Source: Acidiphilium iwatense
GTDB lineage: Bacteria; Pseudomonadota; Alphaproteobacteria; Acetobacterales; Acetobacteraceae
Reading direction: 5' to 3'
DNA length: 64,000 bases
Assembly (NCBI RefSeq): GCF_021556475.1
Contig: NZ_JAKGBZ010000013.1
Coordinates: 1-64,000, forward strand
Numbering within the stretch: position 1 is the stretch's first letter; every line of letters starts with the position of its first letter. The translations under genes and the position numbers were made by a program. This document shows, in pieces, positions 1 through 64,000 of this stretch. A model generated the notes under the pieces. That model was not told the DNA's origin, searched no databases, and was given only the letters and a program-made list of their open reading frames with translations.

Positions 1-206
1 AAACTTCTCAGACAGGAGACCGTCGCGTGAAGTGCGCCATCAACGGCGCCGCAAAATCAGCCGGAAATCACTACCGCAGAGCGGTTTTGTTCAATCCCCC
101 CGGTCAAATGACGACACACCCTAGTCAAGCCCCTCATGCCGGCCGGGGCTGGCCGAAGGCGATGGCCGAAATAGGTCAGGCAGTCGGAGCGCCTCTGAAC
201 AAACCC
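1..206. other. Non-coding edge; no convincing gene
   Basis: No reading frame here looks like a real gene. The first bases (aaacttctcagacagg) resemble what I remember of IS5-type element ends, and an IS5-type transposase fragment lies about 1 kb away at 996-1110. Without the sequence to the left this cannot be confirmed. The rest is the 3' flank of the hydrolase gene that ends at 207. Confidence 0.3.
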
Positions 207-896
207 TCACGCAACGGAGCCGGCAGCTTCCTCGATCAGTGCAATGATATCGTCAGCATGCGAGGCCAGGGACGCATGGCTCGCTTGCAACGTGATCGTC
301 TTCTTAGGGTTCATACGCTCCGCCATCCACTTTTCGCTTTCCGGCGGGATCATGCGGTCGTTCGCCGAGATTTGGTACCAGCTCGGTTTTACTTTCCACG
401 CCGGCGGTCCCGACTTGTCATCAAAACAGCGGGCCGCGATCGGTTTTTGCGACAGCGCCATCACCAGTGCCTCCGTTTCATTGAGGTCCTGGCAGAAACT
501 TTCACGAAATTTGTTGGGGGTGATCCAGAGAAACCCGTCCTTGTCAGGACGGATATTGCCGCCCGAAGGAGACGCTTGCCGTCCGAAAATGCTCCCGAGG
601 CTGTCTCCTTCGTCGGGGGCAAATGCCGCCACATAGACGAGGCCAACAACATTCGGCCCGTGGCCTGCACCCGTGATGACGGCACCACCGTAGGAATGGC
701 CGACCAGCAGGGTCGGGCCGTCCTGCGCCGCGGCAAGCTTGCTTGTGCGGTCGATATCGTCGGCCAGCGATGTGAGCGGATTTTGCACCGCACAGACCCG
801 ATAGCCTTTGGCATGCAGCGGCGGAATGACATGACGCCAGTGGGAGCCGTCGCCCCATGCGCCGTGCACCAACAGGATAGTCTGCTTGCCAGTCAT
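207..896 (-). CDS. Small alpha/beta hydrolase (EstC/RsbQ-like esterase type)
   Basis: A 229-residue single-domain alpha/beta-fold hydrolase. The N-terminal strand is followed by the oxyanion-hole motif VHGAWGDGSHW at about residues 10-20. The nucleophile elbow GHSYGG lies at about 66-71 and the likely catalytic histidine is in ASHASLASH near the C-terminus. Proteins of this small family hydrolyse esters or lactones, but the substrate cannot be read from sequence. No signal peptide or membrane segment is seen, so it should be cytoplasmic. It stands alone on the minus strand beside IS debris at 996-1110, which suggests a flexible, possibly acquired region. The family call is firm; the function is open. 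Confidence 0.85.
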   Translation of the reverse strand: MTGKQTILLVHGAWGDGSHWRHVIPPLHAKGYRVCAVQNPLTSLADDIDRTSKLAAAQDGPTLLVGHSYGGAVITGAGHGPNVVGLVYVAAFAPDEGDSLGSIFGRQASPSGGNIRPDKDGFLWITPNKFRESFCQDLNETEALVMALSQKPIAARCFDDKSGPPAWKVKPSWYQISANDRMIPPESEKWMAERMNPKKTITLQASHASLASHADDIIALIEEAAGSVA

Positions 897-995
897 CAGC
901 GTCCTCCTGAGTTAAGAACCAGAAAAGAATTATTGAGTAATTTCAGAGGGTTAGGATTCTGTCGGTTTACCGTGACAGACGGAAGCACGATCTCG

Positions 996-1110
996 TGGAT
1001 TGAGATTACTCGGCGGCAGTATCGTCGGAACGGACTGCGTTACGCAAGTGATTTGACGGATGGCGACTGGGAACTGATCGAGCAATTCATGCCGCTACCC
1101 GCGCGGCTTG
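996..1110 (+). pseudogene. Remnant of an IS5-family transposase N-terminus
   Basis: Read on the plus strand, this stretch encodes WIEITRRQYRRNGLRYASDL and continues DLTDGDWELIEQFMPLPARLG. That is the typical N-terminus of IS5-family transposases (usually W-T-E-I-T-R, Y-R-R-x-G-L-R-Y-x-S-D-L-T-D-x-E-W, I-x-x-x-M-P). Homology stops after about 38 codons, where GRPR would follow in intact copies, and nothing of the DDE catalytic domain is present. No clear terminal inverted repeats can be delimited. The rest of the 453-base gap from 897 to 1352 has no gene; it holds only this fragment and the repeat-like unit at 1314-1346. Confidence 0.7.
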
Positions 1111-1313
1111 GTGTGGTGGCTGCGGCGGCAAAATCAATGAAATACCACCCCAACAACGGCCTGACCGCCGATAAGAGAAACAAGATTTCAGGTCGCTGAT
1201 ATGAACCTGACGGATGGCGGGGTGGGCCGGAAAATTTTAGACATGCACCCACCCGGATCGGAACTTCGGCGGCAATTTAATCCGTTGCGATCCCGTCCCC
1301 AGGCCGCACTGAT

Positions 1314-1346
1314 GTCATCGCGAGGCGCGCAGCGACGACGCGATCC
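1314..1346. repeat. Degenerate copy of a dispersed GTCATTGCGAG-type repeat
   Basis: The segment starts GTCATCGCGAGG and ends GCGATCC. It matches in order and spacing the arm of the inverted-repeat element at 9036-9152, which runs GTCATTGCGAG to GCAATCC. It lies seven bases beyond the stop codon of the M3 peptidase gene, in the same intergenic type of position as the other copies. Its internal GC-rich segment can fold. A role in transcript 3'-end formation is possible but not shown. Confidence 0.45.
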
Positions 1347-1352
1347 ATCCTG

Positions 1353-3035
1353 TCACGCGAGTATTTTGGCGACCTCCGCGACCGAGGCTTCGAGCGCGCC
1401 CGGCTCGAACGGTGAAATCAGCCCCGCGCCTGACACCAAGTCCAGAAACGGCGCCGAGCCGCCGCGCCGGCACAGCGCGATATAATCCTCCAGCGCGACC
1501 TGATAATTCTTGCGCGACCGCACCCAGAATTGCAGCGCGCAGCACTGCGCCAGCGCATAGTCGATCATGTAGAACGGCAGAAGATATAAATGCAGCACGC
1601 GCTGCCACGCGCCGCCCTTGGCGCCATGGTCGAGATCGCCATAGTGACGCCACGGCAGATAGCGTTTTTCCAGAGTCTGCCATATCGCATGACGTTCGGC
1701 GGGCGTCGCTTCCGGCTTCGCATAAACCTCATGCTGGAAATGATCGAAGCACGCGATATGAGGTAGCCGATACATCGTCTGAATCAGATGCATCCGTCGA
1801 TACCGTTCCGCCGCGTCGGCACCCACCAGCAGATCCGCGTGCGGATGGGTCAGCAGCTCGAAACTCATCGAGTGGATTTCAGCACTTTCCATGCCCGGCC
1901 AGAGATAGTCGATACCCGGCAGATCGCGGCTGGAAAAACCCTGGAACGCGTGGCCCATTTCATGGGTCAGCACGTCGATATCGCCGCTGGTACCGACGAA
2001 ATTCGCGAAAATGAACGGCATCCCGACGGTCGGAAAATCGGTACAGAACCCGCCATTGCCCTTGCCGGGGCGGTTTTTCAGATCGAGAAACCCGCCCTGG
2101 TTCATCGCGCGGTAGAACCCCGCGATTTCGGGGTCCATCCGGTCATACATCGCCTGACCGGCGGCAACCAGTTCGTCATGGCCGCCGAGCGGCGTTGGAT
2201 TGCCCAAGGGATCGACGATCGCCTCGTCCCAGAAATGGAGTTCGTCCCAGCCGAAATCCTTCCGTCGCTGCTCCAGCAATTCCGCGACCAGGGGCGTGAC
2301 ATCCGCGGCGATCGCGTCGCGATAGCGCGCGACATCCTCCGGTCCGTAATCGAGCCGGCGCATCCGCCGATAGCCGAGTTCGACGAAATTCCGATAACCC
2401 AGTTTGCGCGCCATGCCATGGCGCAATTTCACCAGATCGTCGTAAATCCGGTCCAATTCGGCGCCGTTCGCGGTGAAGAACCGGTCGATTTTCAGCTCTG
2501 CCTCATGCCGCGTCGCGCGGTTCAGTTGCTCGCGATACGGCGCCATGCCTTCGAGATTGACGATCGTGCCGTCGATCTCGATTTTCGCGGACGCGGTCAG
2601 TTCGGTATAGCGCGCGCTGAGCTTGGCTTCCCGCTCCAGGTCGGCGGCGATTTCGGGCCGGAACGTCGAGACATCGACCTCCCAGAGTGCAAGCGCGTGA
2701 GCACCCACGGCATCGAGGATCGCGGTCCGGTCCTGATGGCCGAGCAGGCGCTTCTTGAAGCCGGTCTCGTGATCCTTCGCGGCGGGGAGCAGCGCATCGC
2801 GATAGTCGCGCGCCTGCGCCGCGTCCGCATCCGCCGTGTTCTGCTGAAACCGCAGCCCGACCAGATTGTCCCACGTCGAAATTTCCCGCCGCACCCGATC
2901 GAATTGTGCAACGGCTTCGGCGATTTCGCCATCGTCGAGCAGGGCGTTGAGGGCGGTGTAATCCCGCGCCAGCGACTCCCGGTCGGGTGTCGGTGCGGCA
3001 ATATCGGCGAATCGGATCGGGGTTTGCGTGTCCAT
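1353..3035 (-). CDS. M3 family zinc oligopeptidase (oligoendopeptidase F type)
   Basis: A 560-residue metallopeptidase of clan MA, family M3. The zinc motif HEMGH is at about residues 358-362, and the third ligand glutamate lies in GMESAEIHSM near 386. Members cleave short peptides in the cytoplasm, and the lack of a signal peptide agrees with that. The length is close to the family norm of 550-600. It ends just before a repeat-like unit at 1314-1346. The start lies 36 bases from the mutL stop on the same strand, so both may be on one transcript. The family call is secure; the exact substrate preference is not determinable. Confidence 0.93.
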   Translation of the reverse strand: MDTQTPIRFADIAAPTPDRESLARDYTALNALLDDGEIAEAVAQFDRVRREISTWDNLVGLRFQQNTADADAAQARDYRDALLPAAKDHETGFKKRLLGHQDRTAILDAVGAHALALWEVDVSTFRPEIAADLEREAKLSARYTELTASAKIEIDGTIVNLEGMAPYREQLNRATRHEAELKIDRFFTANGAELDRIYDDLVKLRHGMARKLGYRNFVELGYRRMRRLDYGPEDVARYRDAIAADVTPLVAELLEQRRKDFGWDELHFWDEAIVDPLGNPTPLGGHDELVAAGQAMYDRMDPEIAGFYRAMNQGGFLDLKNRPGKGNGGFCTDFPTVGMPFIFANFVGTSGDIDVLTHEMGHAFQGFSSRDLPGIDYLWPGMESAEIHSMSFELLTHPHADLLVGADAAERYRRMHLIQTMYRLPHIACFDHFQHEVYAKPEATPAERHAIWQTLEKRYLPWRHYGDLDHGAKGGAWQRVLHLYLLPFYMIDYALAQCCALQFWVRSRKNYQVALEDYIALCRRGGSAPFLDLVSGAGLISPFEPGALEASVAEVAKILA

Positions 3036-3071
3036 CCCCGTTCAAACCAAGTCTCGTGCCGCCGCGCAAGC

Positions 3072-4811
3072 TCAGCCGGCGCGGCCGAACATCCGCTCCA
3101 GATCGCCCCGCGTCAGCTTCAGCACGGTGGGGCGCCCATGCGGGCAGGTCTGGGCGCGCGGCGTCGCCTCCATCTGGCGCAGCAAAGCCGCCATTTCCGC
3201 GATTTCGAGCCGCCGCCCGGCGCGGATCGAACGATGGCACGCCATCCGCGCGAGCACCGCGTCCAGCCGGGCGGACAGCGCGGTCGCCTCACCGGATTCG
3301 GCCATTGTGTCGGCGATGTCGCGCAGCAACCCCGCCGGATCGGCCGGGCCAAGCGCCGCCGGAATCGCGCGAATCAGCACCGCACCCGGTCCAAAACCCT
3401 CGATGTCCAGCCCAAGTTCGGCAAGCGCGCTTGCCGATCCGAGAAGCCGCGCGGCATCGTCGGCCGGCAGATCGACCGGCACCGGGGCCAGCAGCCCCTG
3501 GCGCGCGATCCCGCCCGCATCGCGTTCGGCACGCAGCCTCTCCTCGGTCAGCCTCTCATGCGCCGCGTGCTGATCGACCAGAACCAGCGATCCATCGCCT
3601 GCGAGCGCCAGGATATAGGTGTCCAGAATCTGCCCAATCGGCGCGCCAAGCGGATACTCCGACGGCTCTTCGGGCAGTTCCTGCCGGCGCATCACCGGTT
3701 TCAGGTCGAGCCCGAACCCGATCTCCGCCTCGGCGAAGCCGTGCGCCTGCTGGGCCGGCGCCGCCGCATAGGACCAGGACGGTGCCGGGCCGCGCGGCGC
3801 GAGCCGGAGCGCCGGCGCCTGCGCGAGATCGGCCGGGGCCGCGAGTGCGCGCTGGATCGCGCCGATCACCAGGCTGCGCACCCCGTCCGGCTCGGCGAAG
3901 CGCAGTTCGGCCTTGGCCGGATGCACGTTCACGTCGAGCCGGTCATGCCCGAGATCGAGCCAGAGTGCCGCCACCGGATGCCGGCCCTGCGGGATCACCT
4001 CGCGATAGGCGATGCGCAACGCCATCCGCAGCAACGGGTCGCGCACCGGCCTGCCATTGACCACGAAATTCTGATGCCGCGCCGTCGCCCTGGTCAGGCT
4101 GGCCGGACCGATGAACCCCGAAAGCATCACCCCCTCGCGCACCGCCTCGATCGGCACCAGCGCCTCCATTTCGCCGCGCCCGTAAAGGGCGGCGACCCGC
4201 GCGCGCCGGTCCTGTGCGGGCAGGTCGAAGCTAACCACGCCGTCGATGCTCAGCGCGAACGCCACCTCGGGCGCGGCGAGCGCCAGATGCCGCACCGCCT
4301 CGACGCAGGCGGCGGTTTCGGCGGCGGTGGAACGCAGGAATTTGCGCCGCGCCGGAGTGGCATAGAACAAATCCTCGACGATCGCCCGCGTCCCGAACGG
4401 GGCGGCAACGGGCGCCACCTCGCCCACCGCCCCACCGGCCACAGTGATCCGCGCCGCGACATCCTGCCCGCGCGGCCGCGAGATCAGGGTCAGCCGCGCC
4501 GCCGCGCCGATCGAGGGCAGCGCCTCGCCGCGAAACCCCAGGGTCGCAATGCGGATCAGCGCCTCGTCGGCGAGTTTCGAGGTGGCGTGCCGCTCGATCG
4601 CCAAAGCCAGTTCGATCTCGGGAATGCCGTTGCCGTCGTCGGTCACCTCGATCCGCGCGATCCCGCCGCCCGCAATCGCCACCGCAATGCGTCGCGCGCC
4701 GGCATCGAGCGCGTTCTCGACCAGTTCCTTCACCGCCGCCGCCGGGCGCTCGATCACCTCGCCGGCGGCGATGCGGTTGACCGTCTCCGGCGCGAGTCGT
4801 CTGATGGGCAT
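3072..4811 (-). CDS. mutL: DNA mismatch repair protein MutL (endonuclease type)
   Basis: A 579-residue MutL. The N-terminal GHKL ATPase shows ELVENALDAG, DDGNGIP and GFRGEALPSIG. The C-terminal domain carries DQHAAHERLTEE, which fits the DQHA(X)2E(X)4E nicking-endonuclease motif. ACHRSI and a late C-P-H-G-R-P segment follow, completing the metal-binding set. The protein should therefore nick DNA itself, as expected in bacteria without MutH. The start at MPIRRLAPE was chosen because conservation begins there; upstream in-frame sequence is not MutL-like. It is divergent from the SDR gene at 4918. Confidence 0.97.
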   Translation of the reverse strand: MPIRRLAPETVNRIAAGEVIERPAAAVKELVENALDAGARRIAVAIAGGGIARIEVTDDGNGIPEIELALAIERHATSKLADEALIRIATLGFRGEALPSIGAAARLTLISRPRGQDVAARITVAGGAVGEVAPVAAPFGTRAIVEDLFYATPARRKFLRSTAAETAACVEAVRHLALAAPEVAFALSIDGVVSFDLPAQDRRARVAALYGRGEMEALVPIEAVREGVMLSGFIGPASLTRATARHQNFVVNGRPVRDPLLRMALRIAYREVIPQGRHPVAALWLDLGHDRLDVNVHPAKAELRFAEPDGVRSLVIGAIQRALAAPADLAQAPALRLAPRGPAPSWSYAAAPAQQAHGFAEAEIGFGLDLKPVMRRQELPEEPSEYPLGAPIGQILDTYILALAGDGSLVLVDQHAAHERLTEERLRAERDAGGIARQGLLAPVPVDLPADDAARLLGSASALAELGLDIEGFGPGAVLIRAIPAALGPADPAGLLRDIADTMAESGEATALSARLDAVLARMACHRSIRAGRRLEIAEMAALLRQMEATPRAQTCPHGRPTVLKLTRGDLERMFGRAG

Positions 4812-4876
4812 GATGGAGTGTAGCGCCTTGCGCCGCGCTCTGTCCAAGCGTTCGGCAACGCCACTATAGACAAAAT

Positions 4877-4891
4877 TGTCATTTCGTGACA
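4877..4891. promoter_or_regulatory. Palindrome TGTCA-N5-TGACA in the mutL/SDR intergenic region
   Basis: The sequence TGTCA, five bases, TGACA forms a 5-bp inverted repeat 26 bases upstream of the SDR start and 66 bases upstream of the mutL start. The position fits an operator for a dimeric repressor, but no regulator is identified. A related palindrome with the arms reversed sits before the aldehyde dehydrogenase gene at 59879-59892. Confidence 0.3.
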
Positions 4892-4917
4892 GGCCGAAAG
4901 CCGAACCGGAGGGAATG

Positions 4918-5769
4918 ATGCGCATAACAGTCAAAGGCAAGGTCGCGGTCCTGACCGGTGCCGCCAGCGGCATCGGCGCCGCGCTCGCCCGACAGCTCGC
5001 CGCGCGCGGCGCGTCGCTCGCGCTGATCGACCGCGACCAGGACGGATTGGAACGGGTCGCCGCCGAAGCCCGGTTGTTCGGCGCCACGGTTTCCACCCAT
5101 GTCGCCGACCTCGCCGACCCCGCCGCGATCGCGGCGCTGCCCGACGCAATTGCCGCGACTCACGCGGCGCCGGCTTTGCTGATCAACAATGCCGGCGTCG
5201 CCCTGGTCGGGCGGTTCGACCAGATGGATGCGGCGGATTTCGACTGGCTGATGGACATCAATTTCTGGGCCGGCGTGCGGATGACCCGCGCCTTCCTGCC
5301 CGCCCTCCGTCGCGCGGGTGGCGCGCGGATCGTGTTTCTCTCCTCGGTGTTCGGCATCATCGCACCGCCCGGCCAATGCGCCTATGCCGCCTCGAAATTC
5401 GCGATCCGCGGCTTCGCCGAAGCGCTGCGCCACGAACTCGCCGATACGCCAATCGGCGTTACCGTGGTGCATCCCGGCGGTATCCGCACCAACATCGCCC
5501 GCTCGGCCCGGCTCGCCGCTGGCATGAACCCGGAAGAGGCGGCAGCGGGCGTGCGCGCCTTCGAGACCATGCTGAAAACCACGCCGGAGGTTGCCGCCAG
5601 CACGATTCTGCGCGGCGTCGAGCGCGGCGCGGACCGCGTACTGATCGGCTCCGACGCCTATGCGATCGACGCGCTGCAGCGGCTGATGCCGGCGCGCTAC
5701 TGGCGACCGATGCAGCGCCGGCTTGGCAAACTCGGCGGGCTGGTCAAAGCTCCCGCCGAACAGAATTAA
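4918..5769 (+). CDS. Short-chain dehydrogenase/reductase (SDR)
   Basis: A 283-residue classical SDR oxidoreductase. The nucleotide-binding TGAASGIG is near the N-terminus and NNAG near residue 87. The active-site serine is in FLSSVFG and the catalytic YAASK is about 13 residues later. Two ATG codons stand side by side at 4915 and 4918. The second was chosen because the GGAGGG ribosome-binding site at 4908-4913 would be only one base from the first. The esterase gene begins 10 bases downstream, so the two form a pair. Such SDR plus esterase pairs often act on lipid-like or xenobiotic alcohols; the substrate here is unknown. Confidence 0.92.
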   Translation: MRITVKGKVAVLTGAASGIGAALARQLAARGASLALIDRDQDGLERVAAEARLFGATVSTHVADLADPAAIAALPDAIAATHAAPALLINNAGVALVGRFDQMDAADFDWLMDINFWAGVRMTRAFLPALRRAGGARIVFLSSVFGIIAPPGQCAYAASKFAIRGFAEALRHELADTPIGVTVVHPGGIRTNIARSARLAAGMNPEEAAAGVRAFETMLKTTPEVAASTILRGVERGADRVLIGSDAYAIDALQRLMPARYWRPMQRRLGKLGGLVKAPAEQN

Positions 5770-5779
5770 GGACACCGCC

Positions 5780-6676
5780 ATGGCCAGCCTCGCCGCGCAT
5801 CTCCTCAATCCGGTCCTGCGCTTTCAGGTCAAGCGCAGGCTCGCCAGGGCGACCGAGGCGCGGGAGCTGCGCAGGGCGTTCAACGCGTCGCTGCCCGGAC
5901 CGCGCGGCGTGCGCTTCACCGCGGCGGTGGTCGGTATCGCGGGCGAATGGGCGGAGCCGGCCGCCGGAGCATCGCCGGCGTTGACCCTGCTCTATCTCCA
6001 TGGCGGCGCCTATATCGCCTGCTCGTCGCGCAGCCATCGGCCGATCACCGGCGGCTTCGCCCGGCGCGGCGTACGAGTCTTCGCGCCCGATTACCGGCTC
6101 GCGCCGGAAAATCCCTATCCGGCGGCGCTGGAAGACGGGCTCGCCACCTACCAGGCGCTGCTCGACCAGGGCACCGCACCCGAGCGCCTCGCCATCGCCG
6201 GCGATTCGGCGGGCGGCGGCCTCGCGCTGGCCGTGCTGCTGAAGGCAAAGCAGGAGGGATTGCCGATGCCCGCGCGCGCCGTTCTGTTCTCGCCCTGGAC
6301 CGATCTCGCCGCGACCGGCGCCAGCACGGTCGAGAACGACAAGCGCGATCCGATGATCAAGGGCAGCAAGGTGGCGGAGGGTGCGGAGATCTACCTCGCC
6401 GGCGCCGATCCGCGCGAGCCCTTCGCCTCGCCGCTCTACGGCGATCTGGCCGGATTGCCGCCTTTGATGATCCATGTCGGCGACAACGAGGTGCTGCGTG
6501 ACGATTCCGTGCGGTTCGACGCAACGGCGCGCGCCGCCGGCGTCACGAGCCTGTTGCGCGTCTGGCCGGTGGTCGCCCATGTCTGGCCGATGTTCAACGC
6601 GATCCTGCCGGAGGGCCGCCAGACGCTCGACGAAAGCGCCGCGTTCATACGCGGTGCCGTCGGCGCAGCTCGTTGA
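5780..6676 (+). CDS. Alpha/beta hydrolase of the hormone-sensitive lipase (HSL) family
   Basis: A 298-residue esterase. The HSL signature HGGAY (oxyanion hole) lies near residue 75 and the nucleophile motif GDSAGGG near 150. The C-terminal histidine is probably that of the VAHVWP segment. The start is the ATG after the SDR stop, with TAAGGA as ribosome-binding sequence. It is probably co-transcribed with the SDR gene. The 3' end overlaps by 32 bases the end of the convergent MFS remnant at 6645. Function is likely hydrolysis of short or medium acyl esters. Confidence 0.9.
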   Translation: MASLAAHLLNPVLRFQVKRRLARATEARELRRAFNASLPGPRGVRFTAAVVGIAGEWAEPAAGASPALTLLYLHGGAYIACSSRSHRPITGGFARRGVRVFAPDYRLAPENPYPAALEDGLATYQALLDQGTAPERLAIAGDSAGGGLALAVLLKAKQEGLPMPARAVLFSPWTDLAATGASTVENDKRDPMIKGSKVAEGAEIYLAGADPREPFASPLYGDLAGLPPLMIHVGDNEVLRDDSVRFDATARAAGVTSLLRVWPVVAHVWPMFNAILPEGRQTLDESAAFIRGAVGAAR

Positions 6677-7856
6677 TGCCGAAATAGGTCAGCGCGAGCG
6701 CGGGCAGCACCGCGCCGACAATCGCCACCAACGGCCAGCCGCCGCGCAGCAGCAGGGGGCTGGCCATCGCCGAACCGGCCGCCCCGCCCAGAAAAAACGC
6801 CGCCATGTAGGCGCCGTTGAGCCGCGCGCGCAGCTCCGGCGCCAGCGCGTAGATCGCCCTCTGGCCGAACACGTTGTTCGCCTGCACGCCGAAATCGAGC
6901 GCGACGCCCGCCAGCGCCAGCAGCACCACATTATGCGCCGCCGCGCCGAGCGCGGAGAGCGCGAACGAGGCCAGGATCAGCATGAGCGACACCGCGCTGC
7001 CCAGCCTGCCATGCCCGGAATCCGCCAGCCGTCCGGCCAGCGGCGCGGACAGCGCCCCCGCCGCGCCCACCAGCGCGAACACCGCGATGCCGCGCTGGGT
7101 ATAGTGAAACTCGGAGGCCAGCAGCAGCGGCACGGCGGTCCATTACAGGCTGAATGCGCCGAACGCCGCGCATTGATAAGCGGCCCGGCGGCGCAGCGTC
7201 GGCTCGGTGACATACAGCACGAACAGGCTGGCGATCAGCGACACGTAGGAATGATCCGCCTTCGGGGTCAGGCGCGGCAGCCTTGCCCGCAGCAGCAGCG
7301 CCAATCCGGCCATGCCCACCGCCGAGAGGCCGAATACCGCCCGCCAGCCGGCCGCGTAGGCGATCAGGCTCGCGAACGGGCGGGCGAGCAGAATGCCGAA
7401 CACCAGCCCGCCCATGACATTGCCGACCACCCGGCCACGCACCGCATCCGGCGTGAGCGAAGCCGCCATCGGCACCAATATCTGCACCGCGCTGGAACTG
7501 ATGCCGATCAGCAGGGCCGCGCCGAGAAACATCGCCCAGCCTGAAGAGACCGCCGCCGCCGCCAGCGCGACCACCGTGGCGCCCACCAGCCGCACGATCA
7601 AGGTCCGGTTTTCCAAGAGATCGCCCAACGGCACCAGGAACAGCAGCCCGGTGGCATAGCCGAGCTGGGTGAGGGTGACGAGCAGGCTCGCCGCCGGTTT
7701 CGGCAGATGCAGCGCGGGCGCGATCAGCCCGACCAGCGGCTGGGAGTAATAAAGATTTGCGGCGATTGCCCCGGTCGCGGCGGCGAACAGGGTAACCAGC
7801 CCGGCGGAGGGCGCCGCGCGCGGGTCCGCCCTATCGATCGTTGTGCATTGCAACAT
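6645..7856 (-). pseudogene. MFS transporter interrupted by an in-frame TAA codon
   Basis: The translation starts at MLQCTTIDRADP and shows a 12-helix MFS transporter with LYYSQPLVGLI at the first helix. At 7143-7145 the frame meets a TAA after AAFGAFSL. The same frame continues directly with WTAVPLLLAS and the last third of the transporter to a normal stop at 6645. No base is gained or lost, so this is a nonsense codon and not a frameshift. Related transporters have an aromatic residue at this point. The gene is either recently inactivated, read through, or affected by a sequencing error. Both halves keep high-quality MFS sequence, which argues for a very recent change. Confidence 0.8.
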
Positions 7857-7899
7857 GGCGGGGGATATGATCCCGGCGGCCCGCCGCTTCAATCGCGGA

Positions 7900-8502
7900 T
7901 CAGAAAATCCCGAGCAGGCGGTTCAGCAATCCCTTGGATTGCGTGGCGCTCTGATGCGGTGTCGCCCCCTTGGTCGCCGGTTCGCCAAGCGCCGCGTTTT
8001 CCTGCAGGCGGCGCTGCTCGGCCGAGGCGTTGACCACGCTGCTGGTCTGGCCCGATCCGCCGAACGACATCAGTGAATGCAGGAAATCCGGACTCCGGCT
8101 TTGCAGATTGGCCTGCCGATCGACCTCTGCGCGGATGCCCGCCGGCGGGGTCGGTCCGGCTTCCTGCAACAGGGCCTGCTGGCCGGGACCCATGCTGGTA
8201 TCGGCATTGGCGAGCGCGGTCTGCGGCGCCAGCACTTCCTCGGCCTGTTGCGAAGCGGAAATCTGCTGCGGCCGCGGCGCGCCCGGCTGGGGCGCCGGCA
8301 AGGTGCCGAGTTCCGGCGGTATCGACAGCGGTGCCTCGGTCGCCACCTCATAGGCGTTGGGCGGCGTAACCTCCAGGCCGAAGGTTTTCGCCGCACCGCT
8401 GCACCCGGCGAGGCCCAGGGTCGAACCGATCGCGATCACCCCAAGCAGAACCGGGGTCGAGGCGCGCAGGGCAGGGCTGGTCGGCCGGAATTTCAGCATC
8501 AT
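7900..8502 (-). CDS. DUF3035 lipoprotein
   Basis: A 200-residue predicted lipoprotein. The hydrophobic signal stretch ends in the lipobox LAGC at about residues 31-34, followed by a long low-complexity, proline- and glutamine-rich body. Alphaproteobacterial DUF3035 proteins are commonly encoded directly after lspA, as here; the start overlaps the lspA stop by the ATGA arrangement. LspA would process this very protein's signal peptide. The role is unknown, presumably in the envelope. The lipobox and context are clear; the family assignment comes from memory of this neighbourhood. Confidence 0.8.
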   Translation of the reverse strand: MMLKFRPTSPALRASTPVLLGVIAIGSTLGLAGCSGAAKTFGLEVTPPNAYEVATEAPLSIPPELGTLPAPQPGAPRPQQISASQQAEEVLAPQTALANADTSMGPGQQALLQEAGPTPPAGIRAEVDRQANLQSRSPDFLHSLMSFGGSGQTSSVVNASAEQRRLQENAALGEPATKGATPHQSATQSKGLLNRLLGIF

Positions 8503-9026
8503 GGCGCTTCCTTATCGCCGCGCGCGGCGTCCGGCAAGGGAGATGCGCTGCCCGGATTGTCGCGCCGGACCATGCCCTCGACGATCAGCGCCGTCACCCC
8601 GCAGACGATCGCGGCATCCGCCACATTGAACACATACCAGTGCCAGGCGCCGATATGGGCATCGATGAAATCCACCACCGCGCCATAGCGGAGGCGCGAA
8701 ATCACGTTGCCGATCGCCCCGCCGATGATCGCGCCGATCGCCAGGGTGGTGACCAGATGGGTCGCCCGCCAGAGCCAAACCGCCAGCGCCACGATCGCCG
8801 CCGCGGCGATCGCGATCAGCAATATCGTCGCATTATCGCCCGCCAGAATCCCGAAGGTCACGCCATGGTTCCATACCAGCGCGAAATTCAGCACCGGCAG
8901 AATCCGCACCACGCCGCGCGAAGGCAGATCGAGCCCGTACAGAATCCAGGCTTTCGATAATTGATCCGCCGCCAGCACGACGATGGCCACGACAAGGCCG
9001 GCGAAGCGGCGGCTCACCACGCTCAT
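8499..9026 (-). CDS. lspA: Lipoprotein signal peptidase (signal peptidase II)
   Basis: A 175-residue membrane aspartyl protease that cleaves signal peptides of diacylglyceryl-prolipoproteins. Four hydrophobic segments are visible. The motif AADQLSKAW lies near the N-terminus. The region GNVISRLRYGAVVDFID and the later FNVADAAI carry the conserved aspartates of VVDF and NxAD. The usual GNxxDR has serine in place of its aspartate, which is noted as a finding. It is followed by the DUF3035 lipoprotein gene with a 4-base overlap. Upstream lies an inverted-repeat element and then ileS, the classical ileS-lspA order. Confidence 0.95.
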   Translation of the reverse strand: MSVVSRRFAGLVVAIVVLAADQLSKAWILYGLDLPSRGVVRILPVLNFALVWNHGVTFGILAGDNATILLIAIAAAAIVALAVWLWRATHLVTTLAIGAIIGGAIGNVISRLRYGAVVDFIDAHIGAWHWYVFNVADAAIVCGVTALIVEGMVRRDNPGSASPLPDAARGDKEAP

Positions 9027-9035
9027 CGTCCCGCA

Positions 9036-9152
9036 CCGTCATTGCGAGCGAAGCGAAGCAATCCGTCGGGAAACAAAATGGACAGTCGCGTCCACGGCAT
9101 CGCTTGCGGCGCGCTGGATTGCTTCGCCCGCGTCGCGGCCTCGCAATGACGG
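9036..9152. repeat. Dispersed inverted-repeat element (two CCGTCATTGCGAG arms)
   Basis: A perfect 13-base inverted repeat, CCGTCATTGCGAG at 9036-9048 and its complement at 9140-9152, bounds a 117-base element. A second inner pair, CGAAGCAATCC at 9054-9064 and GGATTGCTTCG at 9116-9126, makes each arm about 29 bases. It fills the gap between ileS and lspA. A single arm recurs at 53657-53690 and a degenerate one at 1314-1346. The layout resembles REP/BIME or small MITE-type elements. No coding capacity is seen. Confidence 0.8.
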
Positions 9153-9174
9153 TGGAGGGATCGCGCCACCCCGA

Positions 9175-12003
9175 TCATTCGACGTAGTCGCAGCAGCGGC
9201 GGCACAATGTCGGATGGGCATGGTTCTCGCCAACCTCCGGTAGCACCTTCCAGCACCGTGCGCATTTGGTGCCTGGGGCGATTTCAACCCGAGGAACCGC
9301 GCGTAGCGGCGCCGAGTCGCCCGCACCCGCGGCATCCGACGAGATCAGCGTCTCAGCAGCGGAGGTAATGCAGAGTTCGGCCCAGTCGACGCTTTGCAGC
9401 GCATCCGGCGCGTCGATCGCGAGGGTGACGGTCAGCTTCGCCTGTAGGGACGATGCGATATCGCCATTGCGGCGGCTCTCCTCCAGTTGCATCGTCGCGA
9501 GCTTGCGGACCGCGCGCATCTCCGCCCATCCCGCATCCAGCCCATCATCGCGCCACTCCACCGGCACATCCGGGAAACTCTCCAAATGCACGCAGGCATC
9601 TTCGCCGAATCGCGCGCGCCACGCCTCGTCGGCGGTGAACGGCAGCACCGGCGCCAGCCATGTGGTCAGGCAGCGGTGCAAACTATCGAGCACGGTGCGG
9701 CATGCCCGCCGCGTGTCGCTCTGCCGGAGCATCCGCCCTTCGGCATCGAGCGCGACATCGCAATACAGCGCGTCCTTGCGGATGTCGAAGTAGAACGCCG
9801 AGAGATCGGTGTTGCAGAATTGGTGAATCGCCGGATACACCCCGGTCCAGTCATGGGTGTCGACTGCGCGCTTCACCATCGCGTCGAGTTCGGCGAGCCT
9901 GTGCAGCATCAACCGTTCAAGCTCCGGCATCGCGTCGCGCTCGACCCGCTCGGCGTCCGAAAAACCCTCCAGTCCTCCCAGAATCCAGCGCAGCGTATTC
10001 CTGATCCGCCGATAGAGATCGGCCTGCTGCTTCAGGATATCCTTGCCGATCCGTAAATCGTTGTGGATGTCCGAATTCATCACCCACAGGCGCAGAATAT
10101 CCGCGCCATACTGACCGATCACCTCCTGCGGCGCGGTGACATTGCCAAGCGATTTCGACATTTTCCGGCCCTGCTCATCGAGCACGAATCCATCCGTCAC
10201 GATCGCCTTGAACGGCGCCACCCCGCGCGTCCCCACCGCCTCTAACAAAGATGCCTGGAACCAGCCGCGATGCTGGTCCGACCCTTCGAGATACAGATCG
10301 GCCGGCCATCGCATCCCGCGCGCTTCCAGCACGAACGCATGGGTCGACCCGCTCTCGAACCAGACATCGACGATGTCGAACACCTGCTCGAAATCGTCGG
10401 GATTATAATCATTGCCAAGGAAATCCGCCGCCGGCCGCGCATACCACGCATCGGCGCCCTCGGTCGCGAAAATCGCGCGAGTCCGCGCGAACACCGCCGG
10501 GTCCGCCAGAACCTGTTTGTCGGATTTGCGCACGAAAATCGCGATCGGCACGCCCCAGGCGCGCTGGCGCGAAATGCACCAGTCCGGCCGGCTTTCCACC
10601 ATCGAGCGGATGCGGTTGCGCCCGGCTTCGGGCACGAACGCGGTGTTATCGATCGCGTCCAGCGCCTTGGCGCGGATTTGTTCGGCGCCGTCCATGCGGA
10701 TGAACCAGTTCGGCCGAGCCAGATAGATCAGCGGCGCCTTCGAGCGCCAGGAATGCGGATAGGAGTGCAGAAACTCCTCGCGCTTGAGCAAAGCGTCGGC
10801 GTCTTCGAGCGCCTTGCACACCGGATCGGCCGCCTTATACACATGGATGCCGGCAAACAGCGGCACATCCGGCGCATAGACGCCGTCATCCTGGACTGTC
10901 TCCGGCACATCGATCCCATGTTCGTGGCAGAGAAAAAAATCGTCCTCGCCATGCGCGGGCGCCATATGAACGAACCCGGTTCCGGCCTCCGTCGTGACGA
11001 AATCGCCAAGCAGCATAGGCACGTCGAAATCGTAGCCGCGCCCGCGCAGCGGATGCGCGCAAACCGAACCGGCAAGATCGTGTCCCTTTATCGTTCGCAA
11101 CGTCGAACGCGCGATGATACCCGCATCGGCGCTAAACGCGTCGAGCAGGGCGGCCGCGACGAACAGTGTGTCGCCGACGCGCGCCAGACTTGCATCCGCG
11201 ACCGCTTCGACCTTGACGAGGACGTAATCGATCTTCGGTCCCGCCGCGACCGCGCGATTGCCGGGAATCGTCCAGGGCGTCGTCGTCCAGATTACGATCG
11301 AACTGCCGGCGAAGTCGCCTAAAACCACCGGAAACCTTACCCAGATCGCGGTATCCGTCTTATCCTGATACTCGACCTCGGCCTCGGCCAGCGCGGTCTT
11401 TTCCACCGGGCTCCACAGCACCGGCCGCAACCCGCGATACAGCGCGCGATTCGCCGCGAATTTATGAATCTCCGCCGCGATCGCCGCCTCGGAGGCAAAA
11501 TCCATCGTCGCATAACGGTTCGCCCAGTCGCCCTCGACCCCGAGGCGCTTGAACTCGGCCGCCTGCACCTCCAGCCAGTGCGCGGCATAGGCGCGGCACT
11601 CGGCGCGGAAATCCAGCACCGGAACCTCGTCCTTGTCCTTCCCCGCCTTGCGATATCGCGCCTCGATCATCCATTCGATCGGCAGCCCGTGGCAGTCCCA
11701 GCCGGGCACGTAATTCGCATCGAACCCGGCCATCTGGCGCGCCCGGTTGATCACGTCCTTGTGGATCTTGTTCAGCGCGTGGCCGATATGCAGATTGCCG
11801 TTCGCATAGGGCGGCCCGTCATGCAGAATGAACGCCGTCCGCCCGGCCGAGATTTCGCGCAGCCGCCGGAACAGCCCCATCGCCTGCCAGCGCGCCAGCG
11901 CCTCGGGCTCGCGCTTGGGCAGATCGCCGCGCATCGGGAATTCGGTGCGCGGCAGAAATACGGTGGCGCGATAATCGCGTTGGGTCGTCTGGGCGTCGTT
12001 CAT
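9175..12003 (-). CDS. ileS: Isoleucyl-tRNA synthetase
   Basis: A 942-residue class I aminoacyl-tRNA synthetase that charges tRNA-Ile. The ATP-binding HIGH motif is in GNLHIGHALNK near residue 75, and KMSKS is in GRKMSKSLGN near residue 615. The connective editing domain lies between them. The C-terminal zinc finger is visible as CARCWKVLPE followed by LCRRC. Length matches bacterial IleS. It is upstream of lspA on the same strand, separated by the inverted-repeat element. The start follows a 250-base gap that holds a GC-rich palindrome at 12042-12065. Confidence 0.98.
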   Translation of the reverse strand: MNDAQTTQRDYRATVFLPRTEFPMRGDLPKREPEALARWQAMGLFRRLREISAGRTAFILHDGPPYANGNLHIGHALNKIHKDVINRARQMAGFDANYVPGWDCHGLPIEWMIEARYRKAGKDKDEVPVLDFRAECRAYAAHWLEVQAAEFKRLGVEGDWANRYATMDFASEAAIAAEIHKFAANRALYRGLRPVLWSPVEKTALAEAEVEYQDKTDTAIWVRFPVVLGDFAGSSIVIWTTTPWTIPGNRAVAAGPKIDYVLVKVEAVADASLARVGDTLFVAAALLDAFSADAGIIARSTLRTIKGHDLAGSVCAHPLRGRGYDFDVPMLLGDFVTTEAGTGFVHMAPAHGEDDFFLCHEHGIDVPETVQDDGVYAPDVPLFAGIHVYKAADPVCKALEDADALLKREEFLHSYPHSWRSKAPLIYLARPNWFIRMDGAEQIRAKALDAIDNTAFVPEAGRNRIRSMVESRPDWCISRQRAWGVPIAIFVRKSDKQVLADPAVFARTRAIFATEGADAWYARPAADFLGNDYNPDDFEQVFDIVDVWFESGSTHAFVLEARGMRWPADLYLEGSDQHRGWFQASLLEAVGTRGVAPFKAIVTDGFVLDEQGRKMSKSLGNVTAPQEVIGQYGADILRLWVMNSDIHNDLRIGKDILKQQADLYRRIRNTLRWILGGLEGFSDAERVERDAMPELERLMLHRLAELDAMVKRAVDTHDWTGVYPAIHQFCNTDLSAFYFDIRKDALYCDVALDAEGRMLRQSDTRRACRTVLDSLHRCLTTWLAPVLPFTADEAWRARFGEDACVHLESFPDVPVEWRDDGLDAGWAEMRAVRKLATMQLEESRRNGDIASSLQAKLTVTLAIDAPDALQSVDWAELCITSAAETLISSDAAGAGDSAPLRAVPRVEIAPGTKCARCWKVLPEVGENHAHPTLCRRCCDYVE

Positions 12004-12041
12004 GATAAAAATTCCGGCGGAAGAAACTACAGGCGGGCTGA

Positions 12042-12065
12042 CCCGGCCCCTATATCAGGGCCGGG
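12042..12065. promoter_or_regulatory. GC-rich hairpin upstream of ileS
   Basis: CCCGGCCC at 12042-12049 and GGGCCGGG at 12058-12065 form an 8-bp perfect stem with loop ctatatca. It lies about 40 bases upstream of the ileS start. It could be a leader structure or an operator. The loop contains a TATA-like core, so a promoter element is also possible. No T-box specifier or other known riboswitch features were recognised. Confidence 0.4.
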
Positions 12066-12253
12066 CGGGTAATTCGCCGGGCGATCGCCCACCGGGAAGC
12101 ATGATCGGTCATGGTTCCGTCTTATGGGAGTGCCGGGATGCGCCGGTCAAGCGCGGCCCTGCTCGCGCGAATGTGCGCTTGCCGCGGTCTGGATTCAGCG
12201 TCCAGATCCGGCCCCGATCGCGTATCGATGGTGAAACCGGACCCGAATTTCTC

Positions 12254-13123
12254 ATGACCGCCGCAACCACAACCCGGCCGCGCCGCCACCCGTCGATCTT
12301 CGCTCCGCCCTGGCGCACGCCGGCCGGGCGGTTTTCCTGGCTGAAAACCGTCACGCTGGCGCTCTGCGTCGCGCCCGCGCCGTTCATCCTCTGGCAATGG
12401 GATACCGGCGATCTCGGCGGCCGTCCGGTGCATCACGCCATGCTGGAAACCGGATTCTGGGCAATCCGCTTCCTGATCCTCTGCCTCGCCGTCACCCCGG
12501 CGCGCTCCCTGTTCGACTGGCCGCGCGTGATGATGCTGCGCCGGATGCTCGGCCTCACCGCCGCGTTCTACACCTTCGCCCATATCATCCTCTACGCCGC
12601 CGACGAGGGTTTTGCCGCGGGCTTCGTGCTCGGCCAGATGGTCACCGTGTTCTACCTGATCCTCGGCACCATCGCGACGATCGGCTTCATCGCCCTGTCG
12701 CTGACCTCGACCGACGCGGCGATCGCGCGGCTCGGCCGCAACTGGAAAAGCCTGCACCGGCTGATCTACCCGATCGCCGCCTTGTCGCTCTGGCATTTCT
12801 TCCTGACCCAGAAGATCGACATCGGCATCGCCATGGTTCCCGCCGGCCTGTTCGTCTGGCTGATGCTCTGGCGCGCCACCCCCCATGCATTCCGCCGTTC
12901 GCTCGCGGGGCTGATCGCGCTCGCGGCGGGTGCCGTGGCGATCACCGCCTTCGGCGAGGCCGGGTGGTATGTGCTGAACTCCGGCATCGACCCGTGGCGC
13001 GTGCTCGCCGCCAATCTGTCCACCGCGCGGCCGACCGCGGCCATGTTCGTCGCCGCCGACCTCGCCTTCCTGATCGTCATCGTCGCGGCCCGGCGCACCC
13101 AGAAGCGTCTCGCTCGAAGCTGA
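12254..13123 (+). CDS. msrQ: MsrQ-like haem-binding membrane protein (ferric reductase-like domain)
   Basis: A 289-residue protein with about seven to eight hydrophobic helices and the ferric-reductase-like fold of MsrQ (YedZ). Histidines in helices, such as AHIILY and the pair in LHRLIYPIAALSLWHFF, are candidate haem b ligands. In the known system MsrQ passes electrons from quinol or a flavin reductase to the periplasmic methionine sulfoxide reductase MsrP. No msrP lies in the window. The next gene, 43 bases downstream on the same strand, begins the hydrogenase-4-related module, so an alternative electron partner is conceivable. The start was chosen at MTAATTTRP, the first ATG before the conserved part. 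Confidence 0.75.
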   Translation: MTAATTTRPRRHPSIFAPPWRTPAGRFSWLKTVTLALCVAPAPFILWQWDTGDLGGRPVHHAMLETGFWAIRFLILCLAVTPARSLFDWPRVMMLRRMLGLTAAFYTFAHIILYAADEGFAAGFVLGQMVTVFYLILGTIATIGFIALSLTSTDAAIARLGRNWKSLHRLIYPIAALSLWHFFLTQKIDIGIAMVPAGLFVWLMLWRATPHAFRRSLAGLIALAAGAVAITAFGEAGWYVLNSGIDPWRVLAANLSTARPTAAMFVAADLAFLIVIVAARRTQKRLARS

Positions 13124-13166
13124 CGCGCATCCTTCCGACTCACGCGCCGCCCTGCTACCACGGGGC

Positions 13167-14456
13167 ATGTCCCGCTCCAGCCTGAGACGACTCCTGACGC
13201 TGCCGGTCGCCGCCGCGATCGCGCTGATCGGCGCCTTGGCCTGTGTGGCGTTCATCCTGCTGCAGGCGCCCCCCATCACCGCCAGCGTCCCGGATCTCGG
13301 GATCTCCGGCACGGTCGGTTTCGCCATCTTTCCGGCGCGCGCCGCCATCCTGGCGCCGGTGCTGCTCGCCGGTGCCGCATCGCTCCTCGCCGCGATCGAC
13401 ATCGAAACCTCACCAGCCGGACGGGTGGGGCTGATCGTCCTCGTCGCCGTCACGACCCTCGCGATCCTGGCGCTGGACGCCTACGCCACCGCCTTCTTCG
13501 CCCTGCTGGCATTGCTGATCGCGGTGCGCGTCCGCGCCGCCGAAAGTTTCGCCCTGGCCGCGATCCCCGCCATCGCGATCGGCCTCGCCATCGCCGATCC
13601 GCCGCCCGATCCATTGCTCGTTCTTGCCGGCGCGATCGCCGCGGTGGCCGCGGGCTGGCGCGCCGCGACCACGCTCGACCTCGCCAGACTCGCCCGCGCC
13701 GTCGCCCTTGGTTTCACCGGGCTGGGATTCATCGCATTCGGCCTTGGATCGGATGGGGCGGCGCGTCTCTGCCTCGCCGCCAATGCGCTGACCGCCCCGC
13801 TTCTGGCGATCGCCGCCGCGATGATCTTCGAGGCTACCGGCACGCGTTCGCTCGACTGGCTGGGCGGGCTCGCGCGCGGCATGCCGCGCTTTTCGCTGCT
13901 GCTCCTCGCCGGTCTCGGTTTCGCCGCCCCGCTGCCGCCGGGGCCGGGCTTCGCCGCTTTCCTCGCTGTGCTGCGCCCGGCGATCATGGGAAACCCGATC
14001 GGTGCCGTGAGCGCGGTCGCTCTGGCGCTCTGGTTCGCCCTGATGGGCTTCGCCGCGATCCGTGCCTTCGGCCTCGCCTGCCTTGGCCGCCCGCGCAGCC
14101 TGCGCGCCGCCGCCGCCGAAGATGCGCCGCGCGCGACCATCACCGCGATGATAGTTCTCGCGCTGTCCGGGCTCGTCCTGGCGCTATTCGAATCAGCCGA
14201 AAATGCCTGGATTTGTCTCGTTCTGCTCGGGCTCGCCGCGCTGATCCGCCGCTTTGCGATCGTCTCCGGCCCGCTGGAGTCCGCCGAATTCGGCGGCGGC
14301 TTCGCCAAACCGCCCGCCTGGCTGCCGTTCGGCGACCCGGCGACCCAGATCACCGCCACCGGCTTCGCCGCCGCCTTCCGCACCGCACCGTGCCCCTGGA
14401 CGGCAAAATTGCACGGCGCCTGGGCCCGGCTGCGCGCCACGATCGCGGCCCGATGA
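13167..14456 (+). CDS. Hydrogenase-4 component B-like membrane protein (short, degenerate antiporter subunit)
   Basis: A 429-residue polytopic protein with about ten or more helices. The segment ATGTRSLDWLGGLARGMP (residues 223-240) and the C-terminal FGGGFAKPPAWLPFG match HyfB/HycC-type antiporter-like subunits, which are normally near 600-670 residues. The usual YSSxEN helix is replaced by a segment without charge around residues 178-188. The lysine of the NHxLFK motif is alanine at about position 210 and its histidine is asparagine at 206. Proton pumping by the canonical route is therefore unlikely. The gene starts the four-gene module and overlaps the next gene by four bases. Confidence 0.75.
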   Translation: MSRSSLRRLLTLPVAAAIALIGALACVAFILLQAPPITASVPDLGISGTVGFAIFPARAAILAPVLLAGAASLLAAIDIETSPAGRVGLIVLVAVTTLAILALDAYATAFFALLALLIAVRVRAAESFALAAIPAIAIGLAIADPPPDPLLVLAGAIAAVAAGWRAATTLDLARLARAVALGFTGLGFIAFGLGSDGAARLCLAANALTAPLLAIAAAMIFEATGTRSLDWLGGLARGMPRFSLLLLAGLGFAAPLPPGPGFAAFLAVLRPAIMGNPIGAVSAVALALWFALMGFAAIRAFGLACLGRPRSLRAAAAEDAPRATITAMIVLALSGLVLALFESAENAWICLVLLGLAALIRRFAIVSGPLESAEFGGGFAKPPAWLPFGDPATQITATGFAAAFRTAPCPWTAKLHGAWARLRATIAAR

Positions 14457-15835
14457 TCCTCGCCGCCCAGTTCTTTGCCGCGCTGATCGGCCTCGCCGCG
14501 ATGCTCGCGATGGCTTTCGCTCTCGAAGCGCTCACGCGATGGATCGCGGCGCGCCGCGCCGGAATCGCGCCCGCGCCGGCGGCTCAGATCGGTCACGATC
14601 TGGTCAAACTGCTGCGCAAGCGGCGGCTGCGTCCCGCCTTCGCCTCGCCGCTCTATTCCACATGGCCGATCCTCGCTTTCGCCGCGACCGGCGCGGCGGC
14701 TTGTATCCTTCCCGGTTTTGCCGATCATCTGATCACCCAGCCCTTGGCCCGTCTGCCTCTGCTCGTCGGACTTCTCGCATTGGGACGTGCCGCCCGCGTG
14801 CTCGCCGCGCTGGAATCGGGGGGGGGCGCGCGCGGCCGCGCCGCCGCCCAGGCGGCAACCGGCGCCTGCCTCGCCGAAGCCGTCTGGCTGATCGCCATGG
14901 CGGCACTCGCCGTCACCGCCCAGAGCCTGTCGATCAGCCGGATCGGTGCCGCCGCGCCGGGCGGGCCGCAAGTGCTGGTTCCCGCCGGGTTCGCAGCCCT
15001 GATCGCCGCGCGCGGCTTCCGCGATGACGCCGCCACCGACTATGCCGGGCCGGATCGCGCGATCTTCATCGCCGAGTCCATGCTGCGCCAGGTGGTGCTG
15101 CTCGCCGCGCTGATCGATGTGGCCGTCCCCTTCGGCATGGCGGATGCTAGGCTCATCCTGTCCTGGCCGCTCGGTCTCGCCATCTGGATCGCGAAACTGG
15201 TTGTTCTGCTCCTTGCCGCGACCCTCGCCGCCGACATCGCGCCGCGCCGGACCGCACGCCTTGCCTTGCCGCTCGCGTTCGTCGCACTGGCGATGGTTTT
15301 CGCCGACAACTTCTCCTGGGCCGGCCTGCTGATCGCGATCGGTGGCATCTTCGTCGTATTCGGCGTCGTTCGCCTCTGGCGGCGCGCGCCGCCCCTCGAA
15401 GCCGCGAGCTTCACCCAGGCGGGCGCGGCGTTGATCGGCTTCGGGCTCGGCGCTGCCGAGGCCGGGTGGCTGATTCTTGCCGGCATCGTCCTCGCCCGGC
15501 TCGCCGGGTTCCTCGCCGAACGCCACAAAACCGCGTTTGGGCGCCGTTGGATCGAGGCGGGATGCATGACGGCCCTGGCCGGTCTGCCGCCGTTCGGCCT
15601 GTTCGCCGGGGATTTCGCGGTGCTGCGTGCCGCCTTTGCCGCATCCCTCCCGTTCGGCATCTGTCTCACCCTGGTTCTCGCGATCTCGGCGATCCTGCTG
15701 ATCGCCCGCCTGTCGCCCGGCGCTGCGCCCCGGCAGCCGAAACATGCGCCCGCCGTGCTCGCGGCGGCGGCGCTGCTGCTCGCACTTCTCGTCGCGCTGG
15801 GGGTGGCACCTTCGCTGATCGGCGGTGCCGGATGA
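14453..15835 (+). CDS. Fusion of a HyfC/NuoH-like and a HyfF-like antiporter segment
   Basis: A 460-residue membrane protein. Residues 1-290 follow HyfC (NuoH-like): an early arginine-rich loop, QIGHDLVKLLRKRRLRP at 45-61, and the segment before VPFG at 225-228. The acidic quinone-loop motif of NuoH-type subunits (EGPLTEYSG in HyfC) is degraded to DDAATDYAGP at 191-200. Residues 300-460 resemble the C-terminal half of HyfF/NuoN-type subunits, with LAGLPPFGLFAGDF at 375-388. The fusion has no frameshift. Start and stop overlap both neighbours by ATGA, so translation is probably coupled. It probably forms the membrane core of the complex. Confidence 0.7.
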   Translation: MILAAQFFAALIGLAAMLAMAFALEALTRWIAARRAGIAPAPAAQIGHDLVKLLRKRRLRPAFASPLYSTWPILAFAATGAAACILPGFADHLITQPLARLPLLVGLLALGRAARVLAALESGGGARGRAAAQAATGACLAEAVWLIAMAALAVTAQSLSISRIGAAAPGGPQVLVPAGFAALIAARGFRDDAATDYAGPDRAIFIAESMLRQVVLLAALIDVAVPFGMADARLILSWPLGLAIWIAKLVVLLLAATLAADIAPRRTARLALPLAFVALAMVFADNFSWAGLLIAIGGIFVVFGVVRLWRRAPPLEAASFTQAGAALIGFGLGAAEAGWLILAGIVLARLAGFLAERHKTAFGRRWIEAGCMTALAGLPPFGLFAGDFAVLRAAFAASLPFGICLTLVLAISAILLIARLSPGAAPRQPKHAPAVLAAAALLLALLVALGVAPSLIGGAG

Positions 15836-17121
15836 CCGCCGATTTCGCCATCCTGATCGGCTCCGCCGCCACCGAGCCCGCATCCCCGGTCGCGTTGCGC
15901 GTGCTGCCGCCGGAGTCCTGGGCGCGTCTCGCCGCAGGCGACGCCACCGCGCGGTTCCTCGGCCTCTGGATCGCGCGCGATCGCGTCCACGCTTTGTTCG
16001 AGCACAATGGTTCTCCACTATTTCTGGCCTCACCTCTGGTCGAAAGGCGCTATGCCGCGCTCTCACCGGGTTGGACTCTCGCCGCCTGGTTCGAGCGCCT
16101 CGCCCACGACCTCACCGGCGCGATCGCCAACAACGCCGCCGATACGCGTCCGGCGATCCGCCACGGTGTGGCGGGAACCGATGCCGCGTGGCCACGCTTT
16201 ATCGAAACACCGGGTGAGGGGTTTTATCAGATCGGCCAGGGCCCGGTCTCCGGCCTGATCGCCACCCCGGCGCATCGCCGCTTCACCCTCGACGGCGCGA
16301 GGATCGCCCGGCTGGAGCACCGTCTCGGCTACGCGCATCGCGGCATCCTCGCCTTGATGCGCGGCAAGTCGCCACGCGCCGCCGCCCGCTTCGCCGCGCG
16401 CATCGCCGGCGGCGCGACGGTCGCCCACGCGCTCGCCTTCGCCCGTGCCGCCGAGGCGGCGAGCGGCACCACCGCTCCGCCGCGCGCCGAAACGTTGCGC
16501 GCGATCATGCTGAATATCGAACGGATTACCTCCGATCTCTCCGCTCTCGCCGCAACCGCCGAGGCTGCCGGCCACCTCCGGCGCGCCACCGTTCTGGGCC
16601 GCGTGCGGGCGGAGATCGCGGCGGCGCTGGCATTGGTCTTCGGCCATCGGCTGATGATGGATCTGGTGGTACCGGGCGGTCTCGCCGCCGATGCAAGACC
16701 GGACGAATTCCCGCGCCTGACCGCCGCGCTGGCAGCGGCATCGCGCGCGGTTCGCGGCATCGGCCGCGTCTCGGTGCGGCGCGATCTGCGCGGCGCGGCG
16801 CCGCTCGCGCTGGCCCGCGCCCGCTCGGCGATCAACCTCGCCGCAACCGCGCGCGACGCATTGGCCGCACTCCCCGAAGGCATCATCGCCCATCCACTGC
16901 CGGCGGCGACCGGCATGGCGATCGGCGCCGCAGCAAGTGCCACCGGCATGATCCATCATTGGGTCATGCTCGAAGCCGGCCAGATCGCCGATGTTTTCGT
17001 GATCGACCCGGCAACACGGCTGCTGCCCGCGCTGGAGGCCGCTTCGGTGGGTATGAATTTCGATGAATTTGCTTTGTTGTCAGAAATTTATGGGATTTCG
17101 TTCGGAGCAGTCGATCTATGA
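15832..17121 (+). CDS. HyfG/HycE-like large subunit without NiFe-site cysteines
   Basis: A 429-residue protein. Residues 1-120 correspond to the NuoC-like part. The rest corresponds to the NuoD/hydrogenase large-subunit part, recognisable by GEGFYQIGQGPVSG at 128-141 and LEHRLGYAHRGI at 161-172. Where [NiFe] enzymes have RICGxC the sequence is RIAGGA (190-195), so both N-terminal nickel-ligand cysteines are alanine. The C-terminus, DPATRLLPALE to ISFGAVDL, follows the Ehr-like pattern and lacks the DPCxxC of HycE. It can scarcely be a hydrogenase. It most likely forms the peripheral partner of the Fe-S subunit encoded next. Confidence 0.8.
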   Translation: MTADFAILIGSAATEPASPVALRVLPPESWARLAAGDATARFLGLWIARDRVHALFEHNGSPLFLASPLVERRYAALSPGWTLAAWFERLAHDLTGAIANNAADTRPAIRHGVAGTDAAWPRFIETPGEGFYQIGQGPVSGLIATPAHRRFTLDGARIARLEHRLGYAHRGILALMRGKSPRAAARFAARIAGGATVAHALAFARAAEAASGTTAPPRAETLRAIMLNIERITSDLSALAATAEAAGHLRRATVLGRVRAEIAAALALVFGHRLMMDLVVPGGLAADARPDEFPRLTAALAAASRAVRGIGRVSVRRDLRGAAPLALARARSAINLAATARDALAALPEGIIAHPLPAATGMAIGAAASATGMIHHWVMLEAGQIADVFVIDPATRLLPALEAASVGMNFDEFALLSEIYGISFGAVDL

Positions 17122-17639
17122 ACCCCGATCCCGACCCGGCCACGCCCGACTCGACGGTGCGGGTTCTCGCCGAACGCCTCGCCGCCTCCGGTCAGGCGCT
17201 GCTCGGCCGCAGCCTCGCCGTCCGCCACGTCGATGCAGGCAGCTGCGGCGGCTGCGAAATCGAATTGGCGGCGGTGCGCGTGCTGCGCGACGGACTTTCA
17301 CGCTCCGGGATCACCTTTACCGACGACCCGCGGGCGGCGGATGTGCTCCTGATCACCGGCGTCGCCACGACCAACCTCGCCGAGGCCGCACAGCGCACCC
17401 TGGCGGCGATGGCGCCGCCGCGCTTCGTCGTCGCGATGGGCGATTGCGCGGTGGATGGCGGAGTGTTCAAGGGCTCGGCGCCGGTTCTCGGCGGTGCGGA
17501 ACGCATCCTGCCGGTCGATCTGCTCATCGCCGGCTGCCCGCCGACGCCGCGTCAGATCATCGCCGGATTGCTCGCACTGCTCGAAGCCAACGCCGCCCCG
17601 GTCCGCAGAACGCCTCGACGGATCGAACCGAAAGCGTGA
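17118..17639 (+). CDS. HyfI/NuoB-like [4Fe-4S] small subunit
   Basis: A 173-residue NuoB-family protein. All four cluster ligands are present: C43 and C46 in SCGGCEIE, C110 in GDC, and C140 in GCPP. These bind the N2-type cluster at the quinone or nickel site. GGVFKGS and LPVDLLIAGCPPTP match HyfI closely. Its conservation contrasts with the eroded catalytic and pumping motifs of the three preceding genes. The start overlaps the large-subunit stop by ATGA. It is the last gene of the module and is followed by two hairpins. No ferredoxin-like HyfA or HyfH subunit is encoded nearby. Confidence 0.85.
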   Translation: MNPDPDPATPDSTVRVLAERLAASGQALLGRSLAVRHVDAGSCGGCEIELAAVRVLRDGLSRSGITFTDDPRAADVLLITGVATTNLAEAAQRTLAAMAPPRFVVAMGDCAVDGGVFKGSAPVLGGAERILPVDLLIAGCPPTPRQIIAGLLALLEANAAPVRRTPRRIEPKA

Positions 17640-17664
17640 TGACTATGCATCAAGCACGCTTTCG
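17629..17664 (+). terminator. Hairpin at the end of the hydrogenase-4-like operon
   Basis: CGAAAGCGTG at 17629-17638 and its complement CACGCTTTCG at 17655-17664 form a perfect 10-bp stem that overlaps the last codons of the HyfI-like gene. A T-rich stretch (atttgtctt) follows. This fits an intrinsic terminator, though the T run is broken by other bases. Confidence 0.45.
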
Positions 17665-17686
17665 ATTTGTCTTGACGATCAATTTC

Positions 17687-17729
17687 ATGGCTTCTGGCTG
17701 GATTGCTGCGCGATTCAACCAGAAGCCAT
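17687..17729. promoter_or_regulatory. Second hairpin upstream of rnhB
   Basis: ATGGCTTCTGG at 17687-17697 and CCAGAAGCCAT at 17719-17729 make a perfect 11-bp stem with a 21-base loop. The right arm ends 9 bases before the chosen rnhB start and could occlude its ribosome-binding region. It could equally be a structural repeat. No poly-T follows. Confidence 0.4.
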
Positions 17730-17738
17730 ATTGATCTT

Positions 17739-18389
17739 ATGCCTGACTGCCGCCACGAAACCCGGATCGGCGGCGTGGTCGCCGGGGTGGACGAGGTGGG
17801 GCGCGGGCCGCTCGCCGGCCCCGTGGTGGCGGCGGCGGCGATCCTGCCGGACGTGCTGCCTGCAGGACTGGCCGCGCTGATCGACGATTCCAAGAAACTC
17901 TCCGCCGCCCAGCGCGTGCGTGCTCTGGCCGCGCTGATCGATTCTGGCGCGTTCGTCGCGCTGGGCGCCGCATCGGTCGCCGAAATCGCCCGCCTCAACA
18001 TCCTGCACGCGAGCCTGCTCGCGATGCGCCGGGCGGTCTCGCGGCTGAAATGCCGCCCGGATCACGTGCTGATCGACGGCCACATCGCGCCGTCGCTGCC
18101 GATGCCCTGCACCACGCTGATCGGCGGCGACGGTATTTCGCTGTCGATCGCGGCGGCTTCGATCGCGGCCAAAATCGCCAGGGACCGGCTGATGACGCGG
18201 CTGGATACCCGCTACCCCGGCTATTTCTGGGCGCGCAACGCCGGCTACGGCACGCCGGCACACCGCGCGGCGATCGCCTCGCTCGGCATCACCGTGCATC
18301 ACCGGCGCGGCTTCGGTCCCTTGCTGACCGAGGGCTTGCCCAGCAAGGCGGAAGCGATCGCGGCAAGCGATGCGGTGGCCAGCAGATAG
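17739..18389 (+). CDS. rnhB: Ribonuclease HII
   Basis: A 216-residue RNase HII that cleaves the RNA of RNA-DNA hybrids and single ribonucleotides in DNA. The motif [14 protein letters not shown] at the N-terminus holds the first catalytic Asp and Glu. Later acidic residues lie in LIDGH and near YPGY. The start at MPDCRHETR was preferred because the conserved domain begins shortly after it. The last 91 bases overlap the 3' end of the convergent MFS gene, an unusually long tail-to-tail overlap. The C-terminus after HRRGFGP is slightly extended. Confidence 0.95.
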
Positions 18390-19612
18390 ACCCCGGCGGC
18401 CAGCTTGCTGCCGGTCACCCCGATCAGCGCGGTCGCGATCATCGGCGCGGTGCCGCCGCCGAACCCCATGCCGAGATTGAACGCCAGCGAATAGCCCGAC
18501 AGCCGGTAGCGGGGCGGAAACAGTCCCGAGAGCATGGCGGGCGCCGCGCCCATCACCAGCGCGAGCAGCAGCGCGAACCCGATCTGCACTGCCCAGAGGC
18601 CGGATGACGCCGCATCGCGCGCGGCGGCGAAGCCGGGCCAGGCGGTCAGCGCCAGTGCCGCGAAAGCGAGCGCGATCAGAGTCGTGCGTCCGATCAGACG
18701 ATCGGTGCTCCAGCCGGCGAGGGGAATGACCAGGATGGTCAGCGCCTGGGCGATCGTGTTGATGCCGAGCGCGCGCGCCGCGTCCGTATGGCCGAAACTG
18801 GTCGCGAAGGTCGGCAGGAACACCATGGCGAGATAGAAGCTGCCGCCATAGCCGAAGGCGAACAGGGTCGCGAGGCCGAGCCCGCGCGGATTTTCGGCGA
18901 AAGCCACCCGCAGCGGAGCGATTCTCTCGTTCGGGTCGGGCCGGTAGGGGCTGTCCTCGATATGACGGCGGAGCAGGAACGCGATCGCGGCGAGCGCGCC
19001 GCCGGCGAGAAACGGGATGCGCCAGGCGCCGGCATCGAGGGCATGGGCGCCGCCGACCGCCGCGGTGAGTGCCGCGAGCCCGGCCGCCAGCAGCGAGCCG
19101 CCCATCGAGCCGATATTGGCGAAGCTGCCGGCGAAGCCCCGGCGATTTTCGGGCGCGGTCTCGACCAGATAGGTCACCGATCCGGTGAACTCGCCGCCCA
19201 CCGAAACTCCCTGCAGGATGCGCACCAGGACCAGCAGAACCGGGGCCGCGACCCCGGCCTCTGCATAGGTCGGCAGCAGGCCGACCAGAACCGTGGCGCT
19301 GCCCATCATGGTCACCGAAAGCAGCAGGACGAACTGCCTGCCGATCCGATCGCCGAGATAGCCGAAAACAATGCCGCCCAGCGGGCGCATCAGAAAACCG
19401 ATGGCGAATCCGGCGAACACCCCGAGCAGCGAGGCGATGCGGTCATGCGAGGGGAAGAACAGCCGGCCCAGCGTGGGGGCAAGGAAGCCGTATAGCCCGA
19501 AATCATACCATTCGAGCACGTTGCCGATCGCGCCGGCGGCGAGAGGCCGCCAGGCCAGCGCGGCCTCAGCCGTATCTCTGCTCGGGATGGCGCAGATGCC
19601 AGAGCCGCTCAT
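18299..19612 (-). CDS. MFS transporter, metabolite:H+ symporter (MHS/ProP-like) type
   Basis: A 437-residue, 12-helix transporter. The N-terminal [13 protein letters not shown] in helix 1 is the hallmark of the MHS family, which imports organic acids or compatible solutes with protons. The loop motif [10 protein letters not shown] between helices 2 and 3 is present. No substrate-specific residues can be assigned. The 5' end overlaps the small upstream gene by 47 bases and the 3' end overlaps rnhB by 91 bases, showing extreme compaction. It is probably transcribed with the upstream 98-codon gene. Confidence 0.9.
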
Positions 19613-19862
19613 GGGCGGCGACCAGGCTTTCGATGCTTTTGCGCCGATTGGTGTCGGGGTTGACGGTGCGCCGGGACAGCATCTTTTCCAGGATCACCAG
19701 CAATTGTTCCGCGACGTCGTAATCGTCCTGATCGCAGGCATGGTGAAAGGCGATGAGAATCTTGTCGGACAGGCGTCGGCTGTAGCGCGACTGCGATCGG
19801 TCCGGTTTTGCGTTGTCGGTCACTTGGTCGACAGAATCCTCATCCACCACGGTTACACCCAA
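19566..19862 (-). CDS. Small conserved alphaproteobacterial protein of unknown function
   Basis: A 98-residue, charged, soluble protein. The core ILIAFHHACDQDDYDVAEQL, followed by a helical leucine-rich segment and [15 protein letters not shown], looks like a conserved two-to-three-helix bundle. I recall similar small proteins in Rhodospirillales, but no function is known to me. It overlaps the start of the transporter gene by 47 bases on the same strand. No signal peptide or membrane segment is present. Confidence 0.7.
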   Translation of the reverse strand: MGVTVVDEDSVDQVTDNAKPDRSQSRYSRRLSDKILIAFHHACDQDDYDVAEQLLVILEKMLSRRTVNPDTNRRKSIESLVAAHERLWHLRHPEQRYG

Positions 19863-19960
19863 TCTGAAGATGAACGGTTCGTCACCTTACTGATTTTTAG
19901 TCGTTGCGCCATCCGAAAATCGTCCGAAAATAGCACCAATTGCAATCAACGCGCGATTTT

Positions 19961-19991
19961 CCGGCAGGCCTGAGCCGGTCAGGCCCGCCGG
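19961..19991. terminator. Strong hairpin between nrdB and the small upstream-facing gene
   Basis: CCGGCAGGCCTGA at 19961-19973 pairs with TCAGGCCCGCCGG at 19979-19991, with 12 of 13 positions matched and a 5-base loop. It lies 110 bases beyond the nrdB stop, in an AT-richer gap (19863-20100) that holds no gene. As an nrdB terminator it lacks an immediate U tract on the minus strand. A T run follows about 9 bases later on the plus strand. Confidence 0.45.
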
Positions 19992-20100
19992 CGCGCAGAT
20001 TTTTGGATAGATTTCCAGGTTATAAAGGCATGGTTCCAAAATTTTTACAAGTTTAGTCGCACAATGATTTTCCTGCGGGATCGGCGCGAATCGGTCGGAT

Positions 20101-21150
20101 TTACGAAACCGAGGCCGGCGTTTCGGACGAAAACACGAAATCGGCGAAGGCATCTTCCCAGGAGCCGGTGGTCGAGGCCTTGCTGTATTCGGTCGCCCGG
20201 TTTTCGAAGAAATTCGCGTGCTCCACCGCGTTGAGCATCTCGTCGAGCCAGGGCAGCGGGTTCTTCTCGATATGGAACAGCACGTTGAGGCCGAGTTGCT
20301 GCAACCGGCGATCGGCGATGAAGCGGATATAGCGCTTGACATCGGCGGCGGTCAGCCCCTCGACCGCGCCGAACTCGAACGCCAGATCGATGAACGCATC
20401 CTCGTGATCGACGATGGTTGCGCACGACAGATAGAGTTCGCGCCGCAGCTCCTCGGTCCAGATCTCCGGGTTTTCCGAAATGAAGGTGCGGAACAGGCGG
20501 ATCACCGAGATGCAGTGCAGGCTCTCGTCGCGCACCGACCAGGAGATGATCTGGCCCATCCCTTTCATTTTGTTGAAACGCGGAAAATTCAGCAGGATCG
20601 CGAAGGAGGCGAACAGTTGCAGCCCTTCGGTGAAGGCGCCGAAGGCCGCCAGCGTCTTGGCGATCTCGTGCTTACTGTCGACCCGGAAGCCGTGCATGTA
20701 GTCGTACTTGTCCTTCATTTCCTTGTATTTCATGAAGGCCGAGTATTCGAGTTCCGGCATTCCCACGGTATCGAGCAGATGCGAATAGGCGGCGATATGC
20801 ACGGTCTCGATATTGGAAAACGCCGACAGCATCATCAGCACTTCGGTCGGTTTGAACACCTGCGAATAGTGCTTCATGTAGCAGTTGTTCACCTCGACAT
20901 CCGCCTGGGTGAAGAAGCGGAAAATCTGGGTCAGCAGATTGCGCTCGCCGGACGTCAGATTCTTGTGCCAGTCCTTCACGTCGTCGGCCAGCGGCACTTC
21001 CTCGGGCAGCCAATGCACCCGCTGCTGGGTCAGCCACGCCTCATAGGCCCACGGGTAGCGGAACGGCTTATAGACCGGATTTTCGGTCAGCAGGTCGTAT
21101 TTTTGCGCTGTGGACGGGACGGATGACGGGGCGGAAACGATGGCGGACAT
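20101..21150 (-). CDS. nrdB: Ribonucleoside-diphosphate reductase beta subunit (class I)
   Basis: A 349-residue ferritin-like radical-generating subunit that supplies the tyrosyl or metal radical to NrdA for dNTP synthesis. Metal-ligand segments of the four-helix core are visible, such as FFTQADVEVNN, FSNIETVHIAAYSHLLD and VRDESLHC. The start at MSAIVSAPSS is preceded by AGAGG at a spacing of eight bases, so it was preferred to the longer upstream frame. nrdA lies 100 bases upstream on the same strand, so the order is nrdA-nrdB. The C-terminal tail that docks on NrdA ends at the stop. Confidence 0.95.
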   Translation of the reverse strand: MSAIVSAPSSVPSTAQKYDLLTENPVYKPFRYPWAYEAWLTQQRVHWLPEEVPLADDVKDWHKNLTSGERNLLTQIFRFFTQADVEVNNCYMKHYSQVFKPTEVLMMLSAFSNIETVHIAAYSHLLDTVGMPELEYSAFMKYKEMKDKYDYMHGFRVDSKHEIAKTLAAFGAFTEGLQLFASFAILLNFPRFNKMKGMGQIISWSVRDESLHCISVIRLFRTFISENPEIWTEELRRELYLSCATIVDHEDAFIDLAFEFGAVEGLTAADVKRYIRFIADRRLQQLGLNVLFHIEKNPLPWLDEMLNAVEHANFFENRATEYSKASTTGSWEDAFADFVFSSETPASVS

Positions 21151-21250
21151 GAACCAAACCTCTGTTGCTGGAAGCATCGACGCGGCTGAAATTTCAAGGT
21201 GGTTTAATTCGAGAGAGTCGAAATTTGACGGGGGGAAGATCAAAATATCA

Positions 21251-23137
21251 TCACTGACACGCCAGGCACTCCTCGTAATTGGTCGGGCTCGCCGCCGCAA
21301 CCAGCGGCAGGGGCGCCGTATCGTTGGCCGCCTCGTCATGGCTGCGCCGTTCGACCTTTTCGCTCACCGTATCGGCGCGCTGGATCGACAGCGACCGGCA
21401 ATAATACAGCGACTTCACCCCGCGCTTCCACGCCTGATAATGGATCTGGTGCAGATCCCGCTTATGCACGTCGGCGGGCAGAAACACGTTGACCGACTGG
21501 CTCTGGCAGATATACGGCGTCCGATCCGCCGCGTGCTCGACCACCCAGCGCTGATCCAGCTCGAACGCGGTCTTGAACACCGATTTCTCGTCGTCGGTCA
21601 GGAAATCGAGATGCTGCACCGACCCCTTGGTGACGGTGATGTTCGACCAGGTCTCGTCGTCGTCGCGGCCTTTGGCGGCCAGCAGTTGCTGCAGGTGGCG
21701 GTTGCGGACCGAGAAGCTGCCGGAGAGTGTCTTCTGCAGGAACACATTGGCGGCGATCGGCTCGATTCCGGGGCTCGCATTGCCCGCGATGATCGAGATC
21801 GAGGCGGTCGGCGCGATCGCCATCTTGTTGGAAAACCGCTCCATGATCCCGTAATCTGCGGCATCCGGGCACGGCCCGCGTTCGGCGGCCAGCTTGTGCG
21901 ACGCCGCATCGGCCCCAGACCGAATATGCTTGAAAATCCGTATGTTCCACACCTTCGCCATGGCGCTCTCGAAGGGGATGTTCAGCGCCTGCAGGAACGA
22001 ATGGAACCCCATCACCCCAAGCCCCACCGAACGCTCGCGCATCGCCGCATACTTCGCCCGGCTCATGCTGTCCGGCGCGCGGTCGATGAAATCCTGCAGC
22101 ACATTATCGAGGAAGCGCATCACATCCTCGATGAACTGCGGATTGTCGTGCCACTCGAACCAGGTTTCCAGATTGATCGAGGACAGGCAGCACACCGCGG
22201 TCCGCTGCGCGCCGTGCTGGTCGAGCCCGGTCGGCAGGGTGATCTCGGAGCACAGATTCGAGGTCTTCACTTCGAGTCCGGCCAGTTTATGATGCTCCGG
22301 CCGCGCGTTGTTCACATGATCGGAGAACACCAGATACGGCTCGCCGGTCTCGATCCGCGCGGTCAGCAGCCGCACCCACAGCGCGCGCGCCGACACGCTG
22401 CGCACATGCGCGTTATCCTTGGGCGAGGTGAGGGACCACATCTCGTCGCCCTCGACCGCGCGCATGAACGCGTCCGAAATCAGAATGCCATGATGCAGGT
22501 TGAGCGCCTTGCGGTTCGGGTCGCCGCCGGTCGGCCGGCGGATCTCGATGAATTCCTCGATTTCCGGGTGCGAAACCGGCAGATACACCGCCGCCGAGCC
22601 GCGCCGCAGCGAGCCCTGGGAAATTGCAAGCGTCAGGCTGTCCATCACCCGGATGAACGGCACCACGCCCGAGGTCTTGCCGTTCTGGCCGACCTTTTCG
22701 CCGATCGAGCGCAGATTGCCCCAATAGGAGCCGATGCCGCCGCCCTTGCTCGCCAGCCAGACATTCTCGTTCCAGAGATCGACGATCCCCTCCAGACTGT
22801 CCGACGCCTCGTTCAGGAAGCAGGAAATCGGCAGCCCGCGCGAGGTGCCGCCATTGGAGAGCACCGGCGTCGCCGGCATGAACCACATCCGGCTGATATA
22901 GTCGTAGAGCCGCTGCGCGTGCGCGGTATCGTCGCCATAATAGGAGGCGACACGGGCGAACAGATCCTGATAGCCCTCGCCGGGCAGCAGGTAGCGGTCG
23001 TCCAGGGTCGCCCGGCCGAAATCGGTCAGCAGCGAATCGCGCGACCGGTCGACCCGCACCTGATGCCGTCCCGGCATCTGGACGATATCGTCGAGGTCGT
23101 CGAGCATCGACGGTTCGGTTCGGGTGATCGCGTTCAT
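21251..23137 (-). CDS. nrdA: Ribonucleoside-diphosphate reductase alpha subunit (class I, no ATP-cone)
   Basis: A 628-residue catalytic subunit. The redox-active cysteines are visible in PISCFLNE, the radical cysteine in SNLCSEITLP and its partner region in AVCCLSSIN. The tyrosine pair is in SLYYCRSL, and the C-terminal CLAC tail (YEECLACQ) receives electrons from thioredoxin or glutaredoxin. No N-terminal ATP-cone is present; E. coli NrdA has 761 residues with one. The start at MNAITRTE is supported by a GGAG element. A longer in-frame start near 23275 exists, but its codon use is unlike coding sequence and it holds a promoter-like site. Confidence 0.93.
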   Translation of the reverse strand: MNAITRTEPSMLDDLDDIVQMPGRHQVRVDRSRDSLLTDFGRATLDDRYLLPGEGYQDLFARVASYYGDDTAHAQRLYDYISRMWFMPATPVLSNGGTSRGLPISCFLNEASDSLEGIVDLWNENVWLASKGGGIGSYWGNLRSIGEKVGQNGKTSGVVPFIRVMDSLTLAISQGSLRRGSAAVYLPVSHPEIEEFIEIRRPTGGDPNRKALNLHHGILISDAFMRAVEGDEMWSLTSPKDNAHVRSVSARALWVRLLTARIETGEPYLVFSDHVNNARPEHHKLAGLEVKTSNLCSEITLPTGLDQHGAQRTAVCCLSSINLETWFEWHDNPQFIEDVMRFLDNVLQDFIDRAPDSMSRAKYAAMRERSVGLGVMGFHSFLQALNIPFESAMAKVWNIRIFKHIRSGADAASHKLAAERGPCPDAADYGIMERFSNKMAIAPTASISIIAGNASPGIEPIAANVFLQKTLSGSFSVRNRHLQQLLAAKGRDDDETWSNITVTKGSVQHLDFLTDDEKSVFKTAFELDQRWVVEHAADRTPYICQSQSVNVFLPADVHKRDLHQIHYQAWKRGVKSLYYCRSLSIQRADTVSEKVERRSHDEAANDTAPLPLVAAASPTNYEECLACQ

Positions 23138-23446
23138 CGCTGCTTCGTCTCCGCTCGGGTTCGCGTCCACCATAACAACATATAGAGGGGGTCCCACGCA
23201 ATGACCTACTACATCGGGTTCCATCACAAAATTCGCTTGCACCGAGTCGGGGTCAAGCCGGGCTAAATCGTTCATGATTTGTTCCATTATACTCAGGGCG
23301 CAATCCCGGCAAGACGCCCCGACTCGATGACATTCATGTGGTGATTGGTCGTCGCGACAACCAGGCGAACCGCTGGTTGTCGCGTGCATGGCAATGCCAC
23401 GCTCGCCGCGCCCCAGCCCCAGGGCGCGGTCACCTGTGCTGGTGGA
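23138..23446 (-). promoter_or_regulatory. nrdA leader: promoter-like -10 and possible NrdR box
   Basis: This 309-base stretch has no gene. On the minus strand TATAAT at 23291-23286 is a perfect -10 hexamer, with a weak TTGC-type -35 about 15-17 bases further upstream. Between it and the nrdA start, ACAACATATAGAG at about 23175-23187 (plus-strand reading) resembles the AT-rich centre of NrdR boxes, but only one box is seen where two are usual. The perfect hairpin at 23353-23384 also falls in this gap. Confidence 0.35.
23353..23384. terminator. Perfect 12-bp hairpin downstream of the aspartate aminotransferase gene
   Basis: CGCGACAACCAG at 23353-23364 and CTGGTTGTCGCG at 23373-23384 form a perfect stem with an 8-base loop. 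It is 62 bases beyond the aminotransferase stop and about 60 bases upstream of the nrdA promoter-like site. The position suits a transcription boundary. No U tract follows on either strand, so a factor-dependent stop or a protein-binding palindrome is also possible. Confidence 0.45.
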
Positions 23447-24679
<1,233 letters not shown>

Positions 24680-24777
24680 CTAACGTGGATTGCCCTGCTT
24701 GAACATCCTTCGAACGCCGCATCTGCCGTGCGGCCCTTGCCGAGCGGCGCGCGACGCCATATCAGACCTTGCGCGCA

Positions 24778-24852
24778 TGGGGTGTAGCCAAGCGGTAAGG
24801 CAGCGGATTTTGATTCCGCCATGCGGAGGTTCGAATCCTCCCACCCCAGCCA
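24778..24852 (+). tRNA. tRNA-Gln (anticodon TTG)
   Basis: A 75-base cloverleaf including an encoded CCA. The acceptor arms TGGGGTG and CACCCCA pair. The D arm contains AGCCAAGCGGTAAGGC. The anticodon stem CGGAT-ATTCCG region presents TTG, reading CAA and CAG. The T arm contains GGTTCGAATCC. The discriminator is G. It is transcribed away from the aminotransferase gene and towards the 3' end of the DUF4175 gene. Confidence 0.97.
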
Positions 24853-24859
24853 GCTCCGA

Positions 24860-27172
24860 TCAGAAACGATTGCCCAGCAGCCGGTGGTAATAAAGATGCG
24901 CCGGCGGCGGCAGGCCGGGCTCGGCGTCGCGCCGGATCAGTTCGTTCTCGATCTGCCGCGCCTCCGAATGCGCGCCGGCCCGGCCCAGGCTCAGCACGCC
25001 ACGATTCTCATTGCCGAACTCGCCATGGCCGCCCGGCGCATGCCGGCCAAGCCCGACCGGCCCGCCGCCGGTGCCATGCCCCGCCTGCATCGATTGCAGC
25101 GCGCCGGAAGCCTGCTGCAATGCTGTGATCGCGGCGCGTTCCGGCGGCACCGCGCCCGCGCGGTCGCCGGCCTTGAGATGCGCTTCCGCGCCTGCCATCG
25201 CCCGCTTGCCGTTGCCGAGTTCCGGCATCGCGGGCAGGCCGGCATTCGCCATCGCCCGCCGGATCGCCTGCAGGGCCATTTGCAAGCCTTGCTGTTCCTG
25301 GGCGAGCGCCTGACTGCGCGGTCCGGGTTTCTGTCCGGCGGTATTGCCCATCGGCGGCAGGCTGCGCCGTCCGGTGCGGTCCATCAGCCGGGATTCCCGG
25401 CGCATCAGGCGCGACAATGCCTGGGCGGCGTTCTGCTCCGCCCGTTGCGCCGCCGCCTGGGCCGCGCTCATCGGCGCGGCGTTCTGCAACTGGTTCAGCA
25501 TGTGGCGCAGCCGGCGCATGTCGCGCCGCGCCTGCGCTTCTTCTCCGGCAGCCGCTTCATGGGCGATGCGCTGGGCCAGCCGGTCGATCGCCGACATCGA
25601 CATCGGCTGCGCTTGTTGATTCCGCGCCTGTGCCTGCTGTGCCAGGGCCGAAAGATGCGCTTCGGTGGTCCGGTTCAGCCGATCGAGCAGGGCGCGCAAC
25701 TGGCGCGCGGTCTCCGGCCGCCCATCCAGCGCGCGCTCGAGGGCCTGTTCCAGCGCGCGCCGCGCGGCGTCGAGCTGCTGCGCCGACCGGTATGCCGCGC
25801 CCTGTTCGGCGCGCTGCACCAGGGTCCAGAGCTGCGCCTCGGGATGCGCGGCCTTGCCGCCGCCGGCGGCGAAAGCCGCGGCGAATCGCCGGATCGCCTT
25901 GCCGGTTCCCGGCGTCACCGCCCCCGGCGGCGACTGGCCGATCGCGATGAGCGTTTTCGCCAGTGCGGGGCGCAGCGTCGGGGTCAGCGCCAGGGCACGG
26001 CGCACGTCTTCCAGCGCCTGCGCCGTGCGATTGACCAGATGCGGTGCCGGTAAGGTGAATTTCGCCTCCGCCGATCGCCCAGTCAGATTGGCCGGATTGA
26101 TCGCGGCGAGCCGGCCGGACACCGCGAGCCCGGCATAGGGGCTCGCGAGCAGGTCGAGCCGCGCCGCGCCCGACAGGCGTTTGCCGCGAGCGAGCGAGGC
26201 GCTTTCCGTGCGCGCATTCGGCGCGGACACCGGAAGGTAGCGCAATGCCAGGGATTTCAGCCCGTAGCGACTCTCGGCCCGCCACGACAGATCGATCCGC
26301 CTGCCGTCCGCATCGGGATGCGGCGGGACGGTGAAACCGATGAGCGGCGGTGTGGGTGCCGTCACGTCGATGCGGAACCGTGCCGCGCGATGCCAGAACG
26401 GCCCGACAACCACGCGCGTCGAGACCAGGAGCGGCTGCGTCGCCCGGTAGCTGCCCCGGTCGAGCGTGGCGAAGCCGAGAGGTTTCCCGCCGATCCAGGC
26501 GGCGGGCGCGCCGCCGCCCGCGCCGGTCACGATCAGCGAGAGCGAGGAACCGGCCAGGGCATGAACGATCCGGTCCCGCGCGCCGATCAGGCGCGGCGCC
26601 CCGCGGGTCCAGCGCGGCGGCGTGATCCAGGCCTGCACGGACATGGCGGGGCCGGCGAACAGGCGCGGCGGGGCGAGGAGCCCGGCAAGCCGCGACCCTG
26701 CCTGCGGCCCGGCGGCGATCCAGGCGGCGATCAGCCCCAGCAGCAGCAAGGCGCGCAGCGCGAACGGATCGTGCGCCGCGAAATCGGGCGCCGGCACACC
26801 CACCTTCGCACCCGCGATCGCCCGGTCCAGCCGCGCGCGATACGCCGCCCATAACGGCGCCTCGGCACCCTCGAGCGGCGCGGGACGGTCCTCGATCGCC
26901 GCGATCGGCCGGTGCGCCAGCCCCGAATCGCGCTCGATCCGCCGGTCGATCGCGGCCGGCTCGGGCGCGCGGAAGCGCCGATACGCCTGCCAGACCGTCG
27001 CGGCCAGCCCGGCCAGCCCCAGAATGTCGACGATCCAGCCGCCCGCACCGGTCAGGGCGAGGATCAGGAACAGCACAATCACCCCGACCGGCACCATCGC
27101 CGCGATCGCCAGGGCCTCGACCCAGAGCACGATGCGCGCCCGCCTGCGCAACCGGGCGAGGCGGGAGACCAT
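24860..27172 (-). CDS. DUF4175 / TIGR02302 family membrane protein
   Basis: A 770-residue protein of an alphaproteobacterial family of unknown function. Two hydrophobic segments lie within residues 15-60 and another at about 137-155. A beta-rich middle follows, and then a long helical, alanine-, glutamine- and arginine-rich low-complexity region from about 380 to 700. The shape suggests an anchored protein with a large extracytoplasmic or coiled domain. The start codon directly abuts the lysA stop (TAG then ATG), so it is downstream in the argH-lptM-lysA operon. Family recognition is from its composition and location. Confidence 0.85.
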   Translation of the reverse strand: MVSRLARLRRRARIVLWVEALAIAAMVPVGVIVLFLILALTGAGGWIVDILGLAGLAATVWQAYRRFRAPEPAAIDRRIERDSGLAHRPIAAIEDRPAPLEGAEAPLWAAYRARLDRAIAGAKVGVPAPDFAAHDPFALRALLLLGLIAAWIAAGPQAGSRLAGLLAPPRLFAGPAMSVQAWITPPRWTRGAPRLIGARDRIVHALAGSSLSLIVTGAGGGAPAAWIGGKPLGFATLDRGSYRATQPLLVSTRVVVGPFWHRAARFRIDVTAPTPPLIGFTVPPHPDADGRRIDLSWRAESRYGLKSLALRYLPVSAPNARTESASLARGKRLSGAARLDLLASPYAGLAVSGRLAAINPANLTGRSAEAKFTLPAPHLVNRTAQALEDVRRALALTPTLRPALAKTLIAIGQSPPGAVTPGTGKAIRRFAAAFAAGGGKAAHPEAQLWTLVQRAEQGAAYRSAQQLDAARRALEQALERALDGRPETARQLRALLDRLNRTTEAHLSALAQQAQARNQQAQPMSMSAIDRLAQRIAHEAAAGEEAQARRDMRRLRHMLNQLQNAAPMSAAQAAAQRAEQNAAQALSRLMRRESRLMDRTGRRSLPPMGNTAGQKPGPRSQALAQEQQGLQMALQAIRRAMANAGLPAMPELGNGKRAMAGAEAHLKAGDRAGAVPPERAAITALQQASGALQSMQAGHGTGGGPVGLGRHAPGGHGEFGNENRGVLSLGRAGAHSEARQIENELIRRDAEPGLPPPAHLYYHRLLGNRF

Positions 27173-28489
27173 CTATCCCAGCCGGTCGGGCACGATCTCG
27201 TCGCGCCATAGATCTTCGATGCCTTGCCGCATCCTGATCACATGGGGCGTTCCACGCTCGATCAAGAGCTGCGCGGCGAAGGGCCGTCCATTATAGGTGC
27301 TGCTCATCGCCGCCCCATAGGCACCGGCATCGAGGATCGCGACCAGCGCGCCGGGTGCGAGCTCCGGCAGCGCATAATCGCCGAACCGGTCGCTGCTCTC
27401 GCACACCGGCCCGACCACCTCGGCGGGATGCGCGACGCCGGCGGCATCCACGGCACTCACCGGCACGATGCCGTGCCGCGCGTCGTACAAGGCCGGGCGC
27501 AGCAGATCGTTCATCCCGGCATCGAGCACCACGAAACGTTGTTGCGCCGTGCGCTTGACCAGGGTTACCCGTGCCAGCAGCAGCCCCGCCGGTCCCACCA
27601 GCCAGCGGCCTGGTTCGACGATCAGCTCCAACCCCCGGTTGCCCGCCACGCGCCGCACCATCGACGCGTAGGGGGGCAGCGCGAACGCAATGCCGTCGTC
27701 ATAGGGAATCCCAAATCCGCCGCCGAGGTCGAGCCGGGTGACCGCAACCCCGTCGGCGCGCAGCGCATCGATCAGATCGAGCACGCGCCGGTACGCCGCC
27801 TCGAACGGCTCGGGCGAAAAAATCTGGCTGCCGATATGGGTGGAGAACCCGCAAGGCGCGATGCCGGCCAGCGCCGCGGCATGACGATAGAGCGATACCG
27901 CATCGCTATAGGCGATACCGAATTTATCGCCCGCCCGCCCGGTGCTGATCTTGTCATGCGCCCCGGCTTCGATATCGGGGTTCACCCGCAGCGAAACCGG
28001 CGTCGTCCGTCCCATCGCGGATGCGATTGCCGAAATCATGCCGAGTTCTTCCGCGCTCTCGACGTTGATCTGGCCGATCCCGGCGCCGATCGCCCGTTCG
28101 ATCTCGTCAGACCGTTTGCCGACGCCCGAGAACACCATCGCTCCCGGCGCGATGCCGGCGGCTTCGGCGCGAGCGAATTCGCCTGTGCTGGTCACATCGG
28201 CGCCCGCGCCGTCCATGCGCAGGACCGACAGGATCGCCAGATGGTCGTTCGCCTTCACCGCGTAGCGGATCGCGGGCGCCAGCCCTTCGGCGGCGAAGGC
28301 GTCGCGCAAGGTCGCGAGCCGCGCGCGCAGCGTGTCGGCGCCGTAAACCCAGCACGGCGTGCCGTGCTCCGCCGCGATCGCGGCTAGCGGAACATCCTCG
28401 AAACCCAGCCCGGCCATTGCGTTCCAGGCCAGACCCGGCCTTGCAGCGATCAGCCGGTGCCATTCCCGATCGCGCGCGAGAGCGTCCAT
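27173..28489 (-). CDS. lysA: Diaminopimelate decarboxylase
   Basis: A 438-residue PLP enzyme (fold type III, alanine-racemase-like barrel) that makes L-lysine from meso-diaminopimelate. The PLP lysine is in RYAVKAN near residue 70, HIGSQI lies in the middle, and the glycine-rich phosphate loop is DLGGGFGIPY. The substrate-binding VCESSDRFG is near residue 365. The start at MDALARDREWHR lies two bases after the lptM stop. lysA is third in a tightly coupled order argH-lptM-lysA-DUF4175. Confidence 0.96.
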   Translation of the reverse strand: MDALARDREWHRLIAARPGLAWNAMAGLGFEDVPLAAIAAEHGTPCWVYGADTLRARLATLRDAFAAEGLAPAIRYAVKANDHLAILSVLRMDGAGADVTSTGEFARAEAAGIAPGAMVFSGVGKRSDEIERAIGAGIGQINVESAEELGMISAIASAMGRTTPVSLRVNPDIEAGAHDKISTGRAGDKFGIAYSDAVSLYRHAAALAGIAPCGFSTHIGSQIFSPEPFEAAYRRVLDLIDALRADGVAVTRLDLGGGFGIPYDDGIAFALPPYASMVRRVAGNRGLELIVEPGRWLVGPAGLLLARVTLVKRTAQQRFVVLDAGMNDLLRPALYDARHGIVPVSAVDAAGVAHPAEVVGPVCESSDRFGDYALPELAPGALVAILDAGAYGAAMSSTYNGRPFAAQLLIERGTPHVIRMRQGIEDLWRDEIVPDRLG

Positions 28490-28491
28490 CG

Positions 28492-28620
28492 TCAGTTCGA
28501 TGGATACTGGTGCGGATAGGTGATCGCGCTCGCCGGGCCGGGCGGCGAGGGGGCACCCGCCCGACCGCAGGACGCCAGAGCAAGACAGGCGAGCAGGGCA
28601 AGCAATAGAACCGGCCTCAT
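28492..28620 (-). CDS. lptM: Small lipoprotein, LptM/YifL type
   Basis: A 42-residue lipoprotein: a short hydrophobic signal, the lipobox LASC at residues 15-18, then a proline-rich tail. Small lipoproteins between argH and lysA are common in Alphaproteobacteria and are now named LptM, after the protein that helps LptD mature in the outer membrane. The start overlaps the argH stop by four bases. Assignment rests on size, lipobox and position, since little else can be conserved in so short a protein. Confidence 0.75.
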
Positions 28621-30065
28621 GCCAGGGCCTCCAGCCACCGCGCGGCCTCGCGCGCGACATTCTCCGGCGCGGTGCCACCCTGGGCGCTGCGCGCGGCGAC
28701 CGAAGCCTCGACGGTCAGCACCTCGAACACTTTTTCCGTGATGCGCGGCTCGATCTCCTGCATTGCCGCCAGCGGCAAATCCGCCAGCTCCAGCCCGCGA
28801 GCCTCGGCCGCGCTCACGATCCGGCCGGTCGCGTGATGCGCGGTGCGGAACGGCAGACCGAGTTCGCGCACCAGATAATCGGCGAGATCGGTCGCGGTCG
28901 CGTAATCCGCCCCCGCCGCCGCGCGCATCCGCGCCGGGTCCGGCTGCATGTCGCGCACCATCCCCGCCATCGCCGCGAGCACCAGTTCGGCGGCATCGGC
29001 GGCGTCGAACACCGCCTCCTTGTCCTCCTGCATGTCCTTGGCATAGGCGAGCGGCAGGCCCTTCATCACCGTGAGCAAGCCGGTCAGCGCGCCGAAAATC
29101 CGCCCGGTTTTGGCGCGGGCCAGCTCCGCCGCGTCCGGGTTGCGCTTCTGCGGCATGATCGAGGAGCCGGTGGTGAACGCGTCCGACAGCCGCACAAATC
29201 GATAGGGTGCGCTGGTCCAGATCACGATTTCCTCGGCGAAGCGCGAGAGATGCATCGCCAGGATCGACAGCGCCGCGAGAAACTCGATCGCGAAATCCCG
29301 GTCGGACACCGAATCGAGCGAGTTCGCGGTGGGCCGGTCGAAGCCGAGCGTTCGCGCGGTCATCGCCCGGTCGATCGGGAAGGTGGTGCCGGCCAGCGCG
29401 GCCGCCCCCAGCGGGCATTCGTTCAGCCGAACCCGGCAATCGGCGAGCCGGCCCCGGTCGCGCGCGAGCATTTCCACATAGGCGAGCAGGTGATGCCCGA
29501 ACGTCACCGGCTGGGCGGTCTGCAGATGGGTGAAACCGGGCATGATCGTCGCGGCATGTTCCGCCGCGCGCCCGGCCAGGGCGCGCATCAGATCGCGCAA
29601 CTGCCCGTCCAGCGCATCGACCGCCGCGCGCACCCAGAGCCGGAAATCGGTCGCCACCTGGTCGTTGCGGCTGCGCCCGGTGTGCAGCCTACGCCCGGCC
29701 TCGCCGATATGGCCGACCAGCCAGGCCTCGATATTGGTGTGGATGTCCTCCAGCGCCGGATCGAAGGTGAATTTCTGCTCCGCGATCGCGGCACCGATTT
29801 CGCTCAGACCCTGGCGGATCGCCGCTTCGTCGGCCTCGGAAATGATGCCCTGCTTCGCCAGCATCGCCGCATGGGCGAGGCTTCCGGCAATATCCTCGCG
29901 CCACAGCCGGTAATCGAAACCGATCGAGGCGTTGATCGCCTGCATGATCGCGGCGGGGCCTTCGGCGAACCGGCCGCCCCATTGCAGATTGGCCCATTGC
30001 AGCCGGGCGGATGCCGCGCCAGAGATGGGGGGAGGCATATCGGTTTTCGGAGTTCGGCGGTCCAT
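28617..30065 (-). CDS. argH: Argininosuccinate lyase
   Basis: A 482-residue fumarase/aspartase-superfamily enzyme that splits argininosuccinate into arginine and fumarate. GGRF near the N-terminus, HTGRSRNDQ, and the signature [12 protein letters not shown] with the catalytic serine loop are all visible. The start at MDRRTPKTD overlaps, in opposite direction, the start codon of the TlpA-like gene. MPPPISG at 30038 is an alternative that would leave a 25-base gap. argG is encoded on the other strand 0.7 kb away, so the last two steps of arginine synthesis are neighbours. Confidence 0.96.
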
Positions 30066-30657
30066 GGCACTCACATTATCTCGGCGGCATTTCGCGGCAA
30101 TCGGCGCGGGTCTGGCAGCGCCAGGATTAGCTTCGCTGGCCGGGTTCGGCAAATCCGCCCGTGCTTCGGACCTGCCCGACGCGGCTGGCGCGCTCGGCGA
30201 GATCATGCCGGTGCCGCCGCCGCCGTTTCACTTCATGAACGCGGGTGGGCGGCGCCTCACCCTCGCGCATTATCGCGGCGAGGGGCTGGTGGTGAATTTC
30301 TGGGCGACCTGGTGCGGCCCCTGCACCCGCGAATTGCCCACGCTCGCGGCCTTGAACAAGGTGCTGCTGCCCGACGGGATCAGGGTTCTGCCGATTTCGG
30401 TCGATTCAAGCGGCGCGCGCGCGGTCGAGCCCTATTACGCGAAGCATCATATCGAGGGGTTGCCGGTGCTGGTCGACCCTTCGTCGAGCGCGCTGGCGGC
30501 GTTTCATGTCGACGGCATTCCGCTCACCGTTCTGATCGACCGAAAGGGCGACATGGTCGCCCGGCTGGAAGGCGCGGGCGACTGGAACACGCCGGCAACC
30601 GCCGCCAAGGTCCGCCGGCTGGTCGGCGGCGCGAAACCGCCGGTCACGCAAACCTGA
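30064..30657 (+). CDS. tlpA: TlpA-like thiol:disulfide oxidoreductase with Tat signal
   Basis: A 197-residue thioredoxin-fold protein. The N-terminus has a twin-arginine signal, [10 protein letters not shown], with a following hydrophobic stretch and an ASD-like cleavage site near residue 35. The active-site pair is in WATWCGPC at about residues 81-88. Such proteins reduce disulfides in the periplasm, for example in cytochrome c or copper-site assembly. Tat export instead of Sec is notable for the fold. The divergent argH-tlpA arrangement is frequent in Alphaproteobacteria. Its ATG and that of argH share two bases. Confidence 0.9.
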
Positions 30658-30720
30658 TCCGCGCTTGGCAGAGCGTCAGCCGGCTGATAGGTCGCGTCCC
30701 AGCCGAGGAGAATTGTTGCG

Positions 30721-31950
30721 ATGGCCGACAAGAGTGTGAAGAAAGTGGTGCTCGCCTATTCGGGCGGGCTGGATACCAGCGTCATCCTCCGCTGGCTGCA
30801 GACCGAATACAACGCCGAGGTGGTCACCTTCACCGCCGATCTCGGCCAGGGCGAGGAACTCGAACCCGCGCGCCGCAAGGCCGAATTGTTCGGCATCAAG
30901 GAGATTTTCGTCGAGGATCTCCGCGAAACCTTCACTGCCGACTTCGTGTTCCCGATGTTCCGCGCCAATGCGCTCTACGAGGGCCAGTATCTGCTCGGCA
31001 CCTCGATCGCCCGCCCGCTGATCGCCCAGCGCCAGATCGAAATCGCCGAAGCGGTCGGGGCCGACGCGGTGGCGCACGGCGCGACCGGCAAGGGCAACGA
31101 TCAGGTGCGCTTCGAACTCGCCTATTACGCGCTCAAGCCCGACGTGAAGGTGATCGCGCCGTGGCGCGAATGGAGCCTGACCAGCCGGACCAGGCTGCTC
31201 GAATTCGCCGAGGCCCATCAAATCCCGATCAGCAAGGACAAGCGCGGCGAGGCTCCGTTTTCGGTCGACGCCAACCTGCTGCACTCCTCCTCGGAGGGCA
31301 AAATCCTCGAAGATCCGGCCCAGGAACCCGATGAGATCGTCTATCAGCGCACCATCAGCCCGGAAGCCGCGCCCGATATCGCGACCGAGATCAGCATCGA
31401 TTTTGCCGAAGGCGATCCGGTCGGCCTGAACGGCGAAACCCTGTCGCCGGCAACCCTGCTCACCCGGCTGAACGCGCTGGGGCGCGACAACGGGATCGGC
31501 CGGCTCGACCTGGTGGAAAACCGTTTCGTCGGGATGAAATCGCGCGGCGTCTATGAAACCCCCGGCGGCACCATCCTGCTCGCGGCACATCGCGCGATCG
31601 AAAGCATCACCCTGGATCGCGAAGCGGCGCATCTCAAGGACAGTCTGATGCCGCGCTACGCTGAGCTGATCTATAACGGGTTCTGGTTCTCCCCGGAGCG
31701 CCGGATGCTCCAGGCTTTGATCGACACCAGCCAGCATTCGGTGGCGGGCCGCGTGCGGCTCAAACTCTACAAGGGTAACGTGATCGTCACCGGGCGGGAG
31801 AGTCCGAACTCGCTGTATTCGGCCCGCATGGTGACGTTCGAGGACGACCAGGGCGCCTACAACCAGCAGGACGCCGCCGGATTCATCAAGCTGAACGCGC
31901 TGCGCCTGCGGCTCGGCGCCGCCGTGGGCCGCCGAGGCGGAGCATTGTAG
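30721..31950 (+). CDS. argG: Argininosuccinate synthase
   Basis: A 409-residue ligase that joins citrulline and aspartate with ATP. The N-terminal ATP-pyrophosphatase motif AYSGGLDTS and the later GATGKGNDQ are intact, followed by the C-terminal multimerisation domain. The ribosome-binding site GAGGAGAA lies just upstream. Its stop is two bases from the stop of the convergent DJ-1/PfpI gene. Substrate pathway and length are standard. Confidence 0.98.
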
Positions 31951-31952
31951 GG

Positions 31953-32654
31953 CTACGCCGCCTTGGTCTGCTTCGCCTTCAGCGCGGTGATCACCGCCTG
32001 AGCCAGGGGTTCGGAGGATTTCGGGTTCTGCCCGGTCAGCAGATTGCCGTCCTCCATGATGTGCGGGGTGAAATCGGGACCGACCGAGACCTGCGCGCCG
32101 AGACCGCGCAGCGTGGTTTCCAGCAGGAACGGCACCTTGTCGTCCAGATGCACCGCGCGCTCCTCGCTGTCGGAAAAGCAGGTGATCGAGCGGCCCTTGA
32201 TCAGCGGCGACCCGTCGAGACGGGTCACGCCGATGAACCCGGCCGGCCCGTGACACACCGAGGCGACGATCTTGCCCGCGTCCAGCATGGTGGCGATCAG
32301 TGTCGCGAGGACGGGATTGTTCGGAAAATCCCACATCGTGCCATGGCCGCCGGGCAGGAAAATCGCCTCGAAATCACCCGGATCGACACTGGTGGCGGGC
32401 TTGCTGTGATGCGCCGCCTCGATCGCGGCGGGATCGTCGTGGAAGCGCCGGACCGGCTCGGGCAGCGGCGTTTCGGCGAGGCTTCTGGCGTCGATCGGCA
32501 CCTCGCCGCCGCGGATCGAGGCGAGCGCGACCTGGTACCCGGCATCGGCGAAGGCGCAATACGGCGCCGCGAGCTCTTCGTACCACACGCCGGTCGCGTC
32601 GTCGGTGCCCGGAATGCTGGTATGCGACGTGGTGACGATAAGAATCTTGCCCAT
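31953..32654 (-). CDS. DJ-1/PfpI family protein (class I glutamine amidotransferase-like)
   Basis: A 233-residue protein with the nucleophile elbow VASVCHGPAGF, which holds the reactive cysteine, and the glutamate-bearing FLPGGHGTMWD. Members of this branch (HchA/Hsp31-like) include glyoxalase III enzymes, which turn methylglyoxal into lactate, and other stress proteins. The start at MGKILIVTTS is supported by AGGAGGT at the right distance. No signal peptide is present. It stands alone, convergent with argG. Confidence 0.9.
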   Translation of the reverse strand: MGKILIVTTSHTSIPGTDDATGVWYEELAAPYCAFADAGYQVALASIRGGEVPIDARSLAETPLPEPVRRFHDDPAAIEAAHHSKPATSVDPGDFEAIFLPGGHGTMWDFPNNPVLATLIATMLDAGKIVASVCHGPAGFIGVTRLDGSPLIKGRSITCFSDSEERAVHLDDKVPFLLETTLRGLGAQVSVGPDFTPHIMEDGNLLTGQNPKSSEPLAQAVITALKAKQTKAA

Positions 32655-32809
32655 CCTGACCTCCTGACTGCACACTGACCGGAAGGTGGGGACCGGCGGG
32701 GCCGATTGCGAGCCGCCATCCCGGACCCGGATTCGGTTCGATGGTCGTCGAATTCGACGGATGCCTTATTTGATGTCAGCGTAATTCGACGATCGCGAAA
32801 GGCTTCTCG

Positions 32810-33208
32810 ATGCGCTATCCGGTTTGCCTGGCCTTGATCTGGCTGCTGCTGCCCGCCCTCGCCCTGGCGGATGGCGCGCCGCCGCCCGCGTTGTCCGCCG
32901 CCGCGCGACAGGCGATCGCCCGGCAGGCGGCGCAATTGCTCCGCGAGCCGGGCGTCACCCGTGTCGGGTTCTATGAAATGATCGTGAACCGCGCCGGCGC
33001 TATCGTCGCGGTCTCCGTCGCCCGGTCCTCGGGCAACACGGCGCTGGACCGGAAAATCCTTGCCCAGCTCCAGAAAGGCCATGTCAGGCAATTGCCGAAG
33101 AATTCGCCACCCATGGTCGCCTTCGTGCTGCCGGTCGCGTTCAAGAAGAACGGGCAGGTGACCGGCGCGGTTGCGAACAAAAAACTAAACAAGCCGGATC
33201 AGCCGTGA
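32810..33208 (+). CDS. Secreted TonB C-terminal domain-like small protein
   Basis: A 132-residue protein with a Sec signal peptide (hydrophobic LALIWLLLPALALA, cleaved near residue 20). The remaining hundred residues look like the TonB C-terminal fold: GVTRVGFYEMIVNRAGAIVA, followed by ALDRKILAQLQ and a closing strand. It lacks the TonB membrane anchor and proline-rich stretch, so it is a free periplasmic version. It is followed after 12 bases by the Mpo1-like gene. Function unknown. Confidence 0.7.
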   Translation: MRYPVCLALIWLLLPALALADGAPPPALSAAARQAIARQAAQLLREPGVTRVGFYEMIVNRAGAIVAVSVARSSGNTALDRKILAQLQKGHVRQLPKNSPPMVAFVLPVAFKKNGQVTGAVANKKLNKPDQP

Positions 33209-33220
33209 TATGAACCCGGC

Positions 33221-33676
33221 ATGGAAACGACCCTGCAGGCCAAGCTCGCACATTACGCGGAAAGCCATCGGGACCGGCGCAACGTCATCATCCATTGCAT
33301 CTGCGTGCCGGCCATCGTGTTCGCGGTGATCGGGCTGCTGATGGCGCTGAACATCCTCGTCGCCATCGCCGCGATGATCGTCGCGACCGTCTATTACGCC
33401 CGGATCGACCCGGATCGCGCGGTGGGCATCCGGGCGGCGGCGACCATGGCGGTGATGATGGTGGCGATGCTCGTCGTCTGGCTCGTGCTGGTGCCGCCGG
33501 GCGAGCGGCTCGCGGCGGCGGTGGCGATTTTCGTGCTCGCCTGGATCGGCCAGTTCGTCGGCCATCATCTGGAGGGGCGGAAACCCTCGTTTTTCGACGA
33601 TCTTCGCTATCTTCTGGTCGGCCCGCTCTTCGTCGCCCATGAATTGACCCCGAGCCGCAAGGCAGCTTGGCGATAG
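33221..33676 (+). CDS. Mpo1-like (DUF962) membrane protein
   Basis: A 151-residue protein with three or four hydrophobic helices. HRDRRNVIIHCICVP near the start and GHHLEGRKPSFFDD near the end are the conserved histidine-containing motifs of the YGL010w/DUF962 family. The yeast member Mpo1 is an iron-dependent dioxygenase in the alpha-oxidation of 2-hydroxy fatty acids. A lipid role is a guess by homology. It is probably co-transcribed with the preceding TonB-like gene. Confidence 0.88.
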   Translation: METTLQAKLAHYAESHRDRRNVIIHCICVPAIVFAVIGLLMALNILVAIAAMIVATVYYARIDPDRAVGIRAAATMAVMMVAMLVVWLVLVPPGERLAAAVAIFVLAWIGQFVGHHLEGRKPSFFDDLRYLLVGPLFVAHELTPSRKAAWR

Positions 33677-33762
33677 CCGGCCCCGCGGCGTTGCCACATT
33701 TCGACCCTGCGCCGGCCATGATTCGTGCCTATCTGATGGGTGGTTCGATGGAGGAGAAGACC

Positions 33763-34152
33763 ATGACCATGAGCATGAACGCACGGCGCGCGCGCCGGAT
33801 CGGCCTGACCGGAGCGGTGATCGTGACCGCGCTCGGGCTGGCCGGCTGCACCAACCCCTATAGCCCGACCCAAAGGGCGCTCGGCGGCGGTGCGATCGGC
33901 GCCGGTGCGGGTGCCGCGATCGGGGCAGCGACCGGCGGCAGCCCGGCGGCCGGCGCGCTGATCGGCGGCGCCGTGGGTGCGCTCGGCGGCGCGCTGACCA
34001 CGCCGCAACCGCCACCGCCCGGCTATTACAATGGCGGTAACGGCAATCAGGGCGGCTATTACAATAACAACCCGCCTCCGCCGCCGCCCGGCTATTACAA
34101 TAATAACCCGCCGCCGCCGCCCGGCTATTACAATGGCGGGCCTGGTTACTGA
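33763..34152 (+). CDS. Glycine-zipper lipoprotein with PPPPGYYN repeats
   Basis: A 129-residue lipoprotein. The signal ends in the lipobox LAGC near residue 24. A glycine-zipper segment, GGGAIGAGAGAAIGAATGG, can insert in or span the outer membrane. The tail holds three copies of a proline-rich unit ending PGYYN, visible as near-identical tandem repeats at about 34010-34140. The start at MTMSMNARR follows GGAGGA at seven bases. It is of the SlyB/OmpA-like glycine-zipper type; function unknown. Confidence 0.75.
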   Translation: MTMSMNARRARRIGLTGAVIVTALGLAGCTNPYSPTQRALGGGAIGAGAGAAIGAATGGSPAAGALIGGAVGALGGALTTPQPPPPGYYNGGNGNQGGYYNNNPPPPPPGYYNNNPPPPPGYYNGGPGY

Positions 34153-34211
34153 TCACCGATTCCGGCGCCCTCACGGTGGACCTGGCCGCGGGGGCGCGGT
34201 CTAATCGGCGG

Positions 34212-36278
34212 ATGAACGACATCGCCGAATTCGACGACCCCTATCTCTGGCTCGAGGAGATCGATGGTGACCGCGCTGTCGCCTGGGTCGAGGCGCAGAA
34301 CCGGCGCACCTGCGAACGGCTCTGCGATGCCGGTTTCGACACCGACAAAGCCGCGCTGACCGCGATTTACGACGCCGACACGCGCATCCCCGCCATCGTC
34401 CAGCGCGGCGGACAGGTCTATAATTTCTGGACCGATACCGGCCACAAGCGCGGCGTCTGGCGGCGCACGACGCTCGACGACTACCGGCACGAAACGCCGA
34501 ATTGGGACATCCTGCTCGATCTCGACGAACTCTGCGACAGGGAGAGCCAAAGCTGGGTCTGGCACGGCGCGCAAACCCTGCCACCCGCCCATGACCGGGC
34601 GTTGATCCATCTGTCGGCCGGAGGGTCGGACGCCGGAATGCTGCGCGAATTCGACCTTGCCGCACGGCGTTTCACGAGCGATGGATTTACCGTGCCGGTC
34701 GCCAAAACCTCGGCGGTCTGGGACGATCCCGACACGATCCTGATCGCGACAGCCCATGGCGGCGATACCACCGAATCGGGCTATGCCCGCACGGTGCGGC
34801 GCTGGCGGCGCGGCACCCGGCTGGAAGACGCGCCCATCGTGTTCGAGGTCGAGCCGACCGACATAGCCGCTTCGGTCTATCGGAGCCATGATCCGGCGCA
34901 CCGTTTCACGCTGTTCGTCCGAACCATCGAATTCTATCGGGCGGAGTATCATTATCAGCCGGACGGGGGCCCGCGCGTGAAACTCGATCTTCCGATCGAT
35001 GCCGATATCGATATCGGGCACCGGCGAATGCTGGTCCGCCTCCGGTCGGAATGGATTATCAACGAAAAGACGTTCGCGGCGGGCAGCCTTCTTGCCATCA
35101 CCATCGAAAACTTCCTTGCCGGGTCGCACGATTTCGCGGCGATTTATGCGCCGGGCGCACGGCGTGCGCTCGAAAGCTGGGTCAATCTCAAATTTTGCAT
35201 CGTGCTCGCGATTCTCGACAATGTCGCGAGCACGATCGAATTCGCCGATGCGGAAGATGGCTGGCGGCACCGTCCGATCGAAGGTTTGCCGGCGAACAGT
35301 GCCGTTCATGTGCGGCAACTCGCACCGGATGACCCCGAGTCCGAGACGCTTCTGTTCGATGTGGGCGGATTTCTCGCGCCCGATGCGCTGATGCTCGGCG
35401 GCCCGGACGCGAAGCCGGAGGTGCTGAAGCGCCTGCCGCCGCAGTTCGACGCATCGGGCCTGGAGGTGCGGCAATATGAAGCCACCGCGCGGGACGGCAC
35501 GGCGATTCCGTATTTCGTCGTCAGCCCCGACGCGCCGCCGCCGGAAGGTGGCTGGCCGGTCTATCTTACCGGCTATGGCGGGTTCGAGGTATCGCTGACG
35601 CCCGGTTATCTCGCGGCTCAGGGCGCGCTGTGGTGCGCGAAAGGCGGCGCATTCGTGCAGGCGAACATTCGCGGCGGCGGCGAATTCGGCCCGGACTGGC
35701 ACAAGGCGGGCATTCGCGAGGGCAAAAAGGTTGCCCAGGACGATTTCGCCGCCGTCGCCGCCGATCTTGTGGAACGCGGCCTTGCGCGGCCCTCCCGCAT
35801 CCTCGGTTCCGGCGGCAGCAATGGCGGGCTGCTGGTCGGCAATATGCTGACAAGGCATCCCGAGGCGTTTGGCGCGATATTGTGCGCGGTGCCGCTGCTC
35901 GACATGAAGCGCTACACCAAGCTGCTCGCCGGGCACTCCTGGATCGCGGAATATGGCGACCCGGACAAACCCGAGGACTGGGCATTCCTGCGGGAAATTT
36001 CCCCCTATCAATTGGTCGAGCCAGGGCGGAATTATCCGCCGGTGTTCATCAACACCACGCGGCGCGACGACCGGGTGCATCCGGGCCACGCGCGCAAGAT
36101 GGCCGCGACACTGCAGGCCATGGGCTATGACGCGCTCTATTATGAACAGGCGGAAGGCGGTCATGGCGCCGGGGCGGATGCCGCGCAGCGCGCCTTTTTT
36201 CATGCGCTCGGTTTCGCCTTCGCCCGCCGGACGGTCGGGGCAGGGATGTCAGGCGATTCGCGCGCGCCGACGCGATGA
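34212..36278 (+). CDS. Prolyl oligopeptidase family serine peptidase (S9A)
   Basis: A 688-residue S9A enzyme with an N-terminal beta-propeller and a C-terminal alpha/beta-hydrolase domain. Catalytic serine lies in GSGGSNGGLL, aspartate in RRDDRVHP and histidine in EGGHGAG. GGYGGF-like and ANIRGGGEFG segments are typical. No signal peptide is seen. It would hydrolyse short proline-containing peptides, or dibasic ones if like oligopeptidase B. The 3' end overlaps by 30 bases the convergent membrane protein gene. Confidence 0.93.
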   Translation: MNDIAEFDDPYLWLEEIDGDRAVAWVEAQNRRTCERLCDAGFDTDKAALTAIYDADTRIPAIVQRGGQVYNFWTDTGHKRGVWRRTTLDDYRHETPNWDILLDLDELCDRESQSWVWHGAQTLPPAHDRALIHLSAGGSDAGMLREFDLAARRFTSDGFTVPVAKTSAVWDDPDTILIATAHGGDTTESGYARTVRRWRRGTRLEDAPIVFEVEPTDIAASVYRSHDPAHRFTLFVRTIEFYRAEYHYQPDGGPRVKLDLPIDADIDIGHRRMLVRLRSEWIINEKTFAAGSLLAITIENFLAGSHDFAAIYAPGARRALESWVNLKFCIVLAILDNVASTIEFADAEDGWRHRPIEGLPANSAVHVRQLAPDDPESETLLFDVGGFLAPDALMLGGPDAKPEVLKRLPPQFDASGLEVRQYEATARDGTAIPYFVVSPDAPPPEGGWPVYLTGYGGFEVSLTPGYLAAQGALWCAKGGAFVQANIRGGGEFGPDWHKAGIREGKKVAQDDFAAVAADLVERGLARPSRILGSGGSNGGLLVGNMLTRHPEAFGAILCAVPLLDMKRYTKLLAGHSWIAEYGDPDKPEDWAFLREISPYQLVEPGRNYPPVFINTTRRDDRVHPGHARKMAATLQAMGYDALYYEQAEGGHGAGADAAQRAFFHALGFAFARRTVGAGMSGDSRAPTR

Positions 36279-36695
36279 TCCGCGCATCAGCAGCGGAAGG
36301 ATCAGCCCGACGCCGATACCCCAGCATCCGTTGATCAGGAACGACCGCTCGAACACGCCGGCAGCCAGGTTGTGCGACACCGGCAGCCCCTTGATCAGCG
36401 GTACGATGAAAATCCCGGTCAGCGCCGCCGCGACGCCGAGCCCGAGCCCGAGCACCCAGAGCGGCGCGCGCGGCAAGGCGGGCAGCACCAACCCGAACGC
36501 CGCGCCCCATACGCCGCCCCAGAAGCACATATCGAGAATCGCCGGCACGCCGAACGGCGGCACCGGGCCGGTCGGGTAGGGCGGCGGCATCATGCCGGCC
36601 AGATGCAAGGCTTCCCACATGCCTTGATGGAAGACGAGAACCGAGATCACCCCGGCGGCGAAGCCGAGGCAGAGGCGGGCGAAAGCGTTCGGCAT
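36249..36695 (-). CDS. Small conserved membrane protein, unknown function
   Basis: A 148-residue protein with four hydrophobic helices. It has a recognisable early motif FHQGMWEALHLAG and a mid-protein PPFGVPAILDMCFWGGVWG. I remember similar sequences in other Alphaproteobacteria without an assigned function. It overlaps the convergent S9A peptidase end by 30 bases, and a 171-base gap separates it from the next MFS gene. Confidence 0.75.
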   Translation of the reverse strand: MPNAFARLCLGFAAGVISVLVFHQGMWEALHLAGMMPPPYPTGPVPPFGVPAILDMCFWGGVWGAAFGLVLPALPRAPLWVLGLGLGVAAALTGIFIVPLIKGLPVSHNLAAGVFERSFLINGCWGIGVGLILPLLMRGSSRRRARIA

Positions 36696-36866
36696 GGCGC
36701 ACTCTCCGTTTTGCGCGATCGGCGCGGCTTGAAGCAGGATAACGCATCTTGCGCCGGATCATCATCGTGTGGGTAAAAATAATGGGATGGCGAATACTCC
36801 AGGGGACGCGGATGGTTTCCGCCTGTATGGTCCGGTTGCATCGACCGAGGGACCGGAGCCGCCGCC

Positions 36867-38246
36867 ATGACCGATACCGATCAATCCGCTCGTTCCGGCC
36901 CGTCCCTCGCCCGGCTCGCCGATCTGCCCTGGAACCGGTTTCATACCGTTGTGGTGCTGCTGTTCGGCATGGGCTGGGCGATGGATGCGTTCGAGGTCAC
37001 GCTGATCGGCAATGTACTGGGTGCGTTGCGCAGCCGGTTCCATCTCGGTGCCGACGCGATGTCCGTGATCCTTGCCGCGTGGTTTGCCGGGCTGATGCTC
37101 GGCGCTTCCGGGTTCGGCATTCTCTCCGACCGGTATGGCCGCCGCCGCGTGTTTCTCGCGAGCCTGGTTCTCTACGGCATCGCGACGCTCGCCACCGCCT
37201 TTGCCCCGAGCCTCGCGGCGCTTCTCGCCCTGAGATTGCTCGCGGGCATCGGGGTCGGCGCCGAATATGCCGCGATCAACGCGGCGATCACCGAACTGGT
37301 GCCGAGCCGCTCGCGCGGCCGCGCCGCCGCGATCGTGCTGAATTTCTGGCCGGTCGGCAGCCTCGCCGCCGCGCTCCTGTCCTGGCTGGTGCTCTCCGCC
37401 GTGCCGCCCGATCTCGGCTGGCGTGTGGTGTTCGGTTTCGGCGGGGTGATCGCCCTGTCGGCGGCATGGCTGCGCCGGCATCTGCCTGAAAGCCCGCGCT
37501 GGCTGATCGCGGTGGACCGGACGGACGAGGCGCACGCCGTGATCGACGCGATCGAGGCCGGGCTGACCCGGCTGCCCGCGCCCGAGGCGGCGCCGTTCCG
37601 CCGGCGGGTCGGCTTTCAGGGCGCCATGCTGGCAACCCTGATCCGCCGCCATCCCGGCCGACTCGCTCTGGGCGCACTGCTCGATTTCGCCGAAGCCTCC
37701 GGCTATTACGGGCTGTTCGCCTTTCTGCCCATCGTCGTTCTGCCCGCGCTGCACCTGCCGGCGGCGCGCCTGCCGGTATTCTACCTTGCCGGCAGCCTCG
37801 GCGCGCTGGCGGGCGGTTTCGCCGCCGCGGCCCTGCTCGACCGGATCGGCAGGGGTTGGACCGTCGGCGGCTTCTATCTCGCCACCGCGATCGGCACGAT
37901 CGGCTTTGCCGCCATCACCGGCCTGGGCGCGGGCGCGATCATGGCCGGGTTCGCCCTGGTCAATTGCCTTGCCACCGGAAGTTGGATCGCCGCCTATCCG
38001 ACCTTTTCCGAACTTTTCCCCACGACGCTGCGCGCCACCGGGATCGGCGCGAGCGTCGCGGTGGGACGGATCGGCGCCATGGCTTCGCCGTTTCTGGTCG
38101 CCTATGCCGGGAGTTTCAGCATGAAGGCGGCATTGCTGCTGCTCGCCGGGTTCTGGCTTCTGGGTGCCGCGGTGATCCTGGTCTGGCGGTTTGGCGGCGG
38201 GATCGAGGCGCGCGGGCTTGCATTGGAAACCATCGCCGATGCCTGA
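36867..38246 (+). CDS. MFS transporter, first gene of the radical SAM cluster
   Basis: A 459-residue, 12-helix MFS protein of the sugar-porter/NiaP-like kind. GWAMDAFEVTLIG lies in helix 1, SDRYGRRRVF in the 2-3 loop and PESPRWL after helix 6. The start is at MTDTDQSARS. Its last eight bases overlap the start of the metallophosphoesterase/radical SAM gene, so it belongs to that operon. It could export or import the product or substrate of the cluster. No arsenic- or metal-specific residues are evident. Confidence 0.85.
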   Translation: MTDTDQSARSGPSLARLADLPWNRFHTVVVLLFGMGWAMDAFEVTLIGNVLGALRSRFHLGADAMSVILAAWFAGLMLGASGFGILSDRYGRRRVFLASLVLYGIATLATAFAPSLAALLALRLLAGIGVGAEYAAINAAITELVPSRSRGRAAAIVLNFWPVGSLAAALLSWLVLSAVPPDLGWRVVFGFGGVIALSAAWLRRHLPESPRWLIAVDRTDEAHAVIDAIEAGLTRLPAPEAAPFRRRVGFQGAMLATLIRRHPGRLALGALLDFAEASGYYGLFAFLPIVVLPALHLPAARLPVFYLAGSLGALAGGFAAAALLDRIGRGWTVGGFYLATAIGTIGFAAITGLGAGAIMAGFALVNCLATGSWIAAYPTFSELFPTTLRATGIGASVAVGRIGAMASPFLVAYAGSFSMKAALLLLAGFWLLGAAVILVWRFGGGIEARGLALETIADA

Positions 38247-40026
38247 CGCCACCGCGTTCGCGCTTCCGTCCGACATGCCGGTGATTCACGCCGACGAGCC
38301 GGTGCTGGCGTTCGGCGGCAGCTACAGCAATCTGCAGGCGACCGAAGCGCTACTCGCAGCCGCCGATCGGCACGGTATTCCGCCCGCGCGCATCATCTGC
38401 ACCGGGGACGTGATCGCCTATGGCGCCGATCCGAGAGCGACGCTCGACCGGCTGCGCGGTGCCGGTGTGGCGATCGTGATGGGCAATTGCGAGGAGCAGC
38501 TCGCGGCTGGCGCGGCGGATTGCGGCTGCGGTTTTGTTTCCGGCAGTGCGTGCGACCGGCTCTCCGCCGCCTGGTTCGATTTCGCGGCGGCGCGGATCAC
38601 CGACGAGGCGCGGCGGTTCATGGCAATGCTGCCGCGCCGGATCGACCTGATCATCGGCGGCCGGCGGCTCGCCATCGTCCACGGCGCGCCGAGCCGGATC
38701 AACCGCTTCCTGTTCGCTTCAGACGATGACGCCGGGTTCGCCGCCGAGATTGCGCTTGCCGGCACCGACGGCGTGATCGGCGGGCATTGCGGGCTCGGGT
38801 TCACCCGCATCGTCGGCGGGCGGATCTGGCACAATGCCGGCGCGATCGGCCTGCCGGCGAACGACGGCACGTCGCGCGGCTGGTATTCGATACTCACGCC
38901 GCGCCGCGATGGTTTTTCGCTCGCGGTCCATCCGCTCGGCTACGATTATCGCGCGGCGGCGGCGGCGATGCGCGCGGCGGGGCTGCCGGAAGACTACGCG
39001 GATGCGATCGAGACCGGCATCTGGCCGAGTTTCGACATTCTGCCCATCGCCGAGCAGGCGGCGACCGCGACGCCCCTGAGCCCCGAGCCGATCGCCTGGC
39101 CCGAGACGGCGCCGGCCGCTTCCGCCGGATTGTCCGATAGTCCGCCCGCTTCGGTCGAACTCGACGCGCTGGAAACACTCTGGTTCAATACCGGAACCTT
39201 GTGCAACATCGCGTGCGAAGGCTGCTATATCGAGAGCGGCCCGCGCAACGACCGGCTGATCTATCTTACCCGCGCCGCGTTCGAGACCGTTCTCGATGAG
39301 GCGGCGGGACTGTATCCCGGCCTGCGGGAAATCGGCTTTACCGGCGGCGAGCCCTTCATGAATCCCGACATCGTCGCGATGATCGGAACCGCGCTGACAC
39401 GCGGTTATCGGGCGCTGGTGCTGACCAATGCGATGCGCCCGATGCGGCGCCATGGCGATGCGCTGCGCGCGTTGCGCGCGGCACATGGGCAGCGCCTCGC
39501 GATTCGGGTTTCGCTCGACCACTACACGCAGGCTGGCCATGAACGGCTGCGCGGCGATGCGACCTGGACACCGGCGATCGACGGGCTGCGCTGGCTGGCG
39601 CGGGAGGGTTTCGCGCTTTCGGTCGCGGCGAGGCTCGATTCCGGCACCGAGGACGAGGCCGCGATGCGCGCGGGGTTCGCGGCGCTTTTCAACGTCCTGG
39701 ACATCCCGATCGATGCATCCGATCCAGCCGCACTCGTGCTGTTTCCCGAGATGACCGGGACCGGCACGGTACCGATCGTCACCGAGACGGCGTGGCGGGC
39801 GATGCGCCGGCGCGGGCGGGATGCGATGTGCCGCACCTCGCGCATGGTGGTGCATCGCAAGGGCAGTGCGATGCCCGAAATCGTCTCCTGCACCTTGCTG
39901 CCCTATGAGGAGCGGTTCAGCCTGGGGACGACGCTGCGCGAAGCATCTCGCGCGGTGACGATCGATCACCGGCATTGCGCGCAATTCTGCGTTTTCGGCG
40001 GCGCATCCTGCTCGGGCGCACGATGA
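38239..40026 (+). CDS. Metallophosphoesterase-radical SAM fusion protein
   Basis: A 595-residue two-domain protein. Residues 20-260 resemble calcineurin-type phosphoesterases, with GDVIAYG (56-62), GNCE (82-85), VHGAP (147-151) and GHCG (182-185). The usual first D-x-H is GGSYSN at 26-31, and GHTH is changed to GHCG. Residues 305-595 are a radical SAM domain with the cluster motif C322-x3-C326-x2-C329 in LCNIACEGCYIESGPRND, followed by TGGEPFMNP. The end holds CAQFC and CSG, possible ligands of another cluster. It overlaps its neighbours on both sides. The substrate is unknown. Confidence 0.8.
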   Translation: MPDATAFALPSDMPVIHADEPVLAFGGSYSNLQATEALLAAADRHGIPPARIICTGDVIAYGADPRATLDRLRGAGVAIVMGNCEEQLAAGAADCGCGFVSGSACDRLSAAWFDFAAARITDEARRFMAMLPRRIDLIIGGRRLAIVHGAPSRINRFLFASDDDAGFAAEIALAGTDGVIGGHCGLGFTRIVGGRIWHNAGAIGLPANDGTSRGWYSILTPRRDGFSLAVHPLGYDYRAAAAAMRAAGLPEDYADAIETGIWPSFDILPIAEQAATATPLSPEPIAWPETAPAASAGLSDSPPASVELDALETLWFNTGTLCNIACEGCYIESGPRNDRLIYLTRAAFETVLDEAAGLYPGLREIGFTGGEPFMNPDIVAMIGTALTRGYRALVLTNAMRPMRRHGDALRALRAAHGQRLAIRVSLDHYTQAGHERLRGDATWTPAIDGLRWLAREGFALSVAARLDSGTEDEAAMRAGFAALFNVLDIPIDASDPAALVLFPEMTGTGTVPIVTETAWRAMRRRGRDAMCRTSRMVVHRKGSAMPEIVSCTLLPYEERFSLGTTLREASRAVTIDHRHCAQFCVFGGASCSGAR

Positions 40027-42125
40027 GCGGACCCATACGTCGATCCTGGTTGCGCTGGTTCGCGGCGGGCGCGATCGCGATCGTCTTCGTCCTGTTCTTC
40101 ACGCTGGGTGGCGCGCACGTTTTGACCGTTGCCGCGTTGCGCGCGCATCTGGCCCTACTCGGACGGTTCATCGCATTGCATCCGGTCGAGAGTTTTGCGC
40201 TGTATTTCGCGCTCTATGTGGTAGCGACCGGCCTGTCGGTGCCCGGTGCGGCCGCATTGACGCTTGGCGCCGGCGCGTTGTTCGGCCTTGCGGAAGGCGT
40301 TGTTCTGGTCTCTTTCGCGGCGAGCATCGGCGCTTCGATCGCTTTTCTGGTGTCGCGATTCCTGCTGCGCGATTGGGCGGCATCGCGTTTCCCCGCGATG
40401 TTCGAGCGGGTCGATCGCGGCGTCGCGCGCGATGGCGCGTTCTACATTCTGTCGCTGCGCCTGGTACCGGCAGTGCCGTTCGTGCTGATCAACACTCTTG
40501 CCGGGCTGACGCGGCTCGATCTCAAGCGGTTCTACTGGGCGAGCCAGTTCGGCATGTTGCCGGGAACGATCATCTATGTGAACGCGGGTGTGGGATTGGC
40601 ACGGCTTGGCGAGGGCGGGGAAATTCTGCCGCCGCGCCTGCTGATCGGCCTGCTGCTGCTGGCGATCCTGCCGATCGCCGCGACCCGCCTGCGCGATGCG
40701 CTGGCGCGCAAACGTATCTATACGCGCTGGCAAAGACCGCGCCGGTTCGACCGCGACGTGGTGGTGATCGGCGCGGGATCGGCCGGGCTTGTCAGTGCCT
40801 ACGTTGCTAACGCGTTGCGCGCCGAGGTGACATTGATCGAAGCCGGGCACATGGGCGGCGATTGCCTGAATACCGGCTGTGTGCCATCGAAATCGCTGCT
40901 GCGGTCGGCGCGCGAGGGGCTGAGCTTCACCGAGGCGCGGATGCGTATCCGTGAAGCGATCACCGTGATCGCACCGCATGATTCGGTCGCGCGCTACGCT
41001 TCCATGGGCATCGATGTGCGGCAGGGCAGGGCGATGATCGAAACGCCGTGGTCGGTGCGCGTCGATGGCGAAATCATCACCACGCGCGGCATCATTATCG
41101 CGACGGGCGCTGCACCGATCATCCCGCCGATTCCAGGACTTGCCGAGGCGCCCTACCTTACCTCCGAGACGATCTGGGATATGGCGGAATTGCCGCGCCG
41201 CCTCGTCGTGCTCGGCGGCGGCCCGATCGGCTGCGAACTGGCGCAAGGGTTTGCCCGGCTCGGCGCCGAAGTGACCTTGGTGGAGTTCGCCGATCGTGTT
41301 CTGCTTCGCGAGGATGACGACGTATCGGCGATGATCCGCGACGCGCTGAGCGCCGATGGTGTGCGCGTGCTGACGGGGCATCGCGCCGTGCGAGCTGACC
41401 GGGACGATGCCGGTTTTGCCTTGATCGCCGAATCGCAAGGCAACAGCAGCAGAATTGCGTTTGACCGCATTCTGGTTGCCGTCGGACGCAAGCCGCGCGC
41501 CGAAGGGTTCGGACTTGAGGCGCTGGAGATTGCGATGGGTGACGCCGGCGTGGTCGAGACCGACGCGTATCTGCGCACGATATTACCGAACATTCTTGCC
41601 TGCGGCGACGTGTCCGGCCCGTTTCAATTCACCCATGCCGGCGGGTATCAGGGCGGTTTCGCGGCGCTCAATGCGCTGTTTGGGGGCATATGGCGGTTCA
41701 GGCCGGATTATCGCGCGATACCCGCGGTCACGTTCACCGCGCCCGAGGTCGCGCGGGTGGGGCTGAACGCAAGCGCCGCACGCGAAGCCGGCATCGTGTT
41801 CGAGGAAACGCGCTACGAGCTTGCCGATCTCGATCGCGCGATCATCGAGGGCACGCCACAAGGGTTCGTCTCGGTGCTCACCGTGCCGGGGAAGGATCGC
41901 ATCCTCGGCGCCACCATCGTCGGCGCGGATGCCGGCGAGATGCTCGCCGGCTTCACCATTGCCATGCAGCACAAGCTCGGTCTAAAAAAACTGCTCGGCG
42001 CGATCTATCCTTATCCCACGCGGAGCGAGGCGGTGCGCGCGGTCGCCGGTGCCTGGCGGCAGAAGCACGCCTCCGCGCGGGGACTCGCAATTCTTGAAAA
42101 ATACCATGCCTGGCGACGGGGGTAA
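40023..42125 (+). CDS. TVP38/TMEM64 domain fused to a mercuric reductase-like flavoprotein
   Basis: A 700-residue fusion. Residues 10-225 form a DedA/TVP38-like membrane domain with LSVPGAAALTLGAGALFG and RLVPAVPFVLIN. Residues 244-700 are a pyridine-nucleotide disulfide reductase: FAD-binding VVVIGAGSAGLVSAY, the redox pair C281-x4-C286 in GGDCLNTGCVPSK, an NAD(P) site near LGGGPIGCELAQ, and a C-terminal dimerisation domain. The N-terminal metal-binding domain and C-terminal cysteine pair of MerA are absent, so mercury reduction is not expected. It overlaps both neighbours. Confidence 0.88.
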   Translation: MSGPIRRSWLRWFAAGAIAIVFVLFFTLGGAHVLTVAALRAHLALLGRFIALHPVESFALYFALYVVATGLSVPGAAALTLGAGALFGLAEGVVLVSFAASIGASIAFLVSRFLLRDWAASRFPAMFERVDRGVARDGAFYILSLRLVPAVPFVLINTLAGLTRLDLKRFYWASQFGMLPGTIIYVNAGVGLARLGEGGEILPPRLLIGLLLLAILPIAATRLRDALARKRIYTRWQRPRRFDRDVVVIGAGSAGLVSAYVANALRAEVTLIEAGHMGGDCLNTGCVPSKSLLRSAREGLSFTEARMRIREAITVIAPHDSVARYASMGIDVRQGRAMIETPWSVRVDGEIITTRGIIIATGAAPIIPPIPGLAEAPYLTSETIWDMAELPRRLVVLGGGPIGCELAQGFARLGAEVTLVEFADRVLLREDDDVSAMIRDALSADGVRVLTGHRAVRADRDDAGFALIAESQGNSSRIAFDRILVAVGRKPRAEGFGLEALEIAMGDAGVVETDAYLRTILPNILACGDVSGPFQFTHAGGYQGGFAALNALFGGIWRFRPDYRAIPAVTFTAPEVARVGLNASAAREAGIVFEETRYELADLDRAIIEGTPQGFVSVLTVPGKDRILGATIVGADAGEMLAGFTIAMQHKLGLKKLLGAIYPYPTRSEAVRAVAGAWRQKHASARGLAILEKYHAWRRG

Positions 42126-42795
42126 GATCGCGGTCGTCATCCCCGCGCTGAACGAGGCGGAGCACCTGCCCGCGACGCTTGCGTCGTTGCGCGAGGGCGG
42201 CGCGTTGATCGGCGAGATCATCGTCGCGGACGGTGGCAGCGACGATGCGACATGCGACATCGCGCGGGCGGCGGGCGCGGTTGTGATCGCCGCACCACGT
42301 GGCCGAGGCGCGCAAATTGCCGCCGGGGTCGCGGCGAGCCGGGAACAATGGCTGCTGATTCTGCACGCCGATACCGTGCTGGCGCCGGGCTGGTGCGTGG
42401 GCGTTCGACGTGCCATCGCGAGCGGAAAATGTTTCGCTTATTATGGCAGGCTGCGCTTCGCGAGTGCCGATCCGCGTGCCCGCATCGTCGAGAAACTCGC
42501 TGACTGGCGCAGCCGGTTTCTGGGCCTGCCCTATGGCGATCAGGCACTTCTGATCCCGCGCGCGCTGCTGGATTTGATCGGCGGCATGCCGTTCCTGCCG
42601 CTGATGGAGGATGTCGCGCTTGCGCGCGCGCTTAGGCGAGACCGGCTCGCGCCGATGGACGTGATCGCGATGACCGATGCGTCGGCTTATATGCGCGATG
42701 GCTGGTTCATGCGATCCGCGCGCAATATGTGGCGGCTTGCGCGGTTTTTCGCGGGCGCGGACCCGGAGGTTCTTGCCGCGCGATATCGGCGATGA
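42106..42795 (+). CDS. Family 2 glycosyltransferase of the TIGR04283 (arsenosugar-associated) type
   Basis: A 229-residue GT-A fold glycosyltransferase. VVIPALNEAEHLPATL at the start, the conserved IIVADGGSDDAT, GRGAQIAAG and LHADT are the signatures of TIGR04283, a family named for its place in arsenosugar clusters of other bacteria. The first 20 bases overlap the preceding flavoprotein gene. A single helix-like end and no signal suggest a cytoplasmic or membrane-surface enzyme. The acceptor is not deducible. Confidence 0.85.
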   Translation: MPGDGGKIAVVIPALNEAEHLPATLASLREGGALIGEIIVADGGSDDATCDIARAAGAVVIAAPRGRGAQIAAGVAASREQWLLILHADTVLAPGWCVGVRRAIASGKCFAYYGRLRFASADPRARIVEKLADWRSRFLGLPYGDQALLIPRALLDLIGGMPFLPLMEDVALARALRRDRLAPMDVIAMTDASAYMRDGWFMRSARNMWRLARFFAGADPEVLAARYRR

Positions 42796-43388
42796 GCCGG
42801 CCCGTGGTCATCGTCTTTGCGCGCGCGCCGCGCCTCGGCACGGTCAAGCGGCGGCTGGCGCGGGATATCGGTGTGCGGGAGGCGCTGCGCTTTCATCGGA
42901 ACGCATTGTCGCGATTGCTGCGCGAATTGCGCGACTTGCGCGGCGTTGACGTGGTGATCGCGATCACGCCGAATCGGGCGCGCGACGATCTCGCTTCGCG
43001 ATATCGCAGAATAGGGCAAGGACGCGGCGATCTCGGCGCGCGAATGGCGCGTGCGTTCCGAACGTTTCCGCGCCGCCGTGTGGTTCTGATCGGCAGCGAC
43101 ATTCCCGGTATTTGTGCGGTCGATATTCGCGAAGGTTTACGCAAGCTGCGTGGGTGCGACGCGGTATTCGGCCCGGCGATGGATGGCGGCTACTGGCTGA
43201 TCGGCATGACCGGACGCCGGCCGGCCGCGCCGTTCGGCAATGTACGCTGGTCGAGTTCCCATGCGCTGGACGACACGATCGCCAATTTTGCGGGCCATCG
43301 CATCCGCTATCTGCGCCATTTGCGCGATATCGACGATGCCGCCGCGTTCTATTCCACCGTGACCGATTTCGCGAGGTTGCGCGGCTGA
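42792..43388 (+). CDS. TIGR04282-type glycosyltransferase/nucleotidyltransferase-like protein
   Basis: A 198-residue protein of the TIGR04282 (DUF2064) family, related to nucleotidyltransferase-like GT-A folds. VIVFARAPRLGTVKRRLA at the N-terminus, LIGSDIPGI and FGPAMDGGYWLIG are its hallmarks. It usually stands beside a TIGR04283 gene, as here, with a 4-base ATGA overlap. It is the last gene of the cluster. Its 3' end overlaps by 40 bases the end of convergent glmS. Confidence 0.88.
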   Translation: MSRPVVIVFARAPRLGTVKRRLARDIGVREALRFHRNALSRLLRELRDLRGVDVVIAITPNRARDDLASRYRRIGQGRGDLGARMARAFRTFPRRRVVLIGSDIPGICAVDIREGLRKLRGCDAVFGPAMDGGYWLIGMTGRRPAAPFGNVRWSSSHALDDTIANFAGHRIRYLRHLRDIDDAAAFYSTVTDFARLRG

Positions 43389-45172
43389 TCGACATCGGTG
43401 CCCTTCAGCATCGCCACGTGATAGGCGAGCAACTGCACCGGAATCGCGTACAGAATCGGTGCCACGAACGGATCGCAATCGGGCAGGATGATCGTGCGTG
43501 TGGCGATACCGGCGAGTTTGGCCGCGCCTTCCTTGTCGCTGAACACGATGATATGCCCGCCACGCGCCGCCGCTTCCTGAAGGTTGGACGCGGTTTTTTC
43601 GAAGAGCGGGCCGGAGGGGATCGCCGCGATCACCGGCACCGAAGGGTCGATCAGCGCGATCGGTCCGTGCTTCATCTCGCCGGCCGGATAGCCTTCGGCG
43701 TGGATATAGCTCAGTTCCTTGAGTTTCAAAGCGCCTTCGAGCGCGATCGGCATCATCGAGCCACGGCCGAAAAACAGCACGTCGCGCGCATCCTGGATCT
43801 CGGCGGCCAGCGCGCGGATGATCTCGTCGTCGTTGAGCACCTGTGCGGCCTTGGCCGGCAGTTCCATCAGTGCCGAGACGAGGGCGCCGATCGTCGCATC
43901 GTCGCGTGTGCCGCGCGCGCGGGCGAGCGCCAGGGTGAAGCCGGCCAGCACCGTGAGTTGCGCGGTGAAGGCCTTGGTGCTCGCCACGCTGATTTCCGGC
44001 CCCGCGATGGTTTCCAGCAAGAGGTCGCTCTCGCGCGCCATCGTGCTTTCCGGCACGTTGACCACCGACATGACCTTGCAGCCAAGCTGCCTCATGTAGC
44101 GCAACGCGGCCATGGTATCGGCGGTTTCGCCCGACTGGCTGACCACCAGGCCGAGCTGGTCGCGCGCGAGCGGCGGGGCGCGATAGCGGAATTCGCTGGC
44201 GACATCGGCATCGACCGGGATGCGGGCGTATTCCTCCAGCCAGTAACGCGCCGTCAGCCCGGCATAGAAGGCCGAGCCGCAGGCCGAAATGGTGATGCGC
44301 GGAATCGCGGCGAGATCGATCGCGAGATCGGGCAGCACCGGCATCCGCGTCGCCGGATCGATCATCCGGTTGAGCGTGTCGCCGATCATCACCGGGTTAT
44401 CGTGCAGTTCCTTTTCCATGAAGTGACGGAAATTGCCCTTGCCGATCGAGGCGCCGGTCAGGCGCGTCAGCTTGATTTCCCGTTCCACCTTGCGGTCCGC
44501 CTCGTCGCGGAATTCCGCGCCGGTGCGGGAAACGATCACCCAATCCCCATCCTGCAAATAGGCGATGCGGCGGGTCAGTGGCGCTAACGCCAGCGCGTCC
44601 GAGCCGAGATACATTTCGTCTTCGCCATAACCAACCGCCAGAGGTGCGCCACGCTGCGCGCCGATGATCAACTCCGGGTGATCGGCAAAGATCAAGGCAA
44701 GCGCATAGGCGCCTTCGAGTTTGCGGAATGTGGCGGCGGCGGCCTCGATCGGCGCCATGCCGCGCGCGAGATGCAGATCGACCAGTTGCGCCACGGTTTC
44801 GGTATCGGTCTCGGTTAGAAAAACCTGGCCTTCGGCTTCAAGTTCGGTGCGCAACGCGGCATGATTCTCGATGATGCCGTTATGCACCACGGCGACCCGA
44901 TCGGTACCGTGCGGATGCGCGTTGGCCTCGGTGGGGGCGCCGTGCGTCGCCCAGCGCGTGTGGCCGATGCCGGTGGCGCCGTCGAGCTTACGGGCCTCAA
45001 GCGCTCCCGCGAGGTTGCGCAATTTGCCCTCGGCGCGGCGCCGGTCGATCTTTCCGTTCACCAGTGTGGCAATTCCGGCACTGTCATAGCCGCGATAGGC
45101 GAGGCGGGAGAGGCCATCGAGCAACAAAGGCGCCGCCGCGTCCTTGCCGATAACGCCGACGATGCCGCACAT
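43349..45172 (-). CDS. glmS: Glutamine--fructose-6-phosphate aminotransferase
   Basis: A 607-residue enzyme that makes glucosamine-6-phosphate. The N-terminal amidotransferase begins with the nucleophile Cys2 in MCGIVGVIG, and GHTRWATHG follows. Two SIS domains hold the sugar site, with SACGSAFYAG and SQSGETADT, and the C-terminus ends NLAKSVTVE. It is downstream of glmU; its ATG overlaps the glmU stop by one base. No glmS ribozyme can lie in between, since there is no leader. Confidence 0.97.
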   Translation of the reverse strand: MCGIVGVIGKDAAAPLLLDGLSRLAYRGYDSAGIATLVNGKIDRRRAEGKLRNLAGALEARKLDGATGIGHTRWATHGAPTEANAHPHGTDRVAVVHNGIIENHAALRTELEAEGQVFLTETDTETVAQLVDLHLARGMAPIEAAAATFRKLEGAYALALIFADHPELIIGAQRGAPLAVGYGEDEMYLGSDALALAPLTRRIAYLQDGDWVIVSRTGAEFRDEADRKVEREIKLTRLTGASIGKGNFRHFMEKELHDNPVMIGDTLNRMIDPATRMPVLPDLAIDLAAIPRITISACGSAFYAGLTARYWLEEYARIPVDADVASEFRYRAPPLARDQLGLVVSQSGETADTMAALRYMRQLGCKVMSVVNVPESTMARESDLLLETIAGPEISVASTKAFTAQLTVLAGFTLALARARGTRDDATIGALVSALMELPAKAAQVLNDDEIIRALAAEIQDARDVLFFGRGSMMPIALEGALKLKELSYIHAEGYPAGEMKHGPIALIDPSVPVIAAIPSGPLFEKTASNLQEAAARGGHIIVFSDKEGAAKLAGIATRTIILPDCDPFVAPILYAIPVQLLAYHVAMLKGTDVDQPRNLAKSVTVE

Positions 45173-46485
45173 CAGTGTTTTCCTTTTGTTAATCGGATCG
45201 TGGCCGCGCGGCCGGATTTCGTGACCTGACGGCCGCGCGCGATGGCCAGCGCATCGGCCTCGACATTCTCGGTGATGACGCTGCCCGCGCCGATGATGGC
45301 GCCGTCGCCCACCGAAACCGGTGCCACCAGGGCGACATCGGAGCCGACGAACACATCCGCGCCGATTGTCGTGCGATGTTTCGCATAGCCATCGTAATTG
45401 CAGGTGATGGTGCCGGCGCCGATATTGCTGCGCGCGCCAATCTCGGTATCGCCGAGATAGGTGAGATGGTTGGCCTTCACCCCGGCACCGAGCCGCGCCG
45501 CTTTCAACTCGACGAAATTGCCGACATGCGCACCATCCCCCACAATGCTTCCCGGCCTGATCCGCGCGTAGGGGCCGATGATCGCGCCCGGCCCGATCGT
45601 GCAGCCTTCGAGATGCGAAAAGGCGCGGATCGTCGCCCCTTCCTCGATCAGCACGCCGGGTCCGAACACCACATGCGGCTCGACCACGACATCCGGGGCG
45701 AATGCGGTATCGGCGGAGCAGAAGACGGTTTCCGGTGCGGTCATGGTCACGCCGGCGGCGAGTGCCGTCGCGCGCAACCGCGCCTGCATCGTTGCCTCGG
45801 CGGCGGCAAGTTCGGCACGGGAATTCACCCCCCGGCATTCGTCCCACGGCGCCTCGATCACCGCGACGCGCGCACCCTCCGCATGGGCGACGGCGACCAG
45901 ATCGGTGAGGTAGAATTCGCCCTTCGCATTGGCGTCGCCGATCTTGCCCAGCCAGCGGCGCAGATTATCGGCACGGGCGGAAAACCCGCCGACATTGCAG
46001 AGCGGGATGGCACGCTCGGCCTCGGTCGCCTCGGCGTATTCGACAATGCGCGTCGCGAAACCGGGATCGCCCACGATACGGCCATACGCGCCGGGTTCGG
46101 GCGGGCGGGTGCCGAGCAGGGCCATCGCCGCGTCGCCATCGGCCAGCCGCGCGCGAAGCCGGCCGAGCGTGGCGCCGGTGACGAGCGCGTTGTCGCCATA
46201 GATGATCGTCACCACGCCGTCGCCGAAGCGGCCGGCGGCGGCGCGAGCGGCATCGGCGGTGCCGCGGCGCTCGTGTTGGACGATGACCTCGTGCGGGGCG
46301 GCGGCCTCGGCAACCGTCTTCATGTCCGGGCCGGTGACCACCACGATCCGGTCGAATTTCGGCTCCGCCGCGCGGACGAGGTGCGACAGCATCGGCACCC
46401 CCGCGATCCGGTGCAGCACTTTCGGCAGTTTCGACTTCATGCGGGTGCCGAGGCCGGCGGCGAGGATCACGGCGACGTGTTGCAT
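45172..46485 (-). CDS. glmU: Bifunctional GlmU (uridylyltransferase/acetyltransferase)
   Basis: A 437-residue bifunctional enzyme for the last two steps to UDP-N-acetylglucosamine. The N-terminal pyrophosphorylase shows LAAGLGTRMKSKLPKVLH. The C-terminal left-handed beta-helix acetyltransferase has hexapeptide repeats and KANHLTYLGD. It is slightly shorter than the E. coli protein (456), mainly at the C-terminus. It forms a two-gene operon with glmS and is divergent from gph. Confidence 0.97.
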   Translation of the reverse strand: MQHVAVILAAGLGTRMKSKLPKVLHRIAGVPMLSHLVRAAEPKFDRIVVVTGPDMKTVAEAAAPHEVIVQHERRGTADAARAAAGRFGDGVVTIIYGDNALVTGATLGRLRARLADGDAAMALLGTRPPEPGAYGRIVGDPGFATRIVEYAEATEAERAIPLCNVGGFSARADNLRRWLGKIGDANAKGEFYLTDLVAVAHAEGARVAVIEAPWDECRGVNSRAELAAAEATMQARLRATALAAGVTMTAPETVFCSADTAFAPDVVVEPHVVFGPGVLIEEGATIRAFSHLEGCTIGPGAIIGPYARIRPGSIVGDGAHVGNFVELKAARLGAGVKANHLTYLGDTEIGARSNIGAGTITCNYDGYAKHRTTIGADVFVGSDVALVAPVSVGDGAIIGAGSVITENVEADALAIARGRQVTKSGRAATIRLTKGKH

Positions 46486-46558
46486 GCGCGAAGCGGTAGC
46501 CCCGCGCGCCGGCCTGTGTCAAAGGGTTGGCGTGTCACATCGGGTTTCGGAGTATGTC

Positions 46559-47224
46559 ATGAATGATGCCAGGGCGGTGGTGTTCGATCTGGACGGCACG
46601 CTGATCGACAGCCTGCCGGACCTCGCGGCGGCGCTCAACCGCTCGCTCGCGCGCCATAATACCGGACCGATCGCGCGCGCCGATGTCGCCCCCATGGTGG
46701 GCGATGGTGCCAGGATGCTGCTCAAACGCGGCTATGCCGCCCGCAGCCTCGAACCGGGCGAGGATGACGAGGCGGAATTTCTCGCCGATTACGAGGCGCA
46801 TGTGACCGATCTGACCGAGCCCTATCCGGGCATCCCGGAAGCGGTCGCGTCCCTGGCATCGCTCGGCTACCGGCTCGGCCTGTGCACCAACAAACCGGAG
46901 GCTTCGGCGCGAAAAGTGCTGTCGGCGCTCGGTCTGGAGCGATTTTTCGGCGTGGTGATCGGCGGCGACGCAACACCTTATCGCAAGCCCGATCCGCGCC
47001 ATCTGGCCGCCGTGCTGGACGGACTGGGCGCACCGAAACACCACGCCGTGATGGTGGGCGATCATCCCAACGATCTGGCGACCGCCGCCGGCCTTGAGGT
47101 GCCGGCGATTTTCGTCACCTGGGGCTACGGCCGCGCCGAAGCGCCGATCATGATCGACGACGCGGCTGCGCTGGTGCCGGCGGTCCGGCGGATTCTCGAA
47201 CCGGCGGCGGGCGGGCAGGCCTGA
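46559..47224 (+). CDS. gph: Phosphoglycolate phosphatase (HAD family)
   Basis: A 221-residue HAD phosphatase. The nucleophile motif I is FDLDGTLIDS near the N-terminus, CTNKP follows with the motif II threonine, and GDHPNDLATA is motif IV. The small alpha-helical cap lies between motifs I and II. Members remove phosphoglycolate formed during DNA repair or by Rubisco. The start at MNDARAVVFD matches the family. It is divergent from glmU with a 73-base intergenic region. Confidence 0.88.
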   Translation: MNDARAVVFDLDGTLIDSLPDLAAALNRSLARHNTGPIARADVAPMVGDGARMLLKRGYAARSLEPGEDDEAEFLADYEAHVTDLTEPYPGIPEAVASLASLGYRLGLCTNKPEASARKVLSALGLERFFGVVIGGDATPYRKPDPRHLAAVLDGLGAPKHHAVMVGDHPNDLATAAGLEVPAIFVTWGYGRAEAPIMIDDAAALVPAVRRILEPAAGGQA

Positions 47225-47318
47225 TTCAACCAAATCAAGGGTCGAATCGGCCTTGACGGACGCGCTGCGATGGCCCATTTCGGAAACAGGACCGGGTTTG
47301 TCCGCAATCGAGTGAGCC

Positions 47319-47789
47319 ATGTTGAGATTATCGCGCCTGACAGACTATGCGGTGGTGGTGCTGGTGCGGCTCGCGCAGGCCGATAAGGTCGAGACCGCGC
47401 CGAGCATCGCCGCTTCCACCGGGATACCCGAACCCACCGTCGCCAAGGTTCTCAAGAGCTTGGCGCAGAGCGGCCTCGTTGCATCCCAGCGCGGGGCGCA
47501 TGGCGGCTATCGGCTGATCCGGTCGCTCGCCGCCATCCCGGTCGCGGACGTGATCGTGGCGATCGATGGCCCGATCGCGATGACCGCCTGCGTCGAAGGG
47601 GCGGGGCTGTCGTGCGAAAGCCAGCCGCTTTGCCCGATGGCGGGGCGCTGGGGCGTGGTGAATGACGCGATCAGCGAGGCGCTGGCAAGCATCACGCTCG
47701 CCGACATGCAGAGCGCTTCGCTTCCCAGGGCATTGCGCTTCGAGGCCGGCGCGGAACCGACGCCGCTTGCGACTTCAATCGTCGAATAG
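47319..47789 (+). CDS. Rrf2-family regulator of the SUF operon
   Basis: A 156-residue Rrf2 protein with an N-terminal winged helix ([17 protein letters not shown]) and a wing [11 protein letters not shown]. Its cluster-binding cysteines are in [17 protein letters not shown], which suggests a Fe-S cluster sensor like IscR or the SUF-specific family TIGR02944. It is first in the suf operon, eight bases ahead of sufB, so it probably controls its own operon. A TTGACG hexamer at 47253-47258 could be its -35 element. Confidence 0.9.
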
Positions 47790-47797
47790 AGGATATC

Positions 47798-49249
47798 ATG
47801 CCCGCGGTTACTGAAACGATCGAAACCATCGACCGGCTCGCCGGTGGCGGCTATAAATTCGGTTTCGAGACGAATATCGAGATGGAATTCGCGCCGAAAG
47901 GGCTGAACGAGGATATCGTGCGGCTGATTTCGGCGAAAAAAGGCGAGCCGGAATGGCTGCTCGAATGGCGGCTGAAAGCCTATCGCGCATGGCTGACGAT
48001 GGAAGACCCGCATTGGGCGCGCATCCATCATCCGAAAATCGACTATCAGGATCTGCATTATTACGCGGCGCCGAAGCGTCCGGCGCCGAAATCGCTCGAC
48101 GATGTCGATCCCGAACTGATCAGCATGTACGACAAGCTCGGCATTCCGCTGAACGAGCGGGCGGCACTCGCCGGCGTTGCCGTGGATGCCGTGTTCGACA
48201 GCGTTTCGGTGGCGACCACCTTCCGCGAAAGCCTCGCCAAAGTGGGCGTGATCTTCTGTTCGATCAGCGAGGCGGTGCGCGAGCATCCCGACCTTGTGCG
48301 CAAATATCTCGGCAGCGTGGTGCCGGCGGGCGACAACTATTTCGCAGCGCTGAACAGTGCCGTGTTTTCCGATGGCAGTTTCGTGTTCATTCCGCGCGGC
48401 GTGCGCTGCCCGATGGAGCTTTCCACCTATTTCCGCATCAATGCGCGCAATACCGGCCAGTTCGAGCGGACGCTGATCATCGCCGAGGAAGGTGCGAGCG
48501 TTTCCTATCTCGAAGGCTGCACCGCACCGATGCGCGACGAAAACCAGTTGCACGCGGCGGTGGTTGAGCTGGTGGCCCTCGACGAGGCCTCGATCAAATA
48601 CAGCACGGTGCAGAACTGGTATCCGGGCGATGCGCAGGGGCGCGGCGGGATCTATAATTTCGTCACCAAGCGCGGCGCGTGCCGGGGGCGGAATTCGAAA
48701 ATCTCCTGGACCCAGGTGGAAACCGGCTCGGCGATCACCTGGAAATACCCGTCTTGCATCCTGCAGGGCGAGGGCTCGACCGGCGAGTTCTACTCGGTCG
48801 CGCTGACCAACAATTTCCAGCAGGCCGATACCGGCACCAAGATGATTCACCTTGCTCCCAATACGACCAGCACGATCATCTCGAAAGGCATTTCGGCAGG
48901 CCACTCCAACAACACCTATCGCGGCCTGGTGCGGATCATGCCGCGTGCCCATGGCGCGCGGAACTTCACCCAGTGCGACAGCCTGTTGATCGGCGATCAG
49001 TGCGGCGCGCATACGGTGCCGTATATCGAAAGCCGCAATCAGAGCGCGAAGGTGGAACACGAAGCGACGACCTCGAAAATCGCCGAGGATCAGTTGTTCT
49101 ATTGCCGCTCGCGCGGTCTGTCTGAAGAGGATGCGGTGGGGTTGATCGTCAACGGCTTCTGCCGCGATGTGTTGAAGGAATTGCCGATGGAGTTCGCGGT
49201 GGAAGCGCAGAAGCTGCTTGCCGTGTCGCTCGAAGGCTCGGTGGGTTGA
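47798..49249 (+). CDS. sufB: Fe-S cluster assembly scaffold SufB
   Basis: A 483-residue SufB, the scaffold subunit of the SufBC2D complex. The beta-helix core is recognisable from [16 protein letters not shown] and [18 protein letters not shown]. The C-terminal helical part ends after [17 protein letters not shown]. Persulfide-accepting cysteines lie in the C-terminal half. Length and order (sufB-sufC-sufD-sufS) are normal. Confidence 0.97.
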
Positions 49250-49258
49250 GGAACGGAT

Positions 49259-49998
<740 letters not shown>

Positions 49999-50002
<4 letters not shown>

Positions 50003-51210
50003 ACGCCGGCGATTTTCTCGATCGGATCGATCTGGCGGCGCTACCGGGAGCCGTTTCCCGGCGCGCACGGGCGGCCGCGCGGTTTCGTGCCACGGGCTGG
50101 CCGACTCGCGCCGACGAGGCGTGGCACTACACCGATCTGAATGCGCGGCTGAAGAGTTTCGATCTCGCCTTGCCGGCGGAAGCCGGTTCGGTCGCGGGAC
50201 TGATCCCGGAAACCGATCTGCCGCGCATCGTGTTCGTCAATGGGCGTTTCGCGGAAGATCTGTCCACGAAAATGCCCGGCCTCGGCTGCTATGCCAGCGA
50301 TGCGGCGCTGACCGAAGGGCGCGATCAGCCGATGGTCGCGCTGAACGCGGCACTCGCGCAGGATGGCGCGGTGCTCGATATCGCCGAATCCGTCGATGCC
50401 GGCACGGTGCTTCTGGTCTCGATCGCGCACGCGGCGCACCAGGCTGCGATCGCGCCGCGCCATCGCATCAGGCTTGGTGCCGGCGCTGCGCTGACGCTGA
50501 TCGAGATCGCGCGCGGCGAGGGCGAATATCTGCATAATCCGGTGGTCGAGATCGCTTTGGGCGAAGGTGCGGTGCTGCGTCATTACCGGCTGCAGGACGA
50601 GGCGATGGCGGCGGTTCATGTCGCGACGATCTTCGCCGATCTTGCGTCCGGCGCGCGCTATGATTCGTTCACGCTCAACTGCGGCGCTCGGCTCAGCCGC
50701 AACGAAACCCACGCGACGCTGGCCGGCGCCAAGGCCGATGTTCACCTGAACGCGGCACAGCTTCTGACCGGCTCGCAGCATGGCGACATCACTACCATCG
50801 TCGCCCATGACGCGCCGAACTGCGCGTCGCGCCAGACGGTGAAATCGGTGCTGTCGGGTGCCGCGCGCGGGGTGTTCCAGGGGCGGATCGAGGTTGCGCG
50901 GATCGCCCAGAAAACCGACGGCTATCAGATGAATCAGGCGCTGCTGCTTTCGCCCGACGCCGAGATCGACAGCAAGCCCGAGCTTGAGATTTTCGCCGAC
51001 GACGTGAAGTGCAGCCACGGGGCCACCATCGGCGCGCTCGATCCCGAACAGGTATTCTATCTGCGCAGCCGCGGAATTCCCGAGGCGGAAGCGCGGGCGA
51101 TGCTGATCCGCGCGTTTCTCGACGAGGCGCTGGAGCCGGTGACCGACGCGACGGCGCATCGTCTTTTCGAAGACGCCATCGACGCCTGGTGGCGAAAGGG
51201 TGTCTTATGA
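49999..51210 (+). CDS. sufD: Fe-S assembly protein SufD
   Basis: A 403-residue SufD, the paralogue of SufB. The C-terminal segment KCSHGATIGALDPEQVFYLR, with its cysteine and histidine, and the YQMNQALLLS beta-helix repeat are typical. It partners SufB in the SufBC2D scaffold. Both ends overlap the neighbouring genes by ATGA, suggesting coupled translation. Confidence 0.95.
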
Positions 51211-52448
51211 GCGTCGCCATCGAACGGATCGGTTTCGACGTCGAACGAATCCGCGCGGATTTCCCGATCCTCGCGGAGCGCGTTCACGGCAGGAAGCTGG
51301 TGTTTCTCGACAGCGCCGCTTCGGCGCAGAAGCCGCGCGCGGTGATCGATGCGATGGTGCGCACGATGGAGACGCGCTACGCCAATGTCCATCGCGGCCT
51401 GCACTGGATGAGCGAACGCTGCTCCGACGATTACGAAGGCGCACGCGACAAGGTTGCCGCTTTCCTGAACGCCGCGCGTGAGGAGATCGTGTTCGTGCGC
51501 AATGCGACTGAGGCGATCAACCTCGTCGCGCACAGCTATGGCCGCACCGTGCTCCAGCCCGGCGATGCCGTCGTGGTCAGCGAGATGGAGCACCACGCCA
51601 ATCTGGTACCCTGGCAGATGCTGCGTGATTCTCATGGCATCGAGCTCCGCATCGCCAAGATCACCGAAGCCGGCGAACTGGACTTTCACGATCTGGAGCG
51701 GAATTTCGCCGATGGCCGGGTGCGGCTGCTGGCGATAACCCATATGTCGAACGTGCTCGGCACCTATACCCCGGTGGAACGGCTCGCCGCCTTCGCGCAC
51801 GCCTATGGCGCCAGGATCCTGCTCGACGGCGCGCAGGCGGCGGTGCATCGCGCGGTCGACGTGCGTGCGATCGATGCGGATTTCTATGTATTTTCCGGCC
51901 ACAAGCTCTACGGGCCGAGCGGGATCGGCGTGCTCTACGGCAAGCGCGAATTGCTGGAGGCGATGCCGCCGTTCCTCGGCGGCGGCGACATGATCCGCAG
52001 CGTTTCCTACGAAAAATCGAGCTGGGCCGAGCCGCCCTATCGGTTCGAGGCGGGCACGCCCGCGATTATCGAAACCATCGGCCTTGGTGCCGCGATCGAC
52101 TATGTGAATGCGATCGGCTTCGAGGCGATCGCGGCGCATGAACGCAGCCTGACCGATCACGCGCTTGCCGTTCTGTCCGATATCGACGGGCTGCACGTGC
52201 TTGGCCGCGCGCAGGATCGCGGCGGGGTGGTGGCGTTCACGCTGGACGGCGTGCATGCGCATGACGTGGCGACCTTGCTCGACAAGCAGGGCATCGCGGT
52301 GCGCGCGGGGCACCATTGCGCCGAGCCGCTGACACGCCGTCTGGGGCAGGACAGCACGGCGCGCGCCTCGTTCGGCGTCTATACCACGCATGGCGAAATC
52401 GATGCGCTCGTTTCAGGGCTGCGCCGGGTCAAGCAGGTATTCGGTTGA
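51207..52448 (+). CDS. sufS: Cysteine desulfurase SufS
   Basis: A 413-residue group II cysteine desulfurase. The PLP lysine is in FSGHKLYGPSGIG and the persulfide cysteine in RAGHHCAEPL. VHRGLHWMSE and NATEAINLVA complete the fold-type I pattern. It overlaps sufD by ATGA and sufU by a single base. No sufE is seen, so SufU next door is the likely persulfide acceptor. Confidence 0.97.
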   Translation: MSVAIERIGFDVERIRADFPILAERVHGRKLVFLDSAASAQKPRAVIDAMVRTMETRYANVHRGLHWMSERCSDDYEGARDKVAAFLNAAREEIVFVRNATEAINLVAHSYGRTVLQPGDAVVVSEMEHHANLVPWQMLRDSHGIELRIAKITEAGELDFHDLERNFADGRVRLLAITHMSNVLGTYTPVERLAAFAHAYGARILLDGAQAAVHRAVDVRAIDADFYVFSGHKLYGPSGIGVLYGKRELLEAMPPFLGGGDMIRSVSYEKSSWAEPPYRFEAGTPAIIETIGLGAAIDYVNAIGFEAIAAHERSLTDHALAVLSDIDGLHVLGRAQDRGGVVAFTLDGVHAHDVATLLDKQGIAVRAGHHCAEPLTRRLGQDSTARASFGVYTTHGEIDALVSGLRRVKQVFG

Positions 52449-52897
52449 TGCAGGACGTTGCCAGCATCGAGGATCTTTACCAGAACCTCATCATGGAGCG
52501 CGCCCGCGCGCCGTGCCATGCCGGGTCGCTCGCGGCGTTCGACGCCGAGGCGGAGGGTGACAACCCGATGTGCGGCGATCGCGTGCATGTCCGCATCAGG
52601 CGCGACCGGAACCGGATCGGCGCGTTGAGCCACGAGACGCGCGGCTGCGCGATCTGCATCTCGGCCGCCGATTTGATGGGCGATGCGGTGATCGGGAAAA
52701 GTCAGGATGAAATCGGCGAACTCGCCGACGCGTTCGAGACGATGATCGCGACCGGCAATACGCCCGACCGGCCCGATTTCGCCGACTTGCGCGCGCTATC
52801 CGGCGTGCACACATATCGGTCGCGGCATCGCTGCGCGACCCTGCCGTGGCAGGCGCTGCGCGCCGCACTCGGCAAGACGGAGCATCGTCATGGATGA
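52448..52897 (+). CDS. sufU: Sulfurtransferase/scaffold SufU
   Basis: A 149-residue IscU-fold protein of the SufU type. The three conserved cysteines appear in NPMCGD, RGCAICIS and RHRCATLPW; with the aspartate of NPMCGD they form the zinc site that swaps with SufS. The insertion between the second and third cysteine distinguishes SufU from IscU. Its end overlaps the SufT-like gene by eight bases. Confidence 0.93.
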   Translation: MQDVASIEDLYQNLIMERARAPCHAGSLAAFDAEAEGDNPMCGDRVHVRIRRDRNRIGALSHETRGCAICISAADLMGDAVIGKSQDEIGELADAFETMIATGNTPDRPDFADLRALSGVHTYRSRHRCATLPWQALRAALGKTEHRHG

Positions 52898-53255
52898 CAA
52901 TCTCATGAAATCCGAGCCGGTGACGACCTGGACGCCGGATGGCGAGACCGCGCCGGTGGTGACCGAAGACGCGGTGATCGCCGCGATCGCGACGGTGTAC
53001 GATCCTGAAATTCCGGTCAATATCTTCGAACTTGGCTTGATCTATGCGATCGAGATCGAGCAGGGCCGGGTGAAGGTGGAAATGACGCTGACGGCGCCGG
53101 CATGCCCGAGCGCGCAGGAACTGCCCGAGGCGGTGCGCCTTGCCGTCGGCACCGTGCCGGGGGTTGCCGAGGTCGATGTCGAAACCGTGTGGGACCCGCC
53201 CTGGGACCCATCGCGGATGAGCGACGAAGCGCGGCTAGCGCTCAACATGTATTGA
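52890..53255 (+). CDS. sufT: SufT-like MIP18/DUF59 protein
   Basis: A 121-residue MIP18-family protein. VYDPEIPVNIFELGLIYAI and LTAPACPSAQELPEAV are hallmarks of the DUF59 fold, with the conserved cysteine in the second. Such proteins help mature Fe-S enzymes. The C-terminus WDPPWDPSRMSDEARLALNM is highly conserved. It is encoded between sufU and the A-type carrier gene, as in many Suf operons. Confidence 0.9.
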   Translation: MDDNLMKSEPVTTWTPDGETAPVVTEDAVIAAIATVYDPEIPVNIFELGLIYAIEIEQGRVKVEMTLTAPACPSAQELPEAVRLAVGTVPGVAEVDVETVWDPPWDPSRMSDEARLALNMY

Positions 53256-53266
53256 ACGGTGTGACG

Positions 53267-53638
53267 ATGAGCACGACACAAACGGATATCAAACCGGCGA
53301 AGCGCAGCCTGCCGCCGCTGATGCAACTGACCGATGAAGCGGCGGAACGGCTGAGCGCGCTTTATGCGAAGGCGGAGACGGGCAAGAAATTGCGCATCGG
53401 CGTGAGCACCAAGGGGTGTTCCGGCATGTCCTATCAGATGGATTGGGTCGATGACGCGGCGCCGACCGACGAGGTGGTGACCGACAAAGGGGTGACCGTG
53501 CTGATCGACCGCAAGGCGACGCTGTTCCTGATCGGCACCGTGATGGATTATAAGACGGATAAGTTTACCTCTGGATTTACCTTCGAGAACCCGAACGAGA
53601 AGGGCCGCTGCGGCTGCGGCGAAAGCTTTCACGTCTGA
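53267..53638 (+). CDS. sufA: A-type Fe-S carrier SufA/ErpA-like
   Basis: A 123-residue HesB/IscA-family protein. The three ligand cysteines are in STKGCSGMSY and, at the C-terminus, in GRCGCGES. It would accept clusters from SufBC2D and pass them to apo-enzymes. The start at MSTTQTDIK is preceded by a weak GACG and an upstream GTG is possible. It is the last suf gene and is followed by a repeat arm. Confidence 0.93.
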   Translation: MSTTQTDIKPAKRSLPPLMQLTDEAAERLSALYAKAETGKKLRIGVSTKGCSGMSYQMDWVDDAAPTDEVVTDKGVTVLIDRKATLFLIGTVMDYKTDKFTSGFTFENPNEKGRCGCGESFHV

Positions 53639-53656
53639 GGGTGTCGTCCGTCATCT

Positions 53657-53690
53657 GGATTGCTTCGACGCTTTGCGTCTCGCAATGACG
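53657..53690. repeat. Single arm of the dispersed GCAATGACG repeat
   Basis: GGATTGCTTCG followed by a short GACGC-TTT-GCGTC-like hairpin and CTCGCAATGACG. This is the right arm of the element at 9036-9152 with a different core. It lies exactly between the convergent 3' ends of sufA and hisI and may act as a bidirectional stop. Confidence 0.7.
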
Positions 53691-53699
53691 TGTCCTGTT

Positions 53700-54044
53700 T
53701 TATGCGATCTCGCCGTTTGAATTGACGCTTCGATAGAAACAGTTGCGCGCGCCGGTATGACAGGCGGGGCCGGTCTGATCGACCAGAAGCAGGATCGTGT
53801 CGCCGTCGCAATCGATGCGCATTTGCACGAGACGCTGCGTGTTTCCCGAGGTTTCGCCCTTGTACCATAGTTTTTGCCGGCTCCGGCTGTAGTAGCAGAC
53901 CTGGCCGGTACGCAATGTTTCCGCGATCGAGTCCCGGTTCATCCAGGCCAGCATGAGCACGTCGCCGGTGTCGTGCTGCTGCGCGATCGCCGGGATCAGG
54001 CCGGCCTCGTTGAACCGCGCCAGTTCGGCGACCGTATCGGTCAT
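53700..54044 (-). CDS. hisI: Phosphoribosyl-AMP cyclohydrolase
   Basis: A 114-residue enzyme of histidine synthesis that opens the adenine ring of [26 protein letters not shown], and the metal-binding cysteines in [21 protein letters not shown] are visible. It is monofunctional, lacking the HisE domain. Its ATG overlaps the stop of the upstream cystathionine beta-lyase gene by four bases. Confidence 0.95.
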
Positions 54045-55297
54045 CGCGCCTGCTCTTCGCGATAGAGATCCTGGATCTCGTCGGCGAGGCAGGGCGACGA
54101 TGCGCAGACGATCCGCTTCTGGCCGCGCAGCACGGCAAGTCCCGCGTCGATATCGGCGATCAGATCGTCGAGATGTTCAAGCCCGATCTGCAACCGCAGC
54201 ATTTCGCCGCCGAACGTGCCGGTGCCTTCGCTGCGCGTGATGGTGAAGCTCGTCGGCAGGGCCAGGCTTTCATAGCCGCCCCATGATGCGCCGATGCCGA
54301 ACAGGCGCAGCGAATCGACCATGGCGGTGACCGCTTCGTAATCGTATTCGGACTGGAACACGATGCCGAACAGCCCGCAGGCGCCGGTGAAGTCGCGTTT
54401 CCAGAATTCGTGGCCGGGACAGGAGGGCAGGGCCGGGTGCAGCACGCGCCGCACTTCCGGGCGGCCGGCGAGCCATTGCGCGATCGCGAGCGCGTTTGCC
54501 GCCTGCTGATCGAGCCGCACGCCGAGCGTGCGCGCGCCGCGCAAGGCCAGCCAGCAATCGTCCGGCGAGGCGTATTGGCCGAGATCGAGCGCGCCGTTGC
54601 GCAGCCATTCCCAGTCCGCGTCGGTCGCGACGGTGACGGCGCCGAGCACGATATCCGAATGGCCGCCGACATACTTGGTCAGCGCCTGGATCGACACGTC
54701 GACGCCGTGGCGGAACGGCTGGAACGTGCGGATGCCCCAGGTATTGTCCATGAACAGTTTGGCGCCATGCGCGCGGGCGACGCGCGCGAGCATCGGTACG
54801 TCCTGTACCTCGAAAGTGTGGCTGCCGGGACTTTCGGCGAACAGCACGCGGGTTTCCGGGCGCATCAGCGCGCGCAGCGCGGCTTCCTCGATCAGCGGAT
54901 CGTAATACTGTGTCTCGATGCCGTAGCGCTTGAGCGTGCCGTTGCAGAACTGCCGCGTCGGGCCATAGACCGAATCCGGCATCAGCACGTGATCGCCCGC
55001 TTTTAGATAGGCGAGCAGCGGCACGGTGACGGCGGCGAGGCCGGAGGAGACGATCTGGCAGTGGGTTCCGCCCTCGATTTCGGCGACCATCGACTGGAGC
55101 GCGAAATGGGTTTCCGTACCGTACAGCCCGTAGATTTCTTCCTGCTCCAGCCGGCGCTTGCCGATCGCGCGGCGTTCGGCGCAATCCGAATAGAGCACGG
55201 TCGAGCCGCGCACCAGCTTCGGGTTGACGAAGCCGTGGGATTTGACCGGCCGGCGCGCGGCGAGTGCCAGTTTCGTCTCGAATCGATCGGTCTTCAT
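54041..55297 (-). CDS. metC: Cystathionine beta-lyase
   Basis: A 418-residue PLP enzyme of the Cys/Met metabolism family. [10 protein letters not shown] lies in the N-terminal domain, the PLP lysine in [14 protein letters not shown], and DNTWGIR carries the usual Asp. It cleaves cystathionine to homocysteine, pyruvate and ammonia. The start at [10 protein letters not shown] is confirmed by the 4-base overlap with the upstream sulfurtransferase stop. Linkage with sseA and hisI looks operonic. Confidence 0.93.
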
Positions 55298-56136
55298 GCT
55301 GTCGTCTCGATCGGCGTATCCGCCGCACCGCCCCATTCCGCCCATGATCCGTCATAGAGTGCGCCCATCGGCAGTCCCGCGCAAACCAGTCCGAGGGTGA
55401 GCACCGCCGCAGTCACGCCCGAGCCGCACATGGTCACCGGGCGGCTTTCCGGGCCGATGCCGCGCTGCTCGAAGGCGGCGCGCAGGGCGGCTTGCGGTTT
55501 CAGCGTGAAGTCGGCTCCGAGAAGGTCGGTAAAGGGCAGCGATCGGGCGCCCGGCACATGGCCGCCGCGCATGCCGGGGCGCGGCTCCGGCACGGCGCCG
55601 GAGAATCGTCCCGCCGCGCGGGCGTCGAGCAGGGTTTCCGCCTGTGCCGCGAGATTCGCCGCGATCGCGGCGCGATCGCGCAACAGATCGGGCCGCAGGC
55701 GCGGCGTGAAACGTCCGCGCGGTCTGGCGGTTGCTTCTCCCGTTGCCAATGCCCGGCCTTCGGCCCGCCATTTCGGCAAGCCGCCGTTGAGTACCCGCAC
55801 CGCATCGTGGCCGAACAGCCTGAACATCCACCATGCCCGTGCGGCCGAGAACAGGCCGCGCTGATCGTAGACCACCACGCGGCTGGCGTTCGAGATGCCG
55901 AAGCCTTCGGCCGCTTCGGCGAAGTCGGCCGCGCGCGGCACCATATGCGGCAAGGACGAGGCGCGATCGGCGATGGTTTCGATGTCGAAGAACGTCGCAC
56001 CCGGAATATGCGCTTCGGCGAACAGCGCCCGGGCGTTCTGCGTCTCGGCGGGCAGGTAGAACGATGCGTCGAGCAGGATCAGCGCCGGATCGGCGCGGTC
56101 ATGGTCGAGCTGTTCGGTCGAAATCAGGTGATCCAT
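55294..56136 (-). CDS. sseA: 3-mercaptopyruvate sulfurtransferase (two-rhodanese)
   Basis: A 280-residue protein of two rhodanese domains. The N-terminal domain begins LISTEQLDHD and has no catalytic cysteine. The C-terminal one carries the active loop CGSGVTA, which is typical of mercaptopyruvate rather than thiosulfate sulfurtransferases. It is the first gene of the sseA-metC-hisI group. Confidence 0.93.
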   Translation of the reverse strand: MDHLISTEQLDHDRADPALILLDASFYLPAETQNARALFAEAHIPGATFFDIETIADRASSLPHMVPRAADFAEAAEGFGISNASRVVVYDQRGLFSAARAWWMFRLFGHDAVRVLNGGLPKWRAEGRALATGEATARPRGRFTPRLRPDLLRDRAAIAANLAAQAETLLDARAAGRFSGAVPEPRPGMRGGHVPGARSLPFTDLLGADFTLKPQAALRAAFEQRGIGPESRPVTMCGSGVTAAVLTLGLVCAGLPMGALYDGSWAEWGGAADTPIETTA

Positions 56137-56203
56137 GGGCGCGGTGTAGCGCGCGGAGGAAAACTTGTCTCCCCGCGTGCCGGATGAGGGAAGGAACGCT
56201 TGC

Positions 56204-57097
56204 TCAGGCCGGAATGGCGGCCAGCAGGGCGTGAATCTGCTTCGCCGCCGCCGGGCCCTTGACCGCGTCGCGCCAGGTGGCTTCGGCGATGCGCTGATGG
56301 GTCATCACCGCATCCTCGGCGCTGGTGATCATTGCAACCCCGGTCTGCGCGTTCGGCGCGGCGTCGGTCGCGAACGGGTTGATCGCGAGCGAAGCGCGCT
56401 CCGGGGTGCGCAGCAGCATGAACGGGCCGTTGGGTTCCGCACCGGAGACCAGCCCGAATTGCAGCCCGATCGGCTCGCTTTCCATCAGGTCGGCCATCCG
56501 CTCGATCTCGTGCCGCGCGGCATCGCGCCCGAGCGCGCGCAGGCGATCGGACAGCGGCAGGGTGCCGGCGACACCGTCTTCGACGAATTTCTGGATCGCG
56601 CCGGAGGTGAAGATCGCGATCACCGAGGGGCGGCGGGCGAGAAACATCCGCTTGCGCGCGGTAAGCGCGCTCATCACCTGCTCGGCGGCCGTGCGTGCGA
56701 GAGTGCGGTCGCCGCCGGTCTGGTCGGCCTGTTCCTCGAAGATCTGCGCGAGCACCGAGTCGTATTCGTCGGAGGTCGTCAGATAGCAGATCGGGCCGAA
56801 AAACTGGAGGATCTGGTCGGCGGTTTCCTCGATCTGCCTGATCCGCTCCAGATAGCCGATCGGGCGGCTATAATATTCGACGCCGATTCCTAAAAGAGTG
56901 AGCGGCGAAATTTTGAGAAGTTCCGCAAGACGCTTGACGGTGTCCAGCTTAATCACCTCGCCTTTCTCATAGCGATAGAGCGCGGCGCGCGAAACGCCGA
57001 GCCGCGCGGCGATTTCCTCGGCCTTCAGGCCCGATTCCATCCGATAGGCCCGCAATTGCTGACCTATTTCGTTAAAGTGCATCATGTGCATTCCCAC
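56204..57097 (-). CDS. XRE-family transcriptional regulator with C-terminal sensor-like domain
   Basis: A 297-residue regulator. The N-terminal helix-turn-helix (KAEEIAARLGVSRAALYRYE) is followed by a long C-terminal part of about 230 residues, with no Cupin- or peptidase-like motif I recognise. The start is uncertain: MGMHMMHF has several Met codons, MHFNEIGQ at 57082 being an option. An AT-rich gap precedes it. Its target is unknown; the gap between it and yraN is a natural operator site. Confidence 0.85.
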   Translation of the reverse strand: MGMHMMHFNEIGQQLRAYRMESGLKAEEIAARLGVSRAALYRYEKGEVIKLDTVKRLAELLKISPLTLLGIGVEYYSRPIGYLERIRQIEETADQILQFFGPICYLTTSDEYDSVLAQIFEEQADQTGGDRTLARTAAEQVMSALTARKRMFLARRPSVIAIFTSGAIQKFVEDGVAGTLPLSDRLRALGRDAARHEIERMADLMESEPIGLQFGLVSGAEPNGPFMLLRTPERASLAINPFATDAAPNAQTGVAMITSAEDAVMTHQRIAEATWRDAVKGPAAAKQIHALLAAIPA

Positions 57098-57359
57098 ACC
57101 CGTTTGCCCGGCATACCCCGGAGTTACAGTTTATTAACAACAAAGTCAGTAAAAACGCCAAAATTGGGATATTCGATTTAAAGTCACAGTTGCTCTAAAA
57201 ATAGCGAAACTCCCCTAGACATACTCATACATTGTGGCGGAGGCAACAGCTTGTTAAGCAAAATCTAATTTTTAATCGCACGCAATGCGTGATTCAACTG
57301 CAAGATGATTTTCCGAAATGGTGCGCGGCGACGCAGGGTTGTGCTAACAAGGCAACGAA
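57098..57359. other. AT-rich intergenic region without a gene
   Basis: A 262-base stretch, visibly AT-richer than its surroundings. It holds segments such as tttattaacaacaaagtcag and tctaatttttaatcgc. It separates the divergent XRE regulator (57097) and yraN (57360) genes and must contain both promoters. Short imperfect palindromes occur, for example CGCACGCAATGCGTG near 57278-57292. A small RNA or an operator array is possible but nothing diagnostic was found. Confidence 0.4.
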
Positions 57360-57776
57360 GTGGCAGTAACAAGAAAAATGAACTTGACATTACCTGGTCT
57401 TCAGAAATCGGCGCAGCGCCGCCGTGCCGAACTGTGCGGACGCGATGCCGAATCGATCGCAGCCTCCTGGTACGAAGAACGCGGCTTTGCGATTCTCGCG
57501 CGCAGATTGAGAACAGGCGGCGGCGAGCTGGATTTGGTTGTTGCCAGCCGCACGCTGGTGATTTTCGTCGAGGTCAAGGCGAGGCGCCATGTGCGCGCGG
57601 CGGCCGAGTCGGTTTCGCGCCGCCAGCAAAAGCGGCTGGCCGCCGCAGCGGAGATCGCCCTTGCCGAGAATCCCGCCTGGTGGCGCGACGGGGCACGATT
57701 CGACGTGGTTCTCGTGGTCGGCGATGCGGTGATCCCGATCGAGGATGCGTTTCGGCCCGGCGATTGGGCGGGATGA
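57360..57776 (+). CDS. yraN: YraN/UPF0102-family nuclease-fold protein
   Basis: A 138-residue protein of UPF0102. GELDLVV and VFVEVKAR are the PD-(D/E)XK-like core motifs, and RRQQKRLAAAAE follows. Its DNA role is not established. The start at 57360 is GTG, with AAGG eight bases upstream; an ATG at 57378 (MNLTLPGL) is the alternative. It lies 45 bases ahead of the PLP-type enzyme gene, on the same strand. Confidence 0.85.
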   Translation: MAVTRKMNLTLPGLQKSAQRRRAELCGRDAESIAASWYEERGFAILARRLRTGGGELDLVVASRTLVIFVEVKARRHVRAAAESVSRRQQKRLAAAAEIALAENPAWWRDGARFDVVLVVGDAVIPIEDAFRPGDWAG

Positions 57777-57821
57777 GAGCATGGATGGCGGGTTTGTACA
57801 TCTGCTTTATAAAAGGCACGC

Positions 57822-59867
57822 ATGAGAGACCGATCTGACGATGCCGGTGCGCCGGCGCTTCGCTCGCGCGGCCGGGTCGCCGCCGATATCCGAACCCGGT
57901 TCCGGCGCGATGTCGCGTTCTGGCCGCTGCGGGGACGACCTTGGACGATCGGGCCGTGCGGGCGGGCGTTTTCGGTCGGTCCGGCCGGTGCCGTCGTGCT
58001 CGATGAGCGTCTCGATGAGACCGGTTTGCTGATCGCGGCCAGGCTCGCCGGCGAATGGGGCCGGCTGATCGAAGCCGGGGCGCCGATAGGTTTGGCCGGG
58101 TTGGCGGCCGCGCGCGCCGCCGCCCAGTTCGCCCTGGCCGAGCGGCTTGGGCCGGCGCAATTCGGCTGGATCGAAACCATGGCGGGCGATCTGCCGCCGT
58201 CGGCCGAGCGCCTTGCGGCGATCTGGCGCGAGCTGGCGGCGCATTGCGCCGGTGCGTCCGGTGTCCTGCCGCCCGATGCCGCCGTGCGGATCGTTTCGCT
58301 GTGGCCGGTGCTCGGCACCGCCGAGGCGATCATGGAAACCGGCGGCGATATCCGCCTGCTGCGCGACCCGCAGACCGACCTCAACGGCTATGGGTGCAGC
58401 CACCGGCCTCGGCCCTGGGCGATCACCTTCGCGTCCTCGACCGCGTCGTCGGTCTCCGAGCGTGGCTACGAGGCGGCCGACCGGGCGCGGCTGCGCCTGA
58501 CCGCGGCGATGCTCGCGACCGGTGATCGGACCGCGGTGCAGGTGGAAGCGGCGGCGGTGCGCCGCGCGATCGGCCGGGCCTTCGGGGTTCCGCGCGGCGG
58601 TGCGGTGGTGCTGGCGGCGTCCGGCACCGACAGCGAATTGCTCGCCCTGGCGCTCGGCCATTTGCCGGACGCGGGCAAGCCGATCACCACGATTCTGCTG
58701 GCGCCGGAGGAAACCGGCAGCGGCGTGCCGATGGCGGCGATCGGGCGGCATTTCGCGATCGATACGGCGAACGGGCACGACGTGTCGCGTGCCGCGCCGA
58801 TCGAGGGGTTCAGGGCCGACACGGTTCTGGTTTCGATTCCGCTGCGCGACGCCGCCGGGACGATCCGGCCGCAGGACGATATCCATGCCGACATCGTCGC
58901 GGCCGTTGCCAATGCGACCGGCGCCGGGCGGCTTGCGATCCTGCATGCACTCGATTTGTCGAAAACCGGGCTGCTCGCGCCGTCGATGGAACTGCTGCGC
59001 GCGTTGCGGGAGCGGTTCGGCGCGGTGCTCGACATCGTGGTCGATGCCTGCCAGCTTCGCATCGCGCCCGCGTACATCCGGGCCTATCTCGACCTCGGCG
59101 CGGTGGTGCAGATCACCGGCTCGAAATTCCTCACCGGACCGCCGTTCGCCGGTGCGGCGCTGCTGCCGCCGGCGCTCGCGAAGCGCCTGTCGTCAGGCGC
59201 GCTGCCGGCAGGGCTCGATGCCTATTTCGGCCGTGCCGAGTGGCCGCAAGGCGCGCGCGCCGCACGATTGCTGCCGCCGACCGCCAATTACGGGCTTGTG
59301 CTCCGCTGGCGGGCGGCGCTGGCGGAATATCGCGCCTTCGCGAAGGTGAGCGATATGCGCAAGATCGCGGTGCTCGAGCGGTTCGCGGCGACGGTGCGGG
59401 AGGCGATCCGCGGCCATTCCATTTTCGTGCTCCAGAACGTGACCGCCCCGTGCCGCGACGGCGACGGATGGGACGGGCTGCGCAGCGTGTTCGGCTTCGC
59501 CGTGCGCTCGCCGGATGAGTCGGGACGGCTGCTCGATCCCGCCGCGATGCGCAAGCTCTATCAATGGCTGAATGCCGATTGTTCCGCGCTGTTCGATACC
59601 GCTGACGAGCGCCGCCTTGCCGCCCGGATCTGCCATATCGGTCAGCCGGTGGCATTGCCGGACGGCGATGGCGGGCAGGTCGGCTGGCTGCGGGTGTCGG
59701 CGGGGGCGCGGCTGATTTCGGGCGAACCATCGCATCGCGGACTTGCCGCAGCGCGCCGGCTCGACCGGGAAATGATGGATCTGGCCGCCGTGTTCGACAA
59801 GATCGCGCTGCTGCACGCGCACTGGACGCGGATCGAGGCGGCGAATCCCTTGCCGCGCTATCGTTAG
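57822..59867 (+). CDS. Unrecognised PLP-type (fold type I-like) protein with N-terminal extension
   Basis: A 681-residue protein I cannot assign to a named family. Residues 190-470 look like a fold type I PLP enzyme. YGCSHRPRPWAITFASSTAS lies at 190-209 and a phosphate-loop-like ASGTDSE at 267-273. VVDACQ, with the likely cofactor aspartate 408, is at 407-411. GSKFLTGPPFAG is at 433-444, with K435 as candidate Schiff-base lysine. About 190 residues precede this core, and a long C-terminal domain follows it. Cysteine desulfurase or SelA-like ancestry is possible. It is flanked by yraN upstream and an aldehyde dehydrogenase downstream. Confidence 0.7.
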   Translation: MRDRSDDAGAPALRSRGRVAADIRTRFRRDVAFWPLRGRPWTIGPCGRAFSVGPAGAVVLDERLDETGLLIAARLAGEWGRLIEAGAPIGLAGLAAARAAAQFALAERLGPAQFGWIETMAGDLPPSAERLAAIWRELAAHCAGASGVLPPDAAVRIVSLWPVLGTAEAIMETGGDIRLLRDPQTDLNGYGCSHRPRPWAITFASSTASSVSERGYEAADRARLRLTAAMLATGDRTAVQVEAAAVRRAIGRAFGVPRGGAVVLAASGTDSELLALALGHLPDAGKPITTILLAPEETGSGVPMAAIGRHFAIDTANGHDVSRAAPIEGFRADTVLVSIPLRDAAGTIRPQDDIHADIVAAVANATGAGRLAILHALDLSKTGLLAPSMELLRALRERFGAVLDIVVDACQLRIAPAYIRAYLDLGAVVQITGSKFLTGPPFAGAALLPPALAKRLSSGALPAGLDAYFGRAEWPQGARAARLLPPTANYGLVLRWRAALAEYRAFAKVSDMRKIAVLERFAATVREAIRGHSIFVLQNVTAPCRDGDGWDGLRSVFGFAVRSPDESGRLLDPAAMRKLYQWLNADCSALFDTADERRLAARICHIGQPVALPDGDGGQVGWLRVSAGARLISGEPSHRGLAAARRLDREMMDLAAVFDKIALLHAHWTRIEAANPLPRYR

Positions 59868-59878
59868 CTGAAATAAAT

Positions 59879-59892
59879 TGACATTTTTGTCA
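59879..59892. promoter_or_regulatory. TTGACA -35 and TGACA-N4-TGTCA palindrome before the aldehyde dehydrogenase
   Basis: TTGACA at 59878-59883 is a perfect -35 hexamer; no good -10 follows at 17 bases. Overlapping it, TGACA-TTTT-TGTCA is a perfect palindrome. An operator overlapping the -35 box would fit repression. The similar palindrome at 4877-4891 is noted there. Confidence 0.35.
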
Positions 59893-59942
59893 CTATCTGG
59901 TTGTCTCCCCCGGCAAAAAAACAAAGATGGAGGGAAATCGCG

Positions 59943-61382
59943 ATGAATGTCGGCAGCAGGATCACGCTGGGACCCGGTTCCGCCACCCCGGCGCTGAGCA
60001 TCGAAGACGTGTTCGAGCGCCAGCGGACGCGCGCGATCGCCCTTCGCGTTTCCACCGCCGATGAGCGGATCGCGACGTTGCGCCGCCTGGAAAAAGCCAT
60101 TCTCGGCCGGCGTGCCGCGATTTATGCCGCACTCGCCGCCGATCTGCACAAACCGGAAGCGGAAGCCGATCTGTCCGAGATCATGCCGATCCTGTCGGAA
60201 ATCCGTCACACGTGCCGGCACCTGAAATCCTGGATGGCGCCGAGGCGGGTGCCCGCCACGCTCGCGATGCTCGGTACCAAAGCGGCGATCCGTCACGAGC
60301 CGAAAGGCGTGTCGCTGATCATTTCGCCCTGGAATTACCCGTTCAATCTGACCTTCGGGCCGCTGGCCTCGGCGATCGGCGCCGGGTGTACCGCGATCAT
60401 CAAGCCCTCCGAACTCACGCCGCACAGCGCCGCGCTGATGGCCGAAATCGTGCGCGACACGTTTGCGCCTGACGATGTCGCTCTGTTCGAGGGCGACGCC
60501 TCGGTCGCGACCGCTCTGCTCGATCTGCCGTTCGACCATATTTTCTTCACCGGCAGCCCGGCGGTCGGCAAGGTCGTGATGGCGGCGGCGGCGAAGCATC
60601 TCGCCTCGGTCACGCTGGAGCTTGGCGGCAAATCGCCGGTGATCGTCGACGAGACCGCCGATCTGAAGAAATCCGCGCGCAGCATCGTCTGGGGCAAATT
60701 CGCCAATAACGGCCAGACCTGCATCGCTCCCGACTATGCCTATGTTCATGAAAGCCGGATGCCGCAATTCATCGACGCGGCGCGCGGCGCGATCGCCGCT
60801 ATGTATGGCGACGCGGCGGCAAGCCCGGATTATTGCCGCATCGTCAATGCGCGGCATTTCGCGCGCGTGCGGAATCTGATCGACGACGCGACGACGCGCG
60901 GGGCGACGATCCATGCCGGCGGTACGGCCGATGCCGGGCAGAATTTCGTCGCGCCCACATTGCTATCGAACGTTTCGGCCGATTCATTGATCATGCAGGA
61001 GGAGATTTTCGGGCCGGTTCTGCCGATCCTGCCCTACGGCGATCTCGCCATGCCGGTGCGCGAGATCAATGCGCGGCCGAAGCCGCTCGCCCTGTATGTC
61101 TATACCAAGGACAAGGCGATCGCGGATCGGGTTATCACTGAAACCTCGGCCGGCGGCTCCTGCGTGAACGCCTCGATGGCGCATTTCCTTCACGCCAACC
61201 TGCCCTTCGGCGGGGTGAACAATTCGGGCATCGGCAACGCCCACGGGTTCTACGGGTTTCGCGCCTTCTCGCATGAGCGGGCCGTGCTCTCGGACAAGTT
61301 CAGCGCGACCCCGATGCTGTTCCCGCCCTATTCAGGGCGGGTGAAGCAGATGATCAAGATGACGGTGAAGTTCTTTACCTGA
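59943..61382 (+). CDS. Aldehyde dehydrogenase (class 3/coniferyl-aldehyde dehydrogenase-like)
   Basis: A 479-residue NAD(P)-dependent aldehyde dehydrogenase. The oxyanion-region motif SPWNYPFNL, the glutamate in LELGGKSP and the catalytic cysteine in NNGQTCIAPDY are present, and EEIFGPVLP follows. The short length and C-terminal VKQMIKMTVKFF resemble the class 3 or fatty/coniferyl aldehyde subgroup. The start at MNVGSRITL follows GGAGGGAAA. Its stop is three bases from that of gabT. Confidence 0.93.
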   Translation: MNVGSRITLGPGSATPALSIEDVFERQRTRAIALRVSTADERIATLRRLEKAILGRRAAIYAALAADLHKPEAEADLSEIMPILSEIRHTCRHLKSWMAPRRVPATLAMLGTKAAIRHEPKGVSLIISPWNYPFNLTFGPLASAIGAGCTAIIKPSELTPHSAALMAEIVRDTFAPDDVALFEGDASVATALLDLPFDHIFFTGSPAVGKVVMAAAAKHLASVTLELGGKSPVIVDETADLKKSARSIVWGKFANNGQTCIAPDYAYVHESRMPQFIDAARGAIAAMYGDAAASPDYCRIVNARHFARVRNLIDDATTRGATIHAGGTADAGQNFVAPTLLSNVSADSLIMQEEIFGPVLPILPYGDLAMPVREINARPKPLALYVYTKDKAIADRVITETSAGGSCVNASMAHFLHANLPFGGVNNSGIGNAHGFYGFRAFSHERAVLSDKFSATPMLFPPYSGRVKQMIKMTVKFFT

Positions 61383-61385
61383 TCT

Positions 61386-62663
61386 TCATGCGGCGAGGGC
61401 TTGTTCCAGCGCGAGGAGGCCCTCGTCGAGCACCGCGTCGCTCACGGTGAGCGGCACGAGCAGGCGGACCGTGTTGTAGTTCACGCCGCAGGACAGCAGG
61501 ATCAGCCCGTGCTCGCGTGCTTTGGCGAGAACCTGTTTGGTCCTTTCCGCATCCGGCTCGTAGCCGCCGCGCTCCTTGACCACATCGAACGCGATCATCG
61601 CACCAGGTCCCCTGATCGCCGCGATCGGGGCCACGTCGTTGCGCGCGGCGATTTTGTGCAGGCGGGACGTGATGGCGGCGCCGATCGCATTGGCCCGGTC
61701 GACGAGTTTTTCCTCCTCGATCACGTCCAGCACCGCGAGCGCCGCCGCACAGGCGAGCGGGTTGCCTGCATAGGTGCCGCCGAGGCCGCCGGGCTCCGGC
61801 GCGTCCATCACCGCGGCGCGGCCGATCACGCCCGATAGCGGAAATCCGCCGGCGAGCGATTTCGCCACCGCGATCAGGTCGGGCTTCACCCCGGAATGCT
61901 CGACGGCGAACATCCTGCCGGTGCGCCCGAAGCCGGTCTGCACCTCGTCGACGATCAGCAGGATGCCGTGCTGGTCGCAGAGTTTGCGCAGCGCCTGGAG
62001 CAGTTCGGTCGGGGCGGGGATGAATCCGCCTTCGCCCTGCACCGGCTCGATCGCGATGGCCGCGACGCGCGACGGTTCGATATCGGCGCGGAAGATCGTC
62101 TCGATCGCGCGCAGGGAATCGGCGACGGTGACACCGAACGGCTCGAACGGGAAGGGCGCGTGATAGACCTCCGCCGGCATCGGCGCGAAATGCTTCTTGT
62201 AGGGCAGCACCTTGCCGGTCATCGCCATGGTCAGCAGGGTGCGGCCGTGATAGCCGCCGGCGAAGGTGATGATGCCCGGCCGGCCGGTCGCCGCGCGAGC
62301 GATCTTTACCGCATTTTCAAGCGCTTCCGCGCCGGTTGTGAGAAAAATCGTCTTCGCCGGCCCCTCGATCGGGGCGATCGCGTTGAGCCGTTCGGCGAGC
62401 GCGATATAGGGCTCGTAGGGCGAAACCTGGAAACAGGTATGGGTGAAGCGCGCCATCTGAGCTTCGACCGCGGCGATTACCTTGGGGTGCCGGTGACCGG
62501 TGTTGAGCACCGCGATGCCGCCCGCGAAATCGACGTATCGGCGACCTTCCTCGTCCCACAGCTCCGAATTCTCGGCGCGTGCGGCGAATACCGGATGGGC
62601 GACGCCCACCCCGCGCGGCACGGCGGCTTCGCGGCGCGCTTGCAGGCTGGCATTGGTGGTCAT
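61386..62663 (-). CDS. gabT: 4-aminobutyrate aminotransferase (class III)
   Basis: A 425-residue class III PLP aminotransferase. TTGAEALENAVKIARA binds the cofactor phosphate, IVDEVQTGFGRTG holds the Asp, and the PLP lysine is in AVAKSLAGGFPLSG. GABA to succinate semialdehyde is the expected reaction; close relatives accept other omega-amino acids. The start at MTTNASLQAR has GGGGAGGA. A convergent aldehyde dehydrogenase lies 3 bases away. Confidence 0.92.
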   Translation of the reverse strand: MTTNASLQARREAAVPRGVGVAHPVFAARAENSELWDEEGRRYVDFAGGIAVLNTGHRHPKVIAAVEAQMARFTHTCFQVSPYEPYIALAERLNAIAPIEGPAKTIFLTTGAEALENAVKIARAATGRPGIITFAGGYHGRTLLTMAMTGKVLPYKKHFAPMPAEVYHAPFPFEPFGVTVADSLRAIETIFRADIEPSRVAAIAIEPVQGEGGFIPAPTELLQALRKLCDQHGILLIVDEVQTGFGRTGRMFAVEHSGVKPDLIAVAKSLAGGFPLSGVIGRAAVMDAPEPGGLGGTYAGNPLACAAALAVLDVIEEEKLVDRANAIGAAITSRLHKIAARNDVAPIAAIRGPGAMIAFDVVKERGGYEPDAERTKQVLAKAREHGLILLSCGVNYNTVRLLVPLTVSDAVLDEGLLALEQALAA

Positions 62664-62859
62664 GGCGGTCCTCCCCTTGAATGATGGGCCGACTATAGAC
62701 GGTGCCGCGTTCTCCGAAAGCTTCCGCTTCGCAACCCGGCGCTGCGCGCGGACAGACGCTTTCCCCGCCGGTTTTGTTCGGTCGCGAATCCGTCGAACGG
62801 CTTGTGGCCGGACCCTCTCGTGAACACATGATCGACGACGCACGGAGAGCCGGTCCAGG

Positions 62860-64000
62860 ATGTTCGCAAAAATTCTTAATTACGTGGTCCGCTCCGGCAG
62901 TCTCCGTCTGATCGACGGCGCGGGTCGCATCCATGCGATCGGCGACGACTCGCCACCCCGCGTCACCGTCCGGCTCCGCTCGCGCCGGCTCGACATCACG
63001 CTGGCGCTCAACCCCAGCCTCTCGATCGGCGAAGCCTACATGGACGGCATGTTCGTGATCGAGCAGGGCACACTCTATGATTTCCTCGATGTCATCGGGC
63101 GGAACGCCGATCGCATCGGCACCCATCCCTGGCTCGGCCTGCTCGCGCGGCTCGGCACGCATATCCAGCAACGCAACCCGATCGGCCGGGCGCGCCGCAA
63201 CGTGGCGCACCATTACGATTTGTCCGACAAACTCTACGACATCTTCCTCGATCGCGACCGGCAATATTCCTGCGCCTATTTCACCAGCGAAACCGACAGC
63301 CTGGAGACCGCGCAGCAGAACAAGAAACGTCATATCGCGTCCAAGCTGATGCTCGACCAGCCCGGATTGCGGATTCTCGATATCGGTTCCGGCTGGGGCG
63401 GCCTCGGTCTTTATCTGGCGCAGACGGCCGGGGCGGATGTCACCGGCGTCACGCTGAGCACCGAACAGCACAAAATGAGCACCGCGCGCGTGGCCGAAGC
63501 AGGGTTGACCGATCAGGTACGGTTCGCCTTGCGCGACTACCGCGAACAGGAGGGGACATTCGACCGCATCGTCTCGGTCGGCATGTTCGAGCATGTCGGC
63601 AAGAAGAACTATGCCGAGTTCTTCGCGCGTCTCCGCGACCTTCTGGTCGATGACGGCGTGGCATTGCTTCACGCGATCGGGGATAATGGCGTGCCGGGTC
63701 CGATCAATCCGTTCATCCGAAAATATATTTTTCCAGGCGCCGATACGCCGTCGCTTTCCGAGGTGTTCTCGGCGGTCGAGCGCAGCGGCCTCATCGTCAC
63801 CGATCTCGAAATCCTGCGCCTGCACTACGCGCGGACATTGCGGCTGTGGCGCGAGCGGTTCATGGCGCGGCGCGACGAGGTGGCGGCGCTGTACGACGAG
63901 CGCTTCTGCCGGATGTGGGAGTTCTATCTCGCTCTCTGCGAAGTGGGCTTCCGGCACCGCTCGAACATTGTCTTCCAGATGCAGCTTGCGAAGCGTCGCG
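62860..64000 (+). CDS. cfa: Cyclopropane-fatty-acyl-phospholipid synthase (3' end beyond window)
   Basis: The first 380 codons of a Mycolic acid cyclopropane synthase-family methyltransferase, running off the end at 64000. It begins MFAKILNYVVRSGSLRL, and the SAM motif is in ILDIGSGWGGLGL near residue 170. YDLSDKLYDIFLD and QYSCAYF match the family. It would methylate unsaturated acyl chains of membrane lipids, a common response to acid stress. GGAG lies upstream of the ATG. Confidence 0.94.
   Translation, partial: MFAKILNYVVRSGSLRLIDGAGRIHAIGDDSPPRVTVRLRSRRLDITLALNPSLSIGEAYMDGMFVIEQGTLYDFLDVIGRNADRIGTHPWLGLLARLGTHIQQRNPIGRARRNVAHHYDLSDKLYDIFLDRDRQYSCAYFTSETDSLETAQQNKKRHIASKLMLDQPGLRILDIGSGWGGLGLYLAQTAGADVTGVTLSTEQHKMSTARVAEAGLTDQVRFALRDYREQEGTFDRIVSVGMFEHVGKKNYAEFFARLRDLLVDDGVALLHAIGDNGVPGPINPFIRKYIFPGADTPSLSEVFSAVERSGLIVTDLEILRLHYARTLRLWRERFMARRDEVAALYDERFCRMWEFYLALCEVGFRHRSNIVFQMQLAKRR

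Follow-up and report, generated by a model that had tools for sequence, protein, structure and literature searches.

The Ehr complex of Geobacter is encoded by six genes, and a six-gene Ehr set, HyfB-C-E-F-G-I, was found to be common in Acetobacteraceae (80 of 553 relatives were sampled for the Ehr comparison). In the accessible passages of two papers (PMC6349859, PMC10284858), Ehr complexes are defined by a large subunit without Ni- and Fe-coordinating residues, and the antiporter-like subunits have raised the suspicion that these complexes pump, their function not being established. The window analysed here, i.e. the whole stretch of 64,000 nucleotides at positions 1 to 64,000 of contig NZ_JAKGBZ010000013.1 of Acidiphilium iwatense, carries a four-gene module whose large subunit likewise has no Ni- and Fe-coordinating residues. 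The fold of its antiporter-like subunit is kept, but the antiporter Glu/Lys positions were not found and the HyfC loop is shortened, and the module is therefore called Ehr-derived and not an energy-converting Ehr. The host genus consists of acid-loving bacteria.

Gene content of the locus

12254..13123, + strand: MsrQ-like gene, 43 bp upstream of the module (111 bits against an MsrQ cut-off of 130; start codon uncertain, the ORF opens at 12002)
13167-17639, + strand: four-gene module (genes A-D, i.e. genes 1-4)
13167..14456, + strand: gene A, HyfB/HycC-like antiporter-type subunit, shortened, with ND3-like C-terminal loop, 429 aa
14453..15835, + strand: gene B, HyfC/HycD-like, fused to the C-terminal part of a HyfF-like subunit, 460 aa
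15832..17121, + strand: gene C, HyfG-like large subunit without [NiFe] ligands, 429 aa
17118..17639, + strand: gene D, HyfI/NuoB-like small subunit with four cluster cysteines, 173 aa
17703..18389, + strand: rnhB (ribonuclease HII), conserved downstream neighbour and not a part of the module (NF000595 1e-63, over cut-off; start codon uncertain)

The overlap at each junction between consecutive genes of the module is ATGA. Against NCBIfam/Pfam, gene A resembles HyfB/NuoL-type subunits (hydrogenase 4 subunit B, 5.9e-15, far under its cut-off), gene C the NuoD/[NiFe] large subunits (PF00374, 1.6e-10) and gene D NuoB (PF01058, 8.3e-25), and gene B gave a single weak match to NuoN (0.006, residues 371-414). 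Profiles built from 41 six-gene loci divide gene B into a HyfC part and, after it, the C-terminal portion of HyfF, and with them no match to HyfE was obtained in the cluster. AF2 models were used as single chains for genes A and B: the former (pLDDT 85.3) matches HycC 7z0s_C with Z 31.8 and rmsd 3.7 over 412 aligned residues, and residues 6-285 of the latter (pLDDT 85.8) match HycD 7z0t_D (Z 28.0, rmsd 2.5, 279 aligned). The ferredoxin motif CxxCxxCxxxC was seen neither in the cluster ORFs nor within 3 kb of the cluster. ORFs, profiles and models agree with the preliminary description of four overlapping genes of HyfB-like, fused HyfC/HyfF, HyfG-like and HyfI-like type, and its statement that HyfE and the ferredoxin-type subunits HyfA/HyfH are absent stands for the cluster.

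Redox core and membrane arm

The four HyfI cysteines, said earlier to be kept in the small subunit, are complete in 92 of 93 sequences (the remaining one is without its end) and in all 11 genus sequences. Gene D aligns gap-free to MbhJ, which is of the four-cysteine type, over the first cysteine pair, and MbsJ is matched only from residue 43; it may be noted that in MBS the motif is shortened and the small-subunit cluster is held by three cysteines for this reason, as given in the accessible part of PMC7684303. Gene D is predicted to bind a [4Fe-4S] cluster, and MBS-like catalysis at that cluster is possible but not supported. As regards the large subunit, the [NiFe] CxxC was found at neither end in any of 102 HyfG sequences (profile positions 165-190 and last 60 residues), and none of the 41 six-gene loci has a two-motif ferredoxin ORF within 3 kb, five of them having one single-motif ORF that in each case lies inside the cluster. 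Therefore, the missing [NiFe] cysteines and HyfA/HyfH are common to six-gene sets and are not an erosion particular to the four-gene locus; the earlier term 'eroded' holds for the membrane arm and HyfG. In gene C, net 56 residues are gone between profile positions 296 and 376, with the HRLMMD and VAH motifs retained. Of 11 genus sequences, ten have this net loss of 56 residues and one a net loss of 59; in locus L106 the figure is 81. Since the missing segment covers the conserved DR and RASG-D-R positions, its loss argues against a normal catalytic large subunit.

For seven HyfB Glu/Lys positions, conserved in at least 90% of the 41 six-gene sets, no counterpart was found among the 12 HyfB-like proteins of the genus. 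Two of these, K289 and E344, and also H285, align and are substituted or gapped, and the remaining five fall in a stretch that is largely unalignable; as no alignment to HyfB was obtained for the N-terminal part of gene A, residues there are taken as lost and not as observed substitutions. HyfB aligns better in six reduced loci from other lineages, and there each of the seven positions shows a substitution or a gap. Gene A keeps the ND3-like HyfB loop, and none of its eight ionizable residues that are invariant in 12 sequences lies within a long helix. The HyfC TM5-6 loop is 10-15 residues shorter in all 11 aligned genus proteins and is also shortened in 5 of 5 reduced loci. By homology this would be the HycD/ND1 loop with the E-channel glutamates, for which changes at HycD E199/E201/E203 lowered in vivo H2 production by 99% (accessible part of PMC9474812) and of which the MBS counterpart is described as Loop 3 of three loops bridging redox site and pump (accessible part of PMC7684303). 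Charged residues in or at the ends of the predicted helices of gene B (E/D121, D/E201, R202, K248, R349, D387) are present in 9 of 9 fused sequences, D387 occupying the position of the HyfF TM12 Glu, so that some proton transfer is possible. In Ehr1 of the same genomes all 22 coupling residues are found in 9 of 11 rows, the other two (G123, G125) showing E220D together with gaps or truncation at a contig end. Judged from the alignments, the loss of HyfE, of the antiporter Lys/Glu, of part of the HyfC loop and of the HyfG segment is derived in the compact module.

Descent, distribution and selection

The compact module is nested in the trees among six-gene Ehr2 sets, which occur in other genera. 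In the FastTree analysis of HyfG+HyfI (89 rows), the genus clade groups with L106/L116/L062/L111/L118 (parent support 0.956); L039-L042 were set aside here because they duplicate L149, L155, L154 and L153, and a row had to include both HyfG and HyfI to be used, which leaves L083 unplaced. The IQ-TREE analysis of HyfC+G+I+B (36 rows, i.e. 9 of the 11 genus rows and 27 other loci) groups the genus clade with four Acidocella-type six-gene sets (UFBoot 100). AU tests fail to reject the FastTree grouping (p 0.054 for G+I and 0.17 for C+G+I; log-likelihood differences 27 and 29). Going by these trees, the four genes are descended from a six-gene Ehr set HyfB-C-E-F-G-I, and an independent origin of the similar erosion in other Acetobacteraceae lineages is favoured, not proven; the unequal net losses in HyfG point the same way. 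A tentative extension, which we consider somewhat doubtful, is that Ehr2 of Acetobacteraceae lost proton pumping several times independently while the HyfI cluster was kept, the proposed separate losses being in the host genus, L106/L111/L116/L118/L062, L048/L079/L072, L103 and L045. If this is true, selection on these Ehr2 complexes would act on a redox or sensing reaction independent of the pump, and the four-gene form would count as a class of the complex I superfamily that has no pump.

At least part of the module is present in 13 of 13 genus genomes. Because gene B was matched in 12 of them and the thirteenth (G120) has gene D beside rnhB at a contig end, this occurrence is above chance. 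The apparent absence of the module from G120 was rejected on finding the HyfI-like gene at the end of a 3.6-kb contig. In the 12 genus genomes whose contigs include the downstream end of the module, rnhB adjoins it, and the intact fused form lies on one contig in 9 genus genomes. The recurrence of the four-gene order in Acetobacteraceae, which had been raised as a check, was seen in part: on scoring the best four candidates per genome, gene B found a full-length match in 9 of the 397 family genomes sampled, each of these nine belonging to the same genus, and an unfused B-C-G-I set is present in L106. All 13 genus genomes also have Ehr1, whole or partial (11 loci, plus G120 and G121), far from the compact module or on a separate contig. 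MsrQ was rejected as a partner: the MsrQ-like gene adjoins the module in 7 genus genomes, lies elsewhere in 4 (G123, G124, G125, G129) and was not found in G120 and G126, and it is thus a neighbour and not a part. No partner family is common to most of 52 neighbourhoods (46 Ehr2, five Ehr1 and L146), the commonest neighbour families being found in 14 of the 52.

Genes A-D have no internal stop in 1491 codons, and at least one stop arose in each of the neutral simulations (mean 5-25; 60 runs per setting, with 0.3-1.0 substitutions per site). The best matches to gene B are stop-free in 12 genus genomes and the frames of the other genes are open. The dN/dS values (NG86) are 0.09-0.40 across pairs, lowest for gene D (0.09-0.22), and 0.16-0.23 for rnhB; YN00 gave values up to 0.52 (gene B, G124-G129). 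The G123-G125 pair covers gene A only, and the G124-G126 pair the genes other than B. Therefore the genes are not pseudogenes, as the preliminary description had held, that candidate being rejected by dN/dS, open frames and retention; its terms 'Ehr-like' and 'minimal' are likewise borne out by trees, synteny and open frames. Relative to Ehr1, dN/dS is 4-7x for gene B against HyfC, 1.0-2.7x for gene A against HyfB, 1.1-1.9x for gene C against HyfG and 0.5-1.9x for gene D against HyfI; these ratios are rough, since dS differs between loci of one genome pair (for G124-G129, 0.16-0.24 in genes A-D, 0.14 in rnhB and 0.02-0.05 in Ehr1) and the histories may differ. Compared with the intact Ehr1 paralogue, the module shows weaker constraint on its membrane subunits, and this relaxation is real.

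Function and comparison with known systems

A distinct function for the module is likely, and in the parts of the literature searched we found neither a described function for the four-gene set nor a four-gene or pump-less Ehr. With a probability of about 0.6, the module would form an Ehr-derived membrane complex with HyfI-HyfG on shortened anchors, where redox change is uncoupled from proton movement. The basis in sequence is the descent, the lost coupling residues and HyfC loop, the kept HyfI cysteines and ND3-like loop, and purifying selection. The four proteins would assemble as one complex in which the HyfI-HyfG module stays docked on the shortened HyfB and HyfC/HyfF anchors, electrons would pass from a donor to the gene D cluster, and the whole may act as an uncoupled electron relay or a redox-sensing module at the membrane.

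It is unlikely, though less so than the readings that follow, that the compact subunits instead serve the six-gene Ehr1 as an accessory or regulatory module, whether by assembling with it, tuning it or inhibiting it. Ehr1 and at least part of the module are found together in every genus genome and the conserved HyfI and ND3-like loop are interface parts by homology, but all 13 genomes are from one genus, so that the co-occurrence may reflect a single event. Also, the two sets lie apart and the compact set comes from Ehr2, which itself forms six-gene sets in other genera. Slow decay, with frames kept open through weak selection and G+C-rich sequence, would fit the relaxed membrane subunits and the loss of one subunit, residues and segments; we consider it improbable given the retention in all 13 genomes, the absence of stops, dN/dS values set against those of rnhB, and a constraint on gene D similar to that on Ehr1 HyfI. 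There is equally little to recommend the reading that energy is still converted, by way of an ion path in gene B that is residual or new. K248, R349 and D387 in the helices speak for it; the long helices of gene A, without an invariant ionizable residue, and the shortened acidic HyfC loop speak against it.

The module can be placed against four described systems. The complex I core (NuoB, NuoD, NuoH, NuoL) has homologous subunits, whereas the cluster is without an NADH module, has CxxC in place of adjacent cysteines and a shortened ND1 loop, and the pumping residues were not found. The sulfane sulfur reductase MBS and the MBH of Pyrococcus belong to the same superfamily, and the HyfB TM15-16 loop (Loop 1) is conserved in the module, unlike Loop 3, which is shortened, and the ferredoxin-type subunit, which the cluster lacks. 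With E. coli formate hydrogenlyase (HycC, HycD, HycE, HycG), genes A and B are alike in fold and C and D in sequence; in contrast to it and to hydrogenase 4, there is no [NiFe] site, no ferredoxin-type subunit (HyfA/HyfH) in the cluster, and the E-channel loop is shortened. The six-gene Ehr of Acetobacteraceae (e.g. Acidocella aromatica, L061) is alike in descent, in the order B-C-(E-F)-G-I, in the absent [NiFe] cysteines, in HyfI Cys4 and in the HyfG HRLMMD motif, but the module is without HyfE and the antiporter residues, its HyfF is reduced and fused to HyfC, HyfB and HyfG are shortened, and so is the acidic HyfC loop. The series from the intact six-gene set to the apparently pump-less four-gene set parts the redox core from the pump, selection keeping the HyfI cluster, the ND3-like HyfB loop and the His/Arg/Asp-rich part of HyfG. 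This makes the module a small and tractable target for work on Ehr function, and one on which to test in what way complex I can lose its coupling loops.

Gene content of the compact module and its relatives

Four ORFs on the + strand, each overlapping its neighbour via ATGA, make up the compact module on G000:C35, a 100.6-kb contig of which the window is the initial 64 kb:

A, 13167-14456, +, HyfB-type; weak NCBIfam matches, and only the second half of the HyfB profile aligns to it
B, 14453-15835, +, HyfC and the end of HyfF by profiles; a single weak NCBIfam match
C, 15832-17121, +, HyfG profile match without positions about 296-376
D, 17118-17639, +, complete HyfI by profile

The best 80 of 553 relatives were used in the related-locus search, and at least 41 loci within L043-L118 among the matches listed are full six-gene sets in the order HyfB-C-E-F-G-I, that of Acidocella aromatica (L061) being an example; these 41 supplied the subunit profiles. 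Pfam gave names for C and D only. Against solved structures, D matched MbhJ of Pyrococcus MBH (1.1e-26) and HycG of formate hydrogenlyase (FHL; 2.6e-24), and C matched HycE (8.6e-14). The AF2 model of A (pLDDT 85.3) retains its match to HycC (Z 31.8, 412 aligned), and that of B (pLDDT 85.8) its match to HycD (Z 28.0, 279 aligned). The same genome holds a third Ehr-like set on G000:C124 (L146:3147-10561), ordered C-E-F-G-I-B, with a HyfG without CxxC and most pump residues retained. Its contigs C66 and C67 also carry Proton_antipo_M genes in two distinct sets of three, which suggests that this genome has two complex I clusters.

Distribution and selection within the genus

Gene B was matched in 12 of the 13 genus genomes. 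The fused four-gene set is open on a single contig in nine of them (G000, G130, G096, G128, G121, G122, G127, G129 and G124); the module is split across two contigs in G126, the contig stops inside the cluster in G125, and the HyfI-like gene adjoins rnhB at the contig end in G120. In G123 the set comprises five genes, the HyfF-like protein (L158:6565-7590; 341 aa, zero lysines) being encoded on its own. Wherever the contig extends that far (12 genomes), rnhB lies immediately downstream, and no partner gene stands out in the neighbourhoods of the 52 loci entered. Full-length matches to the fused gene occurred in 9 of 397 sampled family genomes, every one in this genus. The intact six-gene paralogue Ehr1 was found whole or partial in all 13 genus genomes (11 loci taken by place, those of G121 and G120 by search). 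The Ehr1 HyfB of G123 is divided between two overlapping frames (L164:5028-6990), a frameshift or an assembly error. The MsrQ-like gene at 12254-13123 of the window is present once in the genome and its position varies within the genus.

Between G000 and G130, protein identity is 53-75% for the compact genes against 77-92% for Ehr1, with dS of 0.85-1.25 and 0.55-0.82, where values near 1 are close to saturation. Compared with six other genus genomes with Ehr1 loci, D (59-74% identity) is close to Ehr1 HyfI (68-76%) and B (37-46%) is far under Ehr1 HyfC (80-85%). NG86 dN/dS across pairs was 0.19-0.38 for A, 0.28-0.40 for B, 0.16-0.27 for C and 0.09-0.22 for D; Ehr1 subunits gave 0.00-0.23 and rnhB 0.16-0.23. 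The 1491 codons of A-D contain no internal stop, and neutral simulation at 0.3 substitutions per site gave at least one in 60 of 60 runs. Between G124 and G129, dS at the compact locus (L154/L155) and rnhB is several times that at Ehr1 (L166/L167), hinting at differing locus histories or recombination.

Coupling features in the genus and across Ehr2

At least 90% of the 41 six-gene loci retain HyfB profile positions E80, K159, K190, K238, E247, K289 and E344. All seven are lost in all six reduced loci of other lineages (L062, L083, L106, L111, L116, L118), and none was found in the 12 genus proteins, where alignment of the N-terminal part mostly fails. Eight ionizable residues of A are invariant across 12 sequences, none in a long helix, and the stretches DWLGG and LGRPRSLRAAAAED are kept in 12/12. 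In B, several invariant ionizable residues do lie in long helices, including K248, R349 and D387. The HyfC TM5-6 loop (IPTDNPAGHLELAMV in L061) lacks 10-15 residues in all 11 genus proteins aligned and is shorter in the 5 of 5 reduced loci aligned. According to PMC9474812, E-channel glutamates sit on the ND1-type loop of FHL, and changing them stops H2 production almost entirely; the same paper describes the C-terminal region of HycC as ND3-like. PMC7684303 describes three loops, from HyfB-, HyfG- and HyfC-type subunits, that bridge redox site and pump in Pyrococcus MBS. On placing the FHL and MBS loops on the window proteins by homology, Loop 1 was near-invariant (GFA..P.W.PF.DP.T), Loop 2 retained His131 in 11/11 with Glu128 gone in 10/11, and Loop 3 was shortened. 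Genus HyfG is shorter by a net 56 residues in 10 of the 11 sequences and by 59 in the remaining one; H131, R173, H182, H255, R256 and D260 are all kept (11/11).

The complete 22-residue coupling signature was present in 49 of 100 rows, the remainder being substituted, reduced or cut by contig ends. Six-gene loci L045, L048, L079 and L103 have clear coupling-residue loss, as has L072 in HyfC and HyfF (its HyfB is outside the available sequence), and in L051 and L074 some of these residues are changed. The HyfI cysteine set is complete in 92 of 93 sequences, among them those of the eroded six-gene Ehr2 loci L045, L048, L079, L072 and L103 despite many coupling losses, and all four are present in 11/11 genus sequences. 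In the IQ-TREE tree the genus clade groups next to six-gene sets of the Acidocella type (UFBoot 100), by which the loss in the genus would be independent of the L106 lineage; FastTree disagrees on this placement, and AU tests rejected neither grouping.

Proposed function

PMC10284858 describes Ehr complexes as being of unknown function, and PMC6349859 gives charge translocation as suspected. We consider the compact module to be probably (about 0.6) an uncoupled, membrane-docked putative iron-sulfur module, a relay or redox sensor, which would pass electrons or sense redox state at the membrane without coupling. The gap-free alignment of D to MbhJ around the first cysteine pair would suit a putative relay cluster held wholly by cysteines better than the three-cysteine catalytic type of MBS.
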